From Terrimonas ginsenosidimutans (GTDB lineage: Bacteria > Bacteroidota > Bacteroidia > Chitinophagales > Chitinophagaceae): a DNA stretch of 64,000 nucleotides. Below the pieces are notes generated by a model that was not told where the DNA came from, ran no database searches, and was given only the letters and a program-made list of their open reading frames with translations. Location of the stretch: assembly GCF_022012415.1 (NCBI RefSeq), contig NZ_JAKLTR010000009.1, positions 1 to 64,000 of the forward strand. The letters run 5' to 3'. This document shows, piece by piece, positions 1 to 64,000 of the stretch. Numbering within the stretch: the stretch's first letter is position 1; each line of letters begins with the position of its first letter. The translations under genes and the position numbers were made by a program.

Positions 1-78
1 GCGTCGAAAAAAAGCGCCCTTGCCCGCCCGGCAAAAACCGCAGGAAACTGCATCCCCACCTTCACCGCCGATCGCAGA
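1..78. other. Window edge, undetermined
   Basis: 78 bp downstream of the PspC gene. On the minus strand an ATG near 54 opens a 17-codon frame (MQFPAVFAGRARALFFD) to the edge. It could be the start of a further gene, but that is too short to judge. Confidence 0.3.
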
Positions 79-300
79 TCACAAATAATACCATGGATTT
101 CTCTTCGCCGCACTCGTATACTTGCGCAGATTGCGCCAAAAGGCAAGAAACATATATATGATGATCGGAGAACCCATCGTCAGCAACGATGTGTAAATGA
201 AATACTGGCGGATACGGGTGGTCGCAATGCCCATCCGGTTTCCGATCGCGGCGCAAACGCCAAACGCATTCCATTCTACAAATTCCTTAAAACGGTTCAT
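79..300 (-). CDS. PspC-domain small membrane protein
   Basis: This 73-residue protein matches the PspC-domain pattern: a short amphipathic N-terminus (NRFKEFVEWNAFGVCAAIGN), then a G-I-x-T-T-R-I-R-x-Y-F segment and a hydrophobic membrane span at about residues 36-55. Family members sit in the inner membrane and are usually linked to envelope stress sensing. In Bacteroidota, short PspC proteins like this one occur without a full psp operon, and no pspA or pspB is visible here. The ATG at 300 is the natural start because the domain begins immediately after it. The reading frame overlapping it on the same strand is a shadow. The upstream gap to the divergent permease gene is about 200 bp. Confidence 0.75.
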   Translation of the reverse strand: MNRFKEFVEWNAFGVCAAIGNRMGIATTRIRQYFIYTSLLTMGSPIIIYMFLAFWRNLRKYTSAAKRNPWYYL

Positions 301-497
301 ACTGCTAATGTAAAAAAAAGGGCGGTTTTAAGCAAGAACAGGTTGCGCACATCTGTGTAATGCTTTAAAAAAGAACAGTGTGTGTATCGCTTCCGAACAA
401 ATCAGGTCGCAAGGGAGAGAATAACAAAATGACTGTCAGTATCTTAACAAACTGGCACCGACTTGGGTATACACCTCTAAACTCAAACGCTTTAGTT

Positions 498-2885
498 ATG
501 TTCCGGACAAATTTTCGCGTCGCCTGGAGAAATCTGGTCAAACACCGTAATTATACATTGATCAATACACTTGGGCTCGCACTCAGCATCAGTTGCGGGA
601 TCGTGATCTTCGTACTGGTCCGGTTTCATCTCAGCTTTGATGATTTTCATGCTGACGCAAATCGTGTGTACCGCGTGGTAACAGAACAGCATCGCGATAA
701 TATCTCCTACTCTTCGAGCGTGCCTTCACCCTTTGGGAAAGCTTTCAGGAACGATTATTCATTTGCAGAAAAAACGGCCAGGGTTGCGCAGCTGAGCAAT
801 GAACTGGTAAATATTTCCATCGATGGAGAAAACAGGAAATTCAAAGAACCTGCCGGTATTGCATTCGCAGAGCCCGAATATTTCGACATCTTTAATTTCC
901 CATTGGTAAAAGGCAGCAAAAGCAACCTGCTCTCTTCGCCACACGAAGCCATTATATCCGAAAGAATGGCGCGAAAATATTTTGGCGAAAAAGACCCGAT
1001 CAATCAAACAATTACGGTGGCAAACAGGGTCGAAGCAAAGGTGACCGGTGTTTTAAAAGATCTGCCGGCGAATACAGACCTTCCGGCCGAGATCATCATC
1101 TCCTATGCAAGCCTGAAAGACTACAACGCCTGGATGGCAAGTGACGATGCCTGGGGAGGAATGACATCCGCCATGCGCTGCTATATCAAACTTAAAGAAG
1201 ACATTACTCCGGAGCAGGTTGAAGCCGTTCTACCTGCCTATGTCACAAAATTCAGGGCAGGCAATAAGAACATTCATCATTATAAACTTCAGCCGCTCTC
1301 GGCGCTTCACTTCGATGGTCGTTACGGAGGGATCATCGAAAAACGAAATCTCTGGATCCTGTCATTCATCGGCTTATTCCTGGTGATCACCGCCTGCGTG
1401 AACTTTGTCAATCTTGCCACAGCGCAGGCCGTAAACCGATCAAAGGAAGTGGGCATACGTAAAGTGATCGGAGGTAGCCGTACGCAGCTATTCTGGCAGT
1501 TCATCGGCGAAACGGCCATCATTACGATCCTTGCAACATTAACGGGCTTATTGCTGGCCAATATCACTTTGCCGTACCTGAACAGGTGGCTGGGCACAGA
1601 TGTATCTGTCAATCTTTTCCGGTCGTGGCAGCTAAGTGCTTTCCTGATTGCACAGATCGTTGTTGTTACCTTTCTGGCCGGCGCATATCCCGGTCTGATA
1701 CTGTCAGGATTCAAGCCGATTGCAGCGATCAAAGGAAGAATATCGCGTCATCAACTGGGCGGATTAAATACAAGAAGAACGCTGATCGTTGGGCAGTTCG
1801 CGATCTCCTTTATTCTGATCATTGGCATGATCGTTATCGCGAAACAGGTTCAATTCGCCAAACAGTCATCCATGGGCTTTGACAAGGACGCTATTGTTGT
1901 AGTGCCGGCTGGAGAAGGACCAACAAGCACTGCGCAAACGCTAAAAACAAAACTATCCCAGCTGCCGGGCGTTGAAAAAATATCTCAATGCTATGAGCCG
2001 CCATCTTCCGATGCAGCCTGGAATGCCCCTGTGCGATTTGGCAGCCGTGCGGAAGACGAACCTTTTGCAGCAAATATTAAGTCTGCAGATAACCAGTATC
2101 TATCCACGTTCAGCTTGCAACTGGTAGCAGGCAGAAACATTTTCCCCTCGGATACCGCACGCGAATTGCTGATCAATGAAACAATGGTAAAAAAGCTTGG
2201 ATTGAAATCCCCGGAAGAAGCTATTGGTAAAAATATTTCCATCTCACTGAGAACACCGCTTCCGGTGGTGGGGGTGATGAAAGATTTTAACGATCATTCT
2301 TTTCATGAAGACATCAGTGCAGTTGCCTTATGGACTGATACAGGTTTCTATGTTAATTATGCCCTCAAGATCAACAAAGCCAATGTTGCGCAAACGCTGA
2401 GTGCGATAGAAAAAACATGGAGCGAGACCTATCCCGACCAGGTATATGAATATAAATTCCTGGATGATAAGATCGCGGGATTTTATAGGAACGAAGCATT
2501 CATGCTACAGGGGATCAGCATTTTCTGCCTGATCGCGATCTTTATTGGTTGCCTGGGTCTGTACGGACTTGTATCATTTATGGTGTTGCGAAAAACGAGA
2601 GAGATCGGGATCCGCAAAGTACTCGGAAGCTCTCCGGTACAATTGGTATGGCTTTTCGGAAGAGAATTTTCCCGATTGATCCTGCTGGCATTCATTGTAT
2701 CTGCGCCGGTGGCGTGGTGGATGATGAACAGCTGGCTGAAAGATTTTGAATACCGGATCAATTTTTCAGCATGGATCTTCCTGCTCGCCCTGGGCAGTCT
2801 TGCGATCATTGCATCCATCACCGTCGGATACAGAACGGTCAGGGCCGCACTATCAAGTCCGGTGAAGAACTTACGGGCTGATTAG
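498..2885 (+). CDS. FtsX/MacB-type ABC transporter permease
   Basis: A 795-residue permease with the duplicated MacB layout: one membrane span near residues 22-41, a large periplasmic MacB_PCD-like domain, three spans containing the first KEVGIRKVIGG signature (about residues 316-325), a second periplasmic domain, and three C-terminal spans with REIGIRKVLGS (near residue 700). In such transporters these conserved loops couple to an ATPase, but no MacB/LolD ATPase is adjacent; solitary permeases of this kind are common in Bacteroidota and their substrates are mostly unknown. The frame is open from 378, but the family N-terminus (MFRTNFRVAWRNLVKHRNYT) starts at the ATG at 498, so I choose that. 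A second, distinct member lies at 51979-54648. Confidence 0.88.
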   Translation: MFRTNFRVAWRNLVKHRNYTLINTLGLALSISCGIVIFVLVRFHLSFDDFHADANRVYRVVTEQHRDNISYSSSVPSPFGKAFRNDYSFAEKTARVAQLSNELVNISIDGENRKFKEPAGIAFAEPEYFDIFNFPLVKGSKSNLLSSPHEAIISERMARKYFGEKDPINQTITVANRVEAKVTGVLKDLPANTDLPAEIIISYASLKDYNAWMASDDAWGGMTSAMRCYIKLKEDITPEQVEAVLPAYVTKFRAGNKNIHHYKLQPLSALHFDGRYGGIIEKRNLWILSFIGLFLVITACVNFVNLATAQAVNRSKEVGIRKVIGGSRTQLFWQFIGETAIITILATLTGLLLANITLPYLNRWLGTDVSVNLFRSWQLSAFLIAQIVVVTFLAGAYPGLILSGFKPIAAIKGRISRHQLGGLNTRRTLIVGQFAISFILIIGMIVIAKQVQFAKQSSMGFDKDAIVVVPAGEGPTSTAQTLKTKLSQLPGVEKISQCYEPPSSDAAWNAPVRFGSRAEDEPFAANIKSADNQYLSTFSLQLVAGRNIFPSDTARELLINETMVKKLGLKSPEEAIGKNISISLRTPLPVVGVMKDFNDHSFHEDISAVALWTDTGFYVNYALKINKANVAQTLSAIEKTWSETYPDQVYEYKFLDDKIAGFYRNEAFMLQGISIFCLIAIFIGCLGLYGLVSFMVLRKTREIGIRKVLGSSPVQLVWLFGREFSRLILLAFIVSAPVAWWMMNSWLKDFEYRINFSAWIFLLALGSLAIIASITVGYRTVRAALSSPVKNLRAD

Positions 2886-3693
2886 CCGAAACAGATCACG
2901 GACCACGAGGATTTAACGCAGTCGTACCAGATGCGCATATGAATTTCTAGTGAAAGAAATATATCTGCGCCTTAAATCAGCGTAGATTCCATCTCACAAA
3001 AACTTATCTGCCTTGCGTAAGGCCCCCTCTAAATCTTCCCCGAAGGGGAGACCTGGAGCAGTCTGCTAATCAAAAGTGTCCAAATATGTCGAACAATCCA
3101 TTCAACATATTTAGATGCCACTTTCATAATAAATGTGCGAAGTCTCCCCCTTCGGGCTGCCGTGTACCCACATTTTTCCTTCTATATCACCGAATAATTT
3201 CTTGATAGCTTGATGGCCTAAAGGAACGCGGCGGCGATACGCGACGCGCGCGGCGAATACAAAGTCTGCTATGGCTGTTTTCGCTGCGTACGTCGCGTAT
3301 CGCCGTGTCCGCCGCGTTCCTCTACGCCATTCAAAGACTTATGGGTACACGGTAGCCACCAAGGGGAGATTTAGAGGGGCCTTACGCAGGGCGGCAGACA
3401 AGACAGTTAGGTACCTTGTTCTACTTTGACCAATGTCTTATAATCTGCGGGAACCTTAGGCCCAAAAAACCGCGCACTAACGCAACTGTCCAGCATACGT
3501 CGTCTCGCTCGTCCATCACCTCTCTCTCATCCACCCTTTCTTCAGTTTCAGCTCAGAAACCCCCGATTTATCCGTAAATTCGTAGCACTTTTCAAGTCGT
3601 CGTCACCGTCGCGTCATTTTTTCGCCCCGCCTCTGGTCTATCAATGACCTGACACTGGCCGACGACCAATGCCTAACTTCAAATTATATCCAC
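2886..3693. other. Intergenic region, repeat-rich, no gene
   Basis: About 800 bp between the permease and aconitase. The first ~110 bp and the last ~240 bp show no gene or clear signal; the middle is occupied by the palindromic repeat element listed separately. No reading frame here has a recognisable protein. Confidence 0.6.
3002..3455. repeat. Palindromic repeat element, copy A (MITE-like)
   Basis: An intergenic element of about 450 bp with a large central hairpin (arms around 3230-3262 and 3285-3345, containing GATACGCGACG and its complement) around the core CGAATACAAAGTCTGCTATGG. Its right end (about 3357-3455) is the near-exact reverse complement of the left end of copy B (about 12915-13015), while its left part shares the CTTGCGTAAGGCCCCCTCTA sequence in direct orientation with copy B. 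The two copies therefore share the same terminal module in opposite orientations, as expected of an element bounded by long terminal inverted repeats. The left arm lacks 6 bases (ACACGG) present in copy B. No reading frame encodes a transposase, so it would be non-autonomous. Confidence 0.75.
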
Positions 3694-5976
3694 ATGGTAT
3701 TTGATCTTGATCTCATTAAAAAAGTTTATGCTGAAATGCCGGGTAAGATCGCTGCAGCCCGTCACACCATCGGCAAGCCTCTTACACTCACCGAAAAAAT
3801 CCTATACGCTCACTTACACGGCGCATTGCCTCCAACTTCTTATACACGCGGAAAGCACTATGTCGATTTTGCACCAGACCGCGTTGCCATGCAGGATGCT
3901 ACCGCCCAGATGGCATTGCTGCAATTCATGACCTGCGGCCGTGACCAGGTGGCTGTTCCTTCCACTGTACACTGTGATCACCTGATCCAGGCAAAGACAG
4001 GTGCCGTGGCCGACCTTGCAACTGCTAATGAAGTAAATAAAGAAGTATACGACTTCCTTGCTTCTATCTCTAATAAGTATGGCATCGGGTTCTGGAAGCC
4101 GGGTGCTGGCATCATCCACCAGGTGGTGCTTGAAAATTATGCGTTCCCCGGTGGTATGATGATCGGCACAGACTCGCATACCCCCAATGCCGGCGGCCTC
4201 GGAATGGTAGCCATCGGTGTTGGCGGCGCCGATGCAGTTGACGTTATGGCCGGCCTCCCCTGGGAATTGAAAATGCCAAAAGTGATCGGTGTAAAACTTA
4301 CCGGCAAACTGAATGGCTGGACATCATGCAAGGACGTCATCCTTTGGGTTGCCGGACAATTAACAGTGAAAGGCGGAACCGGTGCTATCGTGGAGTACTT
4401 CGGCGAAGGCGCAGACAACATGAGCGCTACCGGTAAAGGCACCGTTTGTAATATGGGAGCTGAGATCGGCGCAACTTGTTCGCTGTTCGCATACGATGAA
4501 AAGATGAGCGCATACCTGCAATCAACCGGTCGTGCAGAAGTAGCGTCACTTGCAGACGGTATCAAAGAACACCTCCGCCCCGACCCTGAAGTATACGCAA
4601 ACCCGGCAGAATACTATGACCAGTTGCTCGAGCTTGACCTTAGCACACTGGAACCATATGTGAATGGACCTTTTACTCCTGACCTCGCTACACCCATCTC
4701 TAAGATGGCGGAAGCTGTCAGAGAAAATGGCTGGCCGGAGAAACTCGAAGTGGCACTGATAGGCAGCTGCACCAACTCTTCTTATGAAGACATCAGCCGC
4801 TCTGCCAGCATCGTCAAAAATGCGGTCAGCAAAGGCCTGAAGGCAAATTCAGAATTCACCATCACGCCCGGCAGCGAACTCGTTCGCTTCACGATCGAGC
4901 GCGACGGGTTCATCAATACGTTTGAAAGTGTGGGCGGCATTGTTCTGGCAAATGCATGCGGACCTTGTATCGGGCAATGGGCGCGTCATATCGACGATCC
5001 CAACCGTAAGAACACGATCATCACTTCATTCAACCGCAACTTTGCAAAACGTAATGATGGCCTTGCCAGCACACACGCATTCGTGGCAAGCCCCGAGATC
5101 GTCACAGCAATGGCCATCGCAGGAAGTATCGCGTTCAACCCGCTGACCGATAAACTGAAAAATGCAAATGGTGAAGAAGTACTGCTGGATGAACCTTCCG
5201 GATACGAACTTCCTCCGAAAGGATTCGCTGTGGAAGATGCAGGTTACCAGGCTCCCGCTGCAGATGGCAGCCAGGTGAAAGTAGTAGTGCAGCCGGACAG
5301 TCAGCGTCTGCAATTATTGCAAGCCTTCGCTCCCTGGGAAGGACATGATCTCCAGGCCCTCAAACTGCTGATCAAAGCAAAAGGAAAATGTACTACTGAC
5401 CATATCTCGATGGCTGGTCCATGGTTGAAATTCCGCGGCCACCTGGATAATATCAGCAACAACATGCTGATCGGCGCGATCAACTATTTCAACGATAAAA
5501 CTGACACGGTTAAAAATCAGCTGACCGGTGAATACGGACCAGTACCCGCCACCGCACGAGCTTACAAAGCTGCTCACATCGGCAGCGTCGTAGTCGGCGA
5601 CGAGAACTATGGAGAAGGCAGCAGCCGCGAACACGCAGCAATGGAACCACGGCACCTTGGTGTAAGAGCGATCCTGGTTCGCAGCTTCGCCCGTATCCAC
5701 GAAACAAACCTGAAGAAACAGGGAATGCTGGCACTGACCTTTGCGAATAAAGAGGATTACGATAAAGTACAGGAAGACGATAACATCGATATCGAAAACC
5801 TGTCTTCTTTTGCTCCCGGTCAGCCACTACGTGTTGAACTCAACCACGCAGACGGAACAAAAGATGTGATCGAAGTCAACCACACTTACAATGAACAGCA
5901 GATCGAATGGTTCAAAGCAGGTGGAGCGTTAAATGTGATCCGCGCTGAATTTGCAAGAAAACAGGCAGGCAAGTAA
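3694..5976 (+). CDS. acn: Aconitate hydratase
   Basis: A 760-residue aconitase that interconverts citrate and isocitrate through cis-aconitate in the TCA cycle, in the cytoplasm. The [4Fe-4S] ligands are Cys359 ([10 protein letters not shown]) and Cys422/Cys425 (ACGPCIGQW). Other family hallmarks include [13 protein letters not shown] in the N-terminal domains and, in the C-terminal swivel domain, [20 protein letters not shown], whose SSREH loop binds substrate carboxylates. Length and N-terminus ([16 protein letters not shown]) resemble the mitochondrial-type enzyme used by Bacteroidota rather than E. coli AcnA or AcnB. The ATG at 3694 has no rival upstream. It is monocistronic, closed by a strong terminator 25 bp downstream. 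Citrate synthase and isocitrate dehydrogenase genes are not in the window. Confidence 0.97.
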
Positions 5977-6000
5977 AAGACACATTGTTTATCAGATAGA

Positions 6001-6031
6001 GCCTCCCGGTTTATCCCCGGGAGGCTTTTTT
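6001..6031 (+). terminator. Rho-independent terminator of aconitase
   Basis: A perfect 9-bp GC-rich stem (GCCTCCCGG at 6001-6009 pairing with 6017-6025), 7-nt loop, then a run of six T. It starts 25 bp after the aconitase stop codon. Confidence 0.9.
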
Positions 6032-6047
6032 ATAGCTGTTGCGGGAG

Positions 6048-6231
6048 TATCGCAGAGTGCGCAAAGAGATCGCAGAGTACGCAAAGAACCTTTGCGTGTT
6101 TTCCGATCCCTTTGCGCACTCTGCGATCCCTTTGCGCACTCTGCGATCCCTTTGCGCCCTCTGCGATCCCTTTGCGCCCTCTGCGATCCCTTTGCGCACT
6201 TTGCGATCCCTTTGCGCACTTTGCGATACTC
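6048..6231. repeat. 20-bp tandem repeats of the CGCAAAG family
   Basis: About six direct copies of a 20-bp unit, TCTGCGATCCCTTTGCGCAC with A/C and C/T variants, preceded by two copies in inverse orientation (ATCGCAGAGTGCGCAAAGAG type). The opposing blocks allow a long hairpin. Because 20 is not a multiple of 3 and few stops occur, both strands show long open frames here that are not genes. The same CTTTGCG word recurs in hairpins at 30027-30079 and 36986-37203. Confidence 0.9.
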
Positions 6232-6279
6232 TTACGATAATTCCATTCGAAGGTTTGCAATATAGCCAGCCCACAGCCG

Positions 6280-7716
6280 CTACTCTTTCAGGAAAACAGT
6301 TTTGTCTTTATAACTACCCTGCTCGGCTTTAAGAAAATACTTTCCACGCGGAAGGGCAGAAACATCAAGGGTGACAGCCATTACTCCTCCTGTACGCTCA
6401 TATGTTCTTGTAATAAGCAGTCGCCCCTGCGCATCAAACACCTGCAATGCTAAAGTACCCTCGCCAGCTTCCGGAACGGTGATCTGCATAACCGAGCTTA
6501 CAGGATTTGGGAAAAGTTTCAATGCAGCAATCAATGCATTTCTAACCATCACCACCTGGCTGTATTTATACCGGCCATCATTATCTACCATCTTCAACCG
6601 GTAGTAAGATGCATTGCTGGTCCTATCTGAAGGATCGTCATACCGGTAATGACCGTTCAACGTACCTGAAGACACAATAGATAGTAAAGAAAAAATTCGT
6701 CCATCAGTTGAACGTTCCACTTCAAAATGACGGAAGGCGAATTCATCCGCTGTCTTCCATATCAATTGATTTATATCGCCGCGAGACTCCGCCGTGAAAG
6801 AAACCAGCGTAACAGGCAAAGCAAACGACAGGAGGAATATCGGCTGACCACCCGTGAAGTAAGCGCCGGCGGCTACACTGCCGGGAGTAATATCAAAAGG
6901 CCCTCCCACCTGGTCCCAGTTAGCACGTGTAGCGATCTGCTTTAACAGAAAATCAGGTGTACCGCTCTTTGGACCTTTATAGGCAAGGTTTGCACTCGTA
7001 AAACCCAGTGTAAAACCCAGTGCAGTGGCAGCGACTGTACCATCCAACGCCGCATTATTTACCAGTCCGGTTGGCAGAGCACTTGTGAGAGCAGTTATGT
7101 TCGCTGATGTAACATTCTGCCATTGCCCATTTGCTGGTGTAAAGGTTGGATTGTTGCTGGTATTGATCCCAAATATAAATGATGGCGTAGACTCCGGTCC
7201 CTGGTAAATGATCACCTGGTCTCCCACAGTTGTGAATGCCCCTAAGGTAGCCACCCCTGCCCAGCTTGTAGCATCCAGAAACGAGAGTGTTCCATTTACC
7301 GGAACCATGTTTACAGCTCTGCCGACAGTTGAACTGGCAACGTTCGACGGAGTGACACTGAACTTGAAAACCGTCCCCCGTGTAATAAATGAACCCACCG
7401 TCCATATAAATGCTCCATCACCAGTGAAAGTGGCTGAAAAGAATGCCACTCCGTCCCACCCTCTGTCAGTGATCTTTATCTCAGTGCCCGCATTGATATC
7501 CTGCAGCGCCATGATAGTGAATTCATCTGAGGTGGACGTAGCCGGACCATTGCCTCCATTATAACCGACAACAGCAATACCTCCCTTTAACAATACAGTT
7601 GGCTGCGCATTTAACAATCCTGTATTTACGAATAACAAACATTGAATGAAGATCAGTGAAGATACCCGGACCGGGATAGAGATACTCCACCGTCCCCTCA
7701 TGTAAACATGATTCAT
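6280..7716 (-). CDS. T9SS-secreted protein with C-terminal sorting domain
   Basis: A 478-residue exported protein. The frame reaches a GTG at 7752, but the ATG at 7716 (or 7701) puts a signal peptide (hydrophobic VSSLIFIQCLLFV, cleavage near LLNAQ) in the usual place. The N-terminal ~250 residues form a Gly/Thr-rich, probably beta-structured domain (EFTIMALQDINAGTEIKITD) that I cannot assign. Next is a fibronectin-like region (VSFTAESRGDINQLIWKT... YYRLKMVDNDGRYKYS), then the type A T9SS sorting signal (KLFPNPVSS ... RGKYFLKAE) of about 80 residues. This predicts export through Sec and then T9SS, ending at the cell surface or in the medium. The last ~170 residues resemble the end of the large protein at 56473-59589. 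Substrate or ligand unknown. Confidence 0.85.
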   Translation of the reverse strand: MNHVYMRGRWSISIPVRVSSLIFIQCLLFVNTGLLNAQPTVLLKGGIAVVGYNGGNGPATSTSDEFTIMALQDINAGTEIKITDRGWDGVAFFSATFTGDGAFIWTVGSFITRGTVFKFSVTPSNVASSTVGRAVNMVPVNGTLSFLDATSWAGVATLGAFTTVGDQVIIYQGPESTPSFIFGINTSNNPTFTPANGQWQNVTSANITALTSALPTGLVNNAALDGTVAATALGFTLGFTSANLAYKGPKSGTPDFLLKQIATRANWDQVGGPFDITPGSVAAGAYFTGGQPIFLLSFALPVTLVSFTAESRGDINQLIWKTADEFAFRHFEVERSTDGRIFSLLSIVSSGTLNGHYRYDDPSDRTSNASYYRLKMVDNDGRYKYSQVVMVRNALIAALKLFPNPVSSVMQITVPEAGEGTLALQVFDAQGRLLITRTYERTGGVMAVTLDVSALPRGKYFLKAEQGSYKDKTVFLKE

Positions 7717-7925
7717 AAGACAATCTGGTTTAAGGTTTAAAAGAATAAACACAGCGCTTCAAGTATTTTGCCAGACTATCCCTTGCTCAACCGGATTACT
7801 GCCAAATAATATTCCTTAAAGAGCAAAACCGTAATTGACCTTTTCCTTTCCTAAGCAAAGAATCAAAAAAGCTCATAGCTTCGCGATAGCAAACCTTAAC
7901 TTTTTTATTCGATCATTAAAAAGAC

Positions 7926-8534
7926 ATGAACAACATCGACCTGAAACTTGAAAAGCTCACCAACTTAAGCACTGGATTTAAAGCATATCTGTACGATTGC
8001 GACGGCACACTCGCAGATAATATGGAAGCCCACAAACAAACCTATATCGATGTAGCCGCTTCTAAAGGCGTTACGATGGATGGAGCGATCATCGACGAAC
8101 TGGCAGGATGGCCGATCAAAAACGTGATCGAAGAGATCAACAAGCGCTATAACAGCTCGCTCGACCCTGTCGAATTTGCTAAACTGAAATACGACCTGTT
8201 CTTCGATACACATATACCTCAAACCAAACCGATCCCCCACGTGGTTGATCACCTGAAAGCACATGCCGGCAAAGTAAAGATCGCCGTAGTTTCAGGAAGC
8301 AGCCGGCAGTCGGTTACCAAAACGCTGGAGATCCTTGGACTGACTTACCTGGTAGAGGCAATTGTTTGCGCAGGAGAAACTGAAAGAGGAAAACCATTTG
8401 CGGATCCTTTTCTGAAAGCAGCGGAGCTATTGCAAGTGGAGCCCGCAGACTGCCTGGTATTTGAAGACGGCAATGCCGGAACGCAGGCCGCTGAAGCTGC
8501 AGGAATGAAATGGGTACGGATCGACCAATTATGA
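7926..8534 (+). CDS. HAD-family phosphatase (beta-phosphoglucomutase-like)
   Basis: A 202-residue cytoplasmic HAD hydrolase, subfamily IA. Motif I is YLYDCDGTLADN (nucleophile Asp, general acid Asp), followed by a small helical cap. Motif II is VVSGSSR, motif III the Lys in ERGKPFADPF, and motif IV CLVFEDGNAGTQAAEAAG. The cap insertion and FEDGNAG resemble sugar-phosphate phosphatases of the YqaB type and beta-phosphoglucomutase, so a sugar phosphate is the likely substrate, but specificity cannot be read from sequence. The ATG at 7926 leaves about 20 residues before motif I, typical of the family. Monocistronic. Confidence 0.88.
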   Translation: MNNIDLKLEKLTNLSTGFKAYLYDCDGTLADNMEAHKQTYIDVAASKGVTMDGAIIDELAGWPIKNVIEEINKRYNSSLDPVEFAKLKYDLFFDTHIPQTKPIPHVVDHLKAHAGKVKIAVVSGSSRQSVTKTLEILGLTYLVEAIVCAGETERGKPFADPFLKAAELLQVEPADCLVFEDGNAGTQAAEAAGMKWVRIDQL

Positions 8535-8675
8535 TACACACAAAGTTTGTTCAGCAACAAACCGATAATTCTTTCGCTTTTGATCACCCGTGCCATCTAT
8601 CCCATTCATGATTGTTTCTTTATGGGGGGGGGAGACGGACGGGTGACCAACTATTATAGTCCAGTTATCTTTATA

Positions 8676-9281
8676 TTACTTCAGGGTGATCGATGGAAAG
8701 GCAAAGCGTTTCACTTTATCAGCAAGGTCTTTTCTCGTTTCACCTGAGATACTCTTTACGAACCCGGGCGCGGCAGCACCGTAACTTCTTTTGCTCACCG
8801 CAAAGAGTATTACACCCGTTTCACCCTTTGAGCCGCTGTACTTTTTATACCGGTAGATATTCCGCTCAGCGATCTGTATCGTTTTCCCATCAGCTGCATT
8901 TGCTGTGATCACAAAATCGAGCAGGTACTCATCACTTTCCTTGTGGTAGAATGTTTCAAAATTCACATATGGATTTGTCCGTTTAAGACTTGTCAGTTCA
9001 GCCACTTTCGCATCATAGGCATCCTTATGCGTAAGCGATGAGGAAACTACTTCCAGCATCAGCATATCGGTAAATTTTTCCGGCGACTGGCCTGCAGGCA
9101 AATACTCTTGTTTATAATAAAGTGCCGTCGGATGTGAACTCCAGGCGAGTATAAACTTCGATCCGTTAAAAGAAATATCCGAACCCGTATTCAAATAATT
9201 CACTGGTTTGGCAGATTGCGCCCCGGCATTTGTTCCGCTGATCATACAGAAAAGTAAGCAACTGTAAAAAAGAAGTCTCAT
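8676..9281 (-). CDS. Hypothetical exported protein
   Basis: A 201-residue protein with a clear signal peptide (hydrophobic LLFYSCLLFCMISG, cleavage after GAQ at about residue 22). I recognise no family. The mature part is mixed alpha/beta, with a central DEYLLDFVITANAADGKTIQ stretch and a C-terminus rich in Lys and Ser. It lies on the same strand as the protease gene upstream but 125 bp apart, so joint transcription is possible but not shown. Codon pattern looks like its neighbours. It is probably a periplasmic or surface protein; no function can be assigned. Confidence 0.65.
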   Translation of the reverse strand: MRLLFYSCLLFCMISGTNAGAQSAKPVNYLNTGSDISFNGSKFILAWSSHPTALYYKQEYLPAGQSPEKFTDMLMLEVVSSSLTHKDAYDAKVAELTSLKRTNPYVNFETFYHKESDEYLLDFVITANAADGKTIQIAERNIYRYKKYSGSKGETGVILFAVSKRSYGAAAPGFVKSISGETRKDLADKVKRFAFPSITLK

Positions 9282-9405
9282 AATACTGATAAGGTTTACG
9301 GTGTAAAATTACCCGGCATACCGATCACACGAAACAATAGCAGGCGGAACACTGGATTTAGCGAACGAAGCGTAGCAGAATACCAATAAGACGAAATATG
9401 CGGCC

Positions 9406-10239
9406 TTACAACATTCCCTTCAGGTATTGCCATGCGACCTCTCCCTTGATCGCCCAGGTTTGACGCGTCAGTGGCTGTCCCGCAAAGATGACCCCCACAA
9501 ACCTGTACACTGTCTGATGCTCAGCCGTACGGAATCTACCCAGTACGGGCGCGCCCGAATACCCCTGCGCTGCATACGGCTTGATAAAATAATAATACCT
9601 TGATGTTCCTCCCAGGATAGCCCGTGCGCTATCTGAGGAATTGGGAAAATTTACACGCAAAGACGCATCATAATCTGCAAAACCACGAAGATTCACATTT
9701 CCCGCAAGCCTTTGCTGTCTTGAATAAAATGCCGGCACCGCACCCTCCTGCGTTGGAAACCCGAACACGATCACCTCTTCCGGCACCGCATCGAAATAAG
9801 CCGGATCGATCAGGTCATTAATAAAATGAACCTCCGCATCTTCAGGCAGCAGGAGTGGGATTTTCAAAAGATCAATCCGGTCAACCATACTGAAGATCTC
9901 TGTTTCGCCCGTCACATCATCACTCACATCGATAGACAATAATTTTGTCTCTTCTGAATTCTTAACAGGATACTTCAGGTAAAGCGTATCAGCATTAAAT
10001 GTGATGGATTGTTTCAGCGGACTCATTCCCTTGATCGCGTGATAATTGCTTACAAGAAATGTTGTATCACCGGATCTATAGAAAAATGCGGTACCCGTGA
10101 ACTGTTGCTGCCCATACAACGCGAAGATGGGATAACTGTATCTGGCCAGTACAGTGCTATCCACGTCAGCCTGAGCACGGCCAACAAAAGAAGATGCCAG
10201 GCATATCGCCACTAGGCCTGAAAAAAATGATGTTTTCAT
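9406..10239 (-). CDS. Secreted trypsin-like serine protease
   Basis: A 277-residue exported protein with a signal peptide ending near residue 23 (FVGRAQA). The fold follows trypsin-like peptidases: His67 in SNYHAIKG, Asp123 in RIDLLKIPL and Ser228 in AAQGYSGAPVLG, in the right order and spacing for a catalytic triad. The Ser motif reads GYSGAPV rather than the common GNSGGPV, a variation also seen in remote DegP/trypsin-like members. There is no PDZ domain. It probably acts in the periplasm or at the surface; the substrate is unknown. The start is the ATG at 10239. Confidence 0.75.
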   Translation of the reverse strand: MKTSFFSGLVAICLASSFVGRAQADVDSTVLARYSYPIFALYGQQQFTGTAFFYRSGDTTFLVSNYHAIKGMSPLKQSITFNADTLYLKYPVKNSEETKLLSIDVSDDVTGETEIFSMVDRIDLLKIPLLLPEDAEVHFINDLIDPAYFDAVPEEVIVFGFPTQEGAVPAFYSRQQRLAGNVNLRGFADYDASLRVNFPNSSDSARAILGGTSRYYYFIKPYAAQGYSGAPVLGRFRTAEHQTVYRFVGVIFAGQPLTRQTWAIKGEVAWQYLKGML

Positions 10240-10285
10240 AGATACAGTAAGTTAAGACAACATCATAAAAAAATCAGGCCAGTAT

Positions 10286-10298
10286 CATTACAGTAATG
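10286..10298. promoter_or_regulatory. Palindrome upstream of the protease gene
   Basis: CATTACAGTAATG is a 6+1+6 palindrome 47 bp upstream of the protease start codon, a plausible small operator. There is no direct evidence for a binding protein. Confidence 0.25.
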
Positions 10299-10374
10299 TT
10301 AAAACACTAACAGAAAAGTGTGTTACTGATTGAAAGTCAATCAAGACACAAAAACTTCTCACAGTTGGCATTTC

Positions 10375-10587
10375 TTATTCTTTTGTTTTCTGTTCCATCT
10401 GTGCAATGATCTTGTTCACTTCCGTTTCTGTGGAACGGAGTTTCCCCTGGCAATAAGTGATCAGCTCGGAAGCGCGTTTCACTTTTTGTGCAAGCACGTC
10501 CACAGATACTGATTCGTTTTGTATTTCCTCGGCGATCTCTGCCAGTTCTCGATAAGCTTCTTCATACGATAAAATCTTTTCCGTCAT
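10375..10587 (-). CDS. xseB: Exodeoxyribonuclease VII small subunit
   Basis: A 70-residue, highly helical protein with the XseB pattern (LSYEEAYRELAEIAEEIQNE, then ELITYCQGKLRSTETEVNKI). It binds the XseA helical region and is needed for the active ssDNA exonuclease complex. Its start codon lies 26 bp inside the end of xseA, so the two genes are translationally coupled on one transcript. Length is normal for the family. Confidence 0.95.
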   Translation of the reverse strand: MTEKILSYEEAYRELAEIAEEIQNESVSVDVLAQKVKRASELITYCQGKLRSTETEVNKIIAQMEQKTKE

Positions 10588-12001
10588 ATTCCTTCTTTTG
10601 ATTTACTGTAGCAACGATTTCTATGTCTTTTAAAATTACAGATATATTTTTCCCGTTCTCGGCCTTACCCGGATCACTTGTTACTTCTCCATCAACTTTC
10701 ACAATAGCGAATCCTTTCTTCAGAATATTGTCAGGTGCCATCATTCTGGCGATCGTTTTGTGATGCGCCAGGTACGATTGCTGATTCTTTAGGAGGTTTG
10801 CACTGAACAGTTTGATCGTACCCACCATATTTGCAAGCGAGTGCTGCTGGGTAGAAACAATGATCCTGGGTCTTGTCAATACCACAGAGCACAGCTTCAG
10901 CAGCTCACGATTCTTCTCCAGTAAGATCTCACCGGACTGATTGACCACTGTCTGGTGAGCTTTCAAAAGGAACGAACGATGTTCGTTCAATAACAACTGG
11001 GTTTTATTGGTAACAGTGGATTTGAGATCCGCCAGCAACTTATTTTGTTTCAGGAACATCTGCTGCGACCGTATCAATATTGTTTTCTGCAATGCGACAA
11101 TACCATCTTCGAACGCCCTGTTGTGCGCAATGATGAATTCGGCTGCTTTGGTCGGCGTTTTCACTGAAGTATGCGCCATCATGTCCGCAACGGTCTGATT
11201 GATCTGGTGACCAATTCCCGTTATGATCGGTATGGGAAACCTCGCCACGATCTTTGCTAACGGATACTGATCAAAGATCAGAAAATCCGTTTGAGCACCT
11301 CCTCCCCTGATCATCACCACTACATCGTAAGGAATGCCCGAATTATAAACATCCAGCAGTTTATTATAGATCAGGTCGGCCCTGGCTTCCCCCTGCACTA
11401 TCGTATAAAACGGATCAATAGTGATCTTATATCCAAAGCTGTTTGACTCAAGTGTATGTAAAAAATCCTGCAAGCCCGCAGAAGAACTCGAAGTGATCAC
11501 AGCGATCCGCTGAAGCACCCGCGGCAGGGGCTTTTCTTTATTTGGCGTAATATACTGATCACCGGCCTTGCGTATAACGCCGGGATTCTCCGCTACCAGT
11601 CTTTGCAAGGTCTGCTGCTTCTGCAATTCCAGCGCGCCAATGGTGAAATTACTGTCGACATCAAGCAGGGTCAGTTTCAGCCCAAAGGATGAATGATAAG
11701 AAACAGACACTTTCAGCATCACTTCAATATCATTCCTGAACTGCTGCCCTGTTACCCGCTGAAATTCCTGGATCCTGTCATGCCCCTGCGACCATGCCGC
11801 AGCCTGCATTTTGGCAATGATCTGGGTGCCGCTGCTGGCCTTTTCCACCAGGTCAAAATAGTGGTGTCCCTTTGAAGATTGAAAGCTGTAGTTCGTCACC
11901 TCCGCAACGATCCAGTAATGCTGATTCCCAAACCCGTCATTGATCGTGCGGGCGATAGAACTGGTGAGTTCCGAAAGGCGTATATGTGGGGAGGTTGACA
12001 A
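10562..12001 (-). CDS. xseA: Exodeoxyribonuclease VII large subunit
   Basis: A 479-residue catalytic subunit of the ssDNA exonuclease used in mismatch repair and nucleotide salvage. An N-terminal OB fold (LSELTSSIARTINDGFGNQHYWIVAEVTN, about residues 7-110) is followed by the catalytic core, with ITSSSSAGLQDF, the VVMIRGGGAQTDF motif, the TGIGHQINQTVADMMAH motif and a long C-terminal coiled coil that binds XseB. It is slightly longer than the usual 400-460 residues. The only start that keeps the OB fold whole is the TTG at 12001; no ATG is available upstream in frame. It forms an operon with xseB. Confidence 0.95.
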   Translation of the reverse strand: MSTSPHIRLSELTSSIARTINDGFGNQHYWIVAEVTNYSFQSSKGHHYFDLVEKASSGTQIIAKMQAAAWSQGHDRIQEFQRVTGQQFRNDIEVMLKVSVSYHSSFGLKLTLLDVDSNFTIGALELQKQQTLQRLVAENPGVIRKAGDQYITPNKEKPLPRVLQRIAVITSSSSAGLQDFLHTLESNSFGYKITIDPFYTIVQGEARADLIYNKLLDVYNSGIPYDVVVMIRGGGAQTDFLIFDQYPLAKIVARFPIPIITGIGHQINQTVADMMAHTSVKTPTKAAEFIIAHNRAFEDGIVALQKTILIRSQQMFLKQNKLLADLKSTVTNKTQLLLNEHRSFLLKAHQTVVNQSGEILLEKNRELLKLCSVVLTRPRIIVSTQQHSLANMVGTIKLFSANLLKNQQSYLAHHKTIARMMAPDNILKKGFAIVKVDGEVTSDPGKAENGKNISVILKDIEIVATVNQKKEYDGKDFIV

Positions 12002-12054
12002 GGGGCGAAGGTACGAAATGATCGTTGACAGTCTGCGCCAAACGTAGCAATAGC

Positions 12055-12249
12055 GTTGCCCGTTATCCGTTGACCGTTGCCCGTTTGTGGCAGCATTAAC
12101 GTCGTATAAAGCCTTTGGTCGCAGTCTGCCTCAGGCTTGGTGCGGAAGCAAGGACAACCCGATAATACACAATTAAACAGAAGGTTTGAGCTACCGCCTT
12201 TTCGTTACAACGCCGGTCAACGGACAACGATCAACGGACAACGGACCAA
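12055..12249. repeat. Inverted arrays of the 7-mer GTTGACC
   Basis: Four head-to-tail heptamers (GTTGCCC, GTTATCC, GTTGACC, GTTGCCC) at 12055-12082 face five inverted heptamers (GGTCAAC, GGACAAC, GATCAAC, GGACAAC, GGACCAA) at 12215-12249. The ~130 bp between them contain no gene. The opposing blocks could pair as a long imperfect hairpin. They lie between the divergent xseA gene and the lipoprotein gene. The same heptamer family appears at 15805-15863. Confidence 0.8.
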
Positions 12250-12346
12250 AGGACATCGCTTCATTTCAAAAACACCCCGCTTCAACCTGATAAAAACGGA
12301 TGATAAGAATCTCTTACACAACTTTGCGAAGACCAACCAACCGCAT

Positions 12347-12880
12347 ATGAAAAAGTTCATCTTCTTCGCATTTGCTTTATCCGCAGTCATCCTGTTTTCA
12401 GGATGCGAGGATGCCACCCCGGAGAGATATTTTGACCTGGCCGTGCTGAACAGCAACCTGATCGTCGGATTTGCCAATGATGGATTTCAGCGCGAGCTGG
12501 ATCAGCCATCCGTAATGCTGGTGGAAGGCTCACGCGACTCTTCCAGACCCATGAAAAGAAAAGATGTCGTGGATGATAAGATCCGGTTTGTAGAAGGCAA
12601 CCTGACCAAATTAAAAGATCTGAAAGAAACAACAGACACGAAAGATATTTTACATGCCTCCATCCAATTACACGAATTTATCCTTCCTGTTTACCGGAAC
12701 GAGTATCAATCTCTTGCCAGTATGTATGATGACGGCGCCCACAATGATTCGATCCGCACCGCGGCAGCCGCTATTCATGATAAATACAGCGCTGATTTCG
12801 AAGAGAAGTATAATAACCTGATCAATTCCGGAAAGAACTTCGCTACCAAACACAAGATCACGGTCAACTGGGGACGATGA
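12347..12880 (+). CDS. Hypothetical lipoprotein
   Basis: A 177-residue predicted lipoprotein. The frame is open from 12137, but that extension would run through the heptamer repeat array. The ATG at 12347 begins a textbook lipoprotein signal (MKKFIFFAFALSAVILFSGC, lipid-attached Cys20). The mature part is strongly helical and charged, with KIRFVEGNLTKLKDL and HDKYSADFEEKYNNLINSG, suggesting an all-alpha bundle such as those found in four-helix periplasmic proteins. I do not recognise a family. Acidic residues follow the Cys (EDATPE), which in Bacteroidota can direct lipoproteins to the outer surface. Confidence 0.75.
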   Translation: MKKFIFFAFALSAVILFSGCEDATPERYFDLAVLNSNLIVGFANDGFQRELDQPSVMLVEGSRDSSRPMKRKDVVDDKIRFVEGNLTKLKDLKETTDTKDILHASIQLHEFILPVYRNEYQSLASMYDDGAHNDSIRTAAAAIHDKYSADFEEKYNNLINSGKNFATKHKITVNWGR

Positions 12881-12914
12881 TTCGTCTTTATTGCTAATAC
12901 TTCCTTGCCTGCCC

Positions 12915-13225
12915 GGTTTCCCGCAGATTTTAAGACATTGGTTAAGGTAGAACAGGGTAGCTAACTGTCTTGTCTGCCGCCCTGCGTAAGGCCCCCTCTA
13001 AATCTCCCCCTTTGGGCTACCGTGTACTCACATTTTTCCTTTTATATGACCGAATAATCTCTTGATAGGTTGATGGCGTAGGGGAACGCTGCGGACACGG
13101 CGATACGCGACGCGCGCGGCGAATACAAAGTCTGCTATGGCTGTTTTCGCTGCGTATGTCGCGTATCGCCGTGTCCGCCGCGTTCCCCTACGCCATTCAA
13201 ATACTTATGGGTACACAATAGCCCG
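12915..13225. repeat. Palindromic repeat element, copy B
   Basis: Second copy of the element at 3002-3455. Its left end (12915-13015) is the reverse complement of copy A's right end, then come CCGTGTACTCACATTTTTCC and a near-perfect hairpin with arms of about 40 bp (about 13072-13113 and 13156-13197; one mismatch seen, GCTGCGG against CCGCCGC). Copy B ends at TTATGGGTACACAATAG without the second terminal module that copy A carries. The remaining bases to 13280 hold no gene. Confidence 0.78.
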
Positions 13226-13280
13226 ACCCGCGGAAGCTCTCGCCCCCTATTCGTACTCCCCAAACCCTGTTTCGTGTAAC

Positions 13281-13315
13281 GTTTTTCATAACCGATCCTT
13301 GCTTTTATAGGTTTG
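13281..13315 (+). promoter_or_regulatory. Putative promoter of the TonB-dependent receptor
   Basis: TAGGTTTG at 13308-13315 fits the Bacteroidota -7 box TAnnTTTG. A T-rich GTTTTTC lies at the -33 distance but does not match TTTG exactly. The start codon is 45 bp downstream. Confidence 0.4.
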
Positions 13316-13359
13316 TCCTGTTATCAGAAACCAACTCTCAAACATAAAAGCAAGATATT

Positions 13360-15801
13360 ATGAGACACTTTATTCTTTCCCTCCTGCTATTGAGCGGATC
13401 AGCCGCCTTCAGCCAGCAGATCAATGGCCGTGTACAGGATCAGCAGAACGCCCCCGCCGGCGCTGCCACCATCAGCCTCCTGCGCGCAAAAGACTCTGCG
13501 GTGATCAAGATGGAAATAACAAAAGAAGAAGGCGGATACCAATTCGGAGGCATCGCTACCGGCCAATACCTGGTAAAAGCCACCCTTGCCGGTCATACGC
13601 CCGCTTTTTCTGAAAAATTTACCCTTGACAGCACTGGTTCCGTTACACTTCCTCTACTGGTGATCAAAAAATCGGTCACAGAAATGAAAGCTGTTACAGT
13701 TACCGCAACCAAACCGCTGGTGGAAGTAAAGGCTGACAAGACGATCGTAAACGTAGAAGGTACGATCAACGCCACAGGCTCGGACATGCTGGAACTTCTT
13801 CGCAAGTCACCGGGAGTATTGGTAGATAAGGACGATAACATCAGCATGGCCGGAAAGAACGGTGTACAGATCTATATCGATGGCCGCCCAAGCCCTTTGT
13901 CCGGCACTGATCTTGCCAACTTCCTGAAAAGCCTGCAATCTTCACAGGTTGAATCAATACAATTGATCACCAACCCATCTGCTAAATATGAAGCGGCAGG
14001 CAATGCAGGCATTATCAATATCGTTCTGAAAAAGAATAAAGCTTTCGGCACAAACGGATCTGTTGCCGCCGGTTGGAATATCGGCACCTTTCCTAAATAC
14101 AACGGCAGTGTTTCCCTTAATCACCGCAATGCAAAAGTGAATATTTTCGGCAATGCCGGCGTTAACCGTATAAAAATGATCTCAACGCTTAACAGCTACC
14201 GTACGATTCCCGACTCCATCTTTGATCAGCGGGGAACACAGCTTAATCGCGTAACAAGCTATAACCTGAAAGTCGGGGCTGATTATTTTATCGATAAGCA
14301 AACAACTATCGGGGCGATCATCACCGGCAATTTCGCCGATATGGAAATGAACGCAAACAACACCACTATTATCGCAGGCAAACAAACCGGCAATACCAGC
14401 CGCCTGCTTGTAGCGGGTGGAGACAATATCCGTAACAACGACAACTTAAACGCCAATCTGAACTTTACCCGCAATGGCTCTAAAGGAAAGACGCTGACAA
14501 TAAATGCAGATTATGGATTCCATGAACTGAAGGGCAACCAGTTCCAGCCAAACACCTACTTTGACCCAACGGGGCAGACCATCATCAGCAGGAATGCCGT
14601 CACAATGATCACTCCCGCAAAGATCGATATCTATTCTGTAAAAGCAGATTATGAGCAGTCGATTGGCAAAGCGAAGATCGAAGCAGGTGGTAAGGTTGGA
14701 TATGTAAACACCGATAATGATTTTCAGCAGTACAATGAGAACCTGATCAAAGACCTCGATCGCAGCAACCATTTTATTTATAAAGAGAATATCAATGCCG
14801 CTTATGTCAACTACAGCCGCCCCTTCAAAGGTTTCATGATCCAGGCAGGATTGCGCGCGGAGAATACGAACATCGAAGGAAGGTCCAATGCATTCAGGAA
14901 TGAAGGAAGTGGCTACAAAGCGTATGATTCCTCATTCAAAAGAAACTATACCGATCTGTTCCCAAGCGCCGCTGTCACGTTCAACAAAAACCCGATGAAT
15001 CAGCTGAGCATTACCTATAGCAGAAGGATCGACCGCCCATCTTATCAGCAAATGAACCTGTTCGAGATCAGGCTGAGTGAATACTATTCAATGAGAGGCA
15101 ATATCGACCTGCGTCCACAATACACCAATAGCTTCGGCATCACTCATACATATAAATACAAACTAACAACATCTCTGAACTACAGTATTGTGAAAGACAT
15201 GTTCACGCAGGTAACCGACACTGCAGATATTTCCAAATCTTTCATCACACAGCGCAACCTCGCCTCACAAAAAGTACTGAACCTGAACCTCAGTTATATG
15301 ATCCGCAAAGGAAACTACTCGGCAATGCTGAATGCCGCAGGAAATTATTCCGACTATAAAGCGGATATTGATGGACGCAGGGTAAGCCAGGACGCATTTG
15401 GCTTCAGCGCCTTTATGCAGAACAGCCTGAGCTTTTCAAAAACCTGGACAGCAGAACTTACAGGCTATTATGTCGCTCCTACGCTCGTAATGGGCATGGT
15501 AAAGATCAAAGGTTTTGGCAGCGCTGACCTCGGCATACAGAAGAAACTCTGGAATGGAAAAGCAAACATCAAAGCATCGGTAAGTGATGTGTTCCGTACA
15601 CTGCAATACAGGATCTCTACAGACTTCAGCGGCCAGCAAACACGCAACAATGTCCGGTTCGAAAGCCGTATGTTCAAACTGAACTTCACCTACCGTTTTG
15701 GCAGCAGTTCCGTAAAAGCAGCCCGCCAGCGGAATACAGGCGCAGACGATGAAAACAAAAGAGCGTCACAGTCAGGTGGATCTGCGGGATCAGGATTCTA
15801 G
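13360..15801 (+). CDS. TonB-dependent receptor (outer-membrane beta-barrel)
   Basis: An 813-residue outer-membrane receptor. Signal peptide 1-18 (cleavage near AAFSQ); CarboxypepD_reg-like beta-sandwich at about 20-105 (INGRVQDQQNAPAGAATISL); plug domain at about 110-230, with LLRKSPGVLVDKDDNISMAG, VQIYIDGRPSPLSG and IITNPSAKYEAAGNAGIINI-type motifs; then a beta-barrel of the OMP_b-brl_3 class to residue ~780. The C-terminus is Ser/Gly-rich and does not end in an aromatic barrel residue. No TonB box is evident. There is no SusD partner, which argues against a polysaccharide-utilisation locus; peptide or siderophore uptake are alternatives. A two-component pair begins 118 bp downstream on the same strand. 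Confidence 0.9.
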   Translation: MRHFILSLLLLSGSAAFSQQINGRVQDQQNAPAGAATISLLRAKDSAVIKMEITKEEGGYQFGGIATGQYLVKATLAGHTPAFSEKFTLDSTGSVTLPLLVIKKSVTEMKAVTVTATKPLVEVKADKTIVNVEGTINATGSDMLELLRKSPGVLVDKDDNISMAGKNGVQIYIDGRPSPLSGTDLANFLKSLQSSQVESIQLITNPSAKYEAAGNAGIINIVLKKNKAFGTNGSVAAGWNIGTFPKYNGSVSLNHRNAKVNIFGNAGVNRIKMISTLNSYRTIPDSIFDQRGTQLNRVTSYNLKVGADYFIDKQTTIGAIITGNFADMEMNANNTTIIAGKQTGNTSRLLVAGGDNIRNNDNLNANLNFTRNGSKGKTLTINADYGFHELKGNQFQPNTYFDPTGQTIISRNAVTMITPAKIDIYSVKADYEQSIGKAKIEAGGKVGYVNTDNDFQQYNENLIKDLDRSNHFIYKENINAAYVNYSRPFKGFMIQAGLRAENTNIEGRSNAFRNEGSGYKAYDSSFKRNYTDLFPSAAVTFNKNPMNQLSITYSRRIDRPSYQQMNLFEIRLSEYYSMRGNIDLRPQYTNSFGITHTYKYKLTTSLNYSIVKDMFTQVTDTADISKSFITQRNLASQKVLNLNLSYMIRKGNYSAMLNAAGNYSDYKADIDGRRVSQDAFGFSAFMQNSLSFSKTWTAELTGYYVAPTLVMGMVKIKGFGSADLGIQKKLWNGKANIKASVSDVFRTLQYRISTDFSGQQTRNNVRFESRMFKLNFTYRFGSSSVKAARQRNTGADDENKRASQSGGSAGSGF

Positions 15802-15804
15802 TTC

Positions 15805-15863
15805 GTTGACCGTTGTCCGTTGACCGATCGATCAGCGGTCAGCGGTCAGCGGACAACGGTCAA
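15805..15863. repeat. Compact inverted 7-mer array (GTTGACC family)
   Basis: Three heptamers (GTTGACC, GTTGTCC, GTTGACC), the palindromic spacer GATCGATC, then four inverted heptamers (AGCGGTC, AGCGGTC, AGCGGAC, AACGGTC). The whole can fold into a hairpin of about 25 bp. It begins 4 bp after the TonB receptor stop codon, so it may act as a transcript-end structure. Confidence 0.85.
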
Positions 15864-15919
15864 TCCTCATCTAACAAATACAATTATCGTGGCTGTATTT
15901 CCCTAATTTTATCAGCGTT

Positions 15920-16990
15920 ATGCAAACATCCCGTTTCAAACTATATAAGCTGCTCCTGATAAACCTCGGAATATATTTAGTTTTTTTCATCATTACTATT
16001 TTTGTATCCAGTAAGATCGGTAAAACAGACATCAAGCCATTCTACCTTCGCAAGAATTACGTGATCATAACAGTGTTGGGCATTGCCTTCCACACCTTCT
16101 ACCTTTATTACTCGATGAACAGGCTTTACGTGCTGCTCGTTCTGCGGAAACGCTTCCTGCACTTTGCAGGCACCCTCAGCATAATGGCACTATCATATAC
16201 GGCTTACCTGACCCTAAGTGATCTGCTCTCCAACGGTTTTGAAGAAGCCATGAAACAAAAACTGACACCGCGGGTGATCATTCTGTCGTATGTGATCAGT
16301 TTCGTACTGTTCTCCGCCGTTACATTCTTTATCACTTATATAGTTTATTTGCTGGATGAAAAGAAGCAAAGGGCTATACTGGAAAAACAAAAAACAGAAC
16401 TGGAAATAGAAAAAGCACACGCCAACCTGAACTTCCTGAAGGCACAGATCAATCCTCACTTTCTGCACAATACGCTGAACTACCTGTATGCAAAATCCAT
16501 CCCTTACTCAGCTGAATTATCAGAAGGGATCTTAACGCTCAGTGAGATCATGCGGTATGCATTGACAGATAACCTTCCGAAAGATGGAAAGGCTTTGTTA
16601 AAGGACGAGATCGAACACGTACGCAATGTGATCCGCATTAACCAGCTTCGGTTCAGCAATAATCTGAAAGTAGACCTCGAAGTCAAAGGCGTGATCAACG
16701 GAGCCCGTATCATTCCGTTTGTATTGATCACCATTGTTGAGAACGCATTCAAACACGGAGATATAAAAAGCAATGAACACCCCGTACGGTTCGCCCTGGA
16801 ATTAAATAACGGAAGCCTTCACTTTTACGCGCGCAACAAAAAGAAGACAGGACCGAAAGAGATCTCCACCGGCATCGGACTGGACAATATCAAGAAAAGG
16901 CTGGAACTTGCCTACAACAATAATTATGTGCTGGACATCCAGGATGAACAGGATTTTTACACAACACGGCTAAGCATTTATCAATTATGA
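15920..16990 (+). CDS. LytS-type sensor histidine kinase
   Basis: A 356-residue kinase with four N-terminal membrane spans (about residues 12-31, 47-66, 80-100, 117-143), a short coiled coil (EKQKTELEIEKAHANLNFLK) and a His_kinase domain with phospho-acceptor His180 in AQINPHFLHNTLNYLY. The ATPase domain follows, with the N box PFVLITIVENAFKHG and a GIGLDNIKKRL glycine motif. There is no extracytoplasmic sensor domain, so the signal is probably sensed in or at the membrane. Its stop overlaps the next gene's ATG by 4 bp (ATGA), so both are co-translated. The adjacent TonB receptor is a candidate functional partner. Confidence 0.93.
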   Translation: MQTSRFKLYKLLLINLGIYLVFFIITIFVSSKIGKTDIKPFYLRKNYVIITVLGIAFHTFYLYYSMNRLYVLLVLRKRFLHFAGTLSIMALSYTAYLTLSDLLSNGFEEAMKQKLTPRVIILSYVISFVLFSAVTFFITYIVYLLDEKKQRAILEKQKTELEIEKAHANLNFLKAQINPHFLHNTLNYLYAKSIPYSAELSEGILTLSEIMRYALTDNLPKDGKALLKDEIEHVRNVIRINQLRFSNNLKVDLEVKGVINGARIIPFVLITIVENAFKHGDIKSNEHPVRFALELNNGSLHFYARNKKKTGPKEISTGIGLDNIKKRLELAYNNNYVLDIQDEQDFYTTRLSIYQL

Positions 16991-17706
16991 TCAATTGTAT
17001 TATTGTAGATGACGAGCAGCATGCCATAGACATCCTGCAACATTATACACAACAGGTACCGATGCTGAACCTGGTGGCGGCGACCACCAATCCTATTGAA
17101 GCATTACAGGTCATTGCCACCCAGCCTGTGGATCTGGTGTTTCTCGATATACAAATGCCGGAGATCTCCGGGATCGATTTTATTAAGGCTCTTGGAGGCA
17201 AAACACGTGTAATACTCACAACAGCATACAGCGAATTCGCCCTTGAAGGATACGAACTCGATGTCGTGGATTATCTCCTCAAACCCGTAAGACTCCCCCG
17301 CTTCTTAGCCGCCGTACAAAAAGCCGCTAAAAGCCTGAATGAAACCATAGCCGACAAGCCAAAAGAAGAAGAGGAAGAAGATTATATTTTTGTCAAAACG
17401 GAACTCAAAGGAAAGCTGCTGAAGATCAACCTTGCCGATATCGACTATATAGAAGGAATGAAAAACTATGTAGGCATCTCCTGCGCCGGAAAAAAAACCC
17501 TCGTTAATACAAGCATGAAAGAAATGGAAGAACGCCTGCCTGAACGGCAGTTCATGCGCGTGCACAAATCATTTATCATCGCTGTAGACAGGATCTCAGG
17601 CATTGAAGGGAACAGGATCTTATTAAAAAATGTAAGCGCAGAGATCCTGATCGGTGAGAATTATAAGGCGATCCTGATGGAACGGGTGAAGGGAAGGATC
17701 ATTTAA
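16987..17706 (+). CDS. LytTR-family response regulator
   Basis: A 239-residue regulator. The receiver domain occupies residues 1-120 with acidic pocket Asp8/Asp9, phospho-acceptor Asp54 (VFLDIQMPEISG), Thr in LTTAYSEFA and Lys in DYLLKPVRL. An acidic linker (KPKEEEEEDY) leads to a LytTR DNA-binding domain at about 130-239 with IDYIEGMKNYVGI and FMRVHKSFIIAVDRI. It is the cognate partner of the overlapping LytS-type kinase. Target promoters cannot be identified from this window alone. Confidence 0.95.
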   Translation: MINCIIVDDEQHAIDILQHYTQQVPMLNLVAATTNPIEALQVIATQPVDLVFLDIQMPEISGIDFIKALGGKTRVILTTAYSEFALEGYELDVVDYLLKPVRLPRFLAAVQKAAKSLNETIADKPKEEEEEDYIFVKTELKGKLLKINLADIDYIEGMKNYVGISCAGKKTLVNTSMKEMEERLPERQFMRVHKSFIIAVDRISGIEGNRILLKNVSAEILIGENYKAILMERVKGRII

Positions 17707-18104
17707 ATTCAATGTCGGTTAGTCAAGAGATCATCCTGCAATAGCTCGATGGCCGATGACCGATGACCGATGGCCGATGGCCGCATTTGGATGGAAGCGA
17801 TTGCTGCTAGTTGGTATAGGCTATTCACACAAGTAGGTAAATGTATTTTCGGACAACGGCCGCACAATAACCTGTATCGGCTGGCAGCAATAGATTCAAT
17901 CCCGACGCTTCATCGCCCCTCGTCCATCGGATGAATTTCCCCGGAAATGCTTACCTAAACGTCATTGGATTTTAATCGTATTCTAATCCCCGGAATAAAC
18001 AAAAACACATCACCCCCATTTACAATTCATTATTCCGATTTAGTATTTCCCTTACATAAACGGGCATTGTGTTTGGATTGTTTTATGTATAAAACAATCA
18101 AGCA
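17707..18104. other. Intergenic region with a 7-mer GATGGCC array
   Basis: About 400 bp with no gene. It carries five 7-mer units at 17748-17782 (listed separately); the rest, including the ~100 bp before the lipoprotein gene, shows no recognised site. Confidence 0.6.
17748..17782. repeat. Five-unit 7-mer GATGGCC array
   Basis: GATGGCC, GATGACC, GATGACC, GATGGCC, GATGGCC head to tail, no spacing. It is the same family as the arrays at 26094-26191 and 26298-26334. Confidence 0.9.
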
Positions 18105-18731
18105 ATGAAAAGACTATTGCCCGGCATCGCAGTGATGCTACTGATCATGACCGGTTGTGCGAAAGAGCCTCTCGACAATCTATCCTCCGATGAAGCCCGT
18201 CTGTATATCACTAACCGGAATGACAGCGTTTCATTTTCTTCCTACGGCACTTTCAGGATCACTGATTCTGTGGCCGTTATAAGTAATAACCAACTTCAGG
18301 AATATGCCCGCACCGCATATGACGCTCAATTGATCGAAGCTGTCGCAAACCAGCTTACCCAGAAGGGATATACCCGCGTGCAGGCCGGCACTACACCTGA
18401 CATCGGTATCACCATCAACCGCGTGTACAACGATTACTCCGGCGTGATCAGCTACCCTGATTACTGGGGCGGATTTGGCGGCTACTGGGATCCATTTTAC
18501 TGGGGATATCCTGGGTATGGGTATTATTTTCCCGGCATCATTGGCACCTATACCGTCACAGACGGAGCTGTATCGATCGATATGTTTGATGTGAAAAACG
18601 CCGCAGCCAATAATAATCTCCGCTTTGTCTGGAATGGTCTGATCCGCGGCTCAGGAACATTTGTACAGGGAAATATCAATTCCAGCGTACAGGCACTGTT
18701 CGATCAGTCTCCTTATTTAACACGCAACTAA
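18105..18731 (+). CDS. DUF4136 lipoprotein
   Basis: A 208-residue lipoprotein with lipobox LLIMTGC (Cys18). The mature region fits DUF4136: an N-terminal SSYGTFRI stretch, LIEAVANQLTQKGYTRV, DIGITI, an aromatic/Gly insertion (DYWGGFGGYWDPFYWGYPGY), then the ISIDMFD-like VSIDMFDVKN and FVWNGLIRG strand. The biochemical role of DUF4136 proteins is unknown; they are envelope proteins. The beta-barrel gene follows after 16 bp, so these two form an operon and may act together at the outer membrane. Confidence 0.85.
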   Translation: MKRLLPGIAVMLLIMTGCAKEPLDNLSSDEARLYITNRNDSVSFSSYGTFRITDSVAVISNNQLQEYARTAYDAQLIEAVANQLTQKGYTRVQAGTTPDIGITINRVYNDYSGVISYPDYWGGFGGYWDPFYWGYPGYGYYFPGIIGTYTVTDGAVSIDMFDVKNAAANNNLRFVWNGLIRGSGTFVQGNINSSVQALFDQSPYLTRN

Positions 18732-18747
18732 TTTAATTTTATCAATC

Positions 18748-19371
18748 ATGCGATCATATAAAATAATCATGCTGTCCGCACTCCTGCTCACCGTCGCCGG
18801 AAGCTATGCTCAAAAAGGTGAGTTCAGGGGAACTGCCAGCTATTCCGCTGCCATGCCACTTGGTAGTTTCAAGGAAAACGTTGTTTCGAAAACATCATTC
18901 CGTGGAGTCGACATCAATTTACTGTATGGAATAAGCGATAAAGTATCCGTTGGCTTCACAACAGGCTACCAGGACTTTTATGAAAAATATCCCAGACAGG
19001 TCTATAAGCTTTCTGATGGAAGCGATGTATCCGCAGTGATCTCGAATTCCGTACAACAGATCCCGTTACTGGCTACAGCGCGTTATAATTTCATGACCGA
19101 AGGAGCTATCCGTCCATATGCATTAGCAGGTATCGGCGGTAATCTTGTGCTCAACAGGCAATTTCTGGGAGAATACACAAATGACAACACCAGCCGGTTT
19201 GCATTATCAGCAAGACCGGAGCTTGGGGTGTTTATTCCTTTCGGTAAAGAATCTGAAACAGGAATTAATGTTGGCGCCTATTACAACTACGTACGTTACA
19301 ACAAAGGCGATATCGATAATATGAATTCCGTTGGTATCAGACTGGGCATAGGATTTCCAATGCGTAATTGA
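18748..19371 (+). CDS. Outer-membrane beta-barrel protein
   Basis: A 207-residue small barrel with a signal peptide (LLLTVAGSYAQ, cleavage near residue 21). Alternating hydrophobic strands fit an 8-strand OmpA/OmpW-like porin (VSVGFTTGYQDFY, ALAGIGGNLVL, GINVGAYYNYVRYN, VGIRLGIGF). The terminal phenylalanine is followed by PMRN. It is co-transcribed with the DUF4136 lipoprotein and closed by a strong terminator. Function is probably structural or adhesive; not determinable further. Confidence 0.8.
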   Translation: MRSYKIIMLSALLLTVAGSYAQKGEFRGTASYSAAMPLGSFKENVVSKTSFRGVDINLLYGISDKVSVGFTTGYQDFYEKYPRQVYKLSDGSDVSAVISNSVQQIPLLATARYNFMTEGAIRPYALAGIGGNLVLNRQFLGEYTNDNTSRFALSARPELGVFIPFGKESETGINVGAYYNYVRYNKGDIDNMNSVGIRLGIGFPMRN

Positions 19372-19393
19372 CCATCTCTAAATCTAATTTGAA

Positions 19394-19430
19394 GCGGCCC
19401 GGGACAAGATCCCGGGCCGCTTTGTTGTTT
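19394..19430 (+). terminator. Rho-independent terminator of the DUF4136/barrel operon
   Basis: A perfect 11-bp stem (GCGGCCCGGGA with its complement at 19410-19420), 5-nt loop and a T-rich tail TTTGTTGTTTT. It begins 22 bp after the barrel stop codon. Confidence 0.92.
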
Positions 19431-19448
19431 TAACATGAAGTATATTTG
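19421..19448 (+). promoter_or_regulatory. Putative promoter of the nucleosidase gene
   Basis: TATATTTG at 19441-19448 is an exact TAnnTTTG -7 box; TTTG at 19421-19424 is 16 bp upstream as a -33 element, slightly short of the usual 19-21 bp. It overlaps the terminator tail. Transcription would start only a few bases before the TTG start codon at 19462, giving a nearly leaderless message. Confidence 0.45.
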
Positions 19449-19461
19449 CAAAAACTAAACT

Positions 19462-20052
19462 TTGAATAACGACCGACAATTTCCCGCAGCCCTGTTAGAG
19501 CAGGATCCTCTCTACGTTTTCGCCCTGGAAATGGAGGCTTCAACAGAGTTCTCTCATGCAGATACATTGTTTACCGGCGTGGGAAAACTTCATACTTCCT
19601 ATAATCTCATTAAACGGATTGAAAAGAAAAGACCTTCGCTCATCATCAATCTCGGATCTGCAGGCAGTAATACCTTTCAGCGTGGAGACGTGATCTGTTG
19701 CACCCGCTTCATTCAGCGGGATATGGATGTAACAGCACTCGGGTTTGAAAAATACCAGACACCTTTCTCTGATGATCCCGTGATCCTTGAACATGGTTAC
19801 CAGCTCCCCCATCTCCCTGCAGGCATCTGCGGCAGTGGCGACAGTTTCGAAATTGATCATCGCGTAACGGAATATGATGTGATCGACATGGAAGCATTTA
19901 CCATAGCCTGGATTGCACACCGGGAAAACATTCCCTTGCTTTGCCTGAAGTATATTTCCGACGGAGCCGATGGAAAAGCTGCTGAGCACTGGCAGGAAGC
20001 TGTGAAGAATGCAGCTCAGGCATTGAAAAAAGCGTTAACAGAGATCCGCTAA
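19462..20052 (+). CDS. Nucleoside phosphorylase / MTA-SAH nucleosidase-like protein
   Basis: A 196-residue member of the PNP/UDP phosphorylase superfamily. Visible motifs are FTGVGKLHTSYNL (ribose/phosphate-side Gly loop), LIINLGSAGS, ICGSGDSF (substrate loop) and VIDMEAFTIAWIA, the D-M-E signature that binds ribose hydroxyls. These look most like 5'-methylthioadenosine/S-adenosylhomocysteine nucleosidases, which split the N-glycosidic bond in methionine salvage. It is shorter than typical MTAN (about 230 residues). The start is TTG: an in-frame stop at 19456-19458 excludes anything upstream, and the next ATG would cut the first strand. Its stop overlaps the convergent DUF481 gene by 4 bp. 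Confidence 0.82.
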   Translation: MNNDRQFPAALLEQDPLYVFALEMEASTEFSHADTLFTGVGKLHTSYNLIKRIEKKRPSLIINLGSAGSNTFQRGDVICCTRFIQRDMDVTALGFEKYQTPFSDDPVILEHGYQLPHLPAGICGSGDSFEIDHRVTEYDVIDMEAFTIAWIAHRENIPLLCLKYISDGADGKAAEHWQEAVKNAAQALKKALTEIR

Positions 20053-20795
20053 AAATAAGTTTCAGCAGTCAACCCAAAATTGATCAGCAGGTTATCCCGG
20101 CCCGTCCGTGAAAACCTGTTGTAGTTTACCGCTGTCGTAATACCCAGCCACTTCCTCAATTTCAATGTCAGGCTGTTCGTTGAACGAATGATATAGTCAT
20201 CAAACCTGGAAAGCGAAGGCTGCCAGAAATGTCCTCCATCGAGCACGATCAGGTCCTTCACTACAATATGATATTTAACACGAAATGAATTACGGAATGT
20301 CTGGTAGACGTCTTTCCCCTGGTTCGGCAATTCGAGATCATTCGTTTCATACAGGACCCCGTCACTAACAACCAGTTCAAGATCTTTTTTATTGAAGATA
20401 TTATAGCCAAGTCCCACACCTGCCTGCGCCTGGTAGTTGATCTTCAGAGAGTAACTGGAAGTAAAAGTCGCAAGTCCCCAATAATATAACTTCTGTGTGT
20501 TCTTCAGCACATCGAAATTCAATCCCGAAGAAAAATCATTATTGGTAAGATTTACGCCCTGGCGCCCATAGATCCAGGTATTGGTACTGTTCAGCGTAAC
20601 CGCCTTTCTGTTGATCGTAAAGGAAACTCCATTATTGAACACATAAGATCTTCCGTCATTGGTCTTATTGAAGATCCCTGTAGCCGCATACTTGAGATGA
20701 TAATGAGTGCTGTCATTGAACTGAGCAGATGTTTCCGCCACATTGCAGAAGATCATACATACGAGCAACAGCTTCATCAAAAAAAATCTAACCAT
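20049..20795 (-). CDS. DUF481-family outer-membrane protein
   Basis: A 248-residue protein with a signal peptide (LLLVCMIFCNVAETSAQ). The mature protein consists of repeated amphipathic beta-strands typical of DUF481 (salt-induced outer membrane protein) barrels: VSFTINRKAVTLNS, YYWGLATFTSSYSLKINYQ, AGVGLGYNIFN and the closing LLINFGLTAETYF, which ends in Phe as expected for barrel assembly. The frame is open back to 20909, but that would place the N-terminus over the upstream gene's terminator hairpin; I choose the ATG at 20795, with the ATG at 20777 as an alternative. Function unknown beyond the family label. Confidence 0.8.
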   Translation of the reverse strand: MVRFFLMKLLLVCMIFCNVAETSAQFNDSTHYHLKYAATGIFNKTNDGRSYVFNNGVSFTINRKAVTLNSTNTWIYGRQGVNLTNNDFSSGLNFDVLKNTQKLYYWGLATFTSSYSLKINYQAQAGVGLGYNIFNKKDLELVVSDGVLYETNDLELPNQGKDVYQTFRNSFRVKYHIVVKDLIVLDGGHFWQPSLSRFDDYIIRSTNSLTLKLRKWLGITTAVNYNRFSRTGRDNLLINFGLTAETYF

Positions 20796-20870
20796 CAGAA
20801 CACCCGTCTTTATTTCATAGCGAAGGTACGGCACAAATACCAAACCAGTTTTGAGGATGCTTGTAAACAA

Positions 20871-20910
20871 AATGCTTTCAGTAGGACCGATCGGTCCGGC
20901 TGAAAGCATT
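20871..20910 (-). terminator. Terminator of the SRPBCC gene
   Basis: Inverted repeat with 11-bp outer arms (AATGCTTTCAG and its complement) around an inner GACCGATCGGTC palindrome; on the minus strand it is followed by a T-rich TTTGTTT. It lies 20 bp past the SRPBCC stop codon. Confidence 0.8.
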
Positions 20911-20928
20911 CAAAAAAGCAGGTATCAC

Positions 20929-21357
20929 TTAAGCAAGCGACTCAGTGTATTTTTTGAAATTATCAAGGATGGCCTGCCAGCCCTGGCGTTGCATATCAAG
21001 TGAATTCTCCGTCTCTGCCTGGAAAGTTTCAACAACTCTTGTCGTATCACCATCCGGAGTAAATACGATCTCGGTTTTACGTCCATCACCCATTGTATAT
21101 TCGATCAGTGAATGATGCTTTACCACATCATAGACGCCTCCAAAATCGAAGCTGAAGCTTCCGTCCTTCGCCGCCATCGTTGTGGAAAAACTACCGCCCT
21201 CGCGAAGATCATTCTCCGCTGCCGGTGCATGCCAGTCGGGAGATGCCGCACACCATTGCTTGATGTGCTCCGGTTCATTCCATGACTCCCATACTTTTGC
21301 TACAGGAGCGTTAACAACGGTTTCTACAGTAATGAAGTTCTTTGTTGCGGTTGACAT
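20929..21357 (-). CDS. SRPBCC / AHSA1-like protein
   Basis: A 142-residue protein with the START/Bet v1-like fold of the AHSA1 family: VETVVNAPVAKVWESWNEPEHIKQW at the start, then DFGGVYDVV and IEYTMGDGRKTEIVFTP, VVETFQAE, and the C-terminal helix RQGWQAILDNFKKY. Members bind small hydrophobic ligands; roles in bacteria are mostly unassigned. The ATG at 21357 lies six residues before the first strand, as usual. Monocistronic. Confidence 0.88.
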   Translation of the reverse strand: MSTATKNFITVETVVNAPVAKVWESWNEPEHIKQWCAASPDWHAPAAENDLREGGSFSTTMAAKDGSFSFDFGGVYDVVKHHSLIEYTMGDGRKTEIVFTPDGDTTRVVETFQAETENSLDMQRQGWQAILDNFKKYTESLA

Positions 21358-21394
21358 AAATTCTCAGTTAAATGGTTATTGTTGTTTGACAATG

Positions 21395-21402
21395 CAAACA
21401 TA
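21395..21402 (-). promoter_or_regulatory. Putative -7 box of the SRPBCC gene
   Basis: On the minus strand this reads TATGTTTG, an exact TAnnTTTG match, 38 bp before the start codon. No good TTTG is seen at -33. Confidence 0.35.
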
Positions 21403-21510
21403 CGACCGCCACAGAAAATGGACGCGGTGTGGTAGTGACTTTGAGCGGGGCGTTTACGACCTGAGGGCGGTTTGGAAGGTGAGGAAGGTTTGAAAGATTC
21501 CTCACCTCCG

Positions 21511-22215
21511 TCACCTCCCCAACCTGAAAGAAACACTCCCCGTAATAGAATTAAAATCTCCCTTACTCCAGGATAATGCTTTTTGTTCGCCTCCGTTTAA
21601 CGGGTAAAGGATCTCCTGTATCATCATCTTTTCAAAACCCCAGTTATAGGAAGAAGACAGGCCCAGGTATACTCTTTTCCCAACACGGCATTCGACCGTC
21701 ATCCCGGCCTGTGCTAATGAAAATACGTTGGTAGGATAGCGATATTCATAAGCGTAATGGATCGTCACGTTTCCATTTTCATCCGTAGATTCAGACCAGG
21801 AAACACCCCGGTCATATTTACCCGTAACATTTATAACCAAGCCTCCATACGGCCTTATAGCTATTCTGTTTTTCAGAAATTCAAATCTGCCACCAACACG
21901 GAACGGGACTTGTGCAAACCTTCTTCCCGCGCCACCGGATGAACCTTCCGCGTCAATACGCTGAATGCGTTCGCTGTATTGGCGCGTATAAATTCCGGAC
22001 TCAATATACAAATGCCTGCGAAGCATTTTTCCAACCGTTAAACCAAAGTATCCGGAACCTGCATCTTCCGGCGAACGGAATGTTTTTCCCGGATCATCCA
22101 TTTTATAATGATCATCAGACCATCCCGTTTCAACGCTCATAAAAAAACCGGATTGAGAGAAAACATCCTGCAAAGAAGTCAGGAACAGCAGGAGCAACAG
22201 GAAAATGCGTGGCAT
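21511..22215 (-). CDS. Outer-membrane beta-barrel protein
   Basis: A 234-residue porin-like protein. The ATG at 22215 gives a compact signal peptide (PRIFLLLLLFLTSLQDVFSQ); the open frame upstream to 22278 adds an implausible extension. Barrel strands include FMSVETGWSDDHYKM, YFGLTVGKMLRRHLYIESGIYTRQYS (split by turns), GGLVINVTGKY, GMTVECRVGKRVYLGLSSSYNWGF and SITGSVSFRLGR. The general plan resembles OmpA/PorT-like eight-stranded barrels. Ligand and role are unknown. It is on the same strand as the SRPBCC gene but separated by 150 bp and a promoter-like box, so they are probably not one transcript. Confidence 0.75.
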   Translation of the reverse strand: MPRIFLLLLLFLTSLQDVFSQSGFFMSVETGWSDDHYKMDDPGKTFRSPEDAGSGYFGLTVGKMLRRHLYIESGIYTRQYSERIQRIDAEGSSGGAGRRFAQVPFRVGGRFEFLKNRIAIRPYGGLVINVTGKYDRGVSWSESTDENGNVTIHYAYEYRYPTNVFSLAQAGMTVECRVGKRVYLGLSSSYNWGFEKMMIQEILYPLNGGEQKALSWSKGDFNSITGSVSFRLGR

Positions 22216-22330
22216 AAGCGGTAGTATATAAAACAAAATACAATACCCTTTGTAAACAAATTGGCCAAAATGTATCAATTGTGTTTTAGGGAAGATAGAC
22301 TGCGGCTCACTGCCTCACATACGGATTCTC

Positions 22331-22359
22331 AAAAAAGGAAAGCCCGTTTTTCAACGGGC
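22331..22359 (-). terminator. Terminator of the alpha/beta hydrolase gene
   Basis: Stem GCCCGTT/AACGGGC (22342-22348 and 22353-22359) followed on the minus strand by TTTCCTTTTTT; 47 bp after the hydrolase stop codon. Confidence 0.75.
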
Positions 22360-22405
22360 CCGGTTAATGGCTATGGTTAATACATGCTTATTTGAAATCG
22401 CGTTC

Positions 22406-23185
22406 CTAATGTTGTTCCAGCCAGGCCAGTATCTGGTCCGCATCCTCGATCCAGGTGGAGGCCATGGGCGCAAAGTGATTCCTGTCCGTCAACACAAGAT
22501 CAACTGTCGAATAAAGATTTTTATACCGTTTGAAATTCTTTTTTACCTGTGAGGCAGAAACATATTGATCCCGTCTTCCCGCAAGCAATAATAATGGGCG
22601 ATGCGCTATCGAAAAATCCAACACAACCGCCGATGTCAACACTCCGCGCATCACCCGTTTCGTTTCAGGAATGACCAGCTCATAATAAGCATCCTTCTGT
22701 TCATCCAGTGTCATCCCATTTGTAAATATCTTCTGCCACTTCCGGAACGAAAGCAGATATGTTCTGTCTGTTGCCGGGCAGTAACCAAGCGTACTAAAAT
22801 GCATACAGAGGAATCTTAATTTCCGGATGATCGTATCTGCCGGCGGAACAGGATGAATAGCGATAGCAGCAGCAGTAAGCCCCCTGTTCAGTAATATTTG
22901 TGCGATCAACCCACCAAAAGAATGTCCTATCACGATCGGCTTCTCCGGCAACTGGCTTACAACAGCGGTGAAGTGGCCGATCACATCATTGAACGTAACA
23001 GCCGCAAGCGCAGGATCCGGCTGGTGCCCCCGCAATGTTTCCGCATCTGCATTCTTGCCAGGCCATGGCGGTGCGATAGCCGTATAGCCCTTCTCTTCAA
23101 AATAACAAAGCCAGTTGTCCCAGCAGCTATGACTGATAAATGCACCGGTAATAAACACCACTGTCCCAGACCCGATCGTTCTCAT
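22406..23185 (-). CDS. Alpha/beta hydrolase
   Basis: A 259-residue cytoplasmic alpha/beta-hydrolase. The oxyanion/early loop reads VFITGAFISHSCWDNW, the nucleophile elbow is IGHSFGGLIAQ, the probable catalytic Asp is in AGRRDQYVSASQ and the catalytic His in TDRNHFAPM. A helical cap covers the region between VPPADTIIR and KRVMRGVL. It is clearly paralogous to the protein at 46142-46936: same order of motifs, same cap with YLLSFRKWQ against YLMSFKTWQ and RGVLTSAVVLDF against RGGLTRAAAVDY. Alignment with that paralogue favours the ATG at 23185 over the open-frame start at 23227. Substrate not predictable. Confidence 0.88.
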   Translation of the reverse strand: MRTIGSGTVVFITGAFISHSCWDNWLCYFEEKGYTAIAPPWPGKNADAETLRGHQPDPALAAVTFNDVIGHFTAVVSQLPEKPIVIGHSFGGLIAQILLNRGLTAAAIAIHPVPPADTIIRKLRFLCMHFSTLGYCPATDRTYLLSFRKWQKIFTNGMTLDEQKDAYYELVIPETKRVMRGVLTSAVVLDFSIAHRPLLLLAGRRDQYVSASQVKKNFKRYKNLYSTVDLVLTDRNHFAPMASTWIEDADQILAWLEQH

Positions 23186-23312
23186 TGACTGATTCCATTT
23201 CACCTGTTCAACAACAATGCTGAACATGCTTTACAAAGCTATTCCAAAGGAAAACTGCAGGCAAGGTCAGGATCAACTGCTGTATTGTATATTTCCGGCT
23301 AACAGAAAGTAT

Positions 23313-23335
23313 AAAAAAACCGGCACGCGCCGGTT
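23313..23335 (-). terminator. Terminator of the sigma-54 regulator gene
   Basis: Stem AACCGGC/GCCGGTT with 4-nt loop, followed on the minus strand by seven T; 22 bp past the stop codon. Confidence 0.88.
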
Positions 23336-23356
23336 GATAAAGGATCAGGACAATGA

Positions 23357-24748
23357 TCAGTATTTTGATTTATCTATCCCAAGTTTTTTGATCCTTGAGT
23401 TAAGGGTAGACACATTCATTCCAAGCATTTCCGCTGCACCACCTTTGCCGAAGATCTTGCCATTACAAAGATCCAGCACCGCTTTGATATGCTCACGTTC
23501 ATTCTCTTCGATCGTCTTTACTTTATAGGTAGCCTGTTGATCCTCCGCCGACCCGGGCAGGATCACATGATTGATCGTTTGTCCCTCACAAAGTAATACA
23601 GCCGTTTCCATCGTGTGCTCAAGCTCCCGGATATTGCCGGGCCACTCATAACGCATAAAGGAGTCCATGACTTTTGGGCTGATTGACCGGACCGGTCTTC
23701 CGGCTTTATTACTGTATACTTCCATGAAATGATACGCCAGGATATGAATATCTTCCTTGCGGTCCCGCAACGCCGGCAGCGTTAGGGGGAACACCCGCAA
23801 CCGGTAATATAGATCCATTCTGAAACGGCCTTCGGCTACTTCTTTTTCAAGATTCCTGTTCGTCGCTGCAATGATCCGGACATCTATACGAACCGTATTG
23901 CTGGCCCCGATGCGTTCTATTTCCCGCTCCTGTAATACTCTTAACAATTTCACCTGCAGATCGGGAGGCATATCACCGATCTCATCAAGGAAGATCGTTC
24001 CCTTATCCGCCTGTTCAAACTTCCCGATGCGCCGTTCTGTTGCCCCGGTAAACGCACCACGCTCGTGACCAAAGAGCACCGATTCGATAAGCGTCGCCGG
24101 CAGGGCCGCACAGTTGATCTTTACCATTGGTTGTGAAACCCTCCCTGAAAAACGATGGATCAGCTCAGCGATCTTTTCCTTCCCGGTCCCGCTCTCACCG
24201 AGTATCAATACAGATGTGTCAGAAGGCGCAACAAGTTTCAGGTGATGCAGCACGGTTTGTAAACGCTGACTGTTTCCTACAATACCAAAAAAGTTCTGAC
24301 CGGAAGAAACAGTCGCCGCAAGCTTTTGCGGGGCTGGCTGCACGCCCCCCGCTTCCTTACGGATAATTGACTCAAGACTGTGATTGTGCAAATAGCGCGC
24401 GACCTCTAAAGTGACCAGTACGTCTTTCTCTTTGAACGGCTTTACGAGAAATCCGTATGGATGGGTTGCTTTCGCCGCATCAAGCGTATCCTTATCAGAG
24501 TTAGCCGATAAATAAATAAATGCAATATTCATCTTCCGCAAAATGCGGGCAAGATCAATTCCCGTGGAAGGCCCCTGTAAAAATATGTCCAGCAACACGA
24601 TCTCCGGACGGTCTTCTTCTATCAGTTGTAGTGCGGCCTCTACCGAACGCGCAATCCCGCAGGATTGATACCCTGCCCGGACAAGGATCATCTCCACATT
24701 GTTTGCCTCGATGAACTGATCTTCCACAATAAGGATCTTCTCTTTCAT
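23357..24748 (-). CDS. NtrC-family sigma-54 response regulator
   Basis: A 463-residue regulator with three domains. The receiver (1-120) has phospho-acceptor Asp54 in IVLLDIFLQG. The AAA+ domain (about 150-385) has Walker A GESGTGK (184-190), the sigma-54 contact loop GAFTGA (231-236) and Walker B TIFLDEIGD (251-259). A Fis-type HTH (about 420-460) has GGAAEMLGMNVSTLNSRIKK. It activates RpoN-dependent promoters after phosphorylation. No histidine kinase lies beside it; the nearest downstream kinase with a suitable class is not in the window, so it is an orphan regulator. The intact GAFTGA means it should be able to remodel sigma-54 holoenzyme. Confidence 0.96.
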   Translation of the reverse strand: MKEKILIVEDQFIEANNVEMILVRAGYQSCGIARSVEAALQLIEEDRPEIVLLDIFLQGPSTGIDLARILRKMNIAFIYLSANSDKDTLDAAKATHPYGFLVKPFKEKDVLVTLEVARYLHNHSLESIIRKEAGGVQPAPQKLAATVSSGQNFFGIVGNSQRLQTVLHHLKLVAPSDTSVLILGESGTGKEKIAELIHRFSGRVSQPMVKINCAALPATLIESVLFGHERGAFTGATERRIGKFEQADKGTIFLDEIGDMPPDLQVKLLRVLQEREIERIGASNTVRIDVRIIAATNRNLEKEVAEGRFRMDLYYRLRVFPLTLPALRDRKEDIHILAYHFMEVYSNKAGRPVRSISPKVMDSFMRYEWPGNIRELEHTMETAVLLCEGQTINHVILPGSAEDQQATYKVKTIEENEREHIKAVLDLCNGKIFGKGGAAEMLGMNVSTLNSRIKKLGIDKSKY

Positions 24749-25026
24749 ACCTCGGAATGATGATTAACCGGCTGCTCTGCGCGCTTGTTTTTGGGATAAT
24801 GCGATTAAAACGGAAACAACTTAATGCTTAAAGATAATCGTCATCCCGGTTCCGCGATTGGATTAGATCAGAAATTACAATTAATGTTGTACAATGACCG
24901 TTCACCGTCAGCCGGGATTTCATGTTCTGGCAATATCGCCGCAAACGATGCAGGATATCACAAACGCCCGGCACTCATTCCTGGAACTCACTTTCAATGA
25001 CGTTGAGCTATCATGAATACCTCAAC

Positions 25027-25908
25027 TTAAACATCCGCCGACAACTTCTTAAAGTTGGAAAAATTCATTCCTGAGTTATTCTTAAAAAACTTACTGAAGT
25101 GAGCAAGATCCTCAAACCCCAGCGCATAGGCGATCTCTTTCATACTCCTGTCGGAAAAACGCGCAAGTCGCTTTGCCTCCAGCACTATCTGCTGTTGGAT
25201 ATGATGGCTTACTGGAAAACCGGAGATCTTTTTCACAATGCGATTGAGATGACCCGGCGTTACACAAAATTCATGTGCATAATCCGACACCATTTTCCGG
25301 GAAGCAAAATGCTTCTTCAGAGAATCCATGAATCTGTTCACCAGATCCTTCTCCGACCCCGTAGAACCAGCCGAATGCTTCTGTTCCATCTTTTGTGACA
25401 GATACAGCATGAAGATCCTGAACAAACATTTCAGAATGCCCGACCTCGAATTTCCATGAAGCGTAAATTCCCTTCTCATCTTGACAAGCATATCCTCGGC
25501 TTCCATCCGGATCTCATCATCCGTATCCAGAACCATTGCACCTTCCACAACATGACAGCCCGCATGTAAGGGCATCACGGAATCAGGACCCGAAAGATGA
25601 AAGAAATCAGGAACCATTGACAGGTAATATCCTTCTATCCATTGGGTAGACTGGAGATGACGGAACTGACCAGGTCTCAGCAGGTAAACCTTACCGGCAG
25701 TCAGTTCGATATCCATATGGTCTGCGGTAAGCTGGCCGCGTCCCGACTTGATCCAAATGATCTCGTAGGTCTTCAACCGGATCATCCGGTTACGATTGTG
25801 TTGAAAAAACCATTCGAGCGTGTGTATCTCGAATGAAGTGCTTCCCGATGGCGCACCTAACGTTGCGCCGCCAAAGATGCCGTTGAAGGTAATGGTTGCA
25901 GATGTCAT
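25027..25908 (-). CDS. AraC-family transcriptional regulator
   Basis: A 293-residue regulator. An AraC-type cupin-like ligand domain occupies about 20-100 (KTYEIIWIKSGRGQLTADHMDIELTAGKVYLLRPGQFRHL), followed by a helical linker and the double HTH at about 190-290 (VSDYAHEFCVTPGHLNRIVKK and SMKEIAYALGFEDLAHFSKFFKNNSG). The H-F-S-K-F-F-K signature is intact. The ligand is not predictable. The start ATG at 25908 leaves a short N-terminal arm. Two inverted repeats 30 bp apart lie 95-143 bp upstream and may be operators for this gene (see 26003-26051). No neighbouring gene is an obvious target. Confidence 0.93.
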   Translation of the reverse strand: MTSATITFNGIFGGATLGAPSGSTSFEIHTLEWFFQHNRNRMIRLKTYEIIWIKSGRGQLTADHMDIELTAGKVYLLRPGQFRHLQSTQWIEGYYLSMVPDFFHLSGPDSVMPLHAGCHVVEGAMVLDTDDEIRMEAEDMLVKMRREFTLHGNSRSGILKCLFRIFMLYLSQKMEQKHSAGSTGSEKDLVNRFMDSLKKHFASRKMVSDYAHEFCVTPGHLNRIVKKISGFPVSHHIQQQIVLEAKRLARFSDRSMKEIAYALGFEDLAHFSKFFKNNSGMNFSNFKKLSADV

Positions 25909-26002
25909 AAAACGGTTTTGAGTTAACCGATGAAGGCAACCGCTATGCCACGTTTACAACCAAATAACAATCAGACAGATACGACAGAATTATCAAACTT
26001 CT

Positions 26003-26051
26003 TTAGCGAAATATCGCTAAAAGCAAAACAGGTTAACGATATTTCGTTAAC
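26003..26051. promoter_or_regulatory. Paired 18-bp inverted repeats, probable operators
   Basis: Two related palindromes, TTAGCGA-AATA-TCGCTAA (26003-26020) and TTAACGA-TATT-TCGTTAA (26033-26050), share the form TTARCGA-N4-TCGYTAA. Their centres are 30 bp apart, close to three helical turns, so two dimers would bind the same DNA face. They lie upstream of the AraC-type gene. Confidence 0.6.
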
Positions 26052-26093
26052 TGAATTACGTTGTTTAGTTAAGAGATCTTCGTTCAGTTGCAC

Positions 26094-26222
26094 GATGGCC
26101 GATGACCGATGGCCGATGGCCGATGGCCGAGCTTCGCGCTTCGATAGCATCTTAGCGGTTATCGATGGCCGATGACCGATGGCCGATGGCCGAGCTTCGC
26201 GCTTTGATAGTATCTTATAGAA
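26094..26222. repeat. Duplicated GATGGCC array with GAGCTTCGCGCTT tail
   Basis: Block 1 (26094-26155) has five heptamers (GATGGCC, GATGACC, GATGGCC, GATGGCC, GATGGCC) then GAGCTTCGCGCTTCGATAGC. Block 2 (26164-26220) has four heptamers (GATGGCC, GATGACC, GATGGCC, GATGGCC) then the same tail with C-to-T changes. The tail contains the hairpin-like GCTTCGCGC. The blocks are direct repeats differing by one heptamer, as expected from slippage. Confidence 0.9.
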
Positions 26223-26297
26223 TCTGTACTTGCTAAAAGAGACCCTCCATACAGGAAGATTTCTTTTTATTTATTAGTATTCAGCCTTTGTATTTCG

Positions 26298-26334
26298 GCC
26301 ATCGGCCATCGATCATCGGCCATCGATCATCTCT
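26298..26334. repeat. Inverted GATGGCC heptamers overlapping a gene end
   Basis: Inverse-orientation heptamers (GGCCATC, GGCCATC, GATCATC, GGCCATC, GATCATC) face the arrays at 26094-26191. The stop codon of the hypothetical gene (26313) lies inside them, so its last four residues (MIDGR region) are encoded by repeat sequence. Confidence 0.85.
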
Positions 26335-27098
26335 ACCAGCGCTCCGATCATCTCCTCCTGAATTTCAAACTGGCCCGTTTCCGCCTCAACATTCACATAC
26401 TTTTTCTTTTTCAATCCATAGTAGACACTCAGCGAACCATCGTCTGTCGCACGTTTTGAATGCTGCAACACCACATTGTAGCCCGCAGCTTTTAACTTCC
26501 TGAACAATGAAGCATCTGTCGTAAGAAAAAAATTATCCGCATCATGCTGTGACGTTGCATACACCTGTGATGCTTCCCGCCGGAGATCACCGCTTTTATC
26601 ATAACTATCTACTGAAAGATCACCGTCTTCGTTATTATGAACGGCGATCACAACCGAAGCCGATGATGTTAACTTCGATTTCATAAATGCCGCAAACTTT
26701 CTCACAGACCGAATGGCTGCAGGTGTCACCCGGCCACTCAGTTTAGCGAGAGTTTTGCGTATCCCTGCCTCTGTAAAGATCCTGTTCGGATCAAACCTGA
26801 ACAGCCTGCCCTCCTGCCGGAATGAAATAAGCCGTTCATTCCCATTCTCTATATGCACAAGCATTCCGCCAGAGAGTGACAACACTTTGTGCGCCGCCTC
26901 AATGGCGGTGATTTCATTATGATGCAGGTTGACGATCACCCGCTTTCCTGAAGATCCGTACCGATAGGTCTTAACGGCGATCTTCGTATCACCCACCTGG
27001 CACCAGCCCGTTGTTTCCACGGGCTCTATCGCTCCCGGCTGCGAAACAGCAGGAAACGAACAACCTAGCAGCACGATAAGAATTTTTATCCAGATCAT
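26313..27098 (-). CDS. Hypothetical exported or lipid-anchored protein
   Basis: A 261-residue protein I do not recognise. The ATG at 27098 gives a short hydrophobic leader (MIWIKILIVLLGCSFPAVSQ) that can be read as a lipoprotein signal (LLGC, Cys14) or an ordinary signal peptide cleaved after VSQ. The upstream frame to 27203 adds a charged extension without export features. The mature part has two similar short motifs, VNLHHNEITAIEAA and IAVHNNEDGDLSVDSY, each an H-N followed by acidic residues; such pairs can bind metal in hydrolases, but I cannot confirm a family. A third segment, TTDASLFRKLKAAGYNVVLQ, looks like an alpha/beta sandwich strand-helix unit. Confidence 0.7.
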   Translation of the reverse strand: MIWIKILIVLLGCSFPAVSQPGAIEPVETTGWCQVGDTKIAVKTYRYGSSGKRVIVNLHHNEITAIEAAHKVLSLSGGMLVHIENGNERLISFRQEGRLFRFDPNRIFTEAGIRKTLAKLSGRVTPAAIRSVRKFAAFMKSKLTSSASVVIAVHNNEDGDLSVDSYDKSGDLRREASQVYATSQHDADNFFLTTDASLFRKLKAAGYNVVLQHSKRATDDGSLSVYYGLKKKKYVNVEAETGQFEIQEEMIGALVEMIDGR

Positions 27099-27323
27099 TT
27101 TCGTTACTATAAATATGGTTCGCAAAGCCGGCACCCGGCATCGTTCAGCGGGCAGTTTTCTATGTGTATCCTTTTCCCAGTATGAGCAAACATCTTCCTC
27201 CATTGCAAGGACTGGTCACATTGAAAACGCATATTTTTCACTTTATCACGAAAAATCATTCCATTCATCGCGCCTCCGCTGATTATGGCAGGCTAATTGG
27301 CTAAATACGGGAAAAAGACTGGC

Positions 27324-29984
27324 ATGATCCTACCATCGAGCACGTATCGCATACAATTCAATCCCCAATTTACGTTCAATCATCTCGCCGGCATTCTCGA
27401 TTATCTCGAAGATCTTGGCATCACAGGCATTTACGCTTCACCCATTCTGCAACCTGCAAAAGGAAGTTCACATGGGTATGATGGCATCAATCCCGCCGTG
27501 ATTAACCCGGAACTCGGATCGATGGAAGATCTGGAGCAGCTTTCCGCGCTGATCCGCAGCAAAGGCATGAGCTGGATCCAGGACATCGTTCCCAATCACC
27601 TTGCGTTTGACACAAATAACGTCTGGCTGAAAGATGTACTGGAAAGAGGGATCAATTCCTCTTATGCCAGCTACTTTGACATCGACTGGGAGCACCCATT
27701 CTACCAGAATAAATTAATGGTTCCCTTTCTCGAAGCACCGCTAGCTGAATGCCTGCAGCAGGGAAAGATCAGACTTACATTCCGGGATGAAGGCTTTTTC
27801 ATTTCCTATTATGAGAACCATTATCCTGTTAATATAGAAACCTATCCCCTTATTCTTTCAGGCTGTGTTGATGAAGACGGCAACCATATCAATGCATCCA
27901 TCAATGGCCTGATCAACAACAACCGGCTGCCTGTTGAACACTGGACCAGGATGAAAGCTGCGCTCCTGGCGGAGCTCGAAGAACCGGCATTACTTGAAAA
28001 GATCCGCCATAAGATCGATTCCATCAACGCAGATCTTGCTGTACTCCAACAGGTGATCTCAACGCAGCACTATGTTTTTTGCCATCATATAGAATCGCAT
28101 ACGCAGGTCAACTACCGACGGTTCTTCAATGTGAATGGCCTGATCTGCCTTCGCATCGAAGACGACCAGGTATTTGAAGACTATCATCGATTCATACTAA
28201 GTCTTTACGAAAAAGGATATATCCAGGGATTGCGGATCGATCATATTGACGGGTTAAAAGATCCCCGCGCATATATCGATAAGCTGCGCTCCGTTTTCGG
28301 AAAAGACTGCTATATCATCGTTGAAAAGATCCTGGATGTAAAAGAAGAATTGCCCCCTTCATTCGACATACAGGGAACAAGCGGCTATGAATTCCTATCC
28401 TACACCAATCAACTGATCACCGATAACCGCGGCTCGGATCTCCTGCTGAAGTTTTACCAGGAAATGGTTCCCGGGTATAGCGACTATGACGCTATGGTAT
28501 TTGAAAATAAACTTTCAAACCTGGAAAGCTATCTTAACGGAGAATGGGATAATCTCTTGCGTATGCTGCTTTCGCTCAACCTTGTGGAAGATGAAGAGAT
28601 CAAGATCACGCGGCTTAAGATGGCACTGGGAGTATTTATGGCCGCATTCCCCGTTTACAGATCTTATATCGACTCACTTCCTGTCTCTGACCGTGATCAT
28701 GAACTGATCACCACGGCATTTGCCACTGCCCACGAAAGACACCCCGCGCTTGAATATGAACTCCGCGTATTGCGCGACCTGTTCCAACCGGATGAAGACA
28801 CGTTAAAAACAGCCAACAGGTTGCTCTTTGTACAGCGCCTGATGCAATTCACCGGTCCGCTTGCGGCAAAAGGCGTGGAAGACACCACGTTCTATCGCTA
28901 TAATGCATTGATATCTCACAATGAAGTGGGCGATGAACCCTGCGTATTAGGAATAGACATCAAAACGTTTCATGACAAGATGATCCAGCGCCAGATAAAA
29001 AACCCGCTATCATTCAATTGCACTTCCACGCACGATACAAAGCGCGGGGAGGACAACCGGATCCGGATCAATATCCTGAGCGAAGTACCGGAAGAGTGGA
29101 AAAAACTCGTTACAGAATGGCGGAAGATCAACGAAGCATTCAAAGAAGAAGTGAGCGGCACCAAAGCTCCCATCCTCAATGATGAGTACTTTATCTACCA
29201 GGCCATCGTCGGCGGCTTTCCTGAAGATCTGGAGGTCACCGATACATTCCGGGAAAGAACAAAAAGATATTTTACTAAAGCGTTGCGTGAAGGAAAACTC
29301 ATGAGCGATCATATCAATCCGAATATCGCCTACGAAGAAGCCTGCTCCCGCTTCATAGATCACCTGTTAAATCCTGAGCATTCCTTCCTGCCTTCACTGA
29401 TGCCGTTCGTAGCAACGATCATCCGCTACGCAAACCTTTATACAATGGTACAGGTGATCGTGAAAACAACCGCGCCGGGCATACCCGATATCTATCAGGG
29501 TTGTGAGTTATGGGACCTGAGTTACGTTGATCCCGATAACCGCCGCCCCGTCGATTATGAATTGCGCAGAAGACTACTGAACGAACTGAATCAGAAAGAA
29601 CAGGAAGATCCACAGGAATTGCTCGACTGGGCAAATGAGCACTACCTGATAGGTACACAAAAAATGTTTGTAACAAAAGAGATCCTCGAGTTACGAAAAA
29701 AACATCCGGTCCTTTTTACGCAAGGAGAGTATATACCCGTTTACCCCGAACAAAATGAGCGGAACATGATCGCGTTCTTAAGACATCATGAATCAAAGTG
29801 GGCATTGATCGTTCTGCCACTTGCCATTGCCGCAGAGCCGGAGATTACGGCGGTGATCCAACTGCCGGAGGGCGCTCCGCAACGCTGGAAGAATATTTTT
29901 ACAGGCGAGCTGGTCAGCGGAACCAGACATGAGGTGGTGGACTTGCTGGATATATTTCCGGTGGCAGTTTTTGAATCAGAATGA
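27324..29984 (+). CDS. treY: Maltooligosyl trehalose synthase
   Basis: An 886-residue GH13 enzyme that turns the reducing-end alpha-1,4 bond of maltooligosaccharides into alpha-1,1, the first step of TreY-TreZ trehalose synthesis, in the cytoplasm. GH13 signatures are present: DIVPNH, GLRIDHIDGL (nucleophile Asp), YIIVEKIL (acid/base Glu) and FNCTSTHDTKRGEDNRIR (third acidic residue). The family N-terminus ILPSSTYRIQFNPQFTFNH begins at the ATG at 27324; the open frame reaches a TTG at 27297 with no support. It is longer than many bacterial TreY (700-800 residues), as seen in Bacteroidota. No treZ or glycogen gene is adjacent. A shared hairpin separates it from the convergent oxidase gene. Confidence 0.95.
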   Translation: MILPSSTYRIQFNPQFTFNHLAGILDYLEDLGITGIYASPILQPAKGSSHGYDGINPAVINPELGSMEDLEQLSALIRSKGMSWIQDIVPNHLAFDTNNVWLKDVLERGINSSYASYFDIDWEHPFYQNKLMVPFLEAPLAECLQQGKIRLTFRDEGFFISYYENHYPVNIETYPLILSGCVDEDGNHINASINGLINNNRLPVEHWTRMKAALLAELEEPALLEKIRHKIDSINADLAVLQQVISTQHYVFCHHIESHTQVNYRRFFNVNGLICLRIEDDQVFEDYHRFILSLYEKGYIQGLRIDHIDGLKDPRAYIDKLRSVFGKDCYIIVEKILDVKEELPPSFDIQGTSGYEFLSYTNQLITDNRGSDLLLKFYQEMVPGYSDYDAMVFENKLSNLESYLNGEWDNLLRMLLSLNLVEDEEIKITRLKMALGVFMAAFPVYRSYIDSLPVSDRDHELITTAFATAHERHPALEYELRVLRDLFQPDEDTLKTANRLLFVQRLMQFTGPLAAKGVEDTTFYRYNALISHNEVGDEPCVLGIDIKTFHDKMIQRQIKNPLSFNCTSTHDTKRGEDNRIRINILSEVPEEWKKLVTEWRKINEAFKEEVSGTKAPILNDEYFIYQAIVGGFPEDLEVTDTFRERTKRYFTKALREGKLMSDHINPNIAYEEACSRFIDHLLNPEHSFLPSLMPFVATIIRYANLYTMVQVIVKTTAPGIPDIYQGCELWDLSYVDPDNRRPVDYELRRRLLNELNQKEQEDPQELLDWANEHYLIGTQKMFVTKEILELRKKHPVLFTQGEYIPVYPEQNERNMIAFLRHHESKWALIVLPLAIAAEPEITAVIQLPEGAPQRWKNIFTGELVSGTRHEVVDLLDIFPVAVFESE

Positions 29985-30026
29985 TCGGAGCGATTGTCCT
30001 TCCGATTGACAAAGGGACACATAAAA

Positions 30027-30079
30027 ACGCCAGGTAAACGCAAAGACGATCTCTACATTCTTTGCAGTTGCCTGGCGTC
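30027..30079. terminator. Hairpin between treY and the amine oxidase gene
   Basis: Near-perfect 20-bp arms (30027-30046, 30060-30079) containing ACGCCAGGTAAACGCAAAG with a 13-nt loop. Located between two convergent genes, it probably ends both transcripts. It contains the CGCAAAG/CTTTGCG word of the repeats at 6048-6231 and 36986-37203. Confidence 0.6.
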
Positions 30080-30091
30080 TTTGCGTTGCTT

Positions 30092-31372
30092 CTACGCCGA
30101 TCCATTTAACGCCCGGGCAATGTCTCTTCCACTCACCAGTGCGGCTTCTACTGTCCCCGGCGAATCTCCTTCATAGAACGCCTCTCCCGCAAAAAATACA
30201 ACACCTCCCGGCGGCTGCCTGAACAACTTCAAAGCCTCCTCACTATCCGGCGTGGTATAACTGTAACCGCCATCCGCCCATTCATCACGCGCCCAATTGT
30301 ACACATGCCATTCAGTAAGCATGGAATGAATTTCCGCATACGTCAGCTGAAATATCCCGCACAGGGAATGCAATGCCATCGACAGCAACTGTTCTTCCGA
30401 AGCATTGATCCATTCATCCGCGGACGGGCCGCCGAGCCAACCAGTCAGCAAACTGTCATCACCGTTCTGCGTCCACCAGGTGGGAACCTTTTCTTCGCTG
30501 ATCATAAAACCGGCCGAAGAATGATGATCGCGCCAGAATGCGCGGGTGAAACGGAATACGAACTTGATCACACTTCCAAATCCCATTCGCTGTGCGGCAT
30601 CAAGATAAGCATCAATGGCCGGCACAAACCTGATCGCATCAACCGCTTCACGGCTTTGCAGCAAGCCAAGCGGAATGGTCACCAGGATCTTCTTTGCGCC
30701 ATAAATTGTCCCGGGATCTTTATACGCCTTTACCCCGCCGGATGCCCACTCAATAAGTTTAACCGGTGTATCATAAAGTATGGTACAGCCAAGTTTCAGG
30801 CATTCAGCTTCTATGAAACGGATCAGCGACATATAACCACGGTCAACCCTGAAATTAGCATCCATTTCATGCTGCCATTCATCCAGCAGGGACCTGACAC
30901 TGACGCGATTGATATCCGCCAGATCAAATCCTTCCGCAAAGCGGGTGATATAACCGCGTAATGCCGCATGCGCTGGTGCGGCATAATGCTTTTGGAGGAA
31001 TGTCAGCATCGTACTACCAGCTTCCTCCTTTTTCATCTTATCGATCAGCTCATCCCATCCTTCTATCATCTCTTCCGATTGTTGCCACTGTCCGTCTTTT
31101 ACATGGAAGATCCCACCTTCAACAGCGGTATACTGAAGCCCGGCCTGCCGGAGCAGCGATAAGGTTAGCGGAAGATTGCCATGTACGAACTCAGCTCCCT
31201 GCTCAATATGCCCGGGCATGTCAGCATTGTAAAACGTCCGGATCCTTCCTCCGGGAACAGGACGCGCTTCAAGGATCAGCACTTTGTATTGACGGGATAA
31301 GTCCATCGCGGCCATAAGGCCCGCTGCACCGGCGCCCACGATGATGATATCTGCAGAAGAAGTTGTATTCAC
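30092..31372 (-). CDS. FAD-dependent monoamine oxidase family protein
   Basis: A 426-residue flavoenzyme. The N-terminal dinucleotide-binding motif is DIIIVGAGAAGLMAAMDLS with the following ILEARPVPGGRIRTF; further on GAEFVHG, and the C-terminal FAD motif GVVFFAGEAFYEGDSPGTVEAAL. These place it in the flavin-containing amine oxidase family, which oxidises primary or polyamines (or, in related members, other C-N or C-C bonds). It has no signal peptide, so it should be cytoplasmic. The start is GTG at 31372; it puts the FAD motif at residue 8, the usual position. Substrate not predictable. Confidence 0.9.
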   Translation of the reverse strand: MNTTSSADIIIVGAGAAGLMAAMDLSRQYKVLILEARPVPGGRIRTFYNADMPGHIEQGAEFVHGNLPLTLSLLRQAGLQYTAVEGGIFHVKDGQWQQSEEMIEGWDELIDKMKKEEAGSTMLTFLQKHYAAPAHAALRGYITRFAEGFDLADINRVSVRSLLDEWQHEMDANFRVDRGYMSLIRFIEAECLKLGCTILYDTPVKLIEWASGGVKAYKDPGTIYGAKKILVTIPLGLLQSREAVDAIRFVPAIDAYLDAAQRMGFGSVIKFVFRFTRAFWRDHHSSAGFMISEEKVPTWWTQNGDDSLLTGWLGGPSADEWINASEEQLLSMALHSLCGIFQLTYAEIHSMLTEWHVYNWARDEWADGGYSYTTPDSEEALKLFRQPPGGVVFFAGEAFYEGDSPGTVEAALVSGRDIARALNGSA

Positions 31373-31408
31373 AACCCGAAGTTGCGAAATTCATACCATT
31401 CAGCAAGC

Positions 31409-31831
31409 TCAGGCGACCACCTGCTGCTGTGAACGTTTCCAGAAACGATACTGGTTAAACATCAGAACATTTACCAGGGAAGAAAGAAGGAAGATCAGGA
31501 TCATAAAGCATACGCGGAAAATATACCTGTTTGACTCAAGGACCACAAATCCGTCATTACTACGAAGATTAACAGAACGATTGGGAGTAAATTCGGTCTC
31601 GCGGCAATCAGGACCATAAAGGCGGATGCTGAACTGTTTCTGAGCATATCTGACAAGAACAGACTTATTCCATTTATTGCAAACATCCTCATTACTTAAA
31701 ACGATGCCCTGCACACGCTTGCCGCTTTGTGAAATGTAAAAATCCCTGACAGTATAAAAGGCCAGAAAAAAACTACAGACAAGCATCAGCAATGCCCCCG
31801 CAATCCCCAGTAGCAGTTTGTTATTCCTCAT
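31409..31831 (-). CDS. Hypothetical two-span membrane protein (DUF3592-like)
   Basis: A 140-residue protein with a membrane span at about 7-29 (LLLGIAGALLMLVCSFFLAF), a soluble 70-residue loop with beta-strands (GKRVQGIVLSNEDVCN, FSIRLYGPDCRETEF) and a second span at about 106-126. The topology and the short extracytoplasmic beta domain resemble DUF3592 proteins; this is a resemblance only. Two Cys in the loop (NEDVCNKW, GPDCRET) could form a disulfide. It sits 36 bp upstream of the oxidase gene on the same strand and may share its transcript. Confidence 0.6.
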   Translation of the reverse strand: MRNNKLLLGIAGALLMLVCSFFLAFYTVRDFYISQSGKRVQGIVLSNEDVCNKWNKSVLVRYAQKQFSIRLYGPDCRETEFTPNRSVNLRSNDGFVVLESNRYIFRVCFMILIFLLSSLVNVLMFNQYRFWKRSQQQVVA

Positions 31832-32346
31832 CCATTGACAAGTTATCGTCTCAAGAAAAGACTTGTAGATCCATATTGGTTAGCTATTAAATATACTATG
31901 TACACCTGATATCTGGCGCGGGAGATAATCCGATTCTTTGATAATTCATACAGAATACCCTGCTTCCGGTATCTCCATTGCGAAAAAACCACATACCTAT
32001 ATCAACTCTTCATCATGTTTACCCGTTTAATCCAATATCTTTTACTTCAGCAAGTACCGTGTCACGACCAATGGCGGATCGCCAAAGAACACCTATTAAG
32101 TTAACATTGCCGATCGTACTGAAAAACCCTTTACAGATAACGGATTAATGTCTTCCGGTCAACGCCAGCCGTTCCCCCATAATACTGAACGTCCATTTTT
32201 TTCCCCATCACCTCCCCTCCGCTGCACTGAAACACCATCAATTTGGCTATTTGCCAAAGAAACGTATGTTTACACAGAACATATGTATGGTGGCTCTTTT
32301 TTTGCCTTAAATCAATATACAGCCACCTAAAAATCTAGACCTGAGG
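31832..32346. other. Intergenic region, nothing recognised
   Basis: About 515 bp between divergent genes. I see no repeat array, gene or clear promoter box. A 60-codon open frame at 32148-32330 has no start signal or family resemblance. Confidence 0.5.
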
Positions 32347-33561
32347 ATGAAGAGACTGATCATTTTCCTATGCCTGCTACCAGCACTCACGCGCGCTCAA
32401 AAGGCCTCGAACACGATTCCTCAGACAAAACCTATAACAGACACTTCTGTTCAGACAGACCTGGTGGACGTAGCAAAGAATGTTTTTAATATCAACCCGA
32501 AAAAGATCCAGCAGAAAAGGGATCGCAAAATAGATTTCTCGCTTTTGCCATTTGGTAATGCTCCCGGCGGTACGGGCCGCGCACTGATCACCAGCACAAC
32601 CGCTGGCGTCTATCTGGGCCCCAGGAGAACCACCAATAAGTCAAACGCAACATTTGCCCCCTACTGGAATTTCAAAGGCCGCTTCGGCCTCCCATTGCGG
32701 TCCAGCATCTGGCTGCCCAATAATACCTGGAATATACAGGGGGATATCCGCTTCCTCGTTTACCCGCAAAATACATGGGGAACCGGCAGTTCAACCAATA
32801 ACGACCGTAAGATCATGGTCGATTATACCTATATCCGCATGTACCAGGCTGCTTTAAAGCAGATCCGTCCACACTTCTATGCCGGATTTGGCTACAACCT
32901 GGATCACCGGTTCAATATCAGGACCAGTGATTCCGTTTACAACCTTAAAAGCTTTACCGGGTATGATTTCGGCACCAACAGCAGTTCATTATCTTCCGGC
33001 TTCACCTTCCAGGCTTTCTATGACACCCGGCACAACCTGATCAATCCCCTGCCCGGTTTCTATGCAAATTTCATTTACCGCGTAAACCCTAAAATGCTCG
33101 GTAATAAAGAGCCCTGGCATTCTGTTTATGTTGACGTAAGAAAATACATCTCCCTTAACCGGCGTCGCCCATCACAGCAAAATACGCTCGCCTTCTGGTC
33201 TTACTTCTGGAAAGTGCTCAATGATGGAGCACCCTACCTGGACCTGCCCAGCACCGGCTGGGATCCCTATAACCGTTCCGCAAGGGGAATCGACCAGAAC
33301 AGATACAGGGGAAAAACGCTTTTATATTTCGAAGGTGAATACAGAAGGGATATTACCAGAAACGGCCTGTTCGGGTTTGCCGTGTTCGCAAATACAAACA
33401 CTGTCAGCGGCAATAACTCGTTCCTCCGCGACTGGCACCCAGCAGTAGGTGCCGGCCTCCGCATCAAATCCAGCAAAGTATCAGGAACCAACATCGCGAT
33501 CGACTATGGATTCAGCAAAGGTTTCAGGGCGATCATGGTGAATATTTCTGAAGCATTCTAG
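32347..33561 (+). CDS. Omp85/surface-antigen-like outer-membrane barrel
   Basis: A 404-residue outer-membrane protein with a signal peptide (LIIFLCLLPALTRAQ). After a 60-residue linker it becomes a beta-barrel of the bacterial surface antigen (D15/Omp85 C-terminal) type: RALITSTTAGVYLGPR, IWLPNNTWNIQGDIRFLVYP, FTFQAFYDTRHNLINPLPGFY (the D-T-R ... P-x-x-G-x-Y pattern typical of the family), YFEGEYRRDI and the closing SGTNIAIDYGFSKGF. It has no POTRA domains, so it is not BamA or TamA. The terminal residue is Phe, as required for insertion. Partner and cargo are unknown. Confidence 0.82.
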   Translation: MKRLIIFLCLLPALTRAQKASNTIPQTKPITDTSVQTDLVDVAKNVFNINPKKIQQKRDRKIDFSLLPFGNAPGGTGRALITSTTAGVYLGPRRTTNKSNATFAPYWNFKGRFGLPLRSSIWLPNNTWNIQGDIRFLVYPQNTWGTGSSTNNDRKIMVDYTYIRMYQAALKQIRPHFYAGFGYNLDHRFNIRTSDSVYNLKSFTGYDFGTNSSSLSSGFTFQAFYDTRHNLINPLPGFYANFIYRVNPKMLGNKEPWHSVYVDVRKYISLNRRRPSQQNTLAFWSYFWKVLNDGAPYLDLPSTGWDPYNRSARGIDQNRYRGKTLLYFEGEYRRDITRNGLFGFAVFANTNTVSGNNSFLRDWHPAVGAGLRIKSSKVSGTNIAIDYGFSKGFRAIMVNISEAF

Positions 33562-33758
33562 GATAGACAGTAGACAATAGACCGCCCTTACCGTCGTACA
33601 CCATCACAGCTTTTTTACCTTATAGGATACAATGTGTCCGGAAACTCTTCCCATGCTGGCTCAAACCTGTTTCCATTCACCATTGATTTCCCAACTATAA
33701 GCGGCCACCTGAGGTCTTCCATCTGCGACCCGCCGTCCGTCGTCCGCGGTCCATTCTC

Positions 33759-33766
33759 TATCTTTG
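33759..33766 (+). promoter_or_regulatory. Putative -7 box of the glycosyltransferase pair
   Basis: TATCTTTG is an exact TAnnTTTG match ending 8 bp before the start codon at 33774, implying a leaderless or almost leaderless transcript. No good -33 element. Confidence 0.35.
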
Positions 33767-33773
33767 CATTCCA

Positions 33774-34250
33774 ATGCTAAAAAAACACCTCATACTGACC
33801 TTAGCGACACTGCTTTTCCTCACCGCCTTTTTCCTGCTGCCGCACAATCGCACATGGGCAGAAAAACTTCTTGGTTATGGAAGGGATCTTCCCGGGCAAA
33901 TCAAAGCCATGAGCAAAGAGTCCCGGCTAAGTAAACGCTTCGGAAACGATTACACCTACAGCAAAAGCATTGCGGAGAACATGCGCAAGAATGGCCAGCA
34001 GCATGCATTGCTCCTGATGCCTCCCAGCAGTTACTTCACCAATGCCGGCATGAAATACCATGTACCGGAACCGGCCGTCTTCTACTATTTTACAGGTATT
34101 AAAACTGTTTGGGCTGTCAGTAAAGAAGCCATCAACGCGGAGCTGTATATACACGTGAGAGACGGACAACTGCTGATCGCCAGGGGGAATAATAAAGCTG
34201 CCTTACAGGATAGCATCACCGTATTCAAAAAACTCGGTTATACATTATGA
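33774..34250 (+). CDS. Hypothetical membrane-anchored protein, pairs with GT-C protein
   Basis: A 158-residue protein with one N-terminal membrane anchor (LILTLATLLFLTAFFLLP, about residues 6-24). The rest is probably periplasmic: GNDYTYSKSIAENMRKNGQ, ALLLMPPSSYFTNAG and VFYYFTGIKTVWAVS. I know no family. Its stop overlaps the start of the GT-C-type glycosyltransferase by 4 bp (ATGA), so the two are co-translated and probably act together, perhaps as accessory subunit and catalyst in transferring a lipid-linked sugar. A single TAnnTTTG box sits just before it. Confidence 0.7.
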   Translation: MLKKHLILTLATLLFLTAFFLLPHNRTWAEKLLGYGRDLPGQIKAMSKESRLSKRFGNDYTYSKSIAENMRKNGQQHALLLMPPSSYFTNAGMKYHVPEPAVFYYFTGIKTVWAVSKEAINAELYIHVRDGQLLIARGNNKAALQDSITVFKKLGYTL

Positions 34251-35644
34251 TGAGCCTGCTTTCAGTTATCCTTCTCACCGTTGTGCAGTTTTTTACCGGC
34301 TTTGGCGTACTCGGATTCTTCCGTTTGAAGATCAAACCCGGCTTGTATATTTCTTTATCCATTCTGATGGGGATTGCCATATTTTCTTTTATACCGTTCT
34401 TACTGCAACTGGTAAAGCTTCCGCTTACTTCGCTGAATATTTTCCTTTCATTGCTCGCCACCTGCGTTTGGCTGAATGTGAACATCAAAAAGAACTGGCA
34501 GCAATTCATGCAGGGGATCCGCAGCGGCAATACCAAACTGCGCATGTATGAATGGCCGGTGCTGCTTTGTCTCCTTTTTATCGTGGCGATCAGCGTATGG
34601 AGATGCTTCTACCTGCCTCCCACCCCACGCGATCTCACCTCCGGAGCGGAAGTCATTGCAGAATATGCAACGCGTGAAAAAACAATGATCAATTCAGTGT
34701 TTACGGTGAACCTTGAATCAACCAACAACCAGTACAAACCGCCGTTCATCACCTCCTTGCAGATCATTTACAAATACGCAGGTTTCCCGTTCGGACAGAT
34801 CTGGCTGAGCAGCATTTTCATTTGCCTGCTGGTGTTCATGTATCATGGCCTGACACGGTACCTGCACCGTTCCATTGCAGGCATCCTGCTGATCATCTTT
34901 GTGGCAGTACCTGAAATGTATGCCTATACGTTTATGGCATTGTTCGACTACAGCAATGCTGTATTCTTTTTCCTTTCATTCTACTTCCTGATCGGATACT
35001 TCAAAAAAAGAAAACCCGGCTATATGGCGCTGGCGGGGGTGCTGATGGGAATAGCGACCTATATCCGTTCCGAAACACTGATCCTCGCGGGTCTTGCATG
35101 CCCCCTGTTGCTGGTATATCACCTCCGGCAAAAAGACAGCTTTTCAAGGATCATGATCAGCGGATGCTGGATGATAGCGCCTTCAGTAATATTGTACCTG
35201 GTCACCATCACACTATACTTCAACCTGTATCTTCCGGTGAATTATGATGTACAGGGATTATTAAATACAGATCTGGCCAATCTCCGCCCTTTATGGGAAA
35301 GATTCAAAGCCATGCATACCCATCTGATCTTAAGCAAAGAAGGGTTCTATGCCTATATCTTCTATTTTTTCGCATTGGTGCTGATCGCGGATCTGGCAGT
35401 TTCATTCCGGATGAACAGGGATTCGCGCAACTGGCTTTTCGCCGTTCTGCTGGTCTATTTCGGCATGCCGGTCCTCGGTTACCTTCTTCCCTTGCTTGAT
35501 ATAGACCATTCCACAAAACGCGGCCTGTTCAGGATCTTTCCGCTGATGATCATGTACATGGGAACGAGCACCGTTCTGCGCTGCCTTTCTTTAAAAATAA
35601 CAAACTGGGAACAGCGCAGCGAACTGACAGTCCGCGCCGGATAA
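34247..35644 (+). CDS. GT-C-like integral membrane glycosyltransferase (putative)
   Basis: A 465-residue protein with about eleven membrane spans. The first periplasmic loop after the third span holds FYLPPTPRDLTSGAEVIAEYATRE and NNQYKPPFI, with acidic and aromatic residues where GT-C enzymes (ArnT/PMT/WbpO class) place catalytic residues; an obvious D-D motif is absent, so the assignment rests on topology and general pattern. Such enzymes take sugars from polyprenyl-phosphate donors on the periplasmic side. The ATGATG start offers two adjacent Met. A GT2 enzyme that could make the polyprenyl-linked sugar (36154-36900) is nearby on the other strand. Confidence 0.65.
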   Translation: MMSLLSVILLTVVQFFTGFGVLGFFRLKIKPGLYISLSILMGIAIFSFIPFLLQLVKLPLTSLNIFLSLLATCVWLNVNIKKNWQQFMQGIRSGNTKLRMYEWPVLLCLLFIVAISVWRCFYLPPTPRDLTSGAEVIAEYATREKTMINSVFTVNLESTNNQYKPPFITSLQIIYKYAGFPFGQIWLSSIFICLLVFMYHGLTRYLHRSIAGILLIIFVAVPEMYAYTFMALFDYSNAVFFFLSFYFLIGYFKKRKPGYMALAGVLMGIATYIRSETLILAGLACPLLLVYHLRQKDSFSRIMISGCWMIAPSVILYLVTITLYFNLYLPVNYDVQGLLNTDLANLRPLWERFKAMHTHLILSKEGFYAYIFYFFALVLIADLAVSFRMNRDSRNWLFAVLLVYFGMPVLGYLLPLLDIDHSTKRGLFRIFPLMIMYMGTSTVLRCLSLKITNWEQRSELTVRAG

Positions 35645-36153
35645 GTCCTTAGATACACTCGTAGCATTAACTACCGCCAATCATCTGGCGTCCGGGGAAA
35701 CCTTCCCCTGGGTCACAGCAGTTAATTTGCCGGGATCTGGCAGCCGGAAGGCAAAATAGTATATCACTTCAAGACAAGCCTCCCGGGGCCCGGAGCCTGC
35801 CTTCCATTAGCATGATTTTTGTGTATGTAAACCCTGTTCAGTTCAGCGGATCATCATTCACGGGTGCTCAACTTTCAGCAAAGTCAATCAGGATGAACGT
35901 AAAGTTTTTCCCCTGATGTTTGCCTGATATTTCGCTGAAATTTCGCTGATGTTTCGCTGATGTTCACCTGATGTTTTCCTGACGTTCTCCTGATGTTTAC
36001 GAGATGTTTACGGGACACCTATCCAATGTATCTCCATCCTCTCTGTACACCCGCTATAATGCTACACTGTATTCCAGCTGCGACAGTCAACCTTGCCGAT
36101 CCGCCTTTTCCTACACCGGATCCACGATCGACGATCGACCATCGCCCATTCCC
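35645..36153. other. Intergenic region with an 11-bp tandem array
   Basis: About 510 bp between convergent genes. The first half has no recognised feature; the second half has nine 11-bp repeats (35912-36010). The short open frames on the plus strand at 35993-36372 are shadows that run into the GT2 gene. Confidence 0.6.
35912..36010. repeat. Nine 11-bp tandem repeats (CCTGATGTTTN)
   Basis: Nine head-to-tail 11-mers with the pattern SCTGATGTTTN: CCTGATGTTTG, CCTGATATTTC, GCTGAAATTTC, GCTGATGTTTC, GCTGATGTTCA, CCTGATGTTTT, CCTGACGTTCT, CCTGATGTTTA, CGAGATGTTTA. The period equals about one helical turn, so equivalent bases face the same side of the DNA. Confidence 0.9.
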
Positions 36154-36900
36154 CTACATGCCCCTGAAGATCCTGAACTTCCCAAGACCCGCTTTCTGCA
36201 GGGCATACTGGAAACTCACACGCAAAACGCCCATTCCATACTTAACGCTCCTGCTGAAGTTGATCGAAGAAGCCTCGTCAAAATAACGGGTAGGGCATGT
36301 CACCTCGGCCACTTCAAATCCTTTATAAAAGATCTGGGCGATCATCTCATTGTCAAAAACGAAATCATCTGAATTATTCGTGAAAGGGATCGACTCCAGC
36401 ACGGTACGGCTGAAAGCCCTGTAGCCCGTATGGTATTCCGACAATTTCTGACGCATCAGCAGATTTTGCGAACCGGTCAGGAACCGGTTGAAGAAATACT
36501 TATATAATGGCATGCCGCCCTTCAGGGCTCCCCGCCCAAGGATCCTCGAACCAAAGACCACCGGATAAACCTTATTGGCTATAATAGCAGCCATCGGCTG
36601 GATCAATGCCGGCGTGTACTGGTAATCAGGATGCAGCATGATCACTATGTCTGCGCCCACTTCAAGAGCTTTGGCATAACACGACTTCTGATTGCCACCA
36701 TATCCCTTGTTCTTTTCATGACGGACGATATGCGTGATCCCGATCAGTTTTGCCACCTCGATCGTATTATCGCGGCTCGCATCATCTACCAGGATCACCT
36801 CATCCACGATCGAACGATCTATTTCCACATATGTTTGCTCAAGCGTTTTCGCCGCATTATAGGCCGGCAACACCACCACTACTTTCTGTCCATTGACCAT
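36154..36900 (-). CDS. GT2 glycosyltransferase (DPM1/GtrB-like)
   Basis: A 248-residue family 2 glycosyltransferase with a GT-A fold. Visible are VVVVLPAYNAAKTLEQTY, ILVDDASRDNTIEVA (first acidic nucleotide-sugar motif), KGYGGNQKSCY, IVIMLHPDYQY (the D-x-D-like metal site) and KLSEYHTGYRAFSRTVL, all seen in dolichyl/undecaprenyl-phosphate mannosyl- or glucosyltransferases. It lacks C-terminal membrane spans, so it would work at the membrane surface and hand sugar to polyprenyl phosphate. The open frame runs upstream to 37014 through repeat sequence, but the ATG at 36900 matches the family start (VNGQKVVVVLPAY). Confidence 0.9.
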   Translation of the reverse strand: MVNGQKVVVVLPAYNAAKTLEQTYVEIDRSIVDEVILVDDASRDNTIEVAKLIGITHIVRHEKNKGYGGNQKSCYAKALEVGADIVIMLHPDYQYTPALIQPMAAIIANKVYPVVFGSRILGRGALKGGMPLYKYFFNRFLTGSQNLLMRQKLSEYHTGYRAFSRTVLESIPFTNNSDDFVFDNEMIAQIFYKGFEVAEVTCPTRYFDEASSINFSRSVKYGMGVLRVSFQYALQKAGLGKFRIFRGM

Positions 36901-36985
36901 CAGGTTGAAATTGTGCGCAATAATAAAGAGAAAACGGCGAAGCGGCGGGAGAGAATTGCGGAAGTATTCCGAGGGACGATGGACA

Positions 36986-37203
36986 GTATCGCAGAGGACG
37001 CAAAGTAGCCGCAAAGGGCGCTAAGCATTTCCTTGCGTCCTTTGGGGTTACTTTGCGTTCTTTGCGATACTGTTTTATCCCTGTTTTGAAGTTCCTGAAT
37101 ATCCTACTGGCGTAACAATATCGCAGAGGACGCAAAGTAGCCGCAAAGGGCGCTAAGTATTTCCTTGCGTCCTTTGCGGTTACTTTGCGTCCTTTGCGAT
37201 ACT
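36986..37203. repeat. Two ~86-bp CGCAAAG hairpin repeats
   Basis: Two near-identical copies (36986-37071 and 37118-37203), 46 bp apart, each an imperfect hairpin: ATCGCAGAGGACGCAAAGTA and GCCGCAAAGGGCGC on one arm, CCTTTGCG and ACTTTGCGTCCTTTGCGAT on the other. They resemble the blocks at 6048-6231 and 30027-30079. Confidence 0.9.
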
Positions 37204-37269
37204 ATATTGCTCTTCCACCAGAAAACTTTTTGTTCAAACATCTGTTAAAGTCCAAACGATCCTTCACCA

Positions 37270-37305
37270 ACATTAAACACTTAAACTCTTAAACCTTTAA
37301 ACTTT
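37270..37305. repeat. Short 8-mer TTAAACTC-type array
   Basis: TTAAACAC, TTAAACTC, TTAAACCT, TTAAACTT in tandem just before the TTG start of the YjbQ gene. Same family as the arrays at 42742-42952, 46952-47066 and 63662-63708. Confidence 0.7.
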
Positions 37306-37311
37306 CTCCCC

Positions 37312-37734
37312 TTGCACTTCATCCAGCAACAGCTCCTCCTTCCCGAATATCCGCGCGGTTTTCACCTGATCACACGTGCCGTAACAGACGCCATCCCGGA
37401 ATTGCGGCAATTGCGGAAAGGAATGCTCCAGGTTTTTATACTGCATACATCGGCCTCCCTGACCATTAATGAAAACGCCGATCCAACCGTCAGAGAGGAC
37501 TTCGAAATGTTCTTCAGTAAGACAGTACCTGAAAATGATCCCGGCTATATTCACACAGACGAAGGCTCCGATGACATGCCCGCACACCTCAAAGCAGCAT
37601 TACTGGGGAGCTCCGTCCTGATCCCCGTCACCAACGGGCGCCTGAACCTCGGCACCTGGCAGGGCATCTATCTCTGTGAACACCGGAACCGCGGCGGAAG
37701 AAGGAAACTGGTCATCACGGCATGGGGAGAGTGA
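37312..37734 (+). CDS. YjbQ-family protein (secondary thiamine-phosphate synthase-like)
   Basis: A 140-residue protein of the YjbQ/UPF0047 family. Motifs are GMLQVFILHTSASLTINENADP, DFEMFFSKTVPEND, YIHTDEGSDDMPAHLKAALLGSSVLIPV, RLNLGTWQGIYLCEHR. The conserved His residues (LHTSAS, YIHTDEG, MPAHLKA, CEHRNRGG) are intact. Reports describe weak thiamine-phosphate synthase activity in the family; the true role is unclear. The start is TTG at 37312; no ATG lies upstream in a believable position and the family start fits at once. It follows a short repeat array directly and precedes the START protein by 60 bp, probably one operon. Confidence 0.9.
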   Translation: MHFIQQQLLLPEYPRGFHLITRAVTDAIPELRQLRKGMLQVFILHTSASLTINENADPTVREDFEMFFSKTVPENDPGYIHTDEGSDDMPAHLKAALLGSSVLIPVTNGRLNLGTWQGIYLCEHRNRGGRRKLVITAWGE

Positions 37735-37794
37735 TATTGGAGGAGTTTTTGCACCATCCCGCGAAGAGAACCCACAGAATAAAAAGTATATAAT

Positions 37795-38454
37795 ATGAAT
37801 CAGACAGGCATGAAACATTCTATTACAGGATTTACATTGCTGCTGTTCCTGTCCGTACAGGCTATAGCGCAGAAAGACTGGGAATTGAAACTCGACAAAC
37901 AGAACGTTAAAGTATACACTAAAACCCAGGAAGGCTCCAACCTGAAAGCGATCAAAGTGAGTTGCGAACTGAATACTACCCTCACCAAATTAACAGCCGT
38001 CGTGTTCGATGTGAATGCAGGAACCGAATGGGTATACAGTACCAAACTCTGTTCACTCGTCAGGCAGGTATCCCCTTCTGAACTGTATTATTATTCGGAA
38101 GTAAGTCTGCCCTGGCCATTCAGTAACCGTGATTTCGTAGCACATCTCGTAGCAAAACAGGATCCTGCCACCAAAGTCGTTACGATCACCGGCCCCGTTG
38201 CACCTGATCTTGTGCCCGAGAAAAAAGGAATTGTGCGCGTAAGCAAATCATACGGACGGTGGATCATCACACCAAAAGCGAAAGACCTTGTTCACCTTGA
38301 ATACATGCTGGAAACAGACCCGGGCGGCTCCATCCCCGCATGGCTGGTAAACATGTTTGTTACAAAAGGGCCTTACGAAACTTTCAAGAAACTGAAAGAG
38401 CAATTGAATAAACCGAAGTATGCCAGTGTCAAACTTCCGTTTGTTACAGACTAA
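37795..38454 (+). CDS. START-domain exported protein
   Basis: A 219-residue protein with a signal peptide (HSITGFTLLLFLSVQAIAQ, start at 37795 or the ATG at 37810) and a START-like lipid-binding fold: KLDKQNVKVYTKTQEGSNLKAIK (split by a turn), VFDVNAGTEWVYSTKLCSLV, YYYSEVSLPWPFSNRDFVAHL, LVHLEYMLETDPGGSIPAWLVNMFVTKGPYETF. The PWPFSNRD and GGSIPAWLVN motifs are typical START signatures. It is probably periplasmic and may carry a hydrophobic ligand between membranes. It shares a likely operon with the YjbQ gene. Confidence 0.85.
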   Translation: MNQTGMKHSITGFTLLLFLSVQAIAQKDWELKLDKQNVKVYTKTQEGSNLKAIKVSCELNTTLTKLTAVVFDVNAGTEWVYSTKLCSLVRQVSPSELYYYSEVSLPWPFSNRDFVAHLVAKQDPATKVVTITGPVAPDLVPEKKGIVRVSKSYGRWIITPKAKDLVHLEYMLETDPGGSIPAWLVNMFVTKGPYETFKKLKEQLNKPKYASVKLPFVTD

Positions 38455-38460
38455 GTCATA

Positions 38461-38481
38461 AGCGGCCAATAGAAGGCCGCT
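38461..38481 (+). terminator. Weak hairpin after the START gene
   Basis: AGCGGCC/GGCCGCT stem with 7-nt loop, 6 bp past the stop codon, but without a T run. Confidence 0.4.
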
Positions 38482-38656
38482 CCACCTGCCATACCAGCCG
38501 TGGGCCGGTCACGAACATTTACAACCGGCATCGCATCGGCCAGCCACCATTGCCGCCATTCGCGTTCCATACAACTAATGCCCCGTTCCAGACATTGCGC
38601 CTTTGCATTAAACAGATTACTTATGCTATATTGTACAGACAAAATCACTCCTGACA

Positions 38657-41242
38657 ATGATGCGCACAGTGCGAAGCAGTTGCTGCTTCCTGCCATACCT
38701 CTTTTGCTTTGCCACAATATTGTTTGCGCAACCACTGTGCGCGCAGCAATCCGCTGACAGTATAACCGTGACCATAGCCCCGGATTATGACAACGTATCC
38801 GGACTGCACCGGTTCTTCCTCGGCGAAAATTATCGTAAGCTCTGGGCTACACCCGTCACCGTAAGGATCATACACCTCAACCGCGAAAAAGGCGGACTGC
38901 AGATCGAACAGGAAGGTGGCGGACAACAAACCCGGTCACTCCGGTTACGCGATCATTCGGGAAAAGAATGGGTTTTGCGAAGCGTTCAGAAATATCCTGA
39001 ACGGCAACTTCCCCCAAGATTGAAAGAGACCATCGCACGTGATATTCTCCGTGACCAGGTAGCCACCGCCAACCCATTCGCTGCGATCACCGTTCCGCCG
39101 CTTGCGGAAGCACTCGGAATCCCCCACTCCAACCCCGAGATCGTTTACGTAGCTACAGACACTGCTCTCGGAAACTATAATGAGACATTTGCCGGAAAAA
39201 TATTCCTGCTCGAAGAAAGGCAGCCCGCCGGATCCGGTAAAACAGACAATACAGCCCAACTACAGAAAAAACTCCTGGAAGACAATGATGTAAGCGTAGA
39301 TCAGCGTCTTGTACTGCGGGCGCGACTGCTCGATATGTTGCTGGGCGACTGGGACCGACATGAAGATCAATGGAGATGGGAAAAGATAAAGGAAGGTAAG
39401 AATACAGTGTATGCCCCGGTGCCGCGTGATCGTGACCAGGTATACTATCAGACCTCCGGCGTATTCCCCTGGATCGTCTCCCATCAGTGGCTGAAATCAA
39501 AATTTCAACCCTATCGCGAACAGATCAGGGACATCAAAGGCTGGAACTTCAATGCACGCTATTTTGACCGTTACTTCCTGACATCACTGGATGAGTCAGA
39601 CTGGAAGAACGAGATCAAACTGGTACAACAGACATTATCAGACAGCTTGATCACAAAGGCGATCCGGCGTATGCCTCCCTCCATTTACCAGATCGCCGGT
39701 GAAGAAACGATCAGGATCATGATCGCCCGCAGAAACAACCTCCTCAGATCCGCATTGGAATATTATCGTTTCCTCTCTGTTTATGTGGATATTACAGCTT
39801 CCGGCAAACGCGAACACTTTGACATAAAACAGGACGGTGAGCAGATCAGCGTCAGCATCTACAAACAAAAAAAAGACAGCACCCGGAATGACCGGATCTT
39901 CCATCGCAATTTTGATCCGGCAATTACAAAAGAGATCAGGCTCTATGGTTTTGACGGAGAAGATGAGTTCTATGTACATGCACCGATCACTTCCCCCATC
40001 CGTATCCGTATGATCGGAGGCGGAGGCGAAGACCGCTTCATTATAGACAGCAACACCAATCACCGGAAAAAACTTTACATCTATGACCGGTCAGATAAGC
40101 TGAACGGGTTCCCCTCCCGCAAACTCGCAAAGATCATCACCGGCACAGACAGCAGCATCAACAGCTTTGAGCCGAACAGTTTCCAGTATGACCGGTTTGA
40201 GCCCGTCACACTGGCACATTATAATACCGATATCGGCATCAGCCTGATCCTCGGCGCAGCACTTACCAGACACGGATTCCGCCGAACACCGTACGCGTAC
40301 AAACATCAGCTGCTGATGGATTATTCATTCGCCAGAAGATCCTTCCTGTTTACCTACATGGCCGACTACAAAAAAGCATTCGGCAAAAATGATCTGAATA
40401 TCAATATCGTTTCACACGGTCCGAATAATGTCAGCAACTTCTTTGGCATTGGCAACGAAAGCCTGTTTGAAAATAAAGGAGATAAAAAGATCCTGTATTA
40501 CCGCAACCGCTACGACTATGTGGAGGCAGATATCCGGATCAGCAGGACGCTCCGTCACTTCACCATCAACGGCGGTCTTGCGGGGCAGTATTACACCAGC
40601 AAGGCGGTCAACAATGAGTTTAAATACCTGAAGGAATTCGACCAGCAGCATCCGGATGCAAATGTGTTCTCTTCAGGATTCTATCTTGGCGCAACAGGTG
40701 CGGCGGAACTGGATACAAGGCAGAACAAAACATTCCCTTCACAAGGCATTCACTGGTATACCAGGTTAACAGCAATGCAACAATGGGGAAAGCAGAAAGA
40801 CAGTTACGGACAGATCAGTTCTGAATTCAGTTTCTATCTCAATCCCGACAAACACGCTACGCTGATATTTGCCAATAGAACCGGCGCCGGCACAACGGTC
40901 GGGGATCCCGCCTATTTCCAGTTATTGAAACTTGGTGGCCCGCAAACACTGCGCGGCTTTCATACCTGGAGATTTTCAGGTAAGACAATGCTCTATAATA
41001 ACTTCGAACTAAGGCTGAAGCTATTCAACTTCAACTCCTACCTTCTCCCCGGCTCCGTGGGCGTGATCGGATTTGATGATATCGGAAGGATATGGCAACC
41101 GGGAGAGCATTCCACGGAATGGCATAATGGATATGGAGCGGGCTTATATGTTAATCCCGTAGAGTTGGTGCTGATACAATTCTCAAAAGGCTTCTCGAAG
41201 GAAGGATCGATCAATTACCTGACGATCGGATACAGGTTTTAA
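38657..41242 (+). CDS. Kinase-like domain fused to an outer-membrane beta-barrel
   Basis: An 861-residue exported protein. Signal peptide 1-29 (LFAQPLCAQ). Residues ~85-270 hold a domain whose signature is unlike any ordinary barrel: EWVLRSVQKYP (105-115), a helical region, then RLLDMLLGDWDRHEDQWRW (222-241) and YAPVPRDRDQVYY (252-264). The D-R-H motif 20 residues before an R-D-R-D motif is the arrangement seen in the HipA/Fam20/CotH atypical kinase folds (G-N-x-D-R-H, then an Asp-containing metal loop). Residues ~270-520 are a beta-rich linker with Gly-rich GEDEFYVHAP and GGGGEDRFI motifs; from ~530 to 861 it is a barrel of the BamA/TamA type (YKHQLLMDYSF, FPSQGIHWYTRL, GGPQTLRGFHTWRFSG, IQFSKGFSKEGSINYLTIGYRF ending in Phe). 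ATG-ATG start. The family label for barrel plus this N-terminal domain is known to me; kinase function is inference. Confidence 0.8.
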   Translation: MMRTVRSSCCFLPYLFCFATILFAQPLCAQQSADSITVTIAPDYDNVSGLHRFFLGENYRKLWATPVTVRIIHLNREKGGLQIEQEGGGQQTRSLRLRDHSGKEWVLRSVQKYPERQLPPRLKETIARDILRDQVATANPFAAITVPPLAEALGIPHSNPEIVYVATDTALGNYNETFAGKIFLLEERQPAGSGKTDNTAQLQKKLLEDNDVSVDQRLVLRARLLDMLLGDWDRHEDQWRWEKIKEGKNTVYAPVPRDRDQVYYQTSGVFPWIVSHQWLKSKFQPYREQIRDIKGWNFNARYFDRYFLTSLDESDWKNEIKLVQQTLSDSLITKAIRRMPPSIYQIAGEETIRIMIARRNNLLRSALEYYRFLSVYVDITASGKREHFDIKQDGEQISVSIYKQKKDSTRNDRIFHRNFDPAITKEIRLYGFDGEDEFYVHAPITSPIRIRMIGGGGEDRFIIDSNTNHRKKLYIYDRSDKLNGFPSRKLAKIITGTDSSINSFEPNSFQYDRFEPVTLAHYNTDIGISLILGAALTRHGFRRTPYAYKHQLLMDYSFARRSFLFTYMADYKKAFGKNDLNINIVSHGPNNVSNFFGIGNESLFENKGDKKILYYRNRYDYVEADIRISRTLRHFTINGGLAGQYYTSKAVNNEFKYLKEFDQQHPDANVFSSGFYLGATGAAELDTRQNKTFPSQGIHWYTRLTAMQQWGKQKDSYGQISSEFSFYLNPDKHATLIFANRTGAGTTVGDPAYFQLLKLGGPQTLRGFHTWRFSGKTMLYNNFELRLKLFNFNSYLLPGSVGVIGFDDIGRIWQPGEHSTEWHNGYGAGLYVNPVELVLIQFSKGFSKEGSINYLTIGYRF

Positions 41243-41314
41243 CACTTCGTGGAAGCCTTATTCCATGCAATGATAAGCCGCTCCAATGGTAAAACATACG
41301 CCGGATCGCCAAGA

Positions 41315-41758
41315 CTAACGGATCTGCCTGAGCGTCGCATTAAGGCGTTGTAAAAAACTGATAGCCTGGTCTATCTCCCTTCCGGAAACCCCTTCCAGCG
41401 CCTGTATATATAATGAAGCCGAAATACTCACAGCATCCTCCTGCAGCTTCCGTCCGGTAACAGTAAGATGCACGATCCTCGCCCGTCCATCAACGGCATC
41501 TTTCCTGGTACGCACCAGCCCTTGCTCTATCAGATTCGTCAGCATCCTGGTAACCGTTGTCTTATCCCTTTCCAGCCGCCGGCTGATCTCCTGCTGATTG
41601 ATCCCATCCTCCTGCGCCAGCAACATAAGAATGGCAAACTGCTCCGGTGTGATCGGCAGGGCACTCCGCTGAAAAGCCGCCGCCAATGCCCGGGTAAAAT
41701 GATGGGAGAACGATGAGATGAGATAAACAATATTGTCGTCCAGGTTGCGGTCCGCCAT
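41315..41758 (-). CDS. MarR-family transcriptional regulator
   Basis: A 147-residue regulator with the MarR winged helix: ALPITPEQFAILMLLAQEDG, the recognition helix region INQQEISRRLERDKTTVTRMLTNLIEQGLV, the wing RTRKDAVDGRARIVHLT and a C-terminal dimer helix (FLQRLNATLRQ). MarR proteins repress genes for efflux, oxidation or aromatic stress and usually their own gene. A 44-bp perfect palindrome ends exactly at its start codon (41759-41802), so autoregulation is strongly suggested. No efflux or oxidase gene lies next to it; the divergent neighbour is the SWIB protein, 460 bp away. Confidence 0.95.
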   Translation of the reverse strand: MADRNLDDNIVYLISSFSHHFTRALAAAFQRSALPITPEQFAILMLLAQEDGINQQEISRRLERDKTTVTRMLTNLIEQGLVRTRKDAVDGRARIVHLTVTGRKLQEDAVSISASLYIQALEGVSGREIDQAISFLQRLNATLRQIR

Positions 41759-41802
41759 AGATTTTCTATTTTAGTTGTATCTACAACTAAAATAGAAAAT
41801 CT
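41759..41802. promoter_or_regulatory. Perfect 21-bp inverted repeat, MarR operator
   Basis: Two exact 21-bp arms (41759-41779 and 41782-41802) with a 2-bp centre, core TAGTTGTATCTACAACTA, of the type bound by MarR dimers. One arm ends at the marR start codon with no gap, so a bound protein would block transcription, and the transcript itself could fold into a hairpin that hides the start. Confidence 0.85.
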
Positions 41803-41850
41803 TCGTGGTTTTCCCTGCTAAAATCTATCTGGCACCAGTAATTATACCTG

Positions 41851-42150
41851 TTTTCCCCTATGAAAAAGCGGTCTGCTTGTAAAAAAACAGCGATTCTCCC
41901 CTATGAAAACAACCGTTTTCTCCTCTGAAAACAGCTTTTTCCCACACCAGTTATCCCCATTTAACAAGATTTTTTTCGGGCTTTTTCATAGGAGAAAATA
42001 CTCCGGAACGCTTCGGCACAATAAAGGGTATACTACAGAACAAAACGCATACAACCCGCTACAGTAAAGGGTTTCAACAGATCTATCAATGAAATTTATA
42101 TATAAAAGAAGTCATTCTCCCTATGAAAACAGTGTTTTTCATAGGGAGAA
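41851..42150. repeat. Six dispersed CTATGAAAA motifs
   Basis: Copies at 41851-41867, 41894-41910 and 41916-41933 in one orientation (TTCTCCCCTATGAAAAC type), one inverted at 41982-41999 (TTTTTCATAGGAGAAAAT), and an inverted pair at 42115-42130/42134-42150 that forms a perfect hairpin (TTCTCCCTATGAAAACA... ). Each contains ATGAAAA but only short, unrelated frames follow, so these are not start sites of small genes. Confidence 0.8.
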
Positions 42151-42189
42151 CTTATAAACAATTCGTTCCCGCGGGGAAAGATGGTGATG

Positions 42190-42218
42190 TTTGTATCTGT
42201 AGCAATTGCTTATATTAG
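42190..42218 (+). promoter_or_regulatory. Putative promoter of the SWIB gene
   Basis: TTTG (42190-42193), 17-bp spacer, TATATTAG (42211-42218), close to the TTTG/TAnnTTTG pattern. The start codon is 47 bp further. Confidence 0.35.
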
Positions 42219-42264
42219 CTATGGTTTAGAACCTAATTTTTAAACAACCATTAAATTCAGCACA

Positions 42265-42672
42265 ATGGCTACAAAGAAGAAAGCAGCTCCTAAAAAAGCA
42301 GCAAAAAAAGCAGCTCCTAAAAAGGCAGCTCCTAAAAAAGCAGCAAAAAAAGCGGCTCCTAAAAAAGCAGCTCCTAAGAAAGCAGCTCCAAAAAAAGCAG
42401 CTCCTAAGAAAAAATCAGCTCGTAAACCTAACGCAGCTTTCATGAAACCCCTCACTCCAAGCGCAGTTCTTGCTGACGTGATCGGTAACAAAGAAGTTCC
42501 GCGTACTGAGATCATCAAAAAGATCTGGGACTATATCAAAAAGAACAAATTACAGGATCAGAAGAACAAGCGTATGATCAATGCAGACGCTAAACTGAAA
42601 GCTCTGTTTGCTGGTAAAGCACAGATCTCTATGTTCGATCTCGCTAAGATCGTAGGTAAGAACGTAAGCTAA
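42265..42672 (+). CDS. SWIB-domain protein with histone H1-like tail
   Basis: A 135-residue basic protein. Residues 1-57 are a lysine/alanine/proline-rich tail built from KKAAP and KKAA repeats, like the C-terminal tail of histone H1 and of chlamydial Hc1/Hc2-type proteins. Residues ~58-133 are a SWIB/MDM2 domain (MKPLTPSAVLADVIGNKEVP, IIKKIWDYIKKNKLQDQKNK, MINADAKLKALFAGKAQISM, LAKIVG), a protein-interaction fold first seen in eukaryotic chromatin remodelling subunits and common in chlamydial and bacteroidotal proteins. The tail would bind DNA and the SWIB domain a partner, so a nucleoid-organising role is plausible. The repeat DNA (42277-42420) uses variable GCAGCTCCTAAAAAA units that can change in copy number without frameshift. 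Confidence 0.93.
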   Translation: MATKKKAAPKKAAKKAAPKKAAPKKAAKKAAPKKAAPKKAAPKKAAPKKKSARKPNAAFMKPLTPSAVLADVIGNKEVPRTEIIKKIWDYIKKNKLQDQKNKRMINADAKLKALFAGKAQISMFDLAKIVGKNVS

Positions 42673-42700
42673 TACAGCCTGTCATATAGGACAAAATTGA

Positions 42701-42728
42701 AGCCCGAACGGATGTTGGGGCTTTTTTT
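42701..42728 (+). terminator. Terminator of the SWIB gene
   Basis: 9-bp stem (AGCCCGAAC with GTTGGGGCT, one mismatch), 4-nt loop, then TTTTTT; 29 bp after the stop codon. Confidence 0.85.
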
Positions 42729-42741
42729 ATGGGAAGGGCAG

Positions 42742-42952
42742 AGGTTTAAGAGTTTAAAAGGTTAAGAGGTTAAGAGTTTAAAAGTTTAATAGTTTAAGAG
42801 TTTAAAAGTTTAAGAGGTTAAGAGGTTTAAGAGGTTTGATAAGTTTTTCAAAGGTTGCAAATGCTCTCGTAGCCTGGTTAAGGTCCAGAGAGTATATCGA
42901 ACCTCTTAAACTATTAAACTCTTAAACTCTTAAACTCTTAAACTTTTAAACC
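42742..42952. repeat. Inverted arrays of the 8-mer AGTTTAAG
   Basis: About eleven units (AGTTTAAA, AGTTTAAT, AGTTTAAG, AGGTTAAG and variants) at 42742-42839, a 60-bp unique spacer, then about six inverted units (TTAAACTC, TTAAACTT) at 42901-42952. The two sides can pair. Located between the SWIB terminator and the end of the carboxylesterase gene. Confidence 0.9.
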
Positions 42953-42962
42953 TTCTCCCCCC

Positions 42963-44582
42963 TCACTTCCCCACCTCCCTCTCAAGGAAAAGATACCGTT
43001 CCCTGTTTCTCTCCTGCTCGGGTTTTGTGGTAACATTGATATTCATGAATACAACTTTCTCGGTGGTCACCGCCGGCCAGTCGGGTAATCCTTTACCATT
43101 AGGAGAATGTGATTTAATGAAATTGACAAAATAGGCCTGCATTGTTTTGGACACGGCATAGTCATCCGCCGTCCACGCGAATACCTTGTTCCCGTCCAGG
43201 TTTCCCATTGCGTATTCGATTTCCGCAGAGTGAACGGCTCCTTTGTCTGGTGGCGGCACAGGCCCGCTGCTCTTTACTACACCACCCGCTAATCCGGGTG
43301 CCGAGCCAGCTTCGCGCATCGGTGGCCTGGGATGCGAATACAGGTAACGGTAAACAGGCTTATTGCTCTTCACCTGCTGATCGATCCATTTCCAGGTGGA
43401 GAAACTGATGAACCTGTCACCTGCAAGATCAGTTGCGACCTGTTCCGCCTCTGCGTCATTGGACACATGATACACCTTCAGCACCTCATCGGCCTTTTCC
43501 CCATAGATCTTTTTAACGGCTGCTTCAAAGTTCTCTTTCGTTGGTTTTGCCGCACCCAATAAGCCTCTGAAGTTTGATTCTTCATTGTTCCATCCCGCAA
43601 GCAAGGGTACCTGAGCCTGCTGATTCGCAGCATAGATGGCAAATGGATCTTCGGGGAAAAAATGACCGTCTATCGCGATCGGAAAACGGAAAGGATTGAA
43701 TTTTGCAGCAGCAGCCAGCAGCCTGTCTGCAGGTATTGCGCGTAATTCCGCAAGGGTACTTGCCCCGGCAGCTTTACCAAACTCCACTCCGGCGGCTTCC
43801 GCTTTCGCCAGCGGAGCAGCAGACAGCGTGCCCAGGATTGAACCACTTTCTCCAATAGCCGCACTGATCAGCTTCTTCGAGAGCGGCGATGCCATCAGCG
43901 CACTCACAGATATAGAACCAGCAGATTCACCGGCAATCGTAACGCGCGACGGATCACCACCAAACATGGCAATATTCTCCTTCACCCATTTCAAGGCAGC
44001 TGCCTGGTCAAGCAGCCCGTAGTTGCCGGAAGCTTTGTAGGGAGATTCTTTAGTCAGTTCAGGATGGGCCATAAAGCCAAAAACGCCGAGACGGTAATTG
44101 ACCGTTAGCGCAACGATCCCGTGCTTTGCCATGCTTTCTCCATCGTAGCGGCTTTCCGAACCATCTCCGGCTACAAATCCGCCTCCATAGAAATAGACCA
44201 GTACGGGTAACAGCTTTTTGCTTTTAGCAGAAGGAGTCCATACATTAAGATAAAGGCAGTCTTCGCTCATTCCATCTGAGCGAAAGCCCATATCACCGAA
44301 GACTGCGGTCTGCATCGCCCTCGGACCAAAATGATCAGCCTTGCGCAGGCCTTCCCAGTTCTTTACCGGCTGCGGTTCACGCCATCTCAGTTCGCCAACC
44401 GGCGGTGCACCAAAAGGGATCCCCTTGAATGAGATCACACCGCTCTTTTCGACCACCCCCTGAAGGGAGCCATTGGCCGTTCGTACGATCGGATCATCCA
44501 TCCCGGAAACTAACCCTGACTTTTTAAAAGAGAAACTGCCGATGACCATCAGCAGCAATAAAGGCGCAATCAGTTTTTTCAT
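42963..44582 (-). CDS. Type-B carboxylesterase (lipase family)
   Basis: A 539-residue exported alpha/beta hydrolase with a signal peptide (LIAPLLLLMVIGSFSF). The nucleophile Ser220 sits in TIAGESAGSISVS; the oxyanion loop is YFYGGGFVAGDG; the Cys/Ser loop SEDCLYLNVWTP matches family type-B esterases. The acidic residue and His appear later (NNEESNF, and SAEIEYAMGN near a His). This family hydrolyses esters or amides of diverse alcohols and acids; specificity is not clear from sequence. It is probably periplasmic or secreted. It is monocistronic and flanked by the 8-mer array on its 3' side. Confidence 0.92.
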   Translation of the reverse strand: MKKLIAPLLLLMVIGSFSFKKSGLVSGMDDPIVRTANGSLQGVVEKSGVISFKGIPFGAPPVGELRWREPQPVKNWEGLRKADHFGPRAMQTAVFGDMGFRSDGMSEDCLYLNVWTPSAKSKKLLPVLVYFYGGGFVAGDGSESRYDGESMAKHGIVALTVNYRLGVFGFMAHPELTKESPYKASGNYGLLDQAAALKWVKENIAMFGGDPSRVTIAGESAGSISVSALMASPLSKKLISAAIGESGSILGTLSAAPLAKAEAAGVEFGKAAGASTLAELRAIPADRLLAAAAKFNPFRFPIAIDGHFFPEDPFAIYAANQQAQVPLLAGWNNEESNFRGLLGAAKPTKENFEAAVKKIYGEKADEVLKVYHVSNDAEAEQVATDLAGDRFISFSTWKWIDQQVKSNKPVYRYLYSHPRPPMREAGSAPGLAGGVVKSSGPVPPPDKGAVHSAEIEYAMGNLDGNKVFAWTADDYAVSKTMQAYFVNFIKSHSPNGKGLPDWPAVTTEKVVFMNINVTTKPEQERNRERYLFLEREVGK

Positions 44583-44652
44583 AACAGCATTTTTACAGCA
44601 ATCAAATTAACCATTTTTTGGAGATCAGATCGCAGACAAAAATGCTATTGTC

Positions 44653-44955
44653 CTAAGCCAGCAACTCTTTCGCCTTATCAGTAATTACCTGTGCGATCTT
44701 ACCCTTGAAAAAAGAAACCGCAAATGGAAGCTTTGCATTGATGTCAACAGAAGAAGGATTTACATCGATCACGCCTCCAAGATCAAATCCCTTCACAGAA
44801 AAACCGAACTTGCCGCTATTGCCTTCCCATTGCTCCTGTGCACCATCGATCAGGTCTTTGTGCTCCTCCCGTAGGTTGGTCAGCAGTTTCTTGATACGGG
44901 TCAGTGCTTCTTCTGAAGAAAGATTGTGAGGTATATTGAGGTTGAGGTCAGACAT
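44653..44955 (-). CDS. Polyhydroxyalkanoic acid system-type protein
   Basis: A 100-residue protein with the PHA_gran_rgn pattern: DLNLNIPHNLSSEEALTRIKKLL, LIDGAQEQWEGNSGKFGFSV, GGVIDVNPSSVDINAKLPFAVSFFKGKIAQVI. The beta-strand alternation (GFSVKGFDLGGVIDV, VDINAKLPFAV) suggests a small beta/alpha fold. The family name comes from neighbourhood with PHA synthesis genes elsewhere; no PHA genes are here and the role is not known. The ATG at 44955 (not the ATG at 44976) fits the family start. It lies just upstream of the esterase gene on the same strand, so co-transcription is likely. Confidence 0.85.
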   Translation of the reverse strand: MSDLNLNIPHNLSSEEALTRIKKLLTNLREEHKDLIDGAQEQWEGNSGKFGFSVKGFDLGGVIDVNPSSVDINAKLPFAVSFFKGKIAQVITDKAKELLA

Positions 44956-45148
44956 GGTTGATAATTGAGCCAGCAAATTACGATTCTTTATTTAAATGGA
45001 TTTCCCGCAAGACGGCCCAACCCGAATGATTATCATTATAAAAATAACACTCGGTCATCCGCAAAAGTGTAACGGGGATCTTGCCCTGCACATCCAAATG
45101 GTTATACAAACCATCAAAGTAACCAGGCGGTCATGCCGTGCATAGAAT

Positions 45149-45964
45149 CTATTTTTCCGGCACGGGGATCACTGCCAGATTATTATCGGCTGCAGTCCAG
45201 ATCGACATATATTTCCGCCCCACGACCATATATTGCCCCCAGCCGGTAAAGCGCTGGTATAACATGAGCGTGCAGAGATCAGTCGGCGTGATCACATCAC
45301 CATACAAAGGAAGGTGAGAGTGCATCGCGCCAACAACCTGGTTGCCATCTTTATCTTTTTGCCCGTAAGGAGATTCTATCAGACTGCCGTGCAAACGTCT
45401 TTTCGCGGTTGCCCTGAAGTTTGCGTCAAACTCAAGCAGGTAATCGTTCCCAAAGAGCAGCAGATCATTCCTGGTAGTAGCTGTCAGTATATAAACTTTC
45501 CGGTGATCGCCGTATATCAGCGGTATCAGGTTAAGGTTCGTGTTCTTGTATTGCCTGATCATCGTATCACCCTGTATCGATGCGTAGGCTGCATTCCTGA
45601 GCTGGTAATACTGTTTCTCGAGTACGGTAAATTCTCTCACCTTCAGGTCAGCGGTTGCTTTTGACAGGTTAAACGATGTATCAAATCGCATAGTGCCGAT
45701 CACCTTTGGAGACTCTTCTGTGGAAAAGAAAATACAGGCGGCGCCGGCAGCATCCTCATAGGAGAAATAGCCGCCGATCTTTTCACGGTCTTTAAACTTT
45801 TCAAGGAACAGATCTGTACCGTGCCAGGATGCCATTTCAGAGCGGAACAACCGCTTACCTTCAGTGAGTACACTATCGCGGACCTGCTGAATTGGCTCTG
45901 TTTGAGCAAATGCAGCCATCACGGAGCAAAAAAATAATTGCAGGAGAAGGAGGATCTTTTTCAT
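45149..45964 (-). CDS. Hypothetical exported protein
   Basis: A 271-residue protein with a signal peptide (ILLLLQLFFCSVMAAFAQ). The mature part shows beta-strands and conserved-looking aromatic loops (GGYFSYEDAAGAACIFFS, GTMRFDTSFNL, LPLYGDVITPTDLCTLMLYQRFTGWGQYMVVG) and a HSH-like element (MHSHLPLYGD) that could be a metal site. I do not recognise the family. It is on its own, with 185 bp and no terminator before the divergent gene. Confidence 0.7.
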   Translation of the reverse strand: MKKILLLLQLFFCSVMAAFAQTEPIQQVRDSVLTEGKRLFRSEMASWHGTDLFLEKFKDREKIGGYFSYEDAAGAACIFFSTEESPKVIGTMRFDTSFNLSKATADLKVREFTVLEKQYYQLRNAAYASIQGDTMIRQYKNTNLNLIPLIYGDHRKVYILTATTRNDLLLFGNDYLLEFDANFRATAKRRLHGSLIESPYGQKDKDGNQVVGAMHSHLPLYGDVITPTDLCTLMLYQRFTGWGQYMVVGRKYMSIWTAADNNLAVIPVPEK

Positions 45965-46141
45965 ATAACAGGCGGTTTATTAACAGATCAGGACATAAAA
46001 TACAAAAGCAATCGCAGAAATCCCAGCACGGTTTATACCATTTCGAAACAGGGTATAGACATCATCGAACGCGTTCTGTGCATTGCCCCGCGTTCATACT
46101 ACGGATAAATTTGTCAGCATTGATTTACCCCTTAAACTAAA

Positions 46142-46936
46142 ATGATCATGTCTACAATTACAACCAGGAACGTGCTGTTTATCACCGGAGCGTTTGTGAC
46201 CCATCACAGCTGGGATGAATGGGTGGCTTACTTCAACAGCAAAGGTTATAATGCCATTAATCCTCCATGGCCGCACAAAGACGGTTATGCCGGAGAGCTG
46301 AGAAGCCGTCAGCCGAATGATATCGCGCTTGCGACACTGACCTTATCCCAACTGATTGACCACTACGCCAGTATTGCCAGGAGTTTCCCGGAAAAACCGA
46401 TCATCATCGGGCATTCCCTTGGCGGCCTGATCACACAGGTATTGCTTAACCGCGGTTTGGCCGCCGCCGCCGTTACGCTTCATTCCGTCCCAACCCTTGG
46501 CGTATTCCCTTATGAATTTTCTTTCCTGAAAGCGGGCTGGAGATCGCTTGGATTATTCACTTCGGTCAAAAAGACCTACCTGATGTCCTTTAAGACCTGG
46601 CAATACGCTTTCGTGAACGGCATGTCCTTACCGGAACAGCAACATGCTTACGACATCAGCACAATTCCTGAATCAAAAACAGTGGCGCGCGGAGGTCTTA
46701 CCAGGGCTGCTGCGGTCGATTACAACAAACCACATGCACCATACCTGATGACTTCAGGAAGCAACGACCATATCATTCCCCCACATCTTAATTATCGTAA
46801 CTACAAGAGATACAAAAAAGACAACGGTTCCATACTCGAATACAAAGAATTCCCCGGCCGCAACCACTACGTAGTCAACCTCCCTGTCTGGAAAGAGAAT
46901 GCAGATTATGTGATCGACTGGCTGAAGAGGGTGTGA
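46142..46936 (+). CDS. Alpha/beta hydrolase (paralogue)
   Basis: A 264-residue cytoplasmic alpha/beta-hydrolase. Motifs: VLFITGAFVTHHSWDEWVAYF near the start, nucleophile elbow IIGHSLGGLITQ, probable Asp in SGSNDHIIPPHL, catalytic His in PGRNHYVVNL. It shares order, length and cap features with the protein at 22406-23185 (see there), so these two arose by duplication and have dispersed. Start ATG at 46142 or 46148; both keep the first strand. Substrate unknown. An 8-mer array follows immediately. Confidence 0.88.
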   Translation: MIMSTITTRNVLFITGAFVTHHSWDEWVAYFNSKGYNAINPPWPHKDGYAGELRSRQPNDIALATLTLSQLIDHYASIARSFPEKPIIIGHSLGGLITQVLLNRGLAAAAVTLHSVPTLGVFPYEFSFLKAGWRSLGLFTSVKKTYLMSFKTWQYAFVNGMSLPEQQHAYDISTIPESKTVARGGLTRAAAVDYNKPHAPYLMTSGSNDHIIPPHLNYRNYKRYKKDNGSILEYKEFPGRNHYVVNLPVWKENADYVIDWLKRV

Positions 46937-46951
46937 GAGCGGTGGGGAAAG

Positions 46952-47066
46952 GTTTAAAGGTTTAATAGTTTAATAGTTTAAGAGTTTAAGAGTTTCAACG
47001 TCTAACGGTTTCAATGTTTAGCGGTTACCTAAACTATCAAACTATTAAACTTTTAAACTTTTAAAC
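46952..47066. repeat. Inverted arrays of the 8-mer AGTTTAAG
   Basis: Units AGGTTTAA, AGTTTAAT, AGTTTAAG, AGTTTAAG at 46952-46987, a spacer with CGTCTAACGGTTTC and TTTAGCGG, then inverted units (TTAAACTT, TTAAACTA) at 47035-47066. Between the hydrolase and the histidine kinase gene. Confidence 0.85.
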
Positions 47067-47206
47067 TATTAAACTTCCACCCCCCTCCCTCCGCCCCCAT
47101 ACCCCAAAACGCTCCCCTCATACAACATACCGGTAAGTCTTGTTCGCGGCATCGTTATTGATCAAATAAAAGTTACTTTAGCCGTTCACTTCTGACCAAC
47201 GGGTGT

Positions 47207-48991
47207 ATGACCACAAAAAAAAGAAAATACAAGTTCAGCCGGATCCCTGTGCGCGGACTTTCCCTTCAGCAGCGCCTGCCATTGCTGATCTGTATTTTAC
47301 TGCTCTGTATCATTCTTGTGTTCAGCATCAGTTCGTATATCACTGTCAGAAGATCTTATCTTCAAGCCGGCCGTGAGCGGTTGTCATCTTTAAGTATGCA
47401 ATTAAGCTCTTTATTCGGGCAAACATTCCAGAACTTCTTACAAACAGCCCGGCAGGCAGCAAACCAGGAAGAACTGCGGGCCTATCTTATTACCGGAAAA
47501 GCAGGGTATCGTGAAGCGGCTATCCGGAAACTGGAAGCACTCAGAACGGATAGCGCGAATATCAGCGCAACGCTGTATGACACACATAAGAGGCCGGTAT
47601 TACATATAGTCAGGGACAGCCTCGGAGAAAAAATGCCCGGTGATCCGGGTCTGCTGGAAACAGCTGTTCCGGATGCAGGTGTGATCGGCAAACTTCACCA
47701 GCAGCACAACCGGATCTATTTCCCCGTGTTGCATAAGGTGAAAGAAGGCCGGGAAACGGTGGGCTATCTGCTCCGCTGGCGAAAATTGTCCACCACCCAG
47801 GAAGGTGTGCAACAACTTTCACAGCTGCTCGGTTCCGGCGCGATATTATATGTTGCCAACCTTGACGGCTCCGTATGGTCAGATCTTGTTTCCCCGGTTG
47901 ATGCCCCGAGAGGCCTCGCAGACAGATCAACCGGCGTACACGATTTTGAGAATGGCAAGGGACCTGCGATCGGTGCCATCCGGACCATCCAGCATACCCC
48001 ATGGATGATCATGATCGAATTTACACAGGCAAGTTTATTAACGGCCCCAAATCGGTTCATGAACTGGCTTATTGTTGCCGGAATGCTGTTTACCGCTATC
48101 GGAAGTTTCCTGGCATGGCTGCTGAGCCGCAATCTTACCCGGCCTTTGAAAGACCTGACGGCAGCTTCCTCTGCACTCGCAGATGGTGACTATACTGCGA
48201 TCGTACCGGTAGAACGAAGGGACGAAATGGGCAAGCTCGCACGCGCATTCAATGCCATGTCCGGCAAGATCAGAGAAGCCCATGCCGATCTGGAAAAACA
48301 GGTACAGGAAACAGGACTAATGAACGACCAGCTCCGGGAGCTCTCAGCCCACCTGCAAAACATACGCGAAGAAGAACGTATCCACATAGCAAGGGAAATG
48401 CATGATGAACTCGGGCAGCTCCTGACAGGATTCAAAATGGATGTGATATCTGTTAAGCGAAAGATGGGACAGCCGGTTGATCCAAAGATCCTGACAAGAC
48501 TGGATACAATGGAGGCTACAAGTGATGAAGCCATCAAATTTGTAAGAAAGCTTTCTGCGGAACTACGCCCCAGCCTCCTCGATGACCTTGGGCTGATCGC
48601 CGCTCTTGAATGGCATAGCCAGGAATTTGAAAGACGCTACAGCATACGCACCATTTTTCAAAGCGAAATGCAGGAGATCGCCATTGCTCCATTGATCGGA
48701 ACGGGAGTATTCCGCATCTTCCAGGAATCCCTTACCAATATCGCCAGGCATGCCGGCGCGCATCAGATAAAAGCGACACTTAAGCTCAGTAATTCTTCCC
48801 TGAAACTGACCATCACTGACGACGGTGAGGGCTTCGACCCGGATGGACAACGCAAAACACTCGGACTGCTCGGGATGAAAGAGCGCGCGATCATGATCGG
48901 CGGCGAGCTGGATATTTATTCAAGTCCCGGCCGCGGTACAACAATTACCGTTACCATCCCTTCCACACAACTTACCGGATCCGGTCGATAG
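47207..48991 (+). CDS. Sensor histidine kinase (HisKA_3), orphan
   Basis: A 594-residue membrane kinase. Membrane span 1 at about 27-49; an extracytoplasmic sensor of ~230 residues without a recognised subfamily (about 50-280); span 2 at about 283-305; HAMP at about 303-357 (RNLTRPLKDLTAASSALADGDY); a coiled coil; HisKA_3 with phospho-acceptor His399 in EEERIHIAREMHDELGQ; HATPase with the G1-like DDGEGFDPDG and LGLLGMKERAIMIGG. The class normally phosphorylates NarL-type regulators, but none is adjacent; the next gene is convergent. It could act on a regulator outside the window. Confidence 0.94.
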   Translation: MTTKKRKYKFSRIPVRGLSLQQRLPLLICILLLCIILVFSISSYITVRRSYLQAGRERLSSLSMQLSSLFGQTFQNFLQTARQAANQEELRAYLITGKAGYREAAIRKLEALRTDSANISATLYDTHKRPVLHIVRDSLGEKMPGDPGLLETAVPDAGVIGKLHQQHNRIYFPVLHKVKEGRETVGYLLRWRKLSTTQEGVQQLSQLLGSGAILYVANLDGSVWSDLVSPVDAPRGLADRSTGVHDFENGKGPAIGAIRTIQHTPWMIMIEFTQASLLTAPNRFMNWLIVAGMLFTAIGSFLAWLLSRNLTRPLKDLTAASSALADGDYTAIVPVERRDEMGKLARAFNAMSGKIREAHADLEKQVQETGLMNDQLRELSAHLQNIREEERIHIAREMHDELGQLLTGFKMDVISVKRKMGQPVDPKILTRLDTMEATSDEAIKFVRKLSAELRPSLLDDLGLIAALEWHSQEFERRYSIRTIFQSEMQEIAIAPLIGTGVFRIFQESLTNIARHAGAHQIKATLKLSNSSLKLTITDDGEGFDPDGQRKTLGLLGMKERAIMIGGELDIYSSPGRGTTITVTIPSTQLTGSGR

Positions 48992-49790
48992 CTTCCGCCA
49001 CTTTCTGCATGACCTCTCCAACGCCATTCTCTTCATTGGACCTTGTTTCAAAACGCGCAGCCTTTTTCACTTCCGGATGCGCATTAGTCATCGCGTAACT
49101 GAAATAAGCCTGCTTCATCATTTCCACGTCATTCAAATAATCACCGAATGCCATGCATTCCTCCACAGAAATATTCAGCTGCTGCTGAACAGCCTGCAAC
49201 GCGCGGCCTTTATTGGCAAGCTGATGCGACAGATCAAGCCAGATCTTACCGGAAACCTTTACCTGCAATTCTCCTTCCAGGTGCCTGAACACAGGATAAC
49301 TGTTCGCTTCAGCTCCACTCAGATCACAAATAGCGATCTTAAGGAAATCATCTTCTTCAACAGCCAGCAGATCATCAACGAACACCCTGCGATCATAATA
49401 CATTTCAACATGGCGGAGGAACTCCGGCTCGCGGCTTTCCAGGTACGCCTGTTTCTTGCCACAAAGAATAATGTTTACGCCGGTTATTCCCCGTGCCATA
49501 CGGATCAGCTCCGGCACTTGATCCATTGGCAAGGACTGAACAAACAGATCGCGTCCCTGGTATTGCACATGGCTGCCATTCTCTGCGATAAAAATCATAT
49601 CGGAGCCAAGCTCACCAAACGTATTCTGAAGATTATACAATTGCCGCCCACTCGCCGGGGCGAAGAATACCCCTTTTGTTTTTAAGTGATCATAGAGGGC
49701 GGGAAATCCTTTATCATACTCGTGTTTGCTGTTCAGAAGGGTCCCGTCCATGTCCGCTGCGATCAGCCGGATGCCAGAAAAATCTATCAT
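48972..49790 (-). CDS. Cof-type HAD hydrolase
   Basis: A 272-residue HAD phosphatase of the Cof/YkrA type IIB. Motif I is LIAADMDGTLLNSKHEY; a cap of ~100 residues lies between; motif II is the Ser in FAPASGRQL; motif III Lys in LANKGRALQAVQQ; motif IV FGDYLNDVEMMKQA. Substrates in the family are sugar phosphates, FMN or PLP-like compounds. The ATG at 49790 fits; the upstream TTG extension is not supported. Its 3' end overlaps the convergent kinase gene by 20 bp (48972-48991), so antisense transcripts could form there. Confidence 0.92.
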   Translation of the reverse strand: MIDFSGIRLIAADMDGTLLNSKHEYDKGFPALYDHLKTKGVFFAPASGRQLYNLQNTFGELGSDMIFIAENGSHVQYQGRDLFVQSLPMDQVPELIRMARGITGVNIILCGKKQAYLESREPEFLRHVEMYYDRRVFVDDLLAVEEDDFLKIAICDLSGAEANSYPVFRHLEGELQVKVSGKIWLDLSHQLANKGRALQAVQQQLNISVEECMAFGDYLNDVEMMKQAYFSYAMTNAHPEVKKAARFETRSNEENGVGEVMQKVAEAIDRIR

Positions 49791-50023
49791 CCCGCAAAGG
49801 TAGTTCAAGCAAAAAAAAGAGAAAAGAAAATCAGCTTTTTTGAGACGATCGTGTTATCCGTACTCTTACACAATAAAACTGGCATTTATTTGGTTAAGAA
49901 GAGTGGCGGATCATCTCTGAAATTTTTATCAATTTCTGTCCCGTTTTATAGGTATAACACGTATTTATACCAATAAAGGGAAACAACTAATTAATATATT
50001 GTTGTCCGAAACCAAACAGAAGT

Positions 50024-50812
50024 ATGAAACGTTTTTTCATTGTCCTTTCTCTTGCTGTTATCACCGGCCTTTCCCACCAGCTGCATGCCCAGCAAACAAC
50101 CGGCGGTGAGGGGAGCAGCACAAGCACCGCTGACAACGGGAATATTAAGAAAAACCTGCTGAAAGTGAACCTGACAGGTCTTTTTGTAAAAAACTATTCC
50201 CTGCAGTATGAACGCATTTTGACCAGGAAGACAAGCGTGGCTTTGTCCTTTCGAACCATGCCAACCTCCAGTGTCCCGTTCAAAGGTTTTTTCCGGGATG
50301 TAACCGATAATGATCCGTATACCAACCAGGTTATAGACAACCTCAGGTTAAGCAATATTGCCATAACGCCGGAGTTCCGGTTCTACCTGGGCGAGGGTTA
50401 TGGAAAAGGCTTCTATATCGCGCCGTTCTATCGTTATGCAAAATTCAAATCGGAGGACCTTGTGTTCGAATATGATCATGGCAACACCACCGAGTCCATT
50501 GTTATAAGCGGAGACCAGTCATCTCATACAGGGGGCATTCAACTTGGTGCTCAGTGGTTTCTCGGGAAAAGTGTAGCGCTGGACTGGTGGATACTGGGCC
50601 CTCATTATGGTACGGTGAATGGAAATTTTTCAGGCATAACAGACCGGGTATTGTCACAGCAGGAGCAGAATAGCCTGCGCCAGGCGTTGGAAGATGTTGA
50701 AGTACCCATTGCGGATAAACAGATCACCGTGACCTCAAGGGGAGCGGATGTAAAAGTCACCGGCGGATGGTTAGGCCTGCGTGCCGGACTTACCGTTGGC
50801 ATACGTTTCTGA
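50024..50812 (+). CDS. DUF3575 outer-membrane beta-barrel
   Basis: A 262-residue barrel with signal peptide (VLSLAVITGLSHQLHAQ) and a low-complexity linker (TTGGEGSSTSTADNG). DUF3575-type strands follow: KVNLTGLFVKNYSLQYERIL, SVALSFRTMP, IAITPEFRFYLGEG, GFYIAPFYRYAKF, GGIQLGAQWFLGKSVALDWWILGPHYG, GWLGLRAGLTVGIRF, ending in Phe. Role unknown; outer-membrane location is well supported. It is closed by a large perfect hairpin shared with the next gene. Confidence 0.85.
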   Translation: MKRFFIVLSLAVITGLSHQLHAQQTTGGEGSSTSTADNGNIKKNLLKVNLTGLFVKNYSLQYERILTRKTSVALSFRTMPTSSVPFKGFFRDVTDNDPYTNQVIDNLRLSNIAITPEFRFYLGEGYGKGFYIAPFYRYAKFKSEDLVFEYDHGNTTESIVISGDQSSHTGGIQLGAQWFLGKSVALDWWILGPHYGTVNGNFSGITDRVLSQQEQNSLRQALEDVEVPIADKQITVTSRGADVKVTGGWLGLRAGLTVGIRF

Positions 50813-50827
50813 TAAAAGACATTCCTG

Positions 50828-50877
50828 ACAGTATGTAAAATAGCCTGACGCGATCGTCAGGCTATTTTACATACTGT
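50828..50877. terminator. Perfect 23-bp bidirectional terminator hairpin
   Basis: Two exact 23-bp arms (50828-50850 and 50855-50877) with a 4-nt loop CGAT and core ATAGCCTGACG. It lies between convergent genes; the stop codon and last six residues of the LytTR gene are inside the right arm. It has short A/T-rich sides rather than long T runs. Confidence 0.85.
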
Positions 50878-51276
50878 ACTGGTTCCACTGAAATCGATAA
50901 ACCCGCCGGCATTACCGGCAACCGGCTCATCCGCATCACTGGTCACCGTATGATCGGCATTCCATAACATCCGGATCCTGGCTTCCATCAGCTTCCTGTA
51001 TTTATCGCTGAAGGAGAATACACCATCACGCAAAGTAACCGTTTGCCTGTCAAATGAAATGATCCTGTTCAACGCTACGAGTGTTGAACGGTTAACACGG
51101 CAGAACTGATCCGGGCGTAATATTTTCTCCAACTGTTTGATGGTAAGGAAAGGAATGTAAATACCATGATCTGTTACAATCTTCACATGATGATCCAGCG
51201 AAAGCACATATCGTATCTCATCAATACTTATACGGACATATTTCTTCTTTAAATGAATAAAAAAACTTTGTTGCAT
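50857..51276 (-). CDS. Stand-alone LytTR-domain DNA-binding protein
   Basis: A 139-residue protein that is essentially a LytTR domain with no receiver: YVRISIDEIRYVLSLDHHVKIVTDHG, TIKQLEKILRPDQFCRVNRSTLVALNRIISFDR, VFSFSDKYRKLMEARI. The C-terminal 35 residues are unstructured. The conserved arginines/asparagines of the DNA-contact loop (FCRVNRSTLVAL) are intact. It therefore needs no phosphorylation and may act constitutively or by ligand or protein contact. The ATG at 51276 gives the domain start; the upstream frame to 51342 is unlikely. It is divergent from the permease region and 100 bp below a 15-bp palindrome. Confidence 0.88.
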   Translation of the reverse strand: MQQSFFIHLKKKYVRISIDEIRYVLSLDHHVKIVTDHGIYIPFLTIKQLEKILRPDQFCRVNRSTLVALNRIISFDRQTVTLRDGVFSFSDKYRKLMEARIRMLWNADHTVTSDADEPVAGNAGGFIDFSGTSTVCKIA

Positions 51277-51978
51277 GATGAATAGTTTAGGATAAGTAAT
51301 AAGGTATGCGGCTATTACAGGGAGGCGATCCGGATTATGCAAAAAGCAGGTTACTACAGGTCAGTGCCAGCAGCAGGCATACGTAGCAGCTACGTTGATC
51401 ATTAAAATATTTACCTGGATAATCGGGGCGCATTGATAAAACAAGATAACAGAATGGTATTGTAATTTCAATCAACTAAACAGCAACCGTACTATTGGCG
51501 ACGTGAAATAGTATTCTGAAGGCACGAACAAAAACAACTCTCCGCATTTCTGATCCATTCGTCGTTTCATATAAAAAGGGGAAGTGGAAACTTCCCCCGG
51601 TGCTTCACATGAGAAAACGAAAAAACCAAGATGCTCATACACTAAACTTGATCAGATTCATCGCAATGTAATGAGCTTACCCACACTCCCGCAGGATCAC
51701 AGCATAAACATCTCATCGCACTCCGTGAAACCTTCATTGAAAATAAGAAGAGATGTTTCTATGAAAGATCATGATGCAGGCAGCTGCTCATTGCCAGGCA
51801 GTGCGGGTAATCACCATCCGCGCATGACTGACACCTGACCCATTGGTTTTTAAAATTTTCAAGAAAAACCAGCATAACCTGCATTTTTTCCACAGATTGG
51901 CATAATCCATAAACGGTTGGAAATCCGAAAGGTGTTTTACTTATTTTTACCCTACTTAACAGACGCAGATTTTGATTG
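51277..51978. other. Intergenic region, no gene recognised
   Basis: About 700 bp between the LytTR gene and the large permease gene. A palindrome is at 51381-51395; otherwise I see no repeat or promoter box. The 84-codon frame at 51584-51838 has no family resemblance or start signal. Confidence 0.55.
51381..51395. promoter_or_regulatory. 15-bp palindrome upstream of the LytTR gene
   Basis: ACGTAGC-A-GCTACGT, perfect 7-bp arms, about 105 bp upstream of the LytTR start codon, a plausible operator. Confidence 0.35.
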
Positions 51979-54648
51979 ATGGATAACCAGGACAGGATAT
52001 GGCAATTATACGCCCGTAAAATGGCGCGTGAAGCTTCTGAAGCAGAATTGCAGGAATTGCATGACCTGGTTGCGAATGATCCATCAATGGATATGCAACT
52101 ACAATTGATGACGGAGTTCTGGAACAACTCTTCTCCCGTCAGAGAGTTGAAGAATGATGACGCGTTCAACCGGATCCTGGAGCAGGCCACTGAAGAGCAG
52201 AACGAGATCGCTTCAGCAAAAGCACCTGCCCGTCCATCAGTACCTGTTCATCCGCATAAACATCCGGCACCAGGCTTCAATAAAAGCATTATCCGCAATT
52301 ATGCGGTGGTAGCCTGGCGGAACCTTGTGCGCAGCAAAAGTTTCTCCGCCATCAATATAGCCGGCCTCGCACTGGGCATGGTCAGTGCTGTGGTAATATT
52401 GCTATGGAGTTTCAAGGAGCTTAGCTTTGACCAGTTCCATTCTAAAAAAGAACGGGTCTATCACATAATGAACCGGGCTAAATTTGAAGAGAATGTAGTA
52501 GTGTGGGGTGCGACGCCCAAACCACTGGCCGCTGTACTGGAACAAAACTACCCCCAGGTGGAAACGGCTGTGAGATTGAACTGGGTGGCCTTGTTCGTGT
52601 TACATGCCGGAAGCCAGCAGTACCAGGAACCCGGCTATCTGACCGACCCTGGATTTTTCAATGTCTTCGATTTCCCCTTTTTGAAAGGTGATCCCAAAAC
52701 CGCCCTGCAATCTGAATACTCCATCGTCCTCACAGAAACGATGGCAAAAAAACTTTTCGGAAATACAAATGTGCTTGGCCATACGGTAAGAATTGACAGT
52801 ACCGACTTCTTCACCGTTACCGGTGTCATGAAAGATCCGCCGATCAACTCATCACTTGACTTTAACTATGTGATACCGTGGAGTTATATGAAAAGGGTTG
52901 GGTGGGACGATAACAACTGGAAAAATAACAATGTCCGTACCGTCGTGCTGATGAAACCCGGCATTGATGAAGCCACTGCTAACAAACTATTTGCAAACGT
53001 CGTAAAGAAACAGGTGAGTGATTCTGAAAATGAATTATTCGTTCACCCGCTTACAAAATGGCACCTGCGTTCCGGTTTTCATAATGGCATCAACGATGGA
53101 GGGGAGATCATTCTCGTCCGCATGTTCTGCATTATTGCCGGATTCATTCTATTGATCGCATGCATCAATTACGTCAATATGTCGACAGCGCGCAGTCAGA
53201 AACGGGCGCGTGAAGTGGGCATCCGGAAAGTAGTGGGCGCTGGCAGAGGATCGCTGATCACACAGTTCCTTGGAGAGTCTGTACTTGTATCTTTCTTTGC
53301 AGGAGCTATCGCGCTGATCCTGCTCTACCCCGCCCTGCTTGCGTTCAATTACCTGATAGATGACCGGCTCTCTGTCCCTTTTGGCAACTATCAATTCTGG
53401 ATCGCCGCTATCCTGTTCATGATCGTTACAGGGATCCTCGCGGGTATCTATCCGGCTTTTTATCTTTCCTCTTATCAACCGGTCAAAGTATTAAAAGGAC
53501 ATTTTAAAAGGATCCGCGTATTTGTCACACCAAGAAAAATGCTGGTGACACTGCAGTTCACTTTCGCCATTGTGATGATCATCTGTACGATCGTTATTTA
53601 CAGGCAGATCAAACATACACAGGAAAGAGACAGGGGTTATCGTGGCAATAACCTCGCTTATATGTACATGAAAGGCAGGATGAAACAGAACTATCCGGCT
53701 ATCCGGGAAGAATTGCTTGCCAGCAATGCGATCACCGATATTACCAGATCGAATTGTCCCATCACCGATGTATGGTCCAATGGTGACGATTACGATTGGG
53801 ATGGGAACCCGCCCGGAGAACGGCACGTGGTAATGCGGTTCACGGCCGACCGCAACTATGTTTCAGCAATGGGACTTCAGTTATTACAGGGTCGCGATCT
53901 CGACACTGAAAAACACCCGGCAGATACATCATCGGTATTGATAAACCAGGCTGCCGCCAAAATGATGGGCATCAGCGCAAATGCGGTAGGGAAAAAGATC
54001 AGACAGGGAAAGAAGGAACTTGAAGTGGTTGGGGTTGTACAAAATTTCATTCCTGATATGCCATACCAGGCATTTATGCCGGCCGTGATCCATGGAGATA
54101 CAGATAATTTCGGAGCGATCTCTTTCCGGTTGAATGAAGAACGGGGAACAGATGAAAACCTTGCTTCGATCGCAGGCATATTCAGGAAATATAACCCGGA
54201 CTATCCATTCGAACATTTTTTTGCGGATGAAGCATACGAAGCCAAGTTCGCAACAGAAAAGGTCATTGGCACACTTGCCGCTTTCTTTGCGGGGCTGACG
54301 GTGTTCATTTCCTGTCTTGGACTGTTTGCGCTGGCTGCCTGCCTGGCAGAAAGTCGCATAAAAGAAATAGGTGTACGCAAAGTACTCGGAGCATCCGTAA
54401 CAAGAATTACGGCACTCCTATCGAAAGACTTTTTTCAGCCGATCGTGCTGGCTATTCTTATTGCATCACCGCTGGCCTGGTGGGGAATGGATCACTGGTT
54501 GAGCAATTATGCATATCGCACATCTATCAACTGGTGGGTAATTGCAACGGCTGCATTGCTGGTGATCCTCATCGCTATTGCAACCGTCAGCTATCAGACT
54601 GTCAAAGCAGCCATTGCTAACCCTGTACGAAGTCTTAAAACTGAATAG
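51979..54648 (+). CDS. FtsX/MacB-type permease with FecR/anti-sigma-like N-terminus
   Basis: An 889-residue protein. Residues ~1-75 form a soluble cytoplasmic segment (IWQLYARKMAREASEAELQELHDLVAND) like the N-terminal domain of FecR-type anti-sigma factors and their Bacteroidota relatives. A Pro/His-rich linker precedes the permease: span 1 near residues 113-133, MacB_PCD-type periplasmic domain, three spans with the REVGIRKVVGAGR signature, a second periplasmic domain, and C-terminal spans with KEIGVRKVLGAS. No ATPase gene is adjacent. The start is the ATG at 51979 (a TTG precedes it directly). An ECF sigma factor lies 650 bp downstream, which makes the FecR-like domain potentially meaningful (see finding). 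Confidence 0.85.
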   Translation: MDNQDRIWQLYARKMAREASEAELQELHDLVANDPSMDMQLQLMTEFWNNSSPVRELKNDDAFNRILEQATEEQNEIASAKAPARPSVPVHPHKHPAPGFNKSIIRNYAVVAWRNLVRSKSFSAINIAGLALGMVSAVVILLWSFKELSFDQFHSKKERVYHIMNRAKFEENVVVWGATPKPLAAVLEQNYPQVETAVRLNWVALFVLHAGSQQYQEPGYLTDPGFFNVFDFPFLKGDPKTALQSEYSIVLTETMAKKLFGNTNVLGHTVRIDSTDFFTVTGVMKDPPINSSLDFNYVIPWSYMKRVGWDDNNWKNNNVRTVVLMKPGIDEATANKLFANVVKKQVSDSENELFVHPLTKWHLRSGFHNGINDGGEIILVRMFCIIAGFILLIACINYVNMSTARSQKRAREVGIRKVVGAGRGSLITQFLGESVLVSFFAGAIALILLYPALLAFNYLIDDRLSVPFGNYQFWIAAILFMIVTGILAGIYPAFYLSSYQPVKVLKGHFKRIRVFVTPRKMLVTLQFTFAIVMIICTIVIYRQIKHTQERDRGYRGNNLAYMYMKGRMKQNYPAIREELLASNAITDITRSNCPITDVWSNGDDYDWDGNPPGERHVVMRFTADRNYVSAMGLQLLQGRDLDTEKHPADTSSVLINQAAAKMMGISANAVGKKIRQGKKELEVVGVVQNFIPDMPYQAFMPAVIHGDTDNFGAISFRLNEERGTDENLASIAGIFRKYNPDYPFEHFFADEAYEAKFATEKVIGTLAAFFAGLTVFISCLGLFALAACLAESRIKEIGVRKVLGASVTRITALLSKDFFQPIVLAILIASPLAWWGMDHWLSNYAYRTSINWWVIATAALLVILIAIATVSYQTVKAAIANPVRSLKTE

Positions 54649-54719
54649 CGTTTCATTTATCAGCACCAGACAAGATGCTGATGGAGATCCTGCTGACTAA
54701 ATGCAGCATCTGTTGAGGT

Positions 54720-55103
54720 TTATCCCGACGTTCTCTTCTTTTTTGCATTTTTTGCGCGGGCGCGCTCTTTGCGGGCAGACTCCAATCCTTCTTTATACCG
54801 TAGAATATCTTTATCGTTAATGGAATCGAATACATGACCAAAGTCGACCATTGACAAATCCAATGCTTCAAGAATAGCAGTCCAGGTACTCGACGCTGCA
54901 TTCTTTCTTCCAAGAGAAATATTTACCAGTGTCGCTTTGGGAATACCGGAAGCAGCCTCAAGACGCCCAAAACTATTGATGATGTTTTTATCCTTGATCC
55001 CCTGCTCTTTTTTATGCAACACCAGCGTTTTATTCTTCTCAACAATCAGTTTTAAAGCCAATCCCCACTTCAGTAATATGTATTGTTTTTCCTTGATCTC
55101 CAT
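54720..55103 (-). CDS. Small helix-turn-helix protein
   Basis: A 127-residue basic protein with an XRE-like HTH (INSFGRLEAASGIPKATLVNISLGRKN, about residues 45-70), preceded by a helical N-terminus and followed by a Lys/Arg-rich tail (ARKERARAKNAKKKRTSG). It is typical of uncharacterised Bacteroidota HTH regulators. The ATG at 55103 is preferred to the frame start at 55121. It lies between the permease and the ECF sigma factor genes, on the opposite strand, so it may regulate either. No palindrome is obvious beside it. Confidence 0.75.
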   Translation of the reverse strand: MEIKEKQYILLKWGLALKLIVEKNKTLVLHKKEQGIKDKNIINSFGRLEAASGIPKATLVNISLGRKNAASSTWTAILEALDLSMVDFGHVFDSINDKDILRYKEGLESARKERARAKNAKKKRTSG

Positions 55104-55303
55104 TGAACCGGAAAAGAACAAGGATTTTTAAAATTAACTGATATGCGATCAGATACCAGATGTAAAAATGATTACCTTCACACAGGGTCATCATAACATC
55201 TTACTCCGACAAAACAGAAAGTCCCCGGCAGGAATCCCCACGAACCTAACAACGAGTCTACGCCTTTCCATCCTGTCATTTATCATTTCATAAAATAATC
55301 CCC

Positions 55304-55864
55304 ATGAAACCTGTTTCCCTTCAGCAGGAGATAGAAAGATCTGCGTCAGCTTTCCGTCAGGGTATGCCTGCCGGCATGACCTATCTCTTCAATGCGTGGT
55401 ATGTACCACTATGCCAGTATATCTGCTCGCTGATCAACGATCCTGTTACAGCCGAAGAGATCGCATCAGAAGCGTTCTTAAAAACCTGGAAATACCGTTT
55501 GCAGTTTCACTCATCTGAGGATATCAGAGCGTATCTCTTCACCATTGCACGCAGAGACGCATTTAAATGGACACAACAAAAACAAAAAGCGCCAAGACTG
55601 GAAACATTGCAGGAATTGACCGCCGCAACAACGGAATTATTGCCAATGATCCACGAGGAGATCCGGACAACCATTCACAATGCGATACAAACCCTGCCAA
55701 ACAGATGCCGGCAGGTATTTGAATTGCTGTATATAGAAGATAAAAATATCGATGAGGTGGCCTCCTCCCTCCTTATTTCGCCGTATACAGTAAGAGCACA
55801 AAAAGCGAGAGGGTTAAGTTTGCTCAGACCTAAACTGCTTAGTATCCTTGAGAAAAAGAAATAA
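55304..55864 (+). CDS. ECF-family RNA polymerase sigma factor
   Basis: A 186-residue sigma-70-like factor. Region 2 is MTYLFNAWYVPLCQYICSLINDPVTAEEIASEAFLKTWKYR (continuous part limited here), with DIRAYLFTIARRDAFKW at its end; region 4 is AIQTLPNRCRQVFELLYIEDKNIDEVASSLLISPYTVRAQKARGL with the HTH VASSLLISPYTVRAQ. It has no extra domain. No FecR anti-sigma gene or SusC/SusD pair follows, unlike most Bacteroidota ECF loci; the FecR-like domain of the upstream permease is the nearest candidate partner. A following 560-bp space holds no gene. Confidence 0.93.
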   Translation: MKPVSLQQEIERSASAFRQGMPAGMTYLFNAWYVPLCQYICSLINDPVTAEEIASEAFLKTWKYRLQFHSSEDIRAYLFTIARRDAFKWTQQKQKAPRLETLQELTAATTELLPMIHEEIRTTIHNAIQTLPNRCRQVFELLYIEDKNIDEVASSLLISPYTVRAQKARGLSLLRPKLLSILEKKK

Positions 55865-56428
55865 CCGGGAAACACCCGGTTATCCACGGGGCAAACCGGC
55901 TAACAAAACACAGTTAAAAAACACCGGTTCATCCCGTTTTTTAACCTTTTCACTCAATTTTATACCCCATCGGCTCAGTAACTGTTGTGCAAACCAAAAC
56001 AGCTTCGTATCCTTGTACTGGTTTTTCATAGGATATTGGATTTTAAACGGGGCAGGATTTCTATCCAGCCCTTTTTTTATGCTCATGCACTTCAGCTGCC
56101 GGTCAGGTAAAGAATGAAAAGTCCCAAACTACAACACTCCCCAACGACGCCTAATCGTTACCCAAACTTTGGGAGGAGTCGAGGAATTTACTGTCTCATA
56201 CTGTAGCCCACGATTGAAATTCAATGTCGTCTAGTTAGCGGCCCCGAAGGAACGCGGCGGAGATACGCGGAGATACGCGGAGAGCGCGGCGAAAATACAA
56301 GATGCTCTATGGCTGTTTTCGCTGCGTCCGCCGCGTATCGCTCCGCCGCGTTACTTATACACCAGGCATCTTTAAGTTGACGCGTATTGAGGTCTGGCAT
56401 TTTCGCATTGACAGGTATGCAAAAAAAA
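55865..56428. other. Intergenic region with a degenerate hairpin repeat
   Basis: About 560 bp between convergent genes. It includes the degenerate palindromic element (56230-56362) listed separately; the rest shows no gene. A frame at 55848-56117 has no family match. Confidence 0.6.
56230..56362. repeat. Degenerate third copy of the palindromic element
   Basis: GGAACGCGGCGGAGATACGCGG on the left with two extra GATACGCG units, the internal GCGGCGAAAATACA and CTATGGCTGTTTTCGCTGCG, and CCGCCGCGTATCGCTCCGCC on the right: the same core as copies A and B but with many changes and no terminal modules. Confidence 0.7.
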
Positions 56429-56448
56429 GGGTCGCCTTAAGGCGACCC
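56429..56448 (-). terminator. Terminator of the FG-GAP gene
   Basis: 8-bp stem GGGTCGCC/GGCGACCC with TTAA loop, followed on the minus strand by eight T (56421-56428); 25 bp after the stop codon. Confidence 0.92.
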
Positions 56449-56472
56449 CGTTTTAACCCTGGAACTCACTCA

Positions 56473-59400
56473 TCATTGCTCATTGAAGATCAACCGAACC
56501 GTACTGAGTTTGTTGTTATTCTCATCGTGCAGGGTGACCATATACACGCCAGGCACAATGTTCCGGTTTCGGTTCATCACTTCCGTTTGCTGATGCTCCC
56601 GGAGATTTATTTTTCTTGTTTCAAACAAAATACCAGCTGTATTGAACAAACGTAAAGTATACTCTCCTTTTTCGAAACCTGTCAACCTGATACTTACCTG
56701 TTGCTGAGCAGGGTTTGGAGCTATTGTTACAAGACCCATACTCTTCTGATCGAACTTCACCACAACTGTGTTGGAATAAACATATTTACCATCGTCATCC
56801 ATTACTTTCAACCGGTAATAGTTGTTTCCAAAAACCGGCTTCTCGTCGGGGAACAGGTAATTGTTGCGTTGCTGATCTTTTGCCGTTACCTCCGCAATCT
56901 TTGTGAATGTAACACCATCAAAGCTGCGTTCCACTTCATAATGGCTGAGGCGTTGTTCATCGACGGTCAACCAGTCGAGCAATACTCTCGCACCCTCTTT
57001 TTTCCCGTTGAAGCTGACCATTGTTGCAGGCAGCACAATACCGCAGAGATTGCCGTTGAATGAGTATGCTTTACCGAGGCCGTTTGCATCCGCCGCAAAA
57101 CCCAACAGCGTACCAACGGTATTGCCGAGGTTGAGCAATCCAACACCAAAGTCAAGGGAGTTGGCTGGTCCGCCGACTATAGCCCGTGTTGCCTGTGCCG
57201 GCGCGACCCCTGTACCCCAGGTTTTCGCACCTGCCACGCTAAAGCCCAATAATGCTGTTTCATTGATACCTAACAACGGAGACACGGTTGTAGTCAAAGT
57301 CCAGTGCACCGGGGTTTGCTGGTAGGTTCCGTCGGGCCGGCCAAGCAATATATATGCGGCACCACCGGTCACATTCGCACCTATAAGCGGTACATTGGTT
57401 GTAAGAGGCTCTCCGACGATAATGTCAGGATATGTATCACAATTGATATCTCTCATATTATCCATGCTGGCGCCGAACATGAGGGAAAGGTTTAACGGTT
57501 GTCCTGTCAGAAGGCTCAGAACGGATGACTGACGTGGAGAAGTCAATGTTTGCAACGGCCCCACCGGGTTTGTGATCGGACCTGTTTGTTTTGCAAATAC
57601 ACTCACTGTTCCGGCTTTAAGCTGCAATGCTCCTACAACATTGCTCAGTACGCTCGACGATGGAGCGCCAACGAGGATATTGCCTGTACGTGCATTAGCA
57701 TTATCTCTCACACCTCTCAGGGAGTAACCAAAGAGATTGGCTGCGCTGCCCAAAAGCCCCGTTGTGCTTGCCTGGAGACGGGCGGCAGGACCGGTATTAA
57801 CGCCTGCTGCATTTCCCGTACCTGCAAATACATAGGCAGATCCGCCAAGCACCTGGCCAGACAGGATATTTGCCACATCAGTACTCAGTCCGCCGATTCC
57901 TCCCGTGAGAACGGCCAGGCTCACACCTGCAGGCGCGCCCACCACTACGTCAGGGATCGCATCACTCGTATACGCTCCTGCTCCTTCAACGCTATAGCCA
58001 AACAGCAGGCCTGACACCTGTCCGTCCAACACGGTACCTAAAAGCAATGCAGTAGCGTCCCAGACCGTTTGACCAAGAAGCGGAACGATGATGGATTGTA
58101 ATGCGCCACTCAGACCGAGCAGACTACCAGTCGGAGGATTGAGCGAAACCCGTGTTGTGAAAGTATTAGTCGGATTACTGAGGTAAACAAAAGCGCCACC
58201 GGTCTTAACATTCGCCAAACCGGACAGTCTCGCAAAAGTAGGCGCTCCCGCAACGATCTCTCCTTTTCCGTCCCCGTTCATATCACCCGTAACGCCTACA
58301 GAAAAACCAAGCAGCGCGTTGACCGTAATAGAGGTGTTTGACAATTCTCCTGTGCTAAGCGTGATGTCCACAGAAGTAGTGGGATGAGGTCCGGAAATAT
58401 TTGTTGCATTATATACATGCACCCTTCCGACACGACCTGTAATGGCTCCAAAGATCGGGAATGTAAGACTTACACTTTCCAATGGAGCTCCGACTATGAT
58501 GTCAGGTAGTCCATCCCCGGTCACATCACCTGCAGCCACGCTAAAGCCGAAAAGACCAGAAGCGAGAAGTGCTGCAGTTGGTTGTAAAGTATGTGCAGGC
58601 GTGGTAGCGAGACCGGTTGCCGATCCGAGGTAGATAAATACAGCACCAACACTGAGAATAGAGCCGGAACCGCTTAATACATCGGCCATACCGGGCGCAC
58701 CAACAGCCACATCCTCAAACCCGTCATTATTGATATCACCAAGTCCTGTTACATTGTATCCATACAATGTATTTACCTGCAATGCAAGCGTATTCAAGAC
58801 TCCGGGAAGAAGGCCGTTGGCGGAAGTTGACCAATCAGTTGTTTTATTCAAAGGATCGATCGTAACAGGATAAACAGCGTTCTCATCATTCACTATGATC
58901 GAAAACGCTTTTCCTTTTTCATCAAGCTCCATGTGTGCATCCAGTACCTGATGATTCGCATCCCAGACTTTCAATTCTTCATATATAAGCCGGGTAGCTC
59001 CTGTTGCTTTATCCGCGAAAACAAGGCTTTGCTGATTGACCAGCTTTGCTGTTAATTGGGATTGAAGGGACAGTCGAAGGCGGAGATGCCCCTTCCCTCC
59101 CGGATTTTCATAGATAATAAAATTCTGACGCAAGCCCTTTTCATTATTCCGGTATTCTACATCGGCAAACCGGAAATGCTGAACAAGACCCTCGCTGCCA
59201 TTTTCAGTTGATACAGGTTCTTTAAACCGGAATGCTGCCTTATCGCGTCCTACAGATTGCAGACTGAACTTTACTTCCCAGTTGGGTTCAGTATTGTCAG
59301 CGCGCATCGGATAAGCAGTATAGCCGTCAGGCTGGATAAGATATCCCGCCTTGTAACCAGGACTTATTGCCCTGAAAGATGTAAGACCGGCAGGCCGGAA

Positions 59401-59589
59401 ATCATACTCGAAATCCCTGATCCACGCAGATGCGTTGGTGAACCAGTCATCCGTTGCGGTGGCCGGAGCGTTACGTGATGATGAAGGTGTTGATAAAGAA
59501 ACTAATCCGGAACGATCAGTTTGAGCGAAAAGAACAGAGGTGAAAAGTGAACTTGCAATGATGAAAGTAAGATAGAATTTTGCTTTCAT
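56473..59589 (-). CDS. Secreted FG-GAP propeller protein with T9SS sorting domain
   Basis: A 1038-residue exported protein. Signal peptide 1-23 (LTFIIASSLFTSVLFAQ; ATG at 59589 chosen over the longer frame). An N-terminal beta-domain of ~250 residues is followed by seven FG-GAP repeats: YNVTGLGDINNDGFEDVAVGAP, FSVAAGDVTGDGLPDIIVGAP, FSVGVTGDMNGDGKGEIVAG, then four weaker ones ending VVVGAP, ILVGAP, IIVGEP, AIVGGP. Three have intact D-x-N-x-D-G-x-x-D or similar calcium loops. Seven repeats fit a seven-bladed integrin-alpha-like beta-propeller. A fibronectin-like region (VSFNGKKEGARVLLDWLTVD) and a type A T9SS signal (APNPAQQQVSIRL ... PGVYMVTL) end the protein, so it should be secreted or surface-bound. 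Probably an adhesin; ligand unknown. Confidence 0.9.
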   Translation of the reverse strand: MKAKFYLTFIIASSLFTSVLFAQTDRSGLVSLSTPSSSRNAPATATDDWFTNASAWIRDFEYDFRPAGLTSFRAISPGYKAGYLIQPDGYTAYPMRADNTEPNWEVKFSLQSVGRDKAAFRFKEPVSTENGSEGLVQHFRFADVEYRNNEKGLRQNFIIYENPGGKGHLRLRLSLQSQLTAKLVNQQSLVFADKATGATRLIYEELKVWDANHQVLDAHMELDEKGKAFSIIVNDENAVYPVTIDPLNKTTDWSTSANGLLPGVLNTLALQVNTLYGYNVTGLGDINNDGFEDVAVGAPGMADVLSGSGSILSVGAVFIYLGSATGLATTPAHTLQPTAALLASGLFGFSVAAGDVTGDGLPDIIVGAPLESVSLTFPIFGAITGRVGRVHVYNATNISGPHPTTSVDITLSTGELSNTSITVNALLGFSVGVTGDMNGDGKGEIVAGAPTFARLSGLANVKTGGAFVYLSNPTNTFTTRVSLNPPTGSLLGLSGALQSIIVPLLGQTVWDATALLLGTVLDGQVSGLLFGYSVEGAGAYTSDAIPDVVVGAPAGVSLAVLTGGIGGLSTDVANILSGQVLGGSAYVFAGTGNAAGVNTGPAARLQASTTGLLGSAANLFGYSLRGVRDNANARTGNILVGAPSSSVLSNVVGALQLKAGTVSVFAKQTGPITNPVGPLQTLTSPRQSSVLSLLTGQPLNLSLMFGASMDNMRDINCDTYPDIIVGEPLTTNVPLIGANVTGGAAYILLGRPDGTYQQTPVHWTLTTTVSPLLGINETALLGFSVAGAKTWGTGVAPAQATRAIVGGPANSLDFGVGLLNLGNTVGTLLGFAADANGLGKAYSFNGNLCGIVLPATMVSFNGKKEGARVLLDWLTVDEQRLSHYEVERSFDGVTFTKIAEVTAKDQQRNNYLFPDEKPVFGNNYYRLKVMDDDGKYVYSNTVVVKFDQKSMGLVTIAPNPAQQQVSIRLTGFEKGEYTLRLFNTAGILFETRKINLREHQQTEVMNRNRNIVPGVYMVTLHDENNNKLSTVRLIFNEQ

Positions 59590-59910
59590 AAACCAGGATT
59601 TAAGGTTAAAACATTTGGCCTTCCTGGAATGGAAGATGAAGCTAAGAATCTGAATGGTGAGTGACTCCATTGGTCAGCATTCCATAGCATTCACTAATCA
59701 AAGTATTGGATAATAAGTCAGCGTTGGCTTTCCGGGGGATAGGAATTTCATCAAGGCCTGATGATAATAGTTGGTTAGAAGTAGTTAACGTTGAATAAAA
59801 TTATTCTCATATTCTTTTTCATTGTACCTCCATGCGTTCAATAAATGCCCGGATGCGTTCATTTATTTGTTAGTGTTTTATCGTAAGATGAAACACTTAA
59901 AGATTGGCAC
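59590..59910. other. Intergenic region, nothing recognised
   Basis: 320 bp between the divergent FG-GAP and AraC-type genes. A/T-rich, no repeat array or exact TAnnTTTG box found on either strand. Confidence 0.5.
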
Positions 59911-60984
59911 ATGTCGCTGCTTTATTTTATTTGGTATGTCTGTTGCTCCTTTTTATTCAAACCTTTTTCTGTGCATAAATTACTTACCGCCTTTCAAAAG
60001 TTGCGTGGTAGTACTACACAACCTGATGCGGCCAACTTCTTCACAGAACTTGCACGCATCTTCAATGCTGAACCAAACAACAACACCATCAGCTTGCCAT
60101 TAGCCGAGGGATCCGGAAGCATTAAGCTAACAGATACCAATAATGGATTACAGGTGATGACTTGGGACATCCAGGTAATGGGTGTTCGCCAATTCAAGAA
60201 AATCCCTGTAAGACCGGCTAACGGAAAGTTCTTCACGGTGATCGCCTCTCTAACCCCTAAACACTTTCAGATCAGAAAGCGGGAAGGCACGTTGCTCCCA
60301 GACATTGTATTCATGTCTGCTGACTATCCGCTTATCTACACCTTATTGCCAGGACACAAGATCAAAGCCCTGATCATTAATATATCCGCAGAATGGATAT
60401 TCCGGGAATTCAGGGATGCAGATCCTGACATTTTATTCCAGGCACATGACCTGTTCTATGAAAAAAAACCTCTACTGTACACAGAGGAAGCGTCCTTTAC
60501 TCTTCATCACAACCTCGAAGACATGCAGGAGTTAATGAGTAAAGGAAGAACAGATCCATTCTATGCAAGAACCAAGACATTATCTATCCTGCACGACATC
60601 TTCCGCCGATTGCAGACAATGCCTTCCAGCGAAAAGAAAGACAGCAATGAACAATTGCAAATGAAAATGCTGGCAGTTGAAAAGATCCTTGATGAATACC
60701 TCGACAAAAACCTTCCTTCCATTAAGGCTATTGCCAAACAGGTAGCGTTAAGTGAGTCTACATTGAAACGCAATTTCAAAAAAGTGTATGGGATCAGTAT
60801 CTATGAATTCTATCTCAAGAAAAAAATGCAGCTCGCAAGGCATCTGCTGGACCAACAACCCATCAGTGTGAAAGAAGTTGCTTACATGCTGGGATATGAA
60901 AAGACCAGCAACTTTATAACGATGTTCAAAAAGTTCTATGATTTTTCCCCCGGTGCTTTACGCAAAAAGCTATCGATGGAATAA
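59911..60984 (+). CDS. AraC-family transcriptional regulator
   Basis: A 357-residue regulator with a C-terminal AraC DNA-binding domain at about 260-357: LPSIKAIAKQVALSESTLKRNFKKVYG (first HTH), ISVKEVAYMLGYEKTSNFITMFKKFYDFSPG (second HTH). The N-terminal 250 residues do not resemble the usual cupin ligand domain; the part at 60-190 is probably a beta-sandwich, and the first 55 residues (MSLLYFIWYVCCSFLF...) may be a mis-set start rather than a real membrane segment. A later alternative start (a TTG near residue 31) is possible. Ligand and targets are unknown. It is closed by a strong terminator. Confidence 0.88.
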   Translation: MSLLYFIWYVCCSFLFKPFSVHKLLTAFQKLRGSTTQPDAANFFTELARIFNAEPNNNTISLPLAEGSGSIKLTDTNNGLQVMTWDIQVMGVRQFKKIPVRPANGKFFTVIASLTPKHFQIRKREGTLLPDIVFMSADYPLIYTLLPGHKIKALIINISAEWIFREFRDADPDILFQAHDLFYEKKPLLYTEEASFTLHHNLEDMQELMSKGRTDPFYARTKTLSILHDIFRRLQTMPSSEKKDSNEQLQMKMLAVEKILDEYLDKNLPSIKAIAKQVALSESTLKRNFKKVYGISIYEFYLKKKMQLARHLLDQQPISVKEVAYMLGYEKTSNFITMFKKFYDFSPGALRKKLSME

Positions 60985-61016
60985 GAATTTGGTGCGTAAT
61001 AGTTAATGTTTCAGTT

Positions 61017-61048
61017 AGCCCATGATCTTTATCATGGGCTATTTTTTG
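61017..61048 (+). terminator. Terminator of the AraC-type gene
   Basis: Perfect 10-bp stem AGCCCATGAT/ATCATGGGCT, 4-nt loop CTTT, then a T run; 32 bp past the stop codon. Confidence 0.92.
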
Positions 61049-61244
61049 TCTATACCACAAACCGTGTACGGGTTACTGTGTAGTAGCGCTGGCAAATGTC
61101 ACTACCCAAATCGGTGTAGTACACGTACTATTACTGTAGAGGCTTTTCCCGCATAAAAAAAAGTGAGGTAAAATATCGCCGCAGATATAAGCAATAAATT
61201 ATTTATTATCTGGCAAATACATATCAATTAGAAACTATGTATAA

Positions 61245-62162
61245 TCAGTCCAGACCATAGATGTCCTTTGCTAGCCGGAAAGTATTACAATGCGCCTGAG
61301 TGATAACCCTTATATCCTCTGAATATCCACCTCCCATTGCTACTGCACATGGAACTGCAAAGTGCTTCACTGTTTCAAAAACGTACCTGTCTCTCTCAAG
61401 ACATCCATTCATACTTATATTAAGTTTTCCAAATTTGTCGGTAGACAGGATGTCTACCCCTGAAAGATAAAATACGAAGTCAGGTTTCACACTTTCCATT
61501 AAGTATGGCAGTGTATTTTGAAGATATTCCTGGTATTTATCATCATTTATGCCATCAGGTAGTCCAATGTCCAGATCACTTTCTTCTTTGTGAAAAGGAT
61601 AATTATGTGCGCCATGCATGCTGAAGGTGTACACTGCCGGATTATTCCTGAAAATACTTGCCGTTCCGTTGCCCTGGTGCACATCAAGGTCAATGATCAG
61701 GATCTTTTCCGCCATTTTTTGCTGTAGCAGGTAATTCGCCGCCACAGCAAAGTCATTCAACAGACAAAATCCTTCCCCCCTGTCCGCAAACGCATGATGG
61801 GTTCCGCCTGCAACATTCAATGCCACCCCGGATTCAAGGGCGGCAAGACAACAGTCTATCGTTCCCTGTACGATCACCCATTCACGTCTGGTCAACCCGG
61901 GTGACTGCGGGAAACCGATATGCCGCTGTTCCTTTGCACTTAAGGTTTGCCCCTTCAATTTGCTGACGTATTCCGCCGTGTGGGTCAGGAGAACAATCTC
62001 ATCCGGGCAGGACTGGGGCTGAATAAGATTTTCCGGCTGTATCGTTCCTTCGTGCAGCAGTTGTTCCGGGATCAACTCATATTTTAACATCGGAAACCGG
62101 TGACCCTCCGGCAGCGGATGAGCATAGATCGGGTCAAAAGCGATGTGAAGAAAACCGGGCAT
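61245..62162 (-). CDS. Histone-deacetylase-superfamily protein (acetoin utilisation/AcuC-like)
   Basis: A 306-residue zinc hydrolase of the HDAC superfamily. The active site is complete: His122/His123 in GGTHHAF, Asp160 and His162 in IIDLDVHQGNGTA, Asp237 in LSGVDILS, Tyr280 in MGGGYSED. In this family the enzyme removes acetyl (or short acyl) groups from lysines, polyamines or, in AcuC-type enzymes, from acyl adducts of acetyl-CoA synthetase. The N-terminus FLHIAFDPIYAHPLPEGHRFP is typical of the bacterial class. The ATG at 62162 fits better than the extension to 62210. Substrate not determinable. Confidence 0.92.
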   Translation of the reverse strand: MPGFLHIAFDPIYAHPLPEGHRFPMLKYELIPEQLLHEGTIQPENLIQPQSCPDEIVLLTHTAEYVSKLKGQTLSAKEQRHIGFPQSPGLTRREWVIVQGTIDCCLAALESGVALNVAGGTHHAFADRGEGFCLLNDFAVAANYLLQQKMAEKILIIDLDVHQGNGTASIFRNNPAVYTFSMHGAHNYPFHKEESDLDIGLPDGINDDKYQEYLQNTLPYLMESVKPDFVFYLSGVDILSTDKFGKLNISMNGCLERDRYVFETVKHFAVPCAVAMGGGYSEDIRVITQAHCNTFRLAKDIYGLD

Positions 62163-62344
62163 ACTGCAAATATCAGCGTAAATTATTACAGTACTTGCGG
62201 TTATCTCCATAAATACCGTATACCGGGAACCATCATTGATGGTATAATTCCTATCCCTGCAACAAATATTTGCGATTCCACAGGTTGACCGTTTATTGTA
62301 TTTTGGAACCTTTACACGTCTCGTCGTATAAGTAAGTTCGCTTA

Positions 62345-62370
62345 AAAGCCTGCCTTTTCAGGCAGGCTTT
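62345..62370 (-). terminator. Terminator between the HDAC-family and lipoprotein genes
   Basis: Perfect 10-bp stem (AAAGCCTGCC with GGCAGGCTTT) and 6-nt loop, with a short T run on the minus strand; it ends the lipoprotein transcript, 32 bp after its stop codon. Confidence 0.85.
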
Positions 62371-62401
62371 CTCTCATCTGAAACCATAGTCGTTGTCCAA
62401 C

Positions 62402-62953
62402 CTAATCATTTAAACCGAAATAAGTTTTCACCTCCAAATAATTATCCAGGTTCAGTGACTGCCCGTTGCGTCCGGTCATCACATTATTAATGACCGATGG
62501 CGAAGCCATAATGATCTTTACTTTTCTGAATGTTACAGGCATTGAATAATCATCTCCTGTGAGCGTATGCAATCTCATATACAAGCTGTAGTCGTCCGGT
62601 GATTGAAACACCTGGTTGATCCACCACCTTGCCTGGTAAACGCCTCCTGATCCAAGACCCGGGCAGGGATACCATGTCGAAAGCCCTTCGCTCAGAGGAT
62701 TATAATAAACAAGAACCAGACTGGAGTCTATCCTGGCCTTCGACACTCCCGGCATCTTGAACTCTTGCACAGCTGTAAATGTCGTTTGCCCAAAATTGAA
62801 CGAGATAACGTCAGCATTACCGGCATTTCCCTGCGCACCTGCATGCCCCTGTCCTCCTTCCGGACCCGGCAGACCAATATCATACTTACTGCATGAACTG
62901 AACGAAATAAGCGCAACAAGAACCAGCGACCCGACCTTGAAATATCTTTGCAT
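62402..62953 (-). CDS. Lipoprotein with collagen-like stub
   Basis: A 183-residue lipoprotein; signal ends at lipobox SFSSC (Cys21). Directly after it comes a short collagen-like run of Gly-X-Y triplets (IGLPGPEGGQGHAGAQGNAG), then a beta-rich domain (VISFNFGQTTFTAVQEF, YQARWWINQVFQSPDDYSLYMRLH, PVTFRKVKIIMAS) of unknown family. The stub is too short to be a stable triple helix alone and probably serves as a flexible stalk. It should be an outer-membrane or surface lipoprotein. Confidence 0.82.
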   Translation of the reverse strand: MQRYFKVGSLVLVALISFSSCSKYDIGLPGPEGGQGHAGAQGNAGNADVISFNFGQTTFTAVQEFKMPGVSKARIDSSLVLVYYNPLSEGLSTWYPCPGLGSGGVYQARWWINQVFQSPDDYSLYMRLHTLTGDDYSMPVTFRKVKIIMASPSVINNVMTGRNGQSLNLDNYLEVKTYFGLND

Positions 62954-63338
62954 ACTAGTAGTTTAATGATTACTGCCGCAAAGAGAGTAAAAGAAAAAAA
63001 GAATGTGGATCAGAAATGAGTAAACGGAAAGAAATTGGATGTATCTGGCAGCGGTGGCTTTTTATCGAAGCCCTTTTTAGTTCGATGGTTGATGATTGAT
63101 ACAACTATGAACCTGCATTAATACTGAAGGATATGAGCGGCCAAACAATGAACAAAATTTGGCCATCCGTTATCAGGCATCTGGCGCAAAAGCTGGGGAT
63201 CGATTTCTCAGTTTCGTTTACGGTCGTCTAATCACCGTCATACTTCCGTTATTTTCCCGTTAGATCCTGTGTTTTTCCCATGGATTCCCTTCTGCATAAA
63301 GCGATATTTACAACAGAGAAATTTCTTAGTCACCGTCA

Positions 63339-63373
63339 TTTTCAGGACTGGTGGAGGAGGGCAGTCCTGAAAA
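63339..63373. other. Isolated 12-bp hairpin
   Basis: Arms TTTTCAGGACTG and CAGTCCTGAAAA with an 11-nt loop GTGGAGGAGGG, followed on the plus strand by a run of T starting 15 bp later. It may end an unannotated small RNA from the upstream 300 bp, or be a repeat remnant. Confidence 0.35.
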
Positions 63374-63513
63374 GGGCGGTGCGTTTTTTTATTGCATCTA
63401 TGATCAAAAAAAGGAAGAATGGGATAGGAAATGTGGAATGATACAATTGAAAAATGGGCGACGACAGTCAAACGCAGCAATGCGGTTGCTGTCGTATGCC
63501 CATTTCTGCCCTG

Positions 63514-63591
63514 CGCGCGGCGAATGAATCAGCGCGCGCGGCGGTGAATGGATCGCAGCGCGCGGCATAGAACGAATCAGCGCGCGACGGG
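63514..63591. repeat. GC-rich tandem repeat, CGCGCGG plus GAATGAATCAG
   Basis: Four imperfect units alternate CGCGCGCGGCG-like blocks with GAATGAATCAG-like blocks (variants GAATGGATCGCAG, GAACGAATCAG), about 20-26 bp each, with the fourth unit lacking its tail. Confidence 0.75.
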
Positions 63592-63661
63592 TATATTAAC
63601 CCGCCCCCCGGCAACTCATAGCCCAGCGGAACCAACTAACCTGTTGCGAGATATCAACCTA

Positions 63662-63708
63662 TGAAACCTCTGAAACTTTTAAACTTTTAAACTCTTAAAC
63701 TTTTAAAC
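63662..63708. repeat. 8-mer TTAAACTT array
   Basis: GAAACTTT, TAAACTTT, TAAACTCT, TAAACTTT, TAAACTCT in tandem, just downstream of the GH3 gene's stop codon; one-sided copy of the AGTTTAAG family. Confidence 0.85.
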
Positions 63709-63721
63709 TCTCCCCCCCCCT

Positions 63722-64000
63722 TTATTCCCCTTTTAATTCAACAACCTGCCGCAACTGGATCGAGTCAGAACTTCCCCCGATCATTATCTCGAATTCGCCC
63801 GGCTCTGCATCATACTTAAGGTCAGCATCGTAAAAGGATAAAAGAGTTTTATCTATAACGAATTGGACTGTTTTAGACTCACCCGGATTCAGCGTGATCT
63901 TTTGAAACCCTTTCAATTCTTTCATCGGGCGTGCAACAGAAGCAACCTTATCCCATATATACAACTGTACCACTTCAGCTCCGGCAGACTTACCGGAATT
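63722..64000 (-). CDS. GH3 beta-glucosidase, C-terminal fragment (runs off the window)
   Basis: The last 92 residues of a glycoside hydrolase family 3 enzyme: its Fn3-like C-terminal domain, with the pattern NSGKSAGAEVVQLYIWDKVASVARPMKELKGFQKITLNPGE (given in parts here) and KTVQFVIDKTLLSFYD, ending RQVVELKGE. GH3 enzymes release terminal beta-glucose, xylose or N-acetylglucosamine from glycans; the catalytic domains lie beyond the window. The frame is open to the last base, so the gene is incomplete by truncation of the window. An 8-mer array follows its stop. Confidence 0.9.
   Translation of the reverse strand, partial: NSGKSAGAEVVQLYIWDKVASVARPMKELKGFQKITLNPGESKTVQFVIDKTLLSFYDADLKYDAEPGEFEIMIGGSSDSIQLRQVVELKGE

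Follow-up and report, generated by a model that had tools for sequence, protein, structure and literature searches.

How proteins are phosphorylated outside the cytoplasm of Gram-negative bacteria is poorly understood, since the periplasm is regarded as free of ATP and is not known to hold useful levels of the nucleotide. Among kinase-fold proteins, HipA and Fam20C share an active-site layout in which D-x-D-R-H is followed by an Asp, Fam20C and Fam20A pair a secretory kinase with a pseudokinase, and SelO and SidJ use the fold for AMP or glutamate-type transfer. A different group of proteins joins enzyme domains to outer-membrane barrels of the Omp85 type. One Omp85 subfamily, "Metallo," carries an N-terminal PF00149 domain that was termed a metalloprotease domain, and the accessible portion of the paper describing it contains no word beginning with "kinase" (Heinz & Lithgow 2014, PMC4104836).

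Here we describe a domain that was unrecognised until now, a part predicted to be kinase-shaped that is tied to an outer-membrane barrel in many Bacteroidota. Its representative in the window (the whole 64,000-nucleotide stretch of Terrimonas ginsenosidimutans DNA that was analyzed) is an 861-residue protein, a short form consisting of the kinase-like domain and the barrel, encoded by an open reading frame at positions 38657..41242 of the + strand and matched by homologues. The three strings that a first-pass annotation had quoted from this frame are all present in the translation: EWVLRSVQKYP at residues 104 to 114, RLLDMLLGDWDRHEDQWRW at residues 223 to 241, and YAPVPRDRDQVYY at residues 252 to 264. 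The translation begins with a predicted signal peptide region (residues 1 to 30, a hydrophobic stretch and then AQPLCAQQ; 38657..38746, +). The N-terminal segment was likewise hydrophobic in 116 of 129 open reading frames that lack a phosphoesterase and have enough N terminus, with eight more set aside as too short. The same test was little informative for forms with a phosphoesterase (38 hydrophobic, 41 weak, and 28 too short; n = 107), because the model used there already spans the signal region.

The kinase-like domain occupies residues ∼31 to 375 (38747..39781, +). Neither Pfam, NCBIfam, nor PDB sequences gave a significant match over it, and its assignment rests on a predicted structure: the AlphaFold model of residues 31 to 385 (pLDDT 90.4, pTM 0.90) is a two-lobed kinase fold with protein-kinase topology. 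A Foldseek search of this model against the PDB returned 640 matches up to an E value of 10, and the best 50, which we inspected, are kinases or kinase-fold proteins, mostly by title, including a few entries with uninformative titles that we take to be of kinase type. Eleven of these 50 had E values of 0.001 or less. Matches included Rio2 (E = 1.7e-5), CtkA (1.8e-5), PI4KII (1.4e-4), Fam20C (1.4e-3), and HipA (5.1e-3), with modest superpositions in the top nine rows (TM-scores of 0.34 to 0.45 by query length and at most 0.54 by target length; rmsd 7.8 to 9.5 Å). The first-pass annotation had proposed kinship with HipA, Fam20, and CotH kinases. The structural matches bear out the first two; CotH, which was absent from the Pfam scans and from the best 50 of the 640 Foldseek matches, was rejected as a relative.

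The best PDB sequence match of a profile of the domain was CtkA, DRH aligned on DRH, at E values of 0.32 with 57 rows and 0.044 with 89 rows; HMMER places the metal Asp of CtkA between D258 and D260. Relatives of the domain without a barrel matched the PADLOC model PDC-M03A in six of six cases tested (best E values 2.2e-5 to 6.7e-3), over spans that include the catalytic loop (loop positions were located in four). A protein of the Pfam HipA_C family (L128) matches PDC-M03A at an E value of 6.8e-30, and we read the matches of the barrel-less relatives as a HipA-like kinase signal, and not as evidence of defence. Neither the window protein nor its long paralogue P0002, the two barrel forms searched, matched the HipA models or PDC-M03A; these two proteins matched no PADLOC model at all, and a role in phage defence was rejected. 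The window protein also had no match to Pfam HipA_C, HipA_2, or Fam20C at E ≤ 10. Direct profile-profile proof of homology with HipA was dropped: with hhalign, the domain profile aligned to 14 HipA open reading frames at E values of 0.2 and 0.084, no better than a barrel control at 0.072 (reversed profile, 0.72; phosphoesterase profile, 0.6).

We assessed the active site in alignments of 119 homologues and of 240 sequences, in which rows are related and counts are unweighted. In the smaller alignment, E186, D231, D233, D258, and D260 were each present in 119 of 119 sequences and R108 and K112 each in 117 of 118, so the motif stands well outside what chance would give. The larger set showed the same pattern. 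A Gly-rich loop leading into strand beta-2 (GGGQQTRSLRL, residues 87 to 97; 38915..38947, +) keeps G87 in 227 sequences, G88 in 230, G89 in 204, and Q91 in 222. Strand beta-3 follows (model residues 74 to 79, protein residues 104 to 109), and here R108 seems to occupy the usual place of the Lys, K112 coming four residues later (38978..38992, +). Both of these residues, which the first-pass annotation had flagged for checking within W105-K112, are nearly invariant (230/240 and 235/240), as is D133 in the predicted alpha-C-like helix (39053..39055, +; model helix 96 to 105), with Asp in 233 sequences and Glu in 5. E186, at the end of the predicted hinge-side strand (39212..39214, +; model strand 151 to 157), is kept in 236/240.

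The catalytic loop DWDRHEDQW (D231 to W239; 39347..39373, +) retains D233 in 231, R234 in 235, H235 in 225, and W239 in 237 of the 240 sequences, and position 238 is Gln in 229 and Asn in 8. The D-R-H triplet thus lies at residues 233 to 235, two places beyond the 231 to 233 of the earlier numbering, which was right for R108, K112, D258, and D260. D231 is a separate Asp outside the triplet, itself nearly invariant (238/240). Q238 stands where HipA kinases have a metal-binding Asn, five residues past the catalytic Asp; an Asn was seen at this spacing in the 14 HipA open reading frames. After a beta hairpin, the metal-Asp position is occupied by DRD (D258-R259-D260; 39428..39436, +), with D258 in 233/240 and D260 in 231/240, so that the expected conservation of DRH and of a second Asp was borne out in both alignments. 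Neither outcome that the first-pass annotation had set as refuting its proposal, a model lacking the kinase fold or homologues lacking DRH and the second Asp, was observed. The exact ten-residue active-site set occurs in 214 of the 240 sequences, or 218 if Asn is allowed for Q238. Given this conservation across Bacteroidota, the domain looks like an enzyme rather than a pseudokinase.

C-terminal to this domain, the protein of the window is an Omp85 barrel without POTRA. The barrel, which the first-pass annotation had called complete, spans residues 513 to 861 (40193..41239, +) and is of BamA type. In the full-length predicted model, the part beginning at residue 513 contains 16 long strands, and the 50 PDB matches listed by Foldseek for that model are Omp85-type barrels, nearly all BamA. 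Pfam PF01103 matches residues 611 to 832 at 26.9 bits (cutoff, 24), and NCBIfam Omp85_fam falls below its cutoff (101.4 versus 200 bits). The place of POTRA is taken by a beta-rich linker domain (residues 376 to 512; 39782..40192, +) that is nearly all strand in the model, with almost no helix, and a Pfam scan of the window protein found no POTRA match at E ≤ 10. Eight relatives have the linker without a barrel.

A sample of 296 genomes spread over the Bacteroidota contained the family in 112, and its domain is modular. Some relatives have no barrel: in these the domain stands by itself behind an N-terminal membrane anchor or forms a lipoprotein with a lipobox. Others have it fused to the barrel, and in others again it lies with a phosphoesterase before it and the barrel after it. 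In two genomes of one genus (L165 and L167), kinase plus linker, phosphoesterase, and barrel are three adjacent genes. The long paralogue P0002 carries PF00149, a calcineurin-like phosphoesterase domain according to Pfam, ahead of its Omp85 barrel, and a Pfam scan found no PF00149 in the window protein. The phosphoesterase motif residues (D31, D62, N104, H105, H205, H286, and H288) are each kept in 96 to 105 of 105 sequences.

The long form adjoins polyphosphate kinase 1 (PPK1) in five of five Chitinophagaceae-type genomes examined, two of which (G000 and G023) were known positives beforehand. All five have genes for HD-PycTM, PPK1, an SdiA-like propeller, phosphoesterase-kinase-barrel, and a GAF-like protein side by side, and in four of them these form a one-strand run. 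In one genome, the short form follows the long form within this run. Matches to both PPK1 and the kinase domain were visible in 54 genomes. The two genes were no more than 20 kb apart in 24 of these, of which 15 belong to one family (f42), and in 8 they shared a contig at a distance of more than 80 kb. The neighbors of the window gene itself differ from the PPK1 run. A START-domain gene lies upstream (37795..38454, +; PF01852), and such a gene adjoins the kinase-barrel gene only in G000 and G001 among the loci compared (open reading frames of at least 150 residues); the START relative in G007 is on another contig, and G016 has no match. START or UPF0047 neighbors were rejected as partners of the whole family, with START linkage seen only within the genus. 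Phosphate starvation of Flavobacterium johnsoniae induces a PPK-like protein and a lipoprotein with propeller-type InterPro entries; the accessible portion of that report (PMC8115612) names no Omp85 protein, and neither of the two proteins could be tied to the PPK1 run.

Judging from sequence and model, we consider it somewhat probable that the family is an outer-membrane-anchored atypical kinase, a putative phosphotransferase of the HipA, CtkA, Fam20C, and PI4KII kind linked to polyphosphate metabolism. Through the linker, the barrel would tether the enzyme to the outer membrane on its periplasmic side, where R108 and K112 would bind the donor phosphates, D233 would act as catalytic base, and D258 and D260 with Q238 would hold the metal. 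The phosphate would pass to a periplasmic or outer-membrane protein, glycan, or lipid. The phosphoesterase to which the domain is fused in the long form would reverse or balance the transfer, giving a phosphorylation switch tied to phosphate or polyphosphate status. Candidate donors are ATP reaching the periplasm and polyphosphate. That polyphosphate rather than ATP drives the enzyme on envelope targets is a doubtful proposition: the product of PPK1, whose gene neighbors that of the long form, would have to enter the periplasm and feed the barrel-anchored kinase, and the system would be reset by the propeller protein together with the phosphoesterase part of the fusion. To our knowledge, this would be the first polyphosphate-driven enzyme with a protein-kinase fold.

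The same fold could serve other chemistry, namely, transfer of AMP, glutamate, or another group, or phosphorylation of a small metabolite. The departures from the usual active site (R108 in place of Lys, Q238 in place of Asn, and the additional conserved D226, D231, and E186) would suit this, as would the lack of a sequence tie between the window protein alone and known kinases; we nonetheless regard it as unlikely, since D-x-D-R-H and a following Asp form the HipA, CtkA, and Fam20C layout (for CtkA by alignment) and since a fused or colocated phosphoesterase with conserved motif residues fits phosphate transfer. It is rather improbable that the domain lacks catalysis and is a pseudokinase or ligand sensor, one that gates the barrel or serves as its scaffold while binding a phosphate-rich ligand. 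Several lineages have kept the barrel and lost active-site residues (L168, L169, L201, L246, L247, and L249 to L256), and in two genomes adjacent gene sets hold one DWSRR copy beside DWDRH copies. Against these stands the complete residue set in 214 to 218 of the 240 sequences. Across 221 rows, 6 had lost both the N-lobe pair and the C-lobe Asp triad and 5 had lost one of the two (Fisher P = 1.5e-8), the pattern that a single active site would produce. With relatedness counted, only six independent pairs remained (mean of 3.9 concordant, 0 discordant; P = 0.125), and we dropped this argument. The pseudokinase suggestion of the first-pass annotation is disfavored for the window protein by residue conservation and fits minority lineages. 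Very unlikely, in our estimation, is a type Vd-like arrangement in which the barrel exports the domain to work outside the cell. PlpD was long thought to act in this way, but its passenger was found to remain periplasmic, according to the accessible part of PMC11116518, and some relatives of the domain lack a barrel and have an N-terminal membrane anchor or a lipobox. Finally, TM-scores below 0.5 by query length and the negative hhalign comparison with HipA might suggest a prediction artefact, the domain being an unrelated accessory part of an outer-membrane assembly protein. The pLDDT of 90, the kinase-type matches throughout the best 50 Foldseek rows, the independent sequence match to the same loop of CtkA, and the HipA-like model matches of barrel-less relatives make this highly improbable.

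If it is an outer-membrane-anchored kinase, as we favor, the family brings to the outer membrane a kinase fold whose active site is conserved and which is often joined to a phosphoesterase, and several lineages share gene runs that place it beside a polyphosphate-making enzyme. It offers a concrete candidate, open to purification, for asking how phosphotransfer in the envelope is powered; were polyphosphate the donor, it would offer a phosphorylation signaling route where ATP is absent.

The two-lobed topology of the predicted domain is common to CtkA (3akj, 3akk, and 3akl), HipA (4pu4), PI4KII (4hnd), and Fam20C (5yh0 and 4kqa), and by alignment CtkA further shares the D-R-H catalytic loop, the Asp region after it, and a helical C-lobe. 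Unlike these four, the family is predicted to be exported and barrel-tethered, and it has R108 and K112 in place of the one beta-3 Lys typical of kinases. It also has Q238 at the position of the Asn of HipA and a DRD in place of a single Asp. Fam20C and Fam20A, a complex of which (PDB 5yh2) was among the Foldseek matches, resemble it in placing a kinase fold outside the cytosol and possibly in the active and inactive copies of two genomes, whereas this family is bacterial and belongs to the outer membrane, and the partner relation is a guess from gene order. On the barrel side, the absence of POTRA is shared with the "Metallo" and "noNterm" Omp85 subfamilies, as far as the accessible text of PMC4104836 describes them. 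With PF00149 ahead of its barrel, the long paralogue fits "Metallo" by domain content alone, whereas the window protein lacks the N-terminal PF00149; a kinase-like part would thereby be added to an apparently known subfamily previously filed as metalloprotease. PlpD, a patatin-Omp85 protein (type Vd), has its enzyme domain N-terminal to the barrel and, per the accessible part of PMC11116518, in the periplasm, as proposed here, with the difference that our domain is kinase-like and not patatin and that a beta-rich linker replaces POTRA.

The window gene (38657-41242, + strand) codes for an 861-residue protein, P0001, whose sole Pfam signal was an Omp85 barrel (PF01103, residues 611-832, 26.9 bits against a cut-off of 24); NCBIfam gave a sub-threshold Omp85 match, and a phmmer search of the PDB with the N-terminal half was empty up to E 10. 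The first-pass annotation had proposed a kinase-like domain fused to an outer-membrane barrel. The three strings it quoted were all found in P0001, and its D-R-H triplet exists, but at D233-H235 rather than 231-233. The C-terminal barrel was borne out by the PF01103 match and by a full-length model (831 aa, pLDDT 90.4, pTM 0.83), in which a nearly all-beta linker leads into 16 long barrel strands and whose 50 listed PDB matches were of the Omp85 type, BamA, TamA and Toc75 among them. A 404-aa protein 5 kb upstream of the window gene (32347-33558) is weakly similar to the family's barrels (Omp85 match of 20.4 bits, cut-off 24) and has no N-terminal domain.

We modeled residues 31-385 with AlphaFold2 from a 57-row alignment, obtaining a mean pLDDT of 90.4 and a pTM of 0.90. 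The predicted elements follow kinase order: three strands of the N-lobe and their Gly-rich turn, then the helix that bears D133, a strand plus hinge containing E186, a pair of helices, the D231-W239 loop, a beta hairpin, D258-R259-D260 and a helical C-lobe. Searching the PDB with this model, Foldseek returned 640 matches up to E 10. Eleven had E ≤ 0.001, namely Rio2 (2 chains), CtkA (6), PI4KII-alpha, MSMEG_1954 and a bacterial kinase complex, with Fam20C (E 1.4e-3) and HipA (E 5.1e-3) next in rank. The best 50 of the 640 were all kinases or kinase-fold proteins; among them we count MSMEG_1954, Rv3197, YihE, TvaE and the RIO kinases within pre-40S complexes, whose titles are silent on this. 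TM-scores by query were 0.34-0.45 in the top nine rows and 0.25 in the tenth, modest values that would make the domain a remote member of the kinase fold, not a close one.

CtkA was also the best match of the 57-row profile among 177,635 PDB sequences (E 0.32), with DRH aligned on DRH. It again came top with a profile of 89 rows (<62% identity, at least 300 residues, R108, K112, D233, D258 and D260 retained, degenerate rows omitted), in an alignment spanning the catalytic loop plus most of the C-lobe (E 0.044); neither sequence match is significant by itself. In a PADLOC scan, each of six barrel-less relatives matched PDC-M03A (E-values of 2.2e-5 to 6.7e-3 for the best models) over stretches that take in the catalytic loop (residues 255-257 in four anchored proteins), and neither P0001 nor its long-form paralogue P0002 did so. 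We regard PDC-M03A as HipA-like because proteins carrying PF07804 match it, L128 (a PF07804 member, E 2.7e-12) at 6.8e-30 and L119 at 1.4e-6. No Pfam HipA match was found among six such proteins except in L128 itself, and an hhalign comparison of the domain profile with 14 HipA ORFs was uninformative.

To assess conservation of the predicted site, we used 119 homologues, drawn from 122 ORFs above 250 bits after removal of the copy in the window and of one duplicate; both pieces of L051 and a few ORFs truncated at locus ends were included. D226, D231, D233, D258, D260 and E186 were present in all 119, H235 in 117, and R108, K112 and D133 in 117 of 118 each; Q238 was found in 116, the remaining three having Asn. 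Thus the D-R-H motif and the second Asp noticed at the outset are both conserved. Among 240 related, unweighted sequences with coverage above 250 residues (244 ORFs in 257 loci, minus 4 shorter), R108 was retained in 230, K112 in 235, D133 in 233 and E186 in 236; in the catalytic loop, D231 in 238, D233 in 231, H235 in 225 and Q238 in 229 (with Asn in 8); and of the Asp pair, D258 in 233 and D260 in 231. The ten-residue set was exact in 214 of the 240, and four more differed by Asn for Q238. Taken together, the model, the Foldseek matches and the homologues indicate that the kinase interpretation holds for the predicted fold, topology and conserved site.

The site has decayed in a minority, most clearly in L247 and L249-L255; decayed copies that are more divergent or truncated occur in L168, L169, L201 (second copy) and L256, and one or a few site residues are lost in L027, L080, L163, L164, L203, L206 and L246. 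Because the barrel persists despite a decayed kinase site in L168, L169, L201 and L250-L256, it may serve a separate function in those lineages. On a FastTree barrel tree of 227 rows, six of them not scored, the R108 and K112 pair and the Asp triad were lost jointly in 6 of 221 rows and separately in 5 (Fisher p 1.5e-8). Given that a kinship-aware count left only 6 independent pairs (mean 3.9 concordant, 0 discordant, p 0.125), we consider this joint loss suggestive of one site, not proof.

The domain occurs in several architectures. P0002, on contig C14 of the same genome (7.1 Mb, 64 contigs), has 1200 aa, is 37% identical to P0001 and carries a calcineurin-like phosphoesterase (PF00149) ahead of the same domain and barrel. 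Taking locus edges as found, so that some edge-cut long forms are scored as short, the 244 ORFs comprised 123 kinase-barrel, 107 phosphoesterase-kinase-barrel, 8 kinase-beta linker without a barrel and 6 kinase-alone forms, one of the last (L051) being a single gene that an in-frame stop divides. That stop, in the Pontibacter ramchanderi copy (L051:4905-7490), lies past the kinase-like domain. The five true kinase-alone proteins (L159, L160, L161, L162 and L245) are barrel-less and about 425 aa long, and all have an uncleaved-looking hydrophobic N-terminal anchor and a C-terminus of CFxC followed by a single residue. A lipobox-like motif is present in five of the eight kinase-beta proteins and is most obvious in L165 and L167. 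In these two loci, which come from two genomes belonging to the same genus, the kinase-beta linker, the phosphoesterase and a barrel without POTRA are encoded by three adjoining same-strand genes (assigned by Pfam for the L165 phosphoesterase and barrel and by family profile for the L167 phosphoesterase). Along the barrel tree the phosphoesterase label switches at least 13 times, a figure inflated by edge-cut long forms. Its motif residues were retained in most of the 105 rows above 250 residues (out of 113): D31 in 98, D62 in 103, N104 in 99, H105 in 96, H205 and H286 in all 105, and H288 in 99. We presume that their spacing, GDxG / GDNxY / GNHD / HH / GHxH, resembles that of purple acid phosphatases.

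In two genomes that share a genus, perhaps Hymenobacter, divergent kinase-beta-linker genes are neighbors (L164:3436-5091 and L164:5162-6775; L163:3129-8148), and in one copy DWSRR replaces DWDRH; by analogy, these could possibly be a pseudokinase/kinase pair like Fam20A/Fam20C.

We found the kinase-like domain in 112 of 296 genomes drawn evenly from across the phylum, and whole-protein matches to P0001 in 24 of 59 relatives. The closest named homologues of P0001 are from Chitinophaga, Mucilaginibacter, Pontibacter, Dyadobacter and their kin, which suggests a Chitinophaga-type member of the Bacteroidota as its source; among the best 80 of 583 confirmed matches, the named ones were all Bacteroidota.

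We compared neighbors in 173 loci of at least 7 kb by clustering, with one representative annotated per cluster; at least one of eight neighbor clusters occurred in 104. These were an HD-domain protein whose membrane part is PycTM-like (68 loci), a protein of ~780 aa with no more than a weak GAF match (65; PF13185 reached E 0.005 in L007, and L010 had no match), an SdiA-regulated/phytase-like propeller (42, in two clusters, one below the Pfam cut-off), polyphosphate kinase 1 (PPK1; 21), a cyclase-TPR protein (18), a PAP2 phosphatase (13) and a SixA-like protein (6). One HD-domain neighbor (L173:1020-2198) has a Pycsar-effector-like membrane domain (PF18967, 91.8 bits), and one nucleotide cyclase-TPR neighbor (L214:1052-3007) has weak PycC matches. 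In five long-form carriers of the window's family (its own genome, G001, G007, G016 and G023, the first and last already known to have PPK1 nearby), the HD-PycTM, PPK1, propeller, phosphoesterase-kinase-barrel and GAF-like genes adjoin one another, on a single strand in all except G007, where they are divided between strands. The own-genome run on C14 (L258:2474-12729, one strand) has gaps of 62, -1, 28 and 6 bases, and in G016 a short kinase-barrel gene is sixth, 24 bases past the GAF-like gene. From such spacing we infer that the runs are operons. Beside the window gene itself none of the run neighbors was found; UPF0047, START and MarR genes lie there instead.

PPK1 is present in 273 of the 296 genomes, so its mere presence says little. 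Among the 54 genomes with both a kinase-domain and a PPK1 match among the matches listed, the nearest PPK1 lay no more than 20 kb away in 24 (no more than 6 kb in 8), on the same contig but more than 80 kb away in 8, and only on different contigs in 22; rough arithmetic, at about one PPK1 per 4 Mb, gives a chance expectation of proximity in fewer than 1 of 54. A single family accounts for 15 of the 24 (11-16 kb away), and the other nine are spread over seven families.

We read these proteins as a phylum-wide family of exported, predicted kinase-like enzymes that combine in modular fashion with a phosphoesterase and an Omp85 anchor and that gene order connects, in several lineages, with polyphosphate synthesis. 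A literature search for kinase-like proteins of the Omp85 type, or for Omp85 together with PPK, found nothing relevant among the records listed from a largely open-access library, and the accessible parts of two recent studies of BAM and TamL in Bacteroidota (PMC12611786, PMC12045153) mention neither kinase nor phosphatase. The accessible text of Heinz and Lithgow (2014, PMC4104836) defines an Omp85 "Metallo" subfamily by PF00149 and labels it metalloprotease, with no word beginning with "kinase". In PlpD, an enzyme fused to an Omp85 barrel remains periplasmic (PMC11116518).
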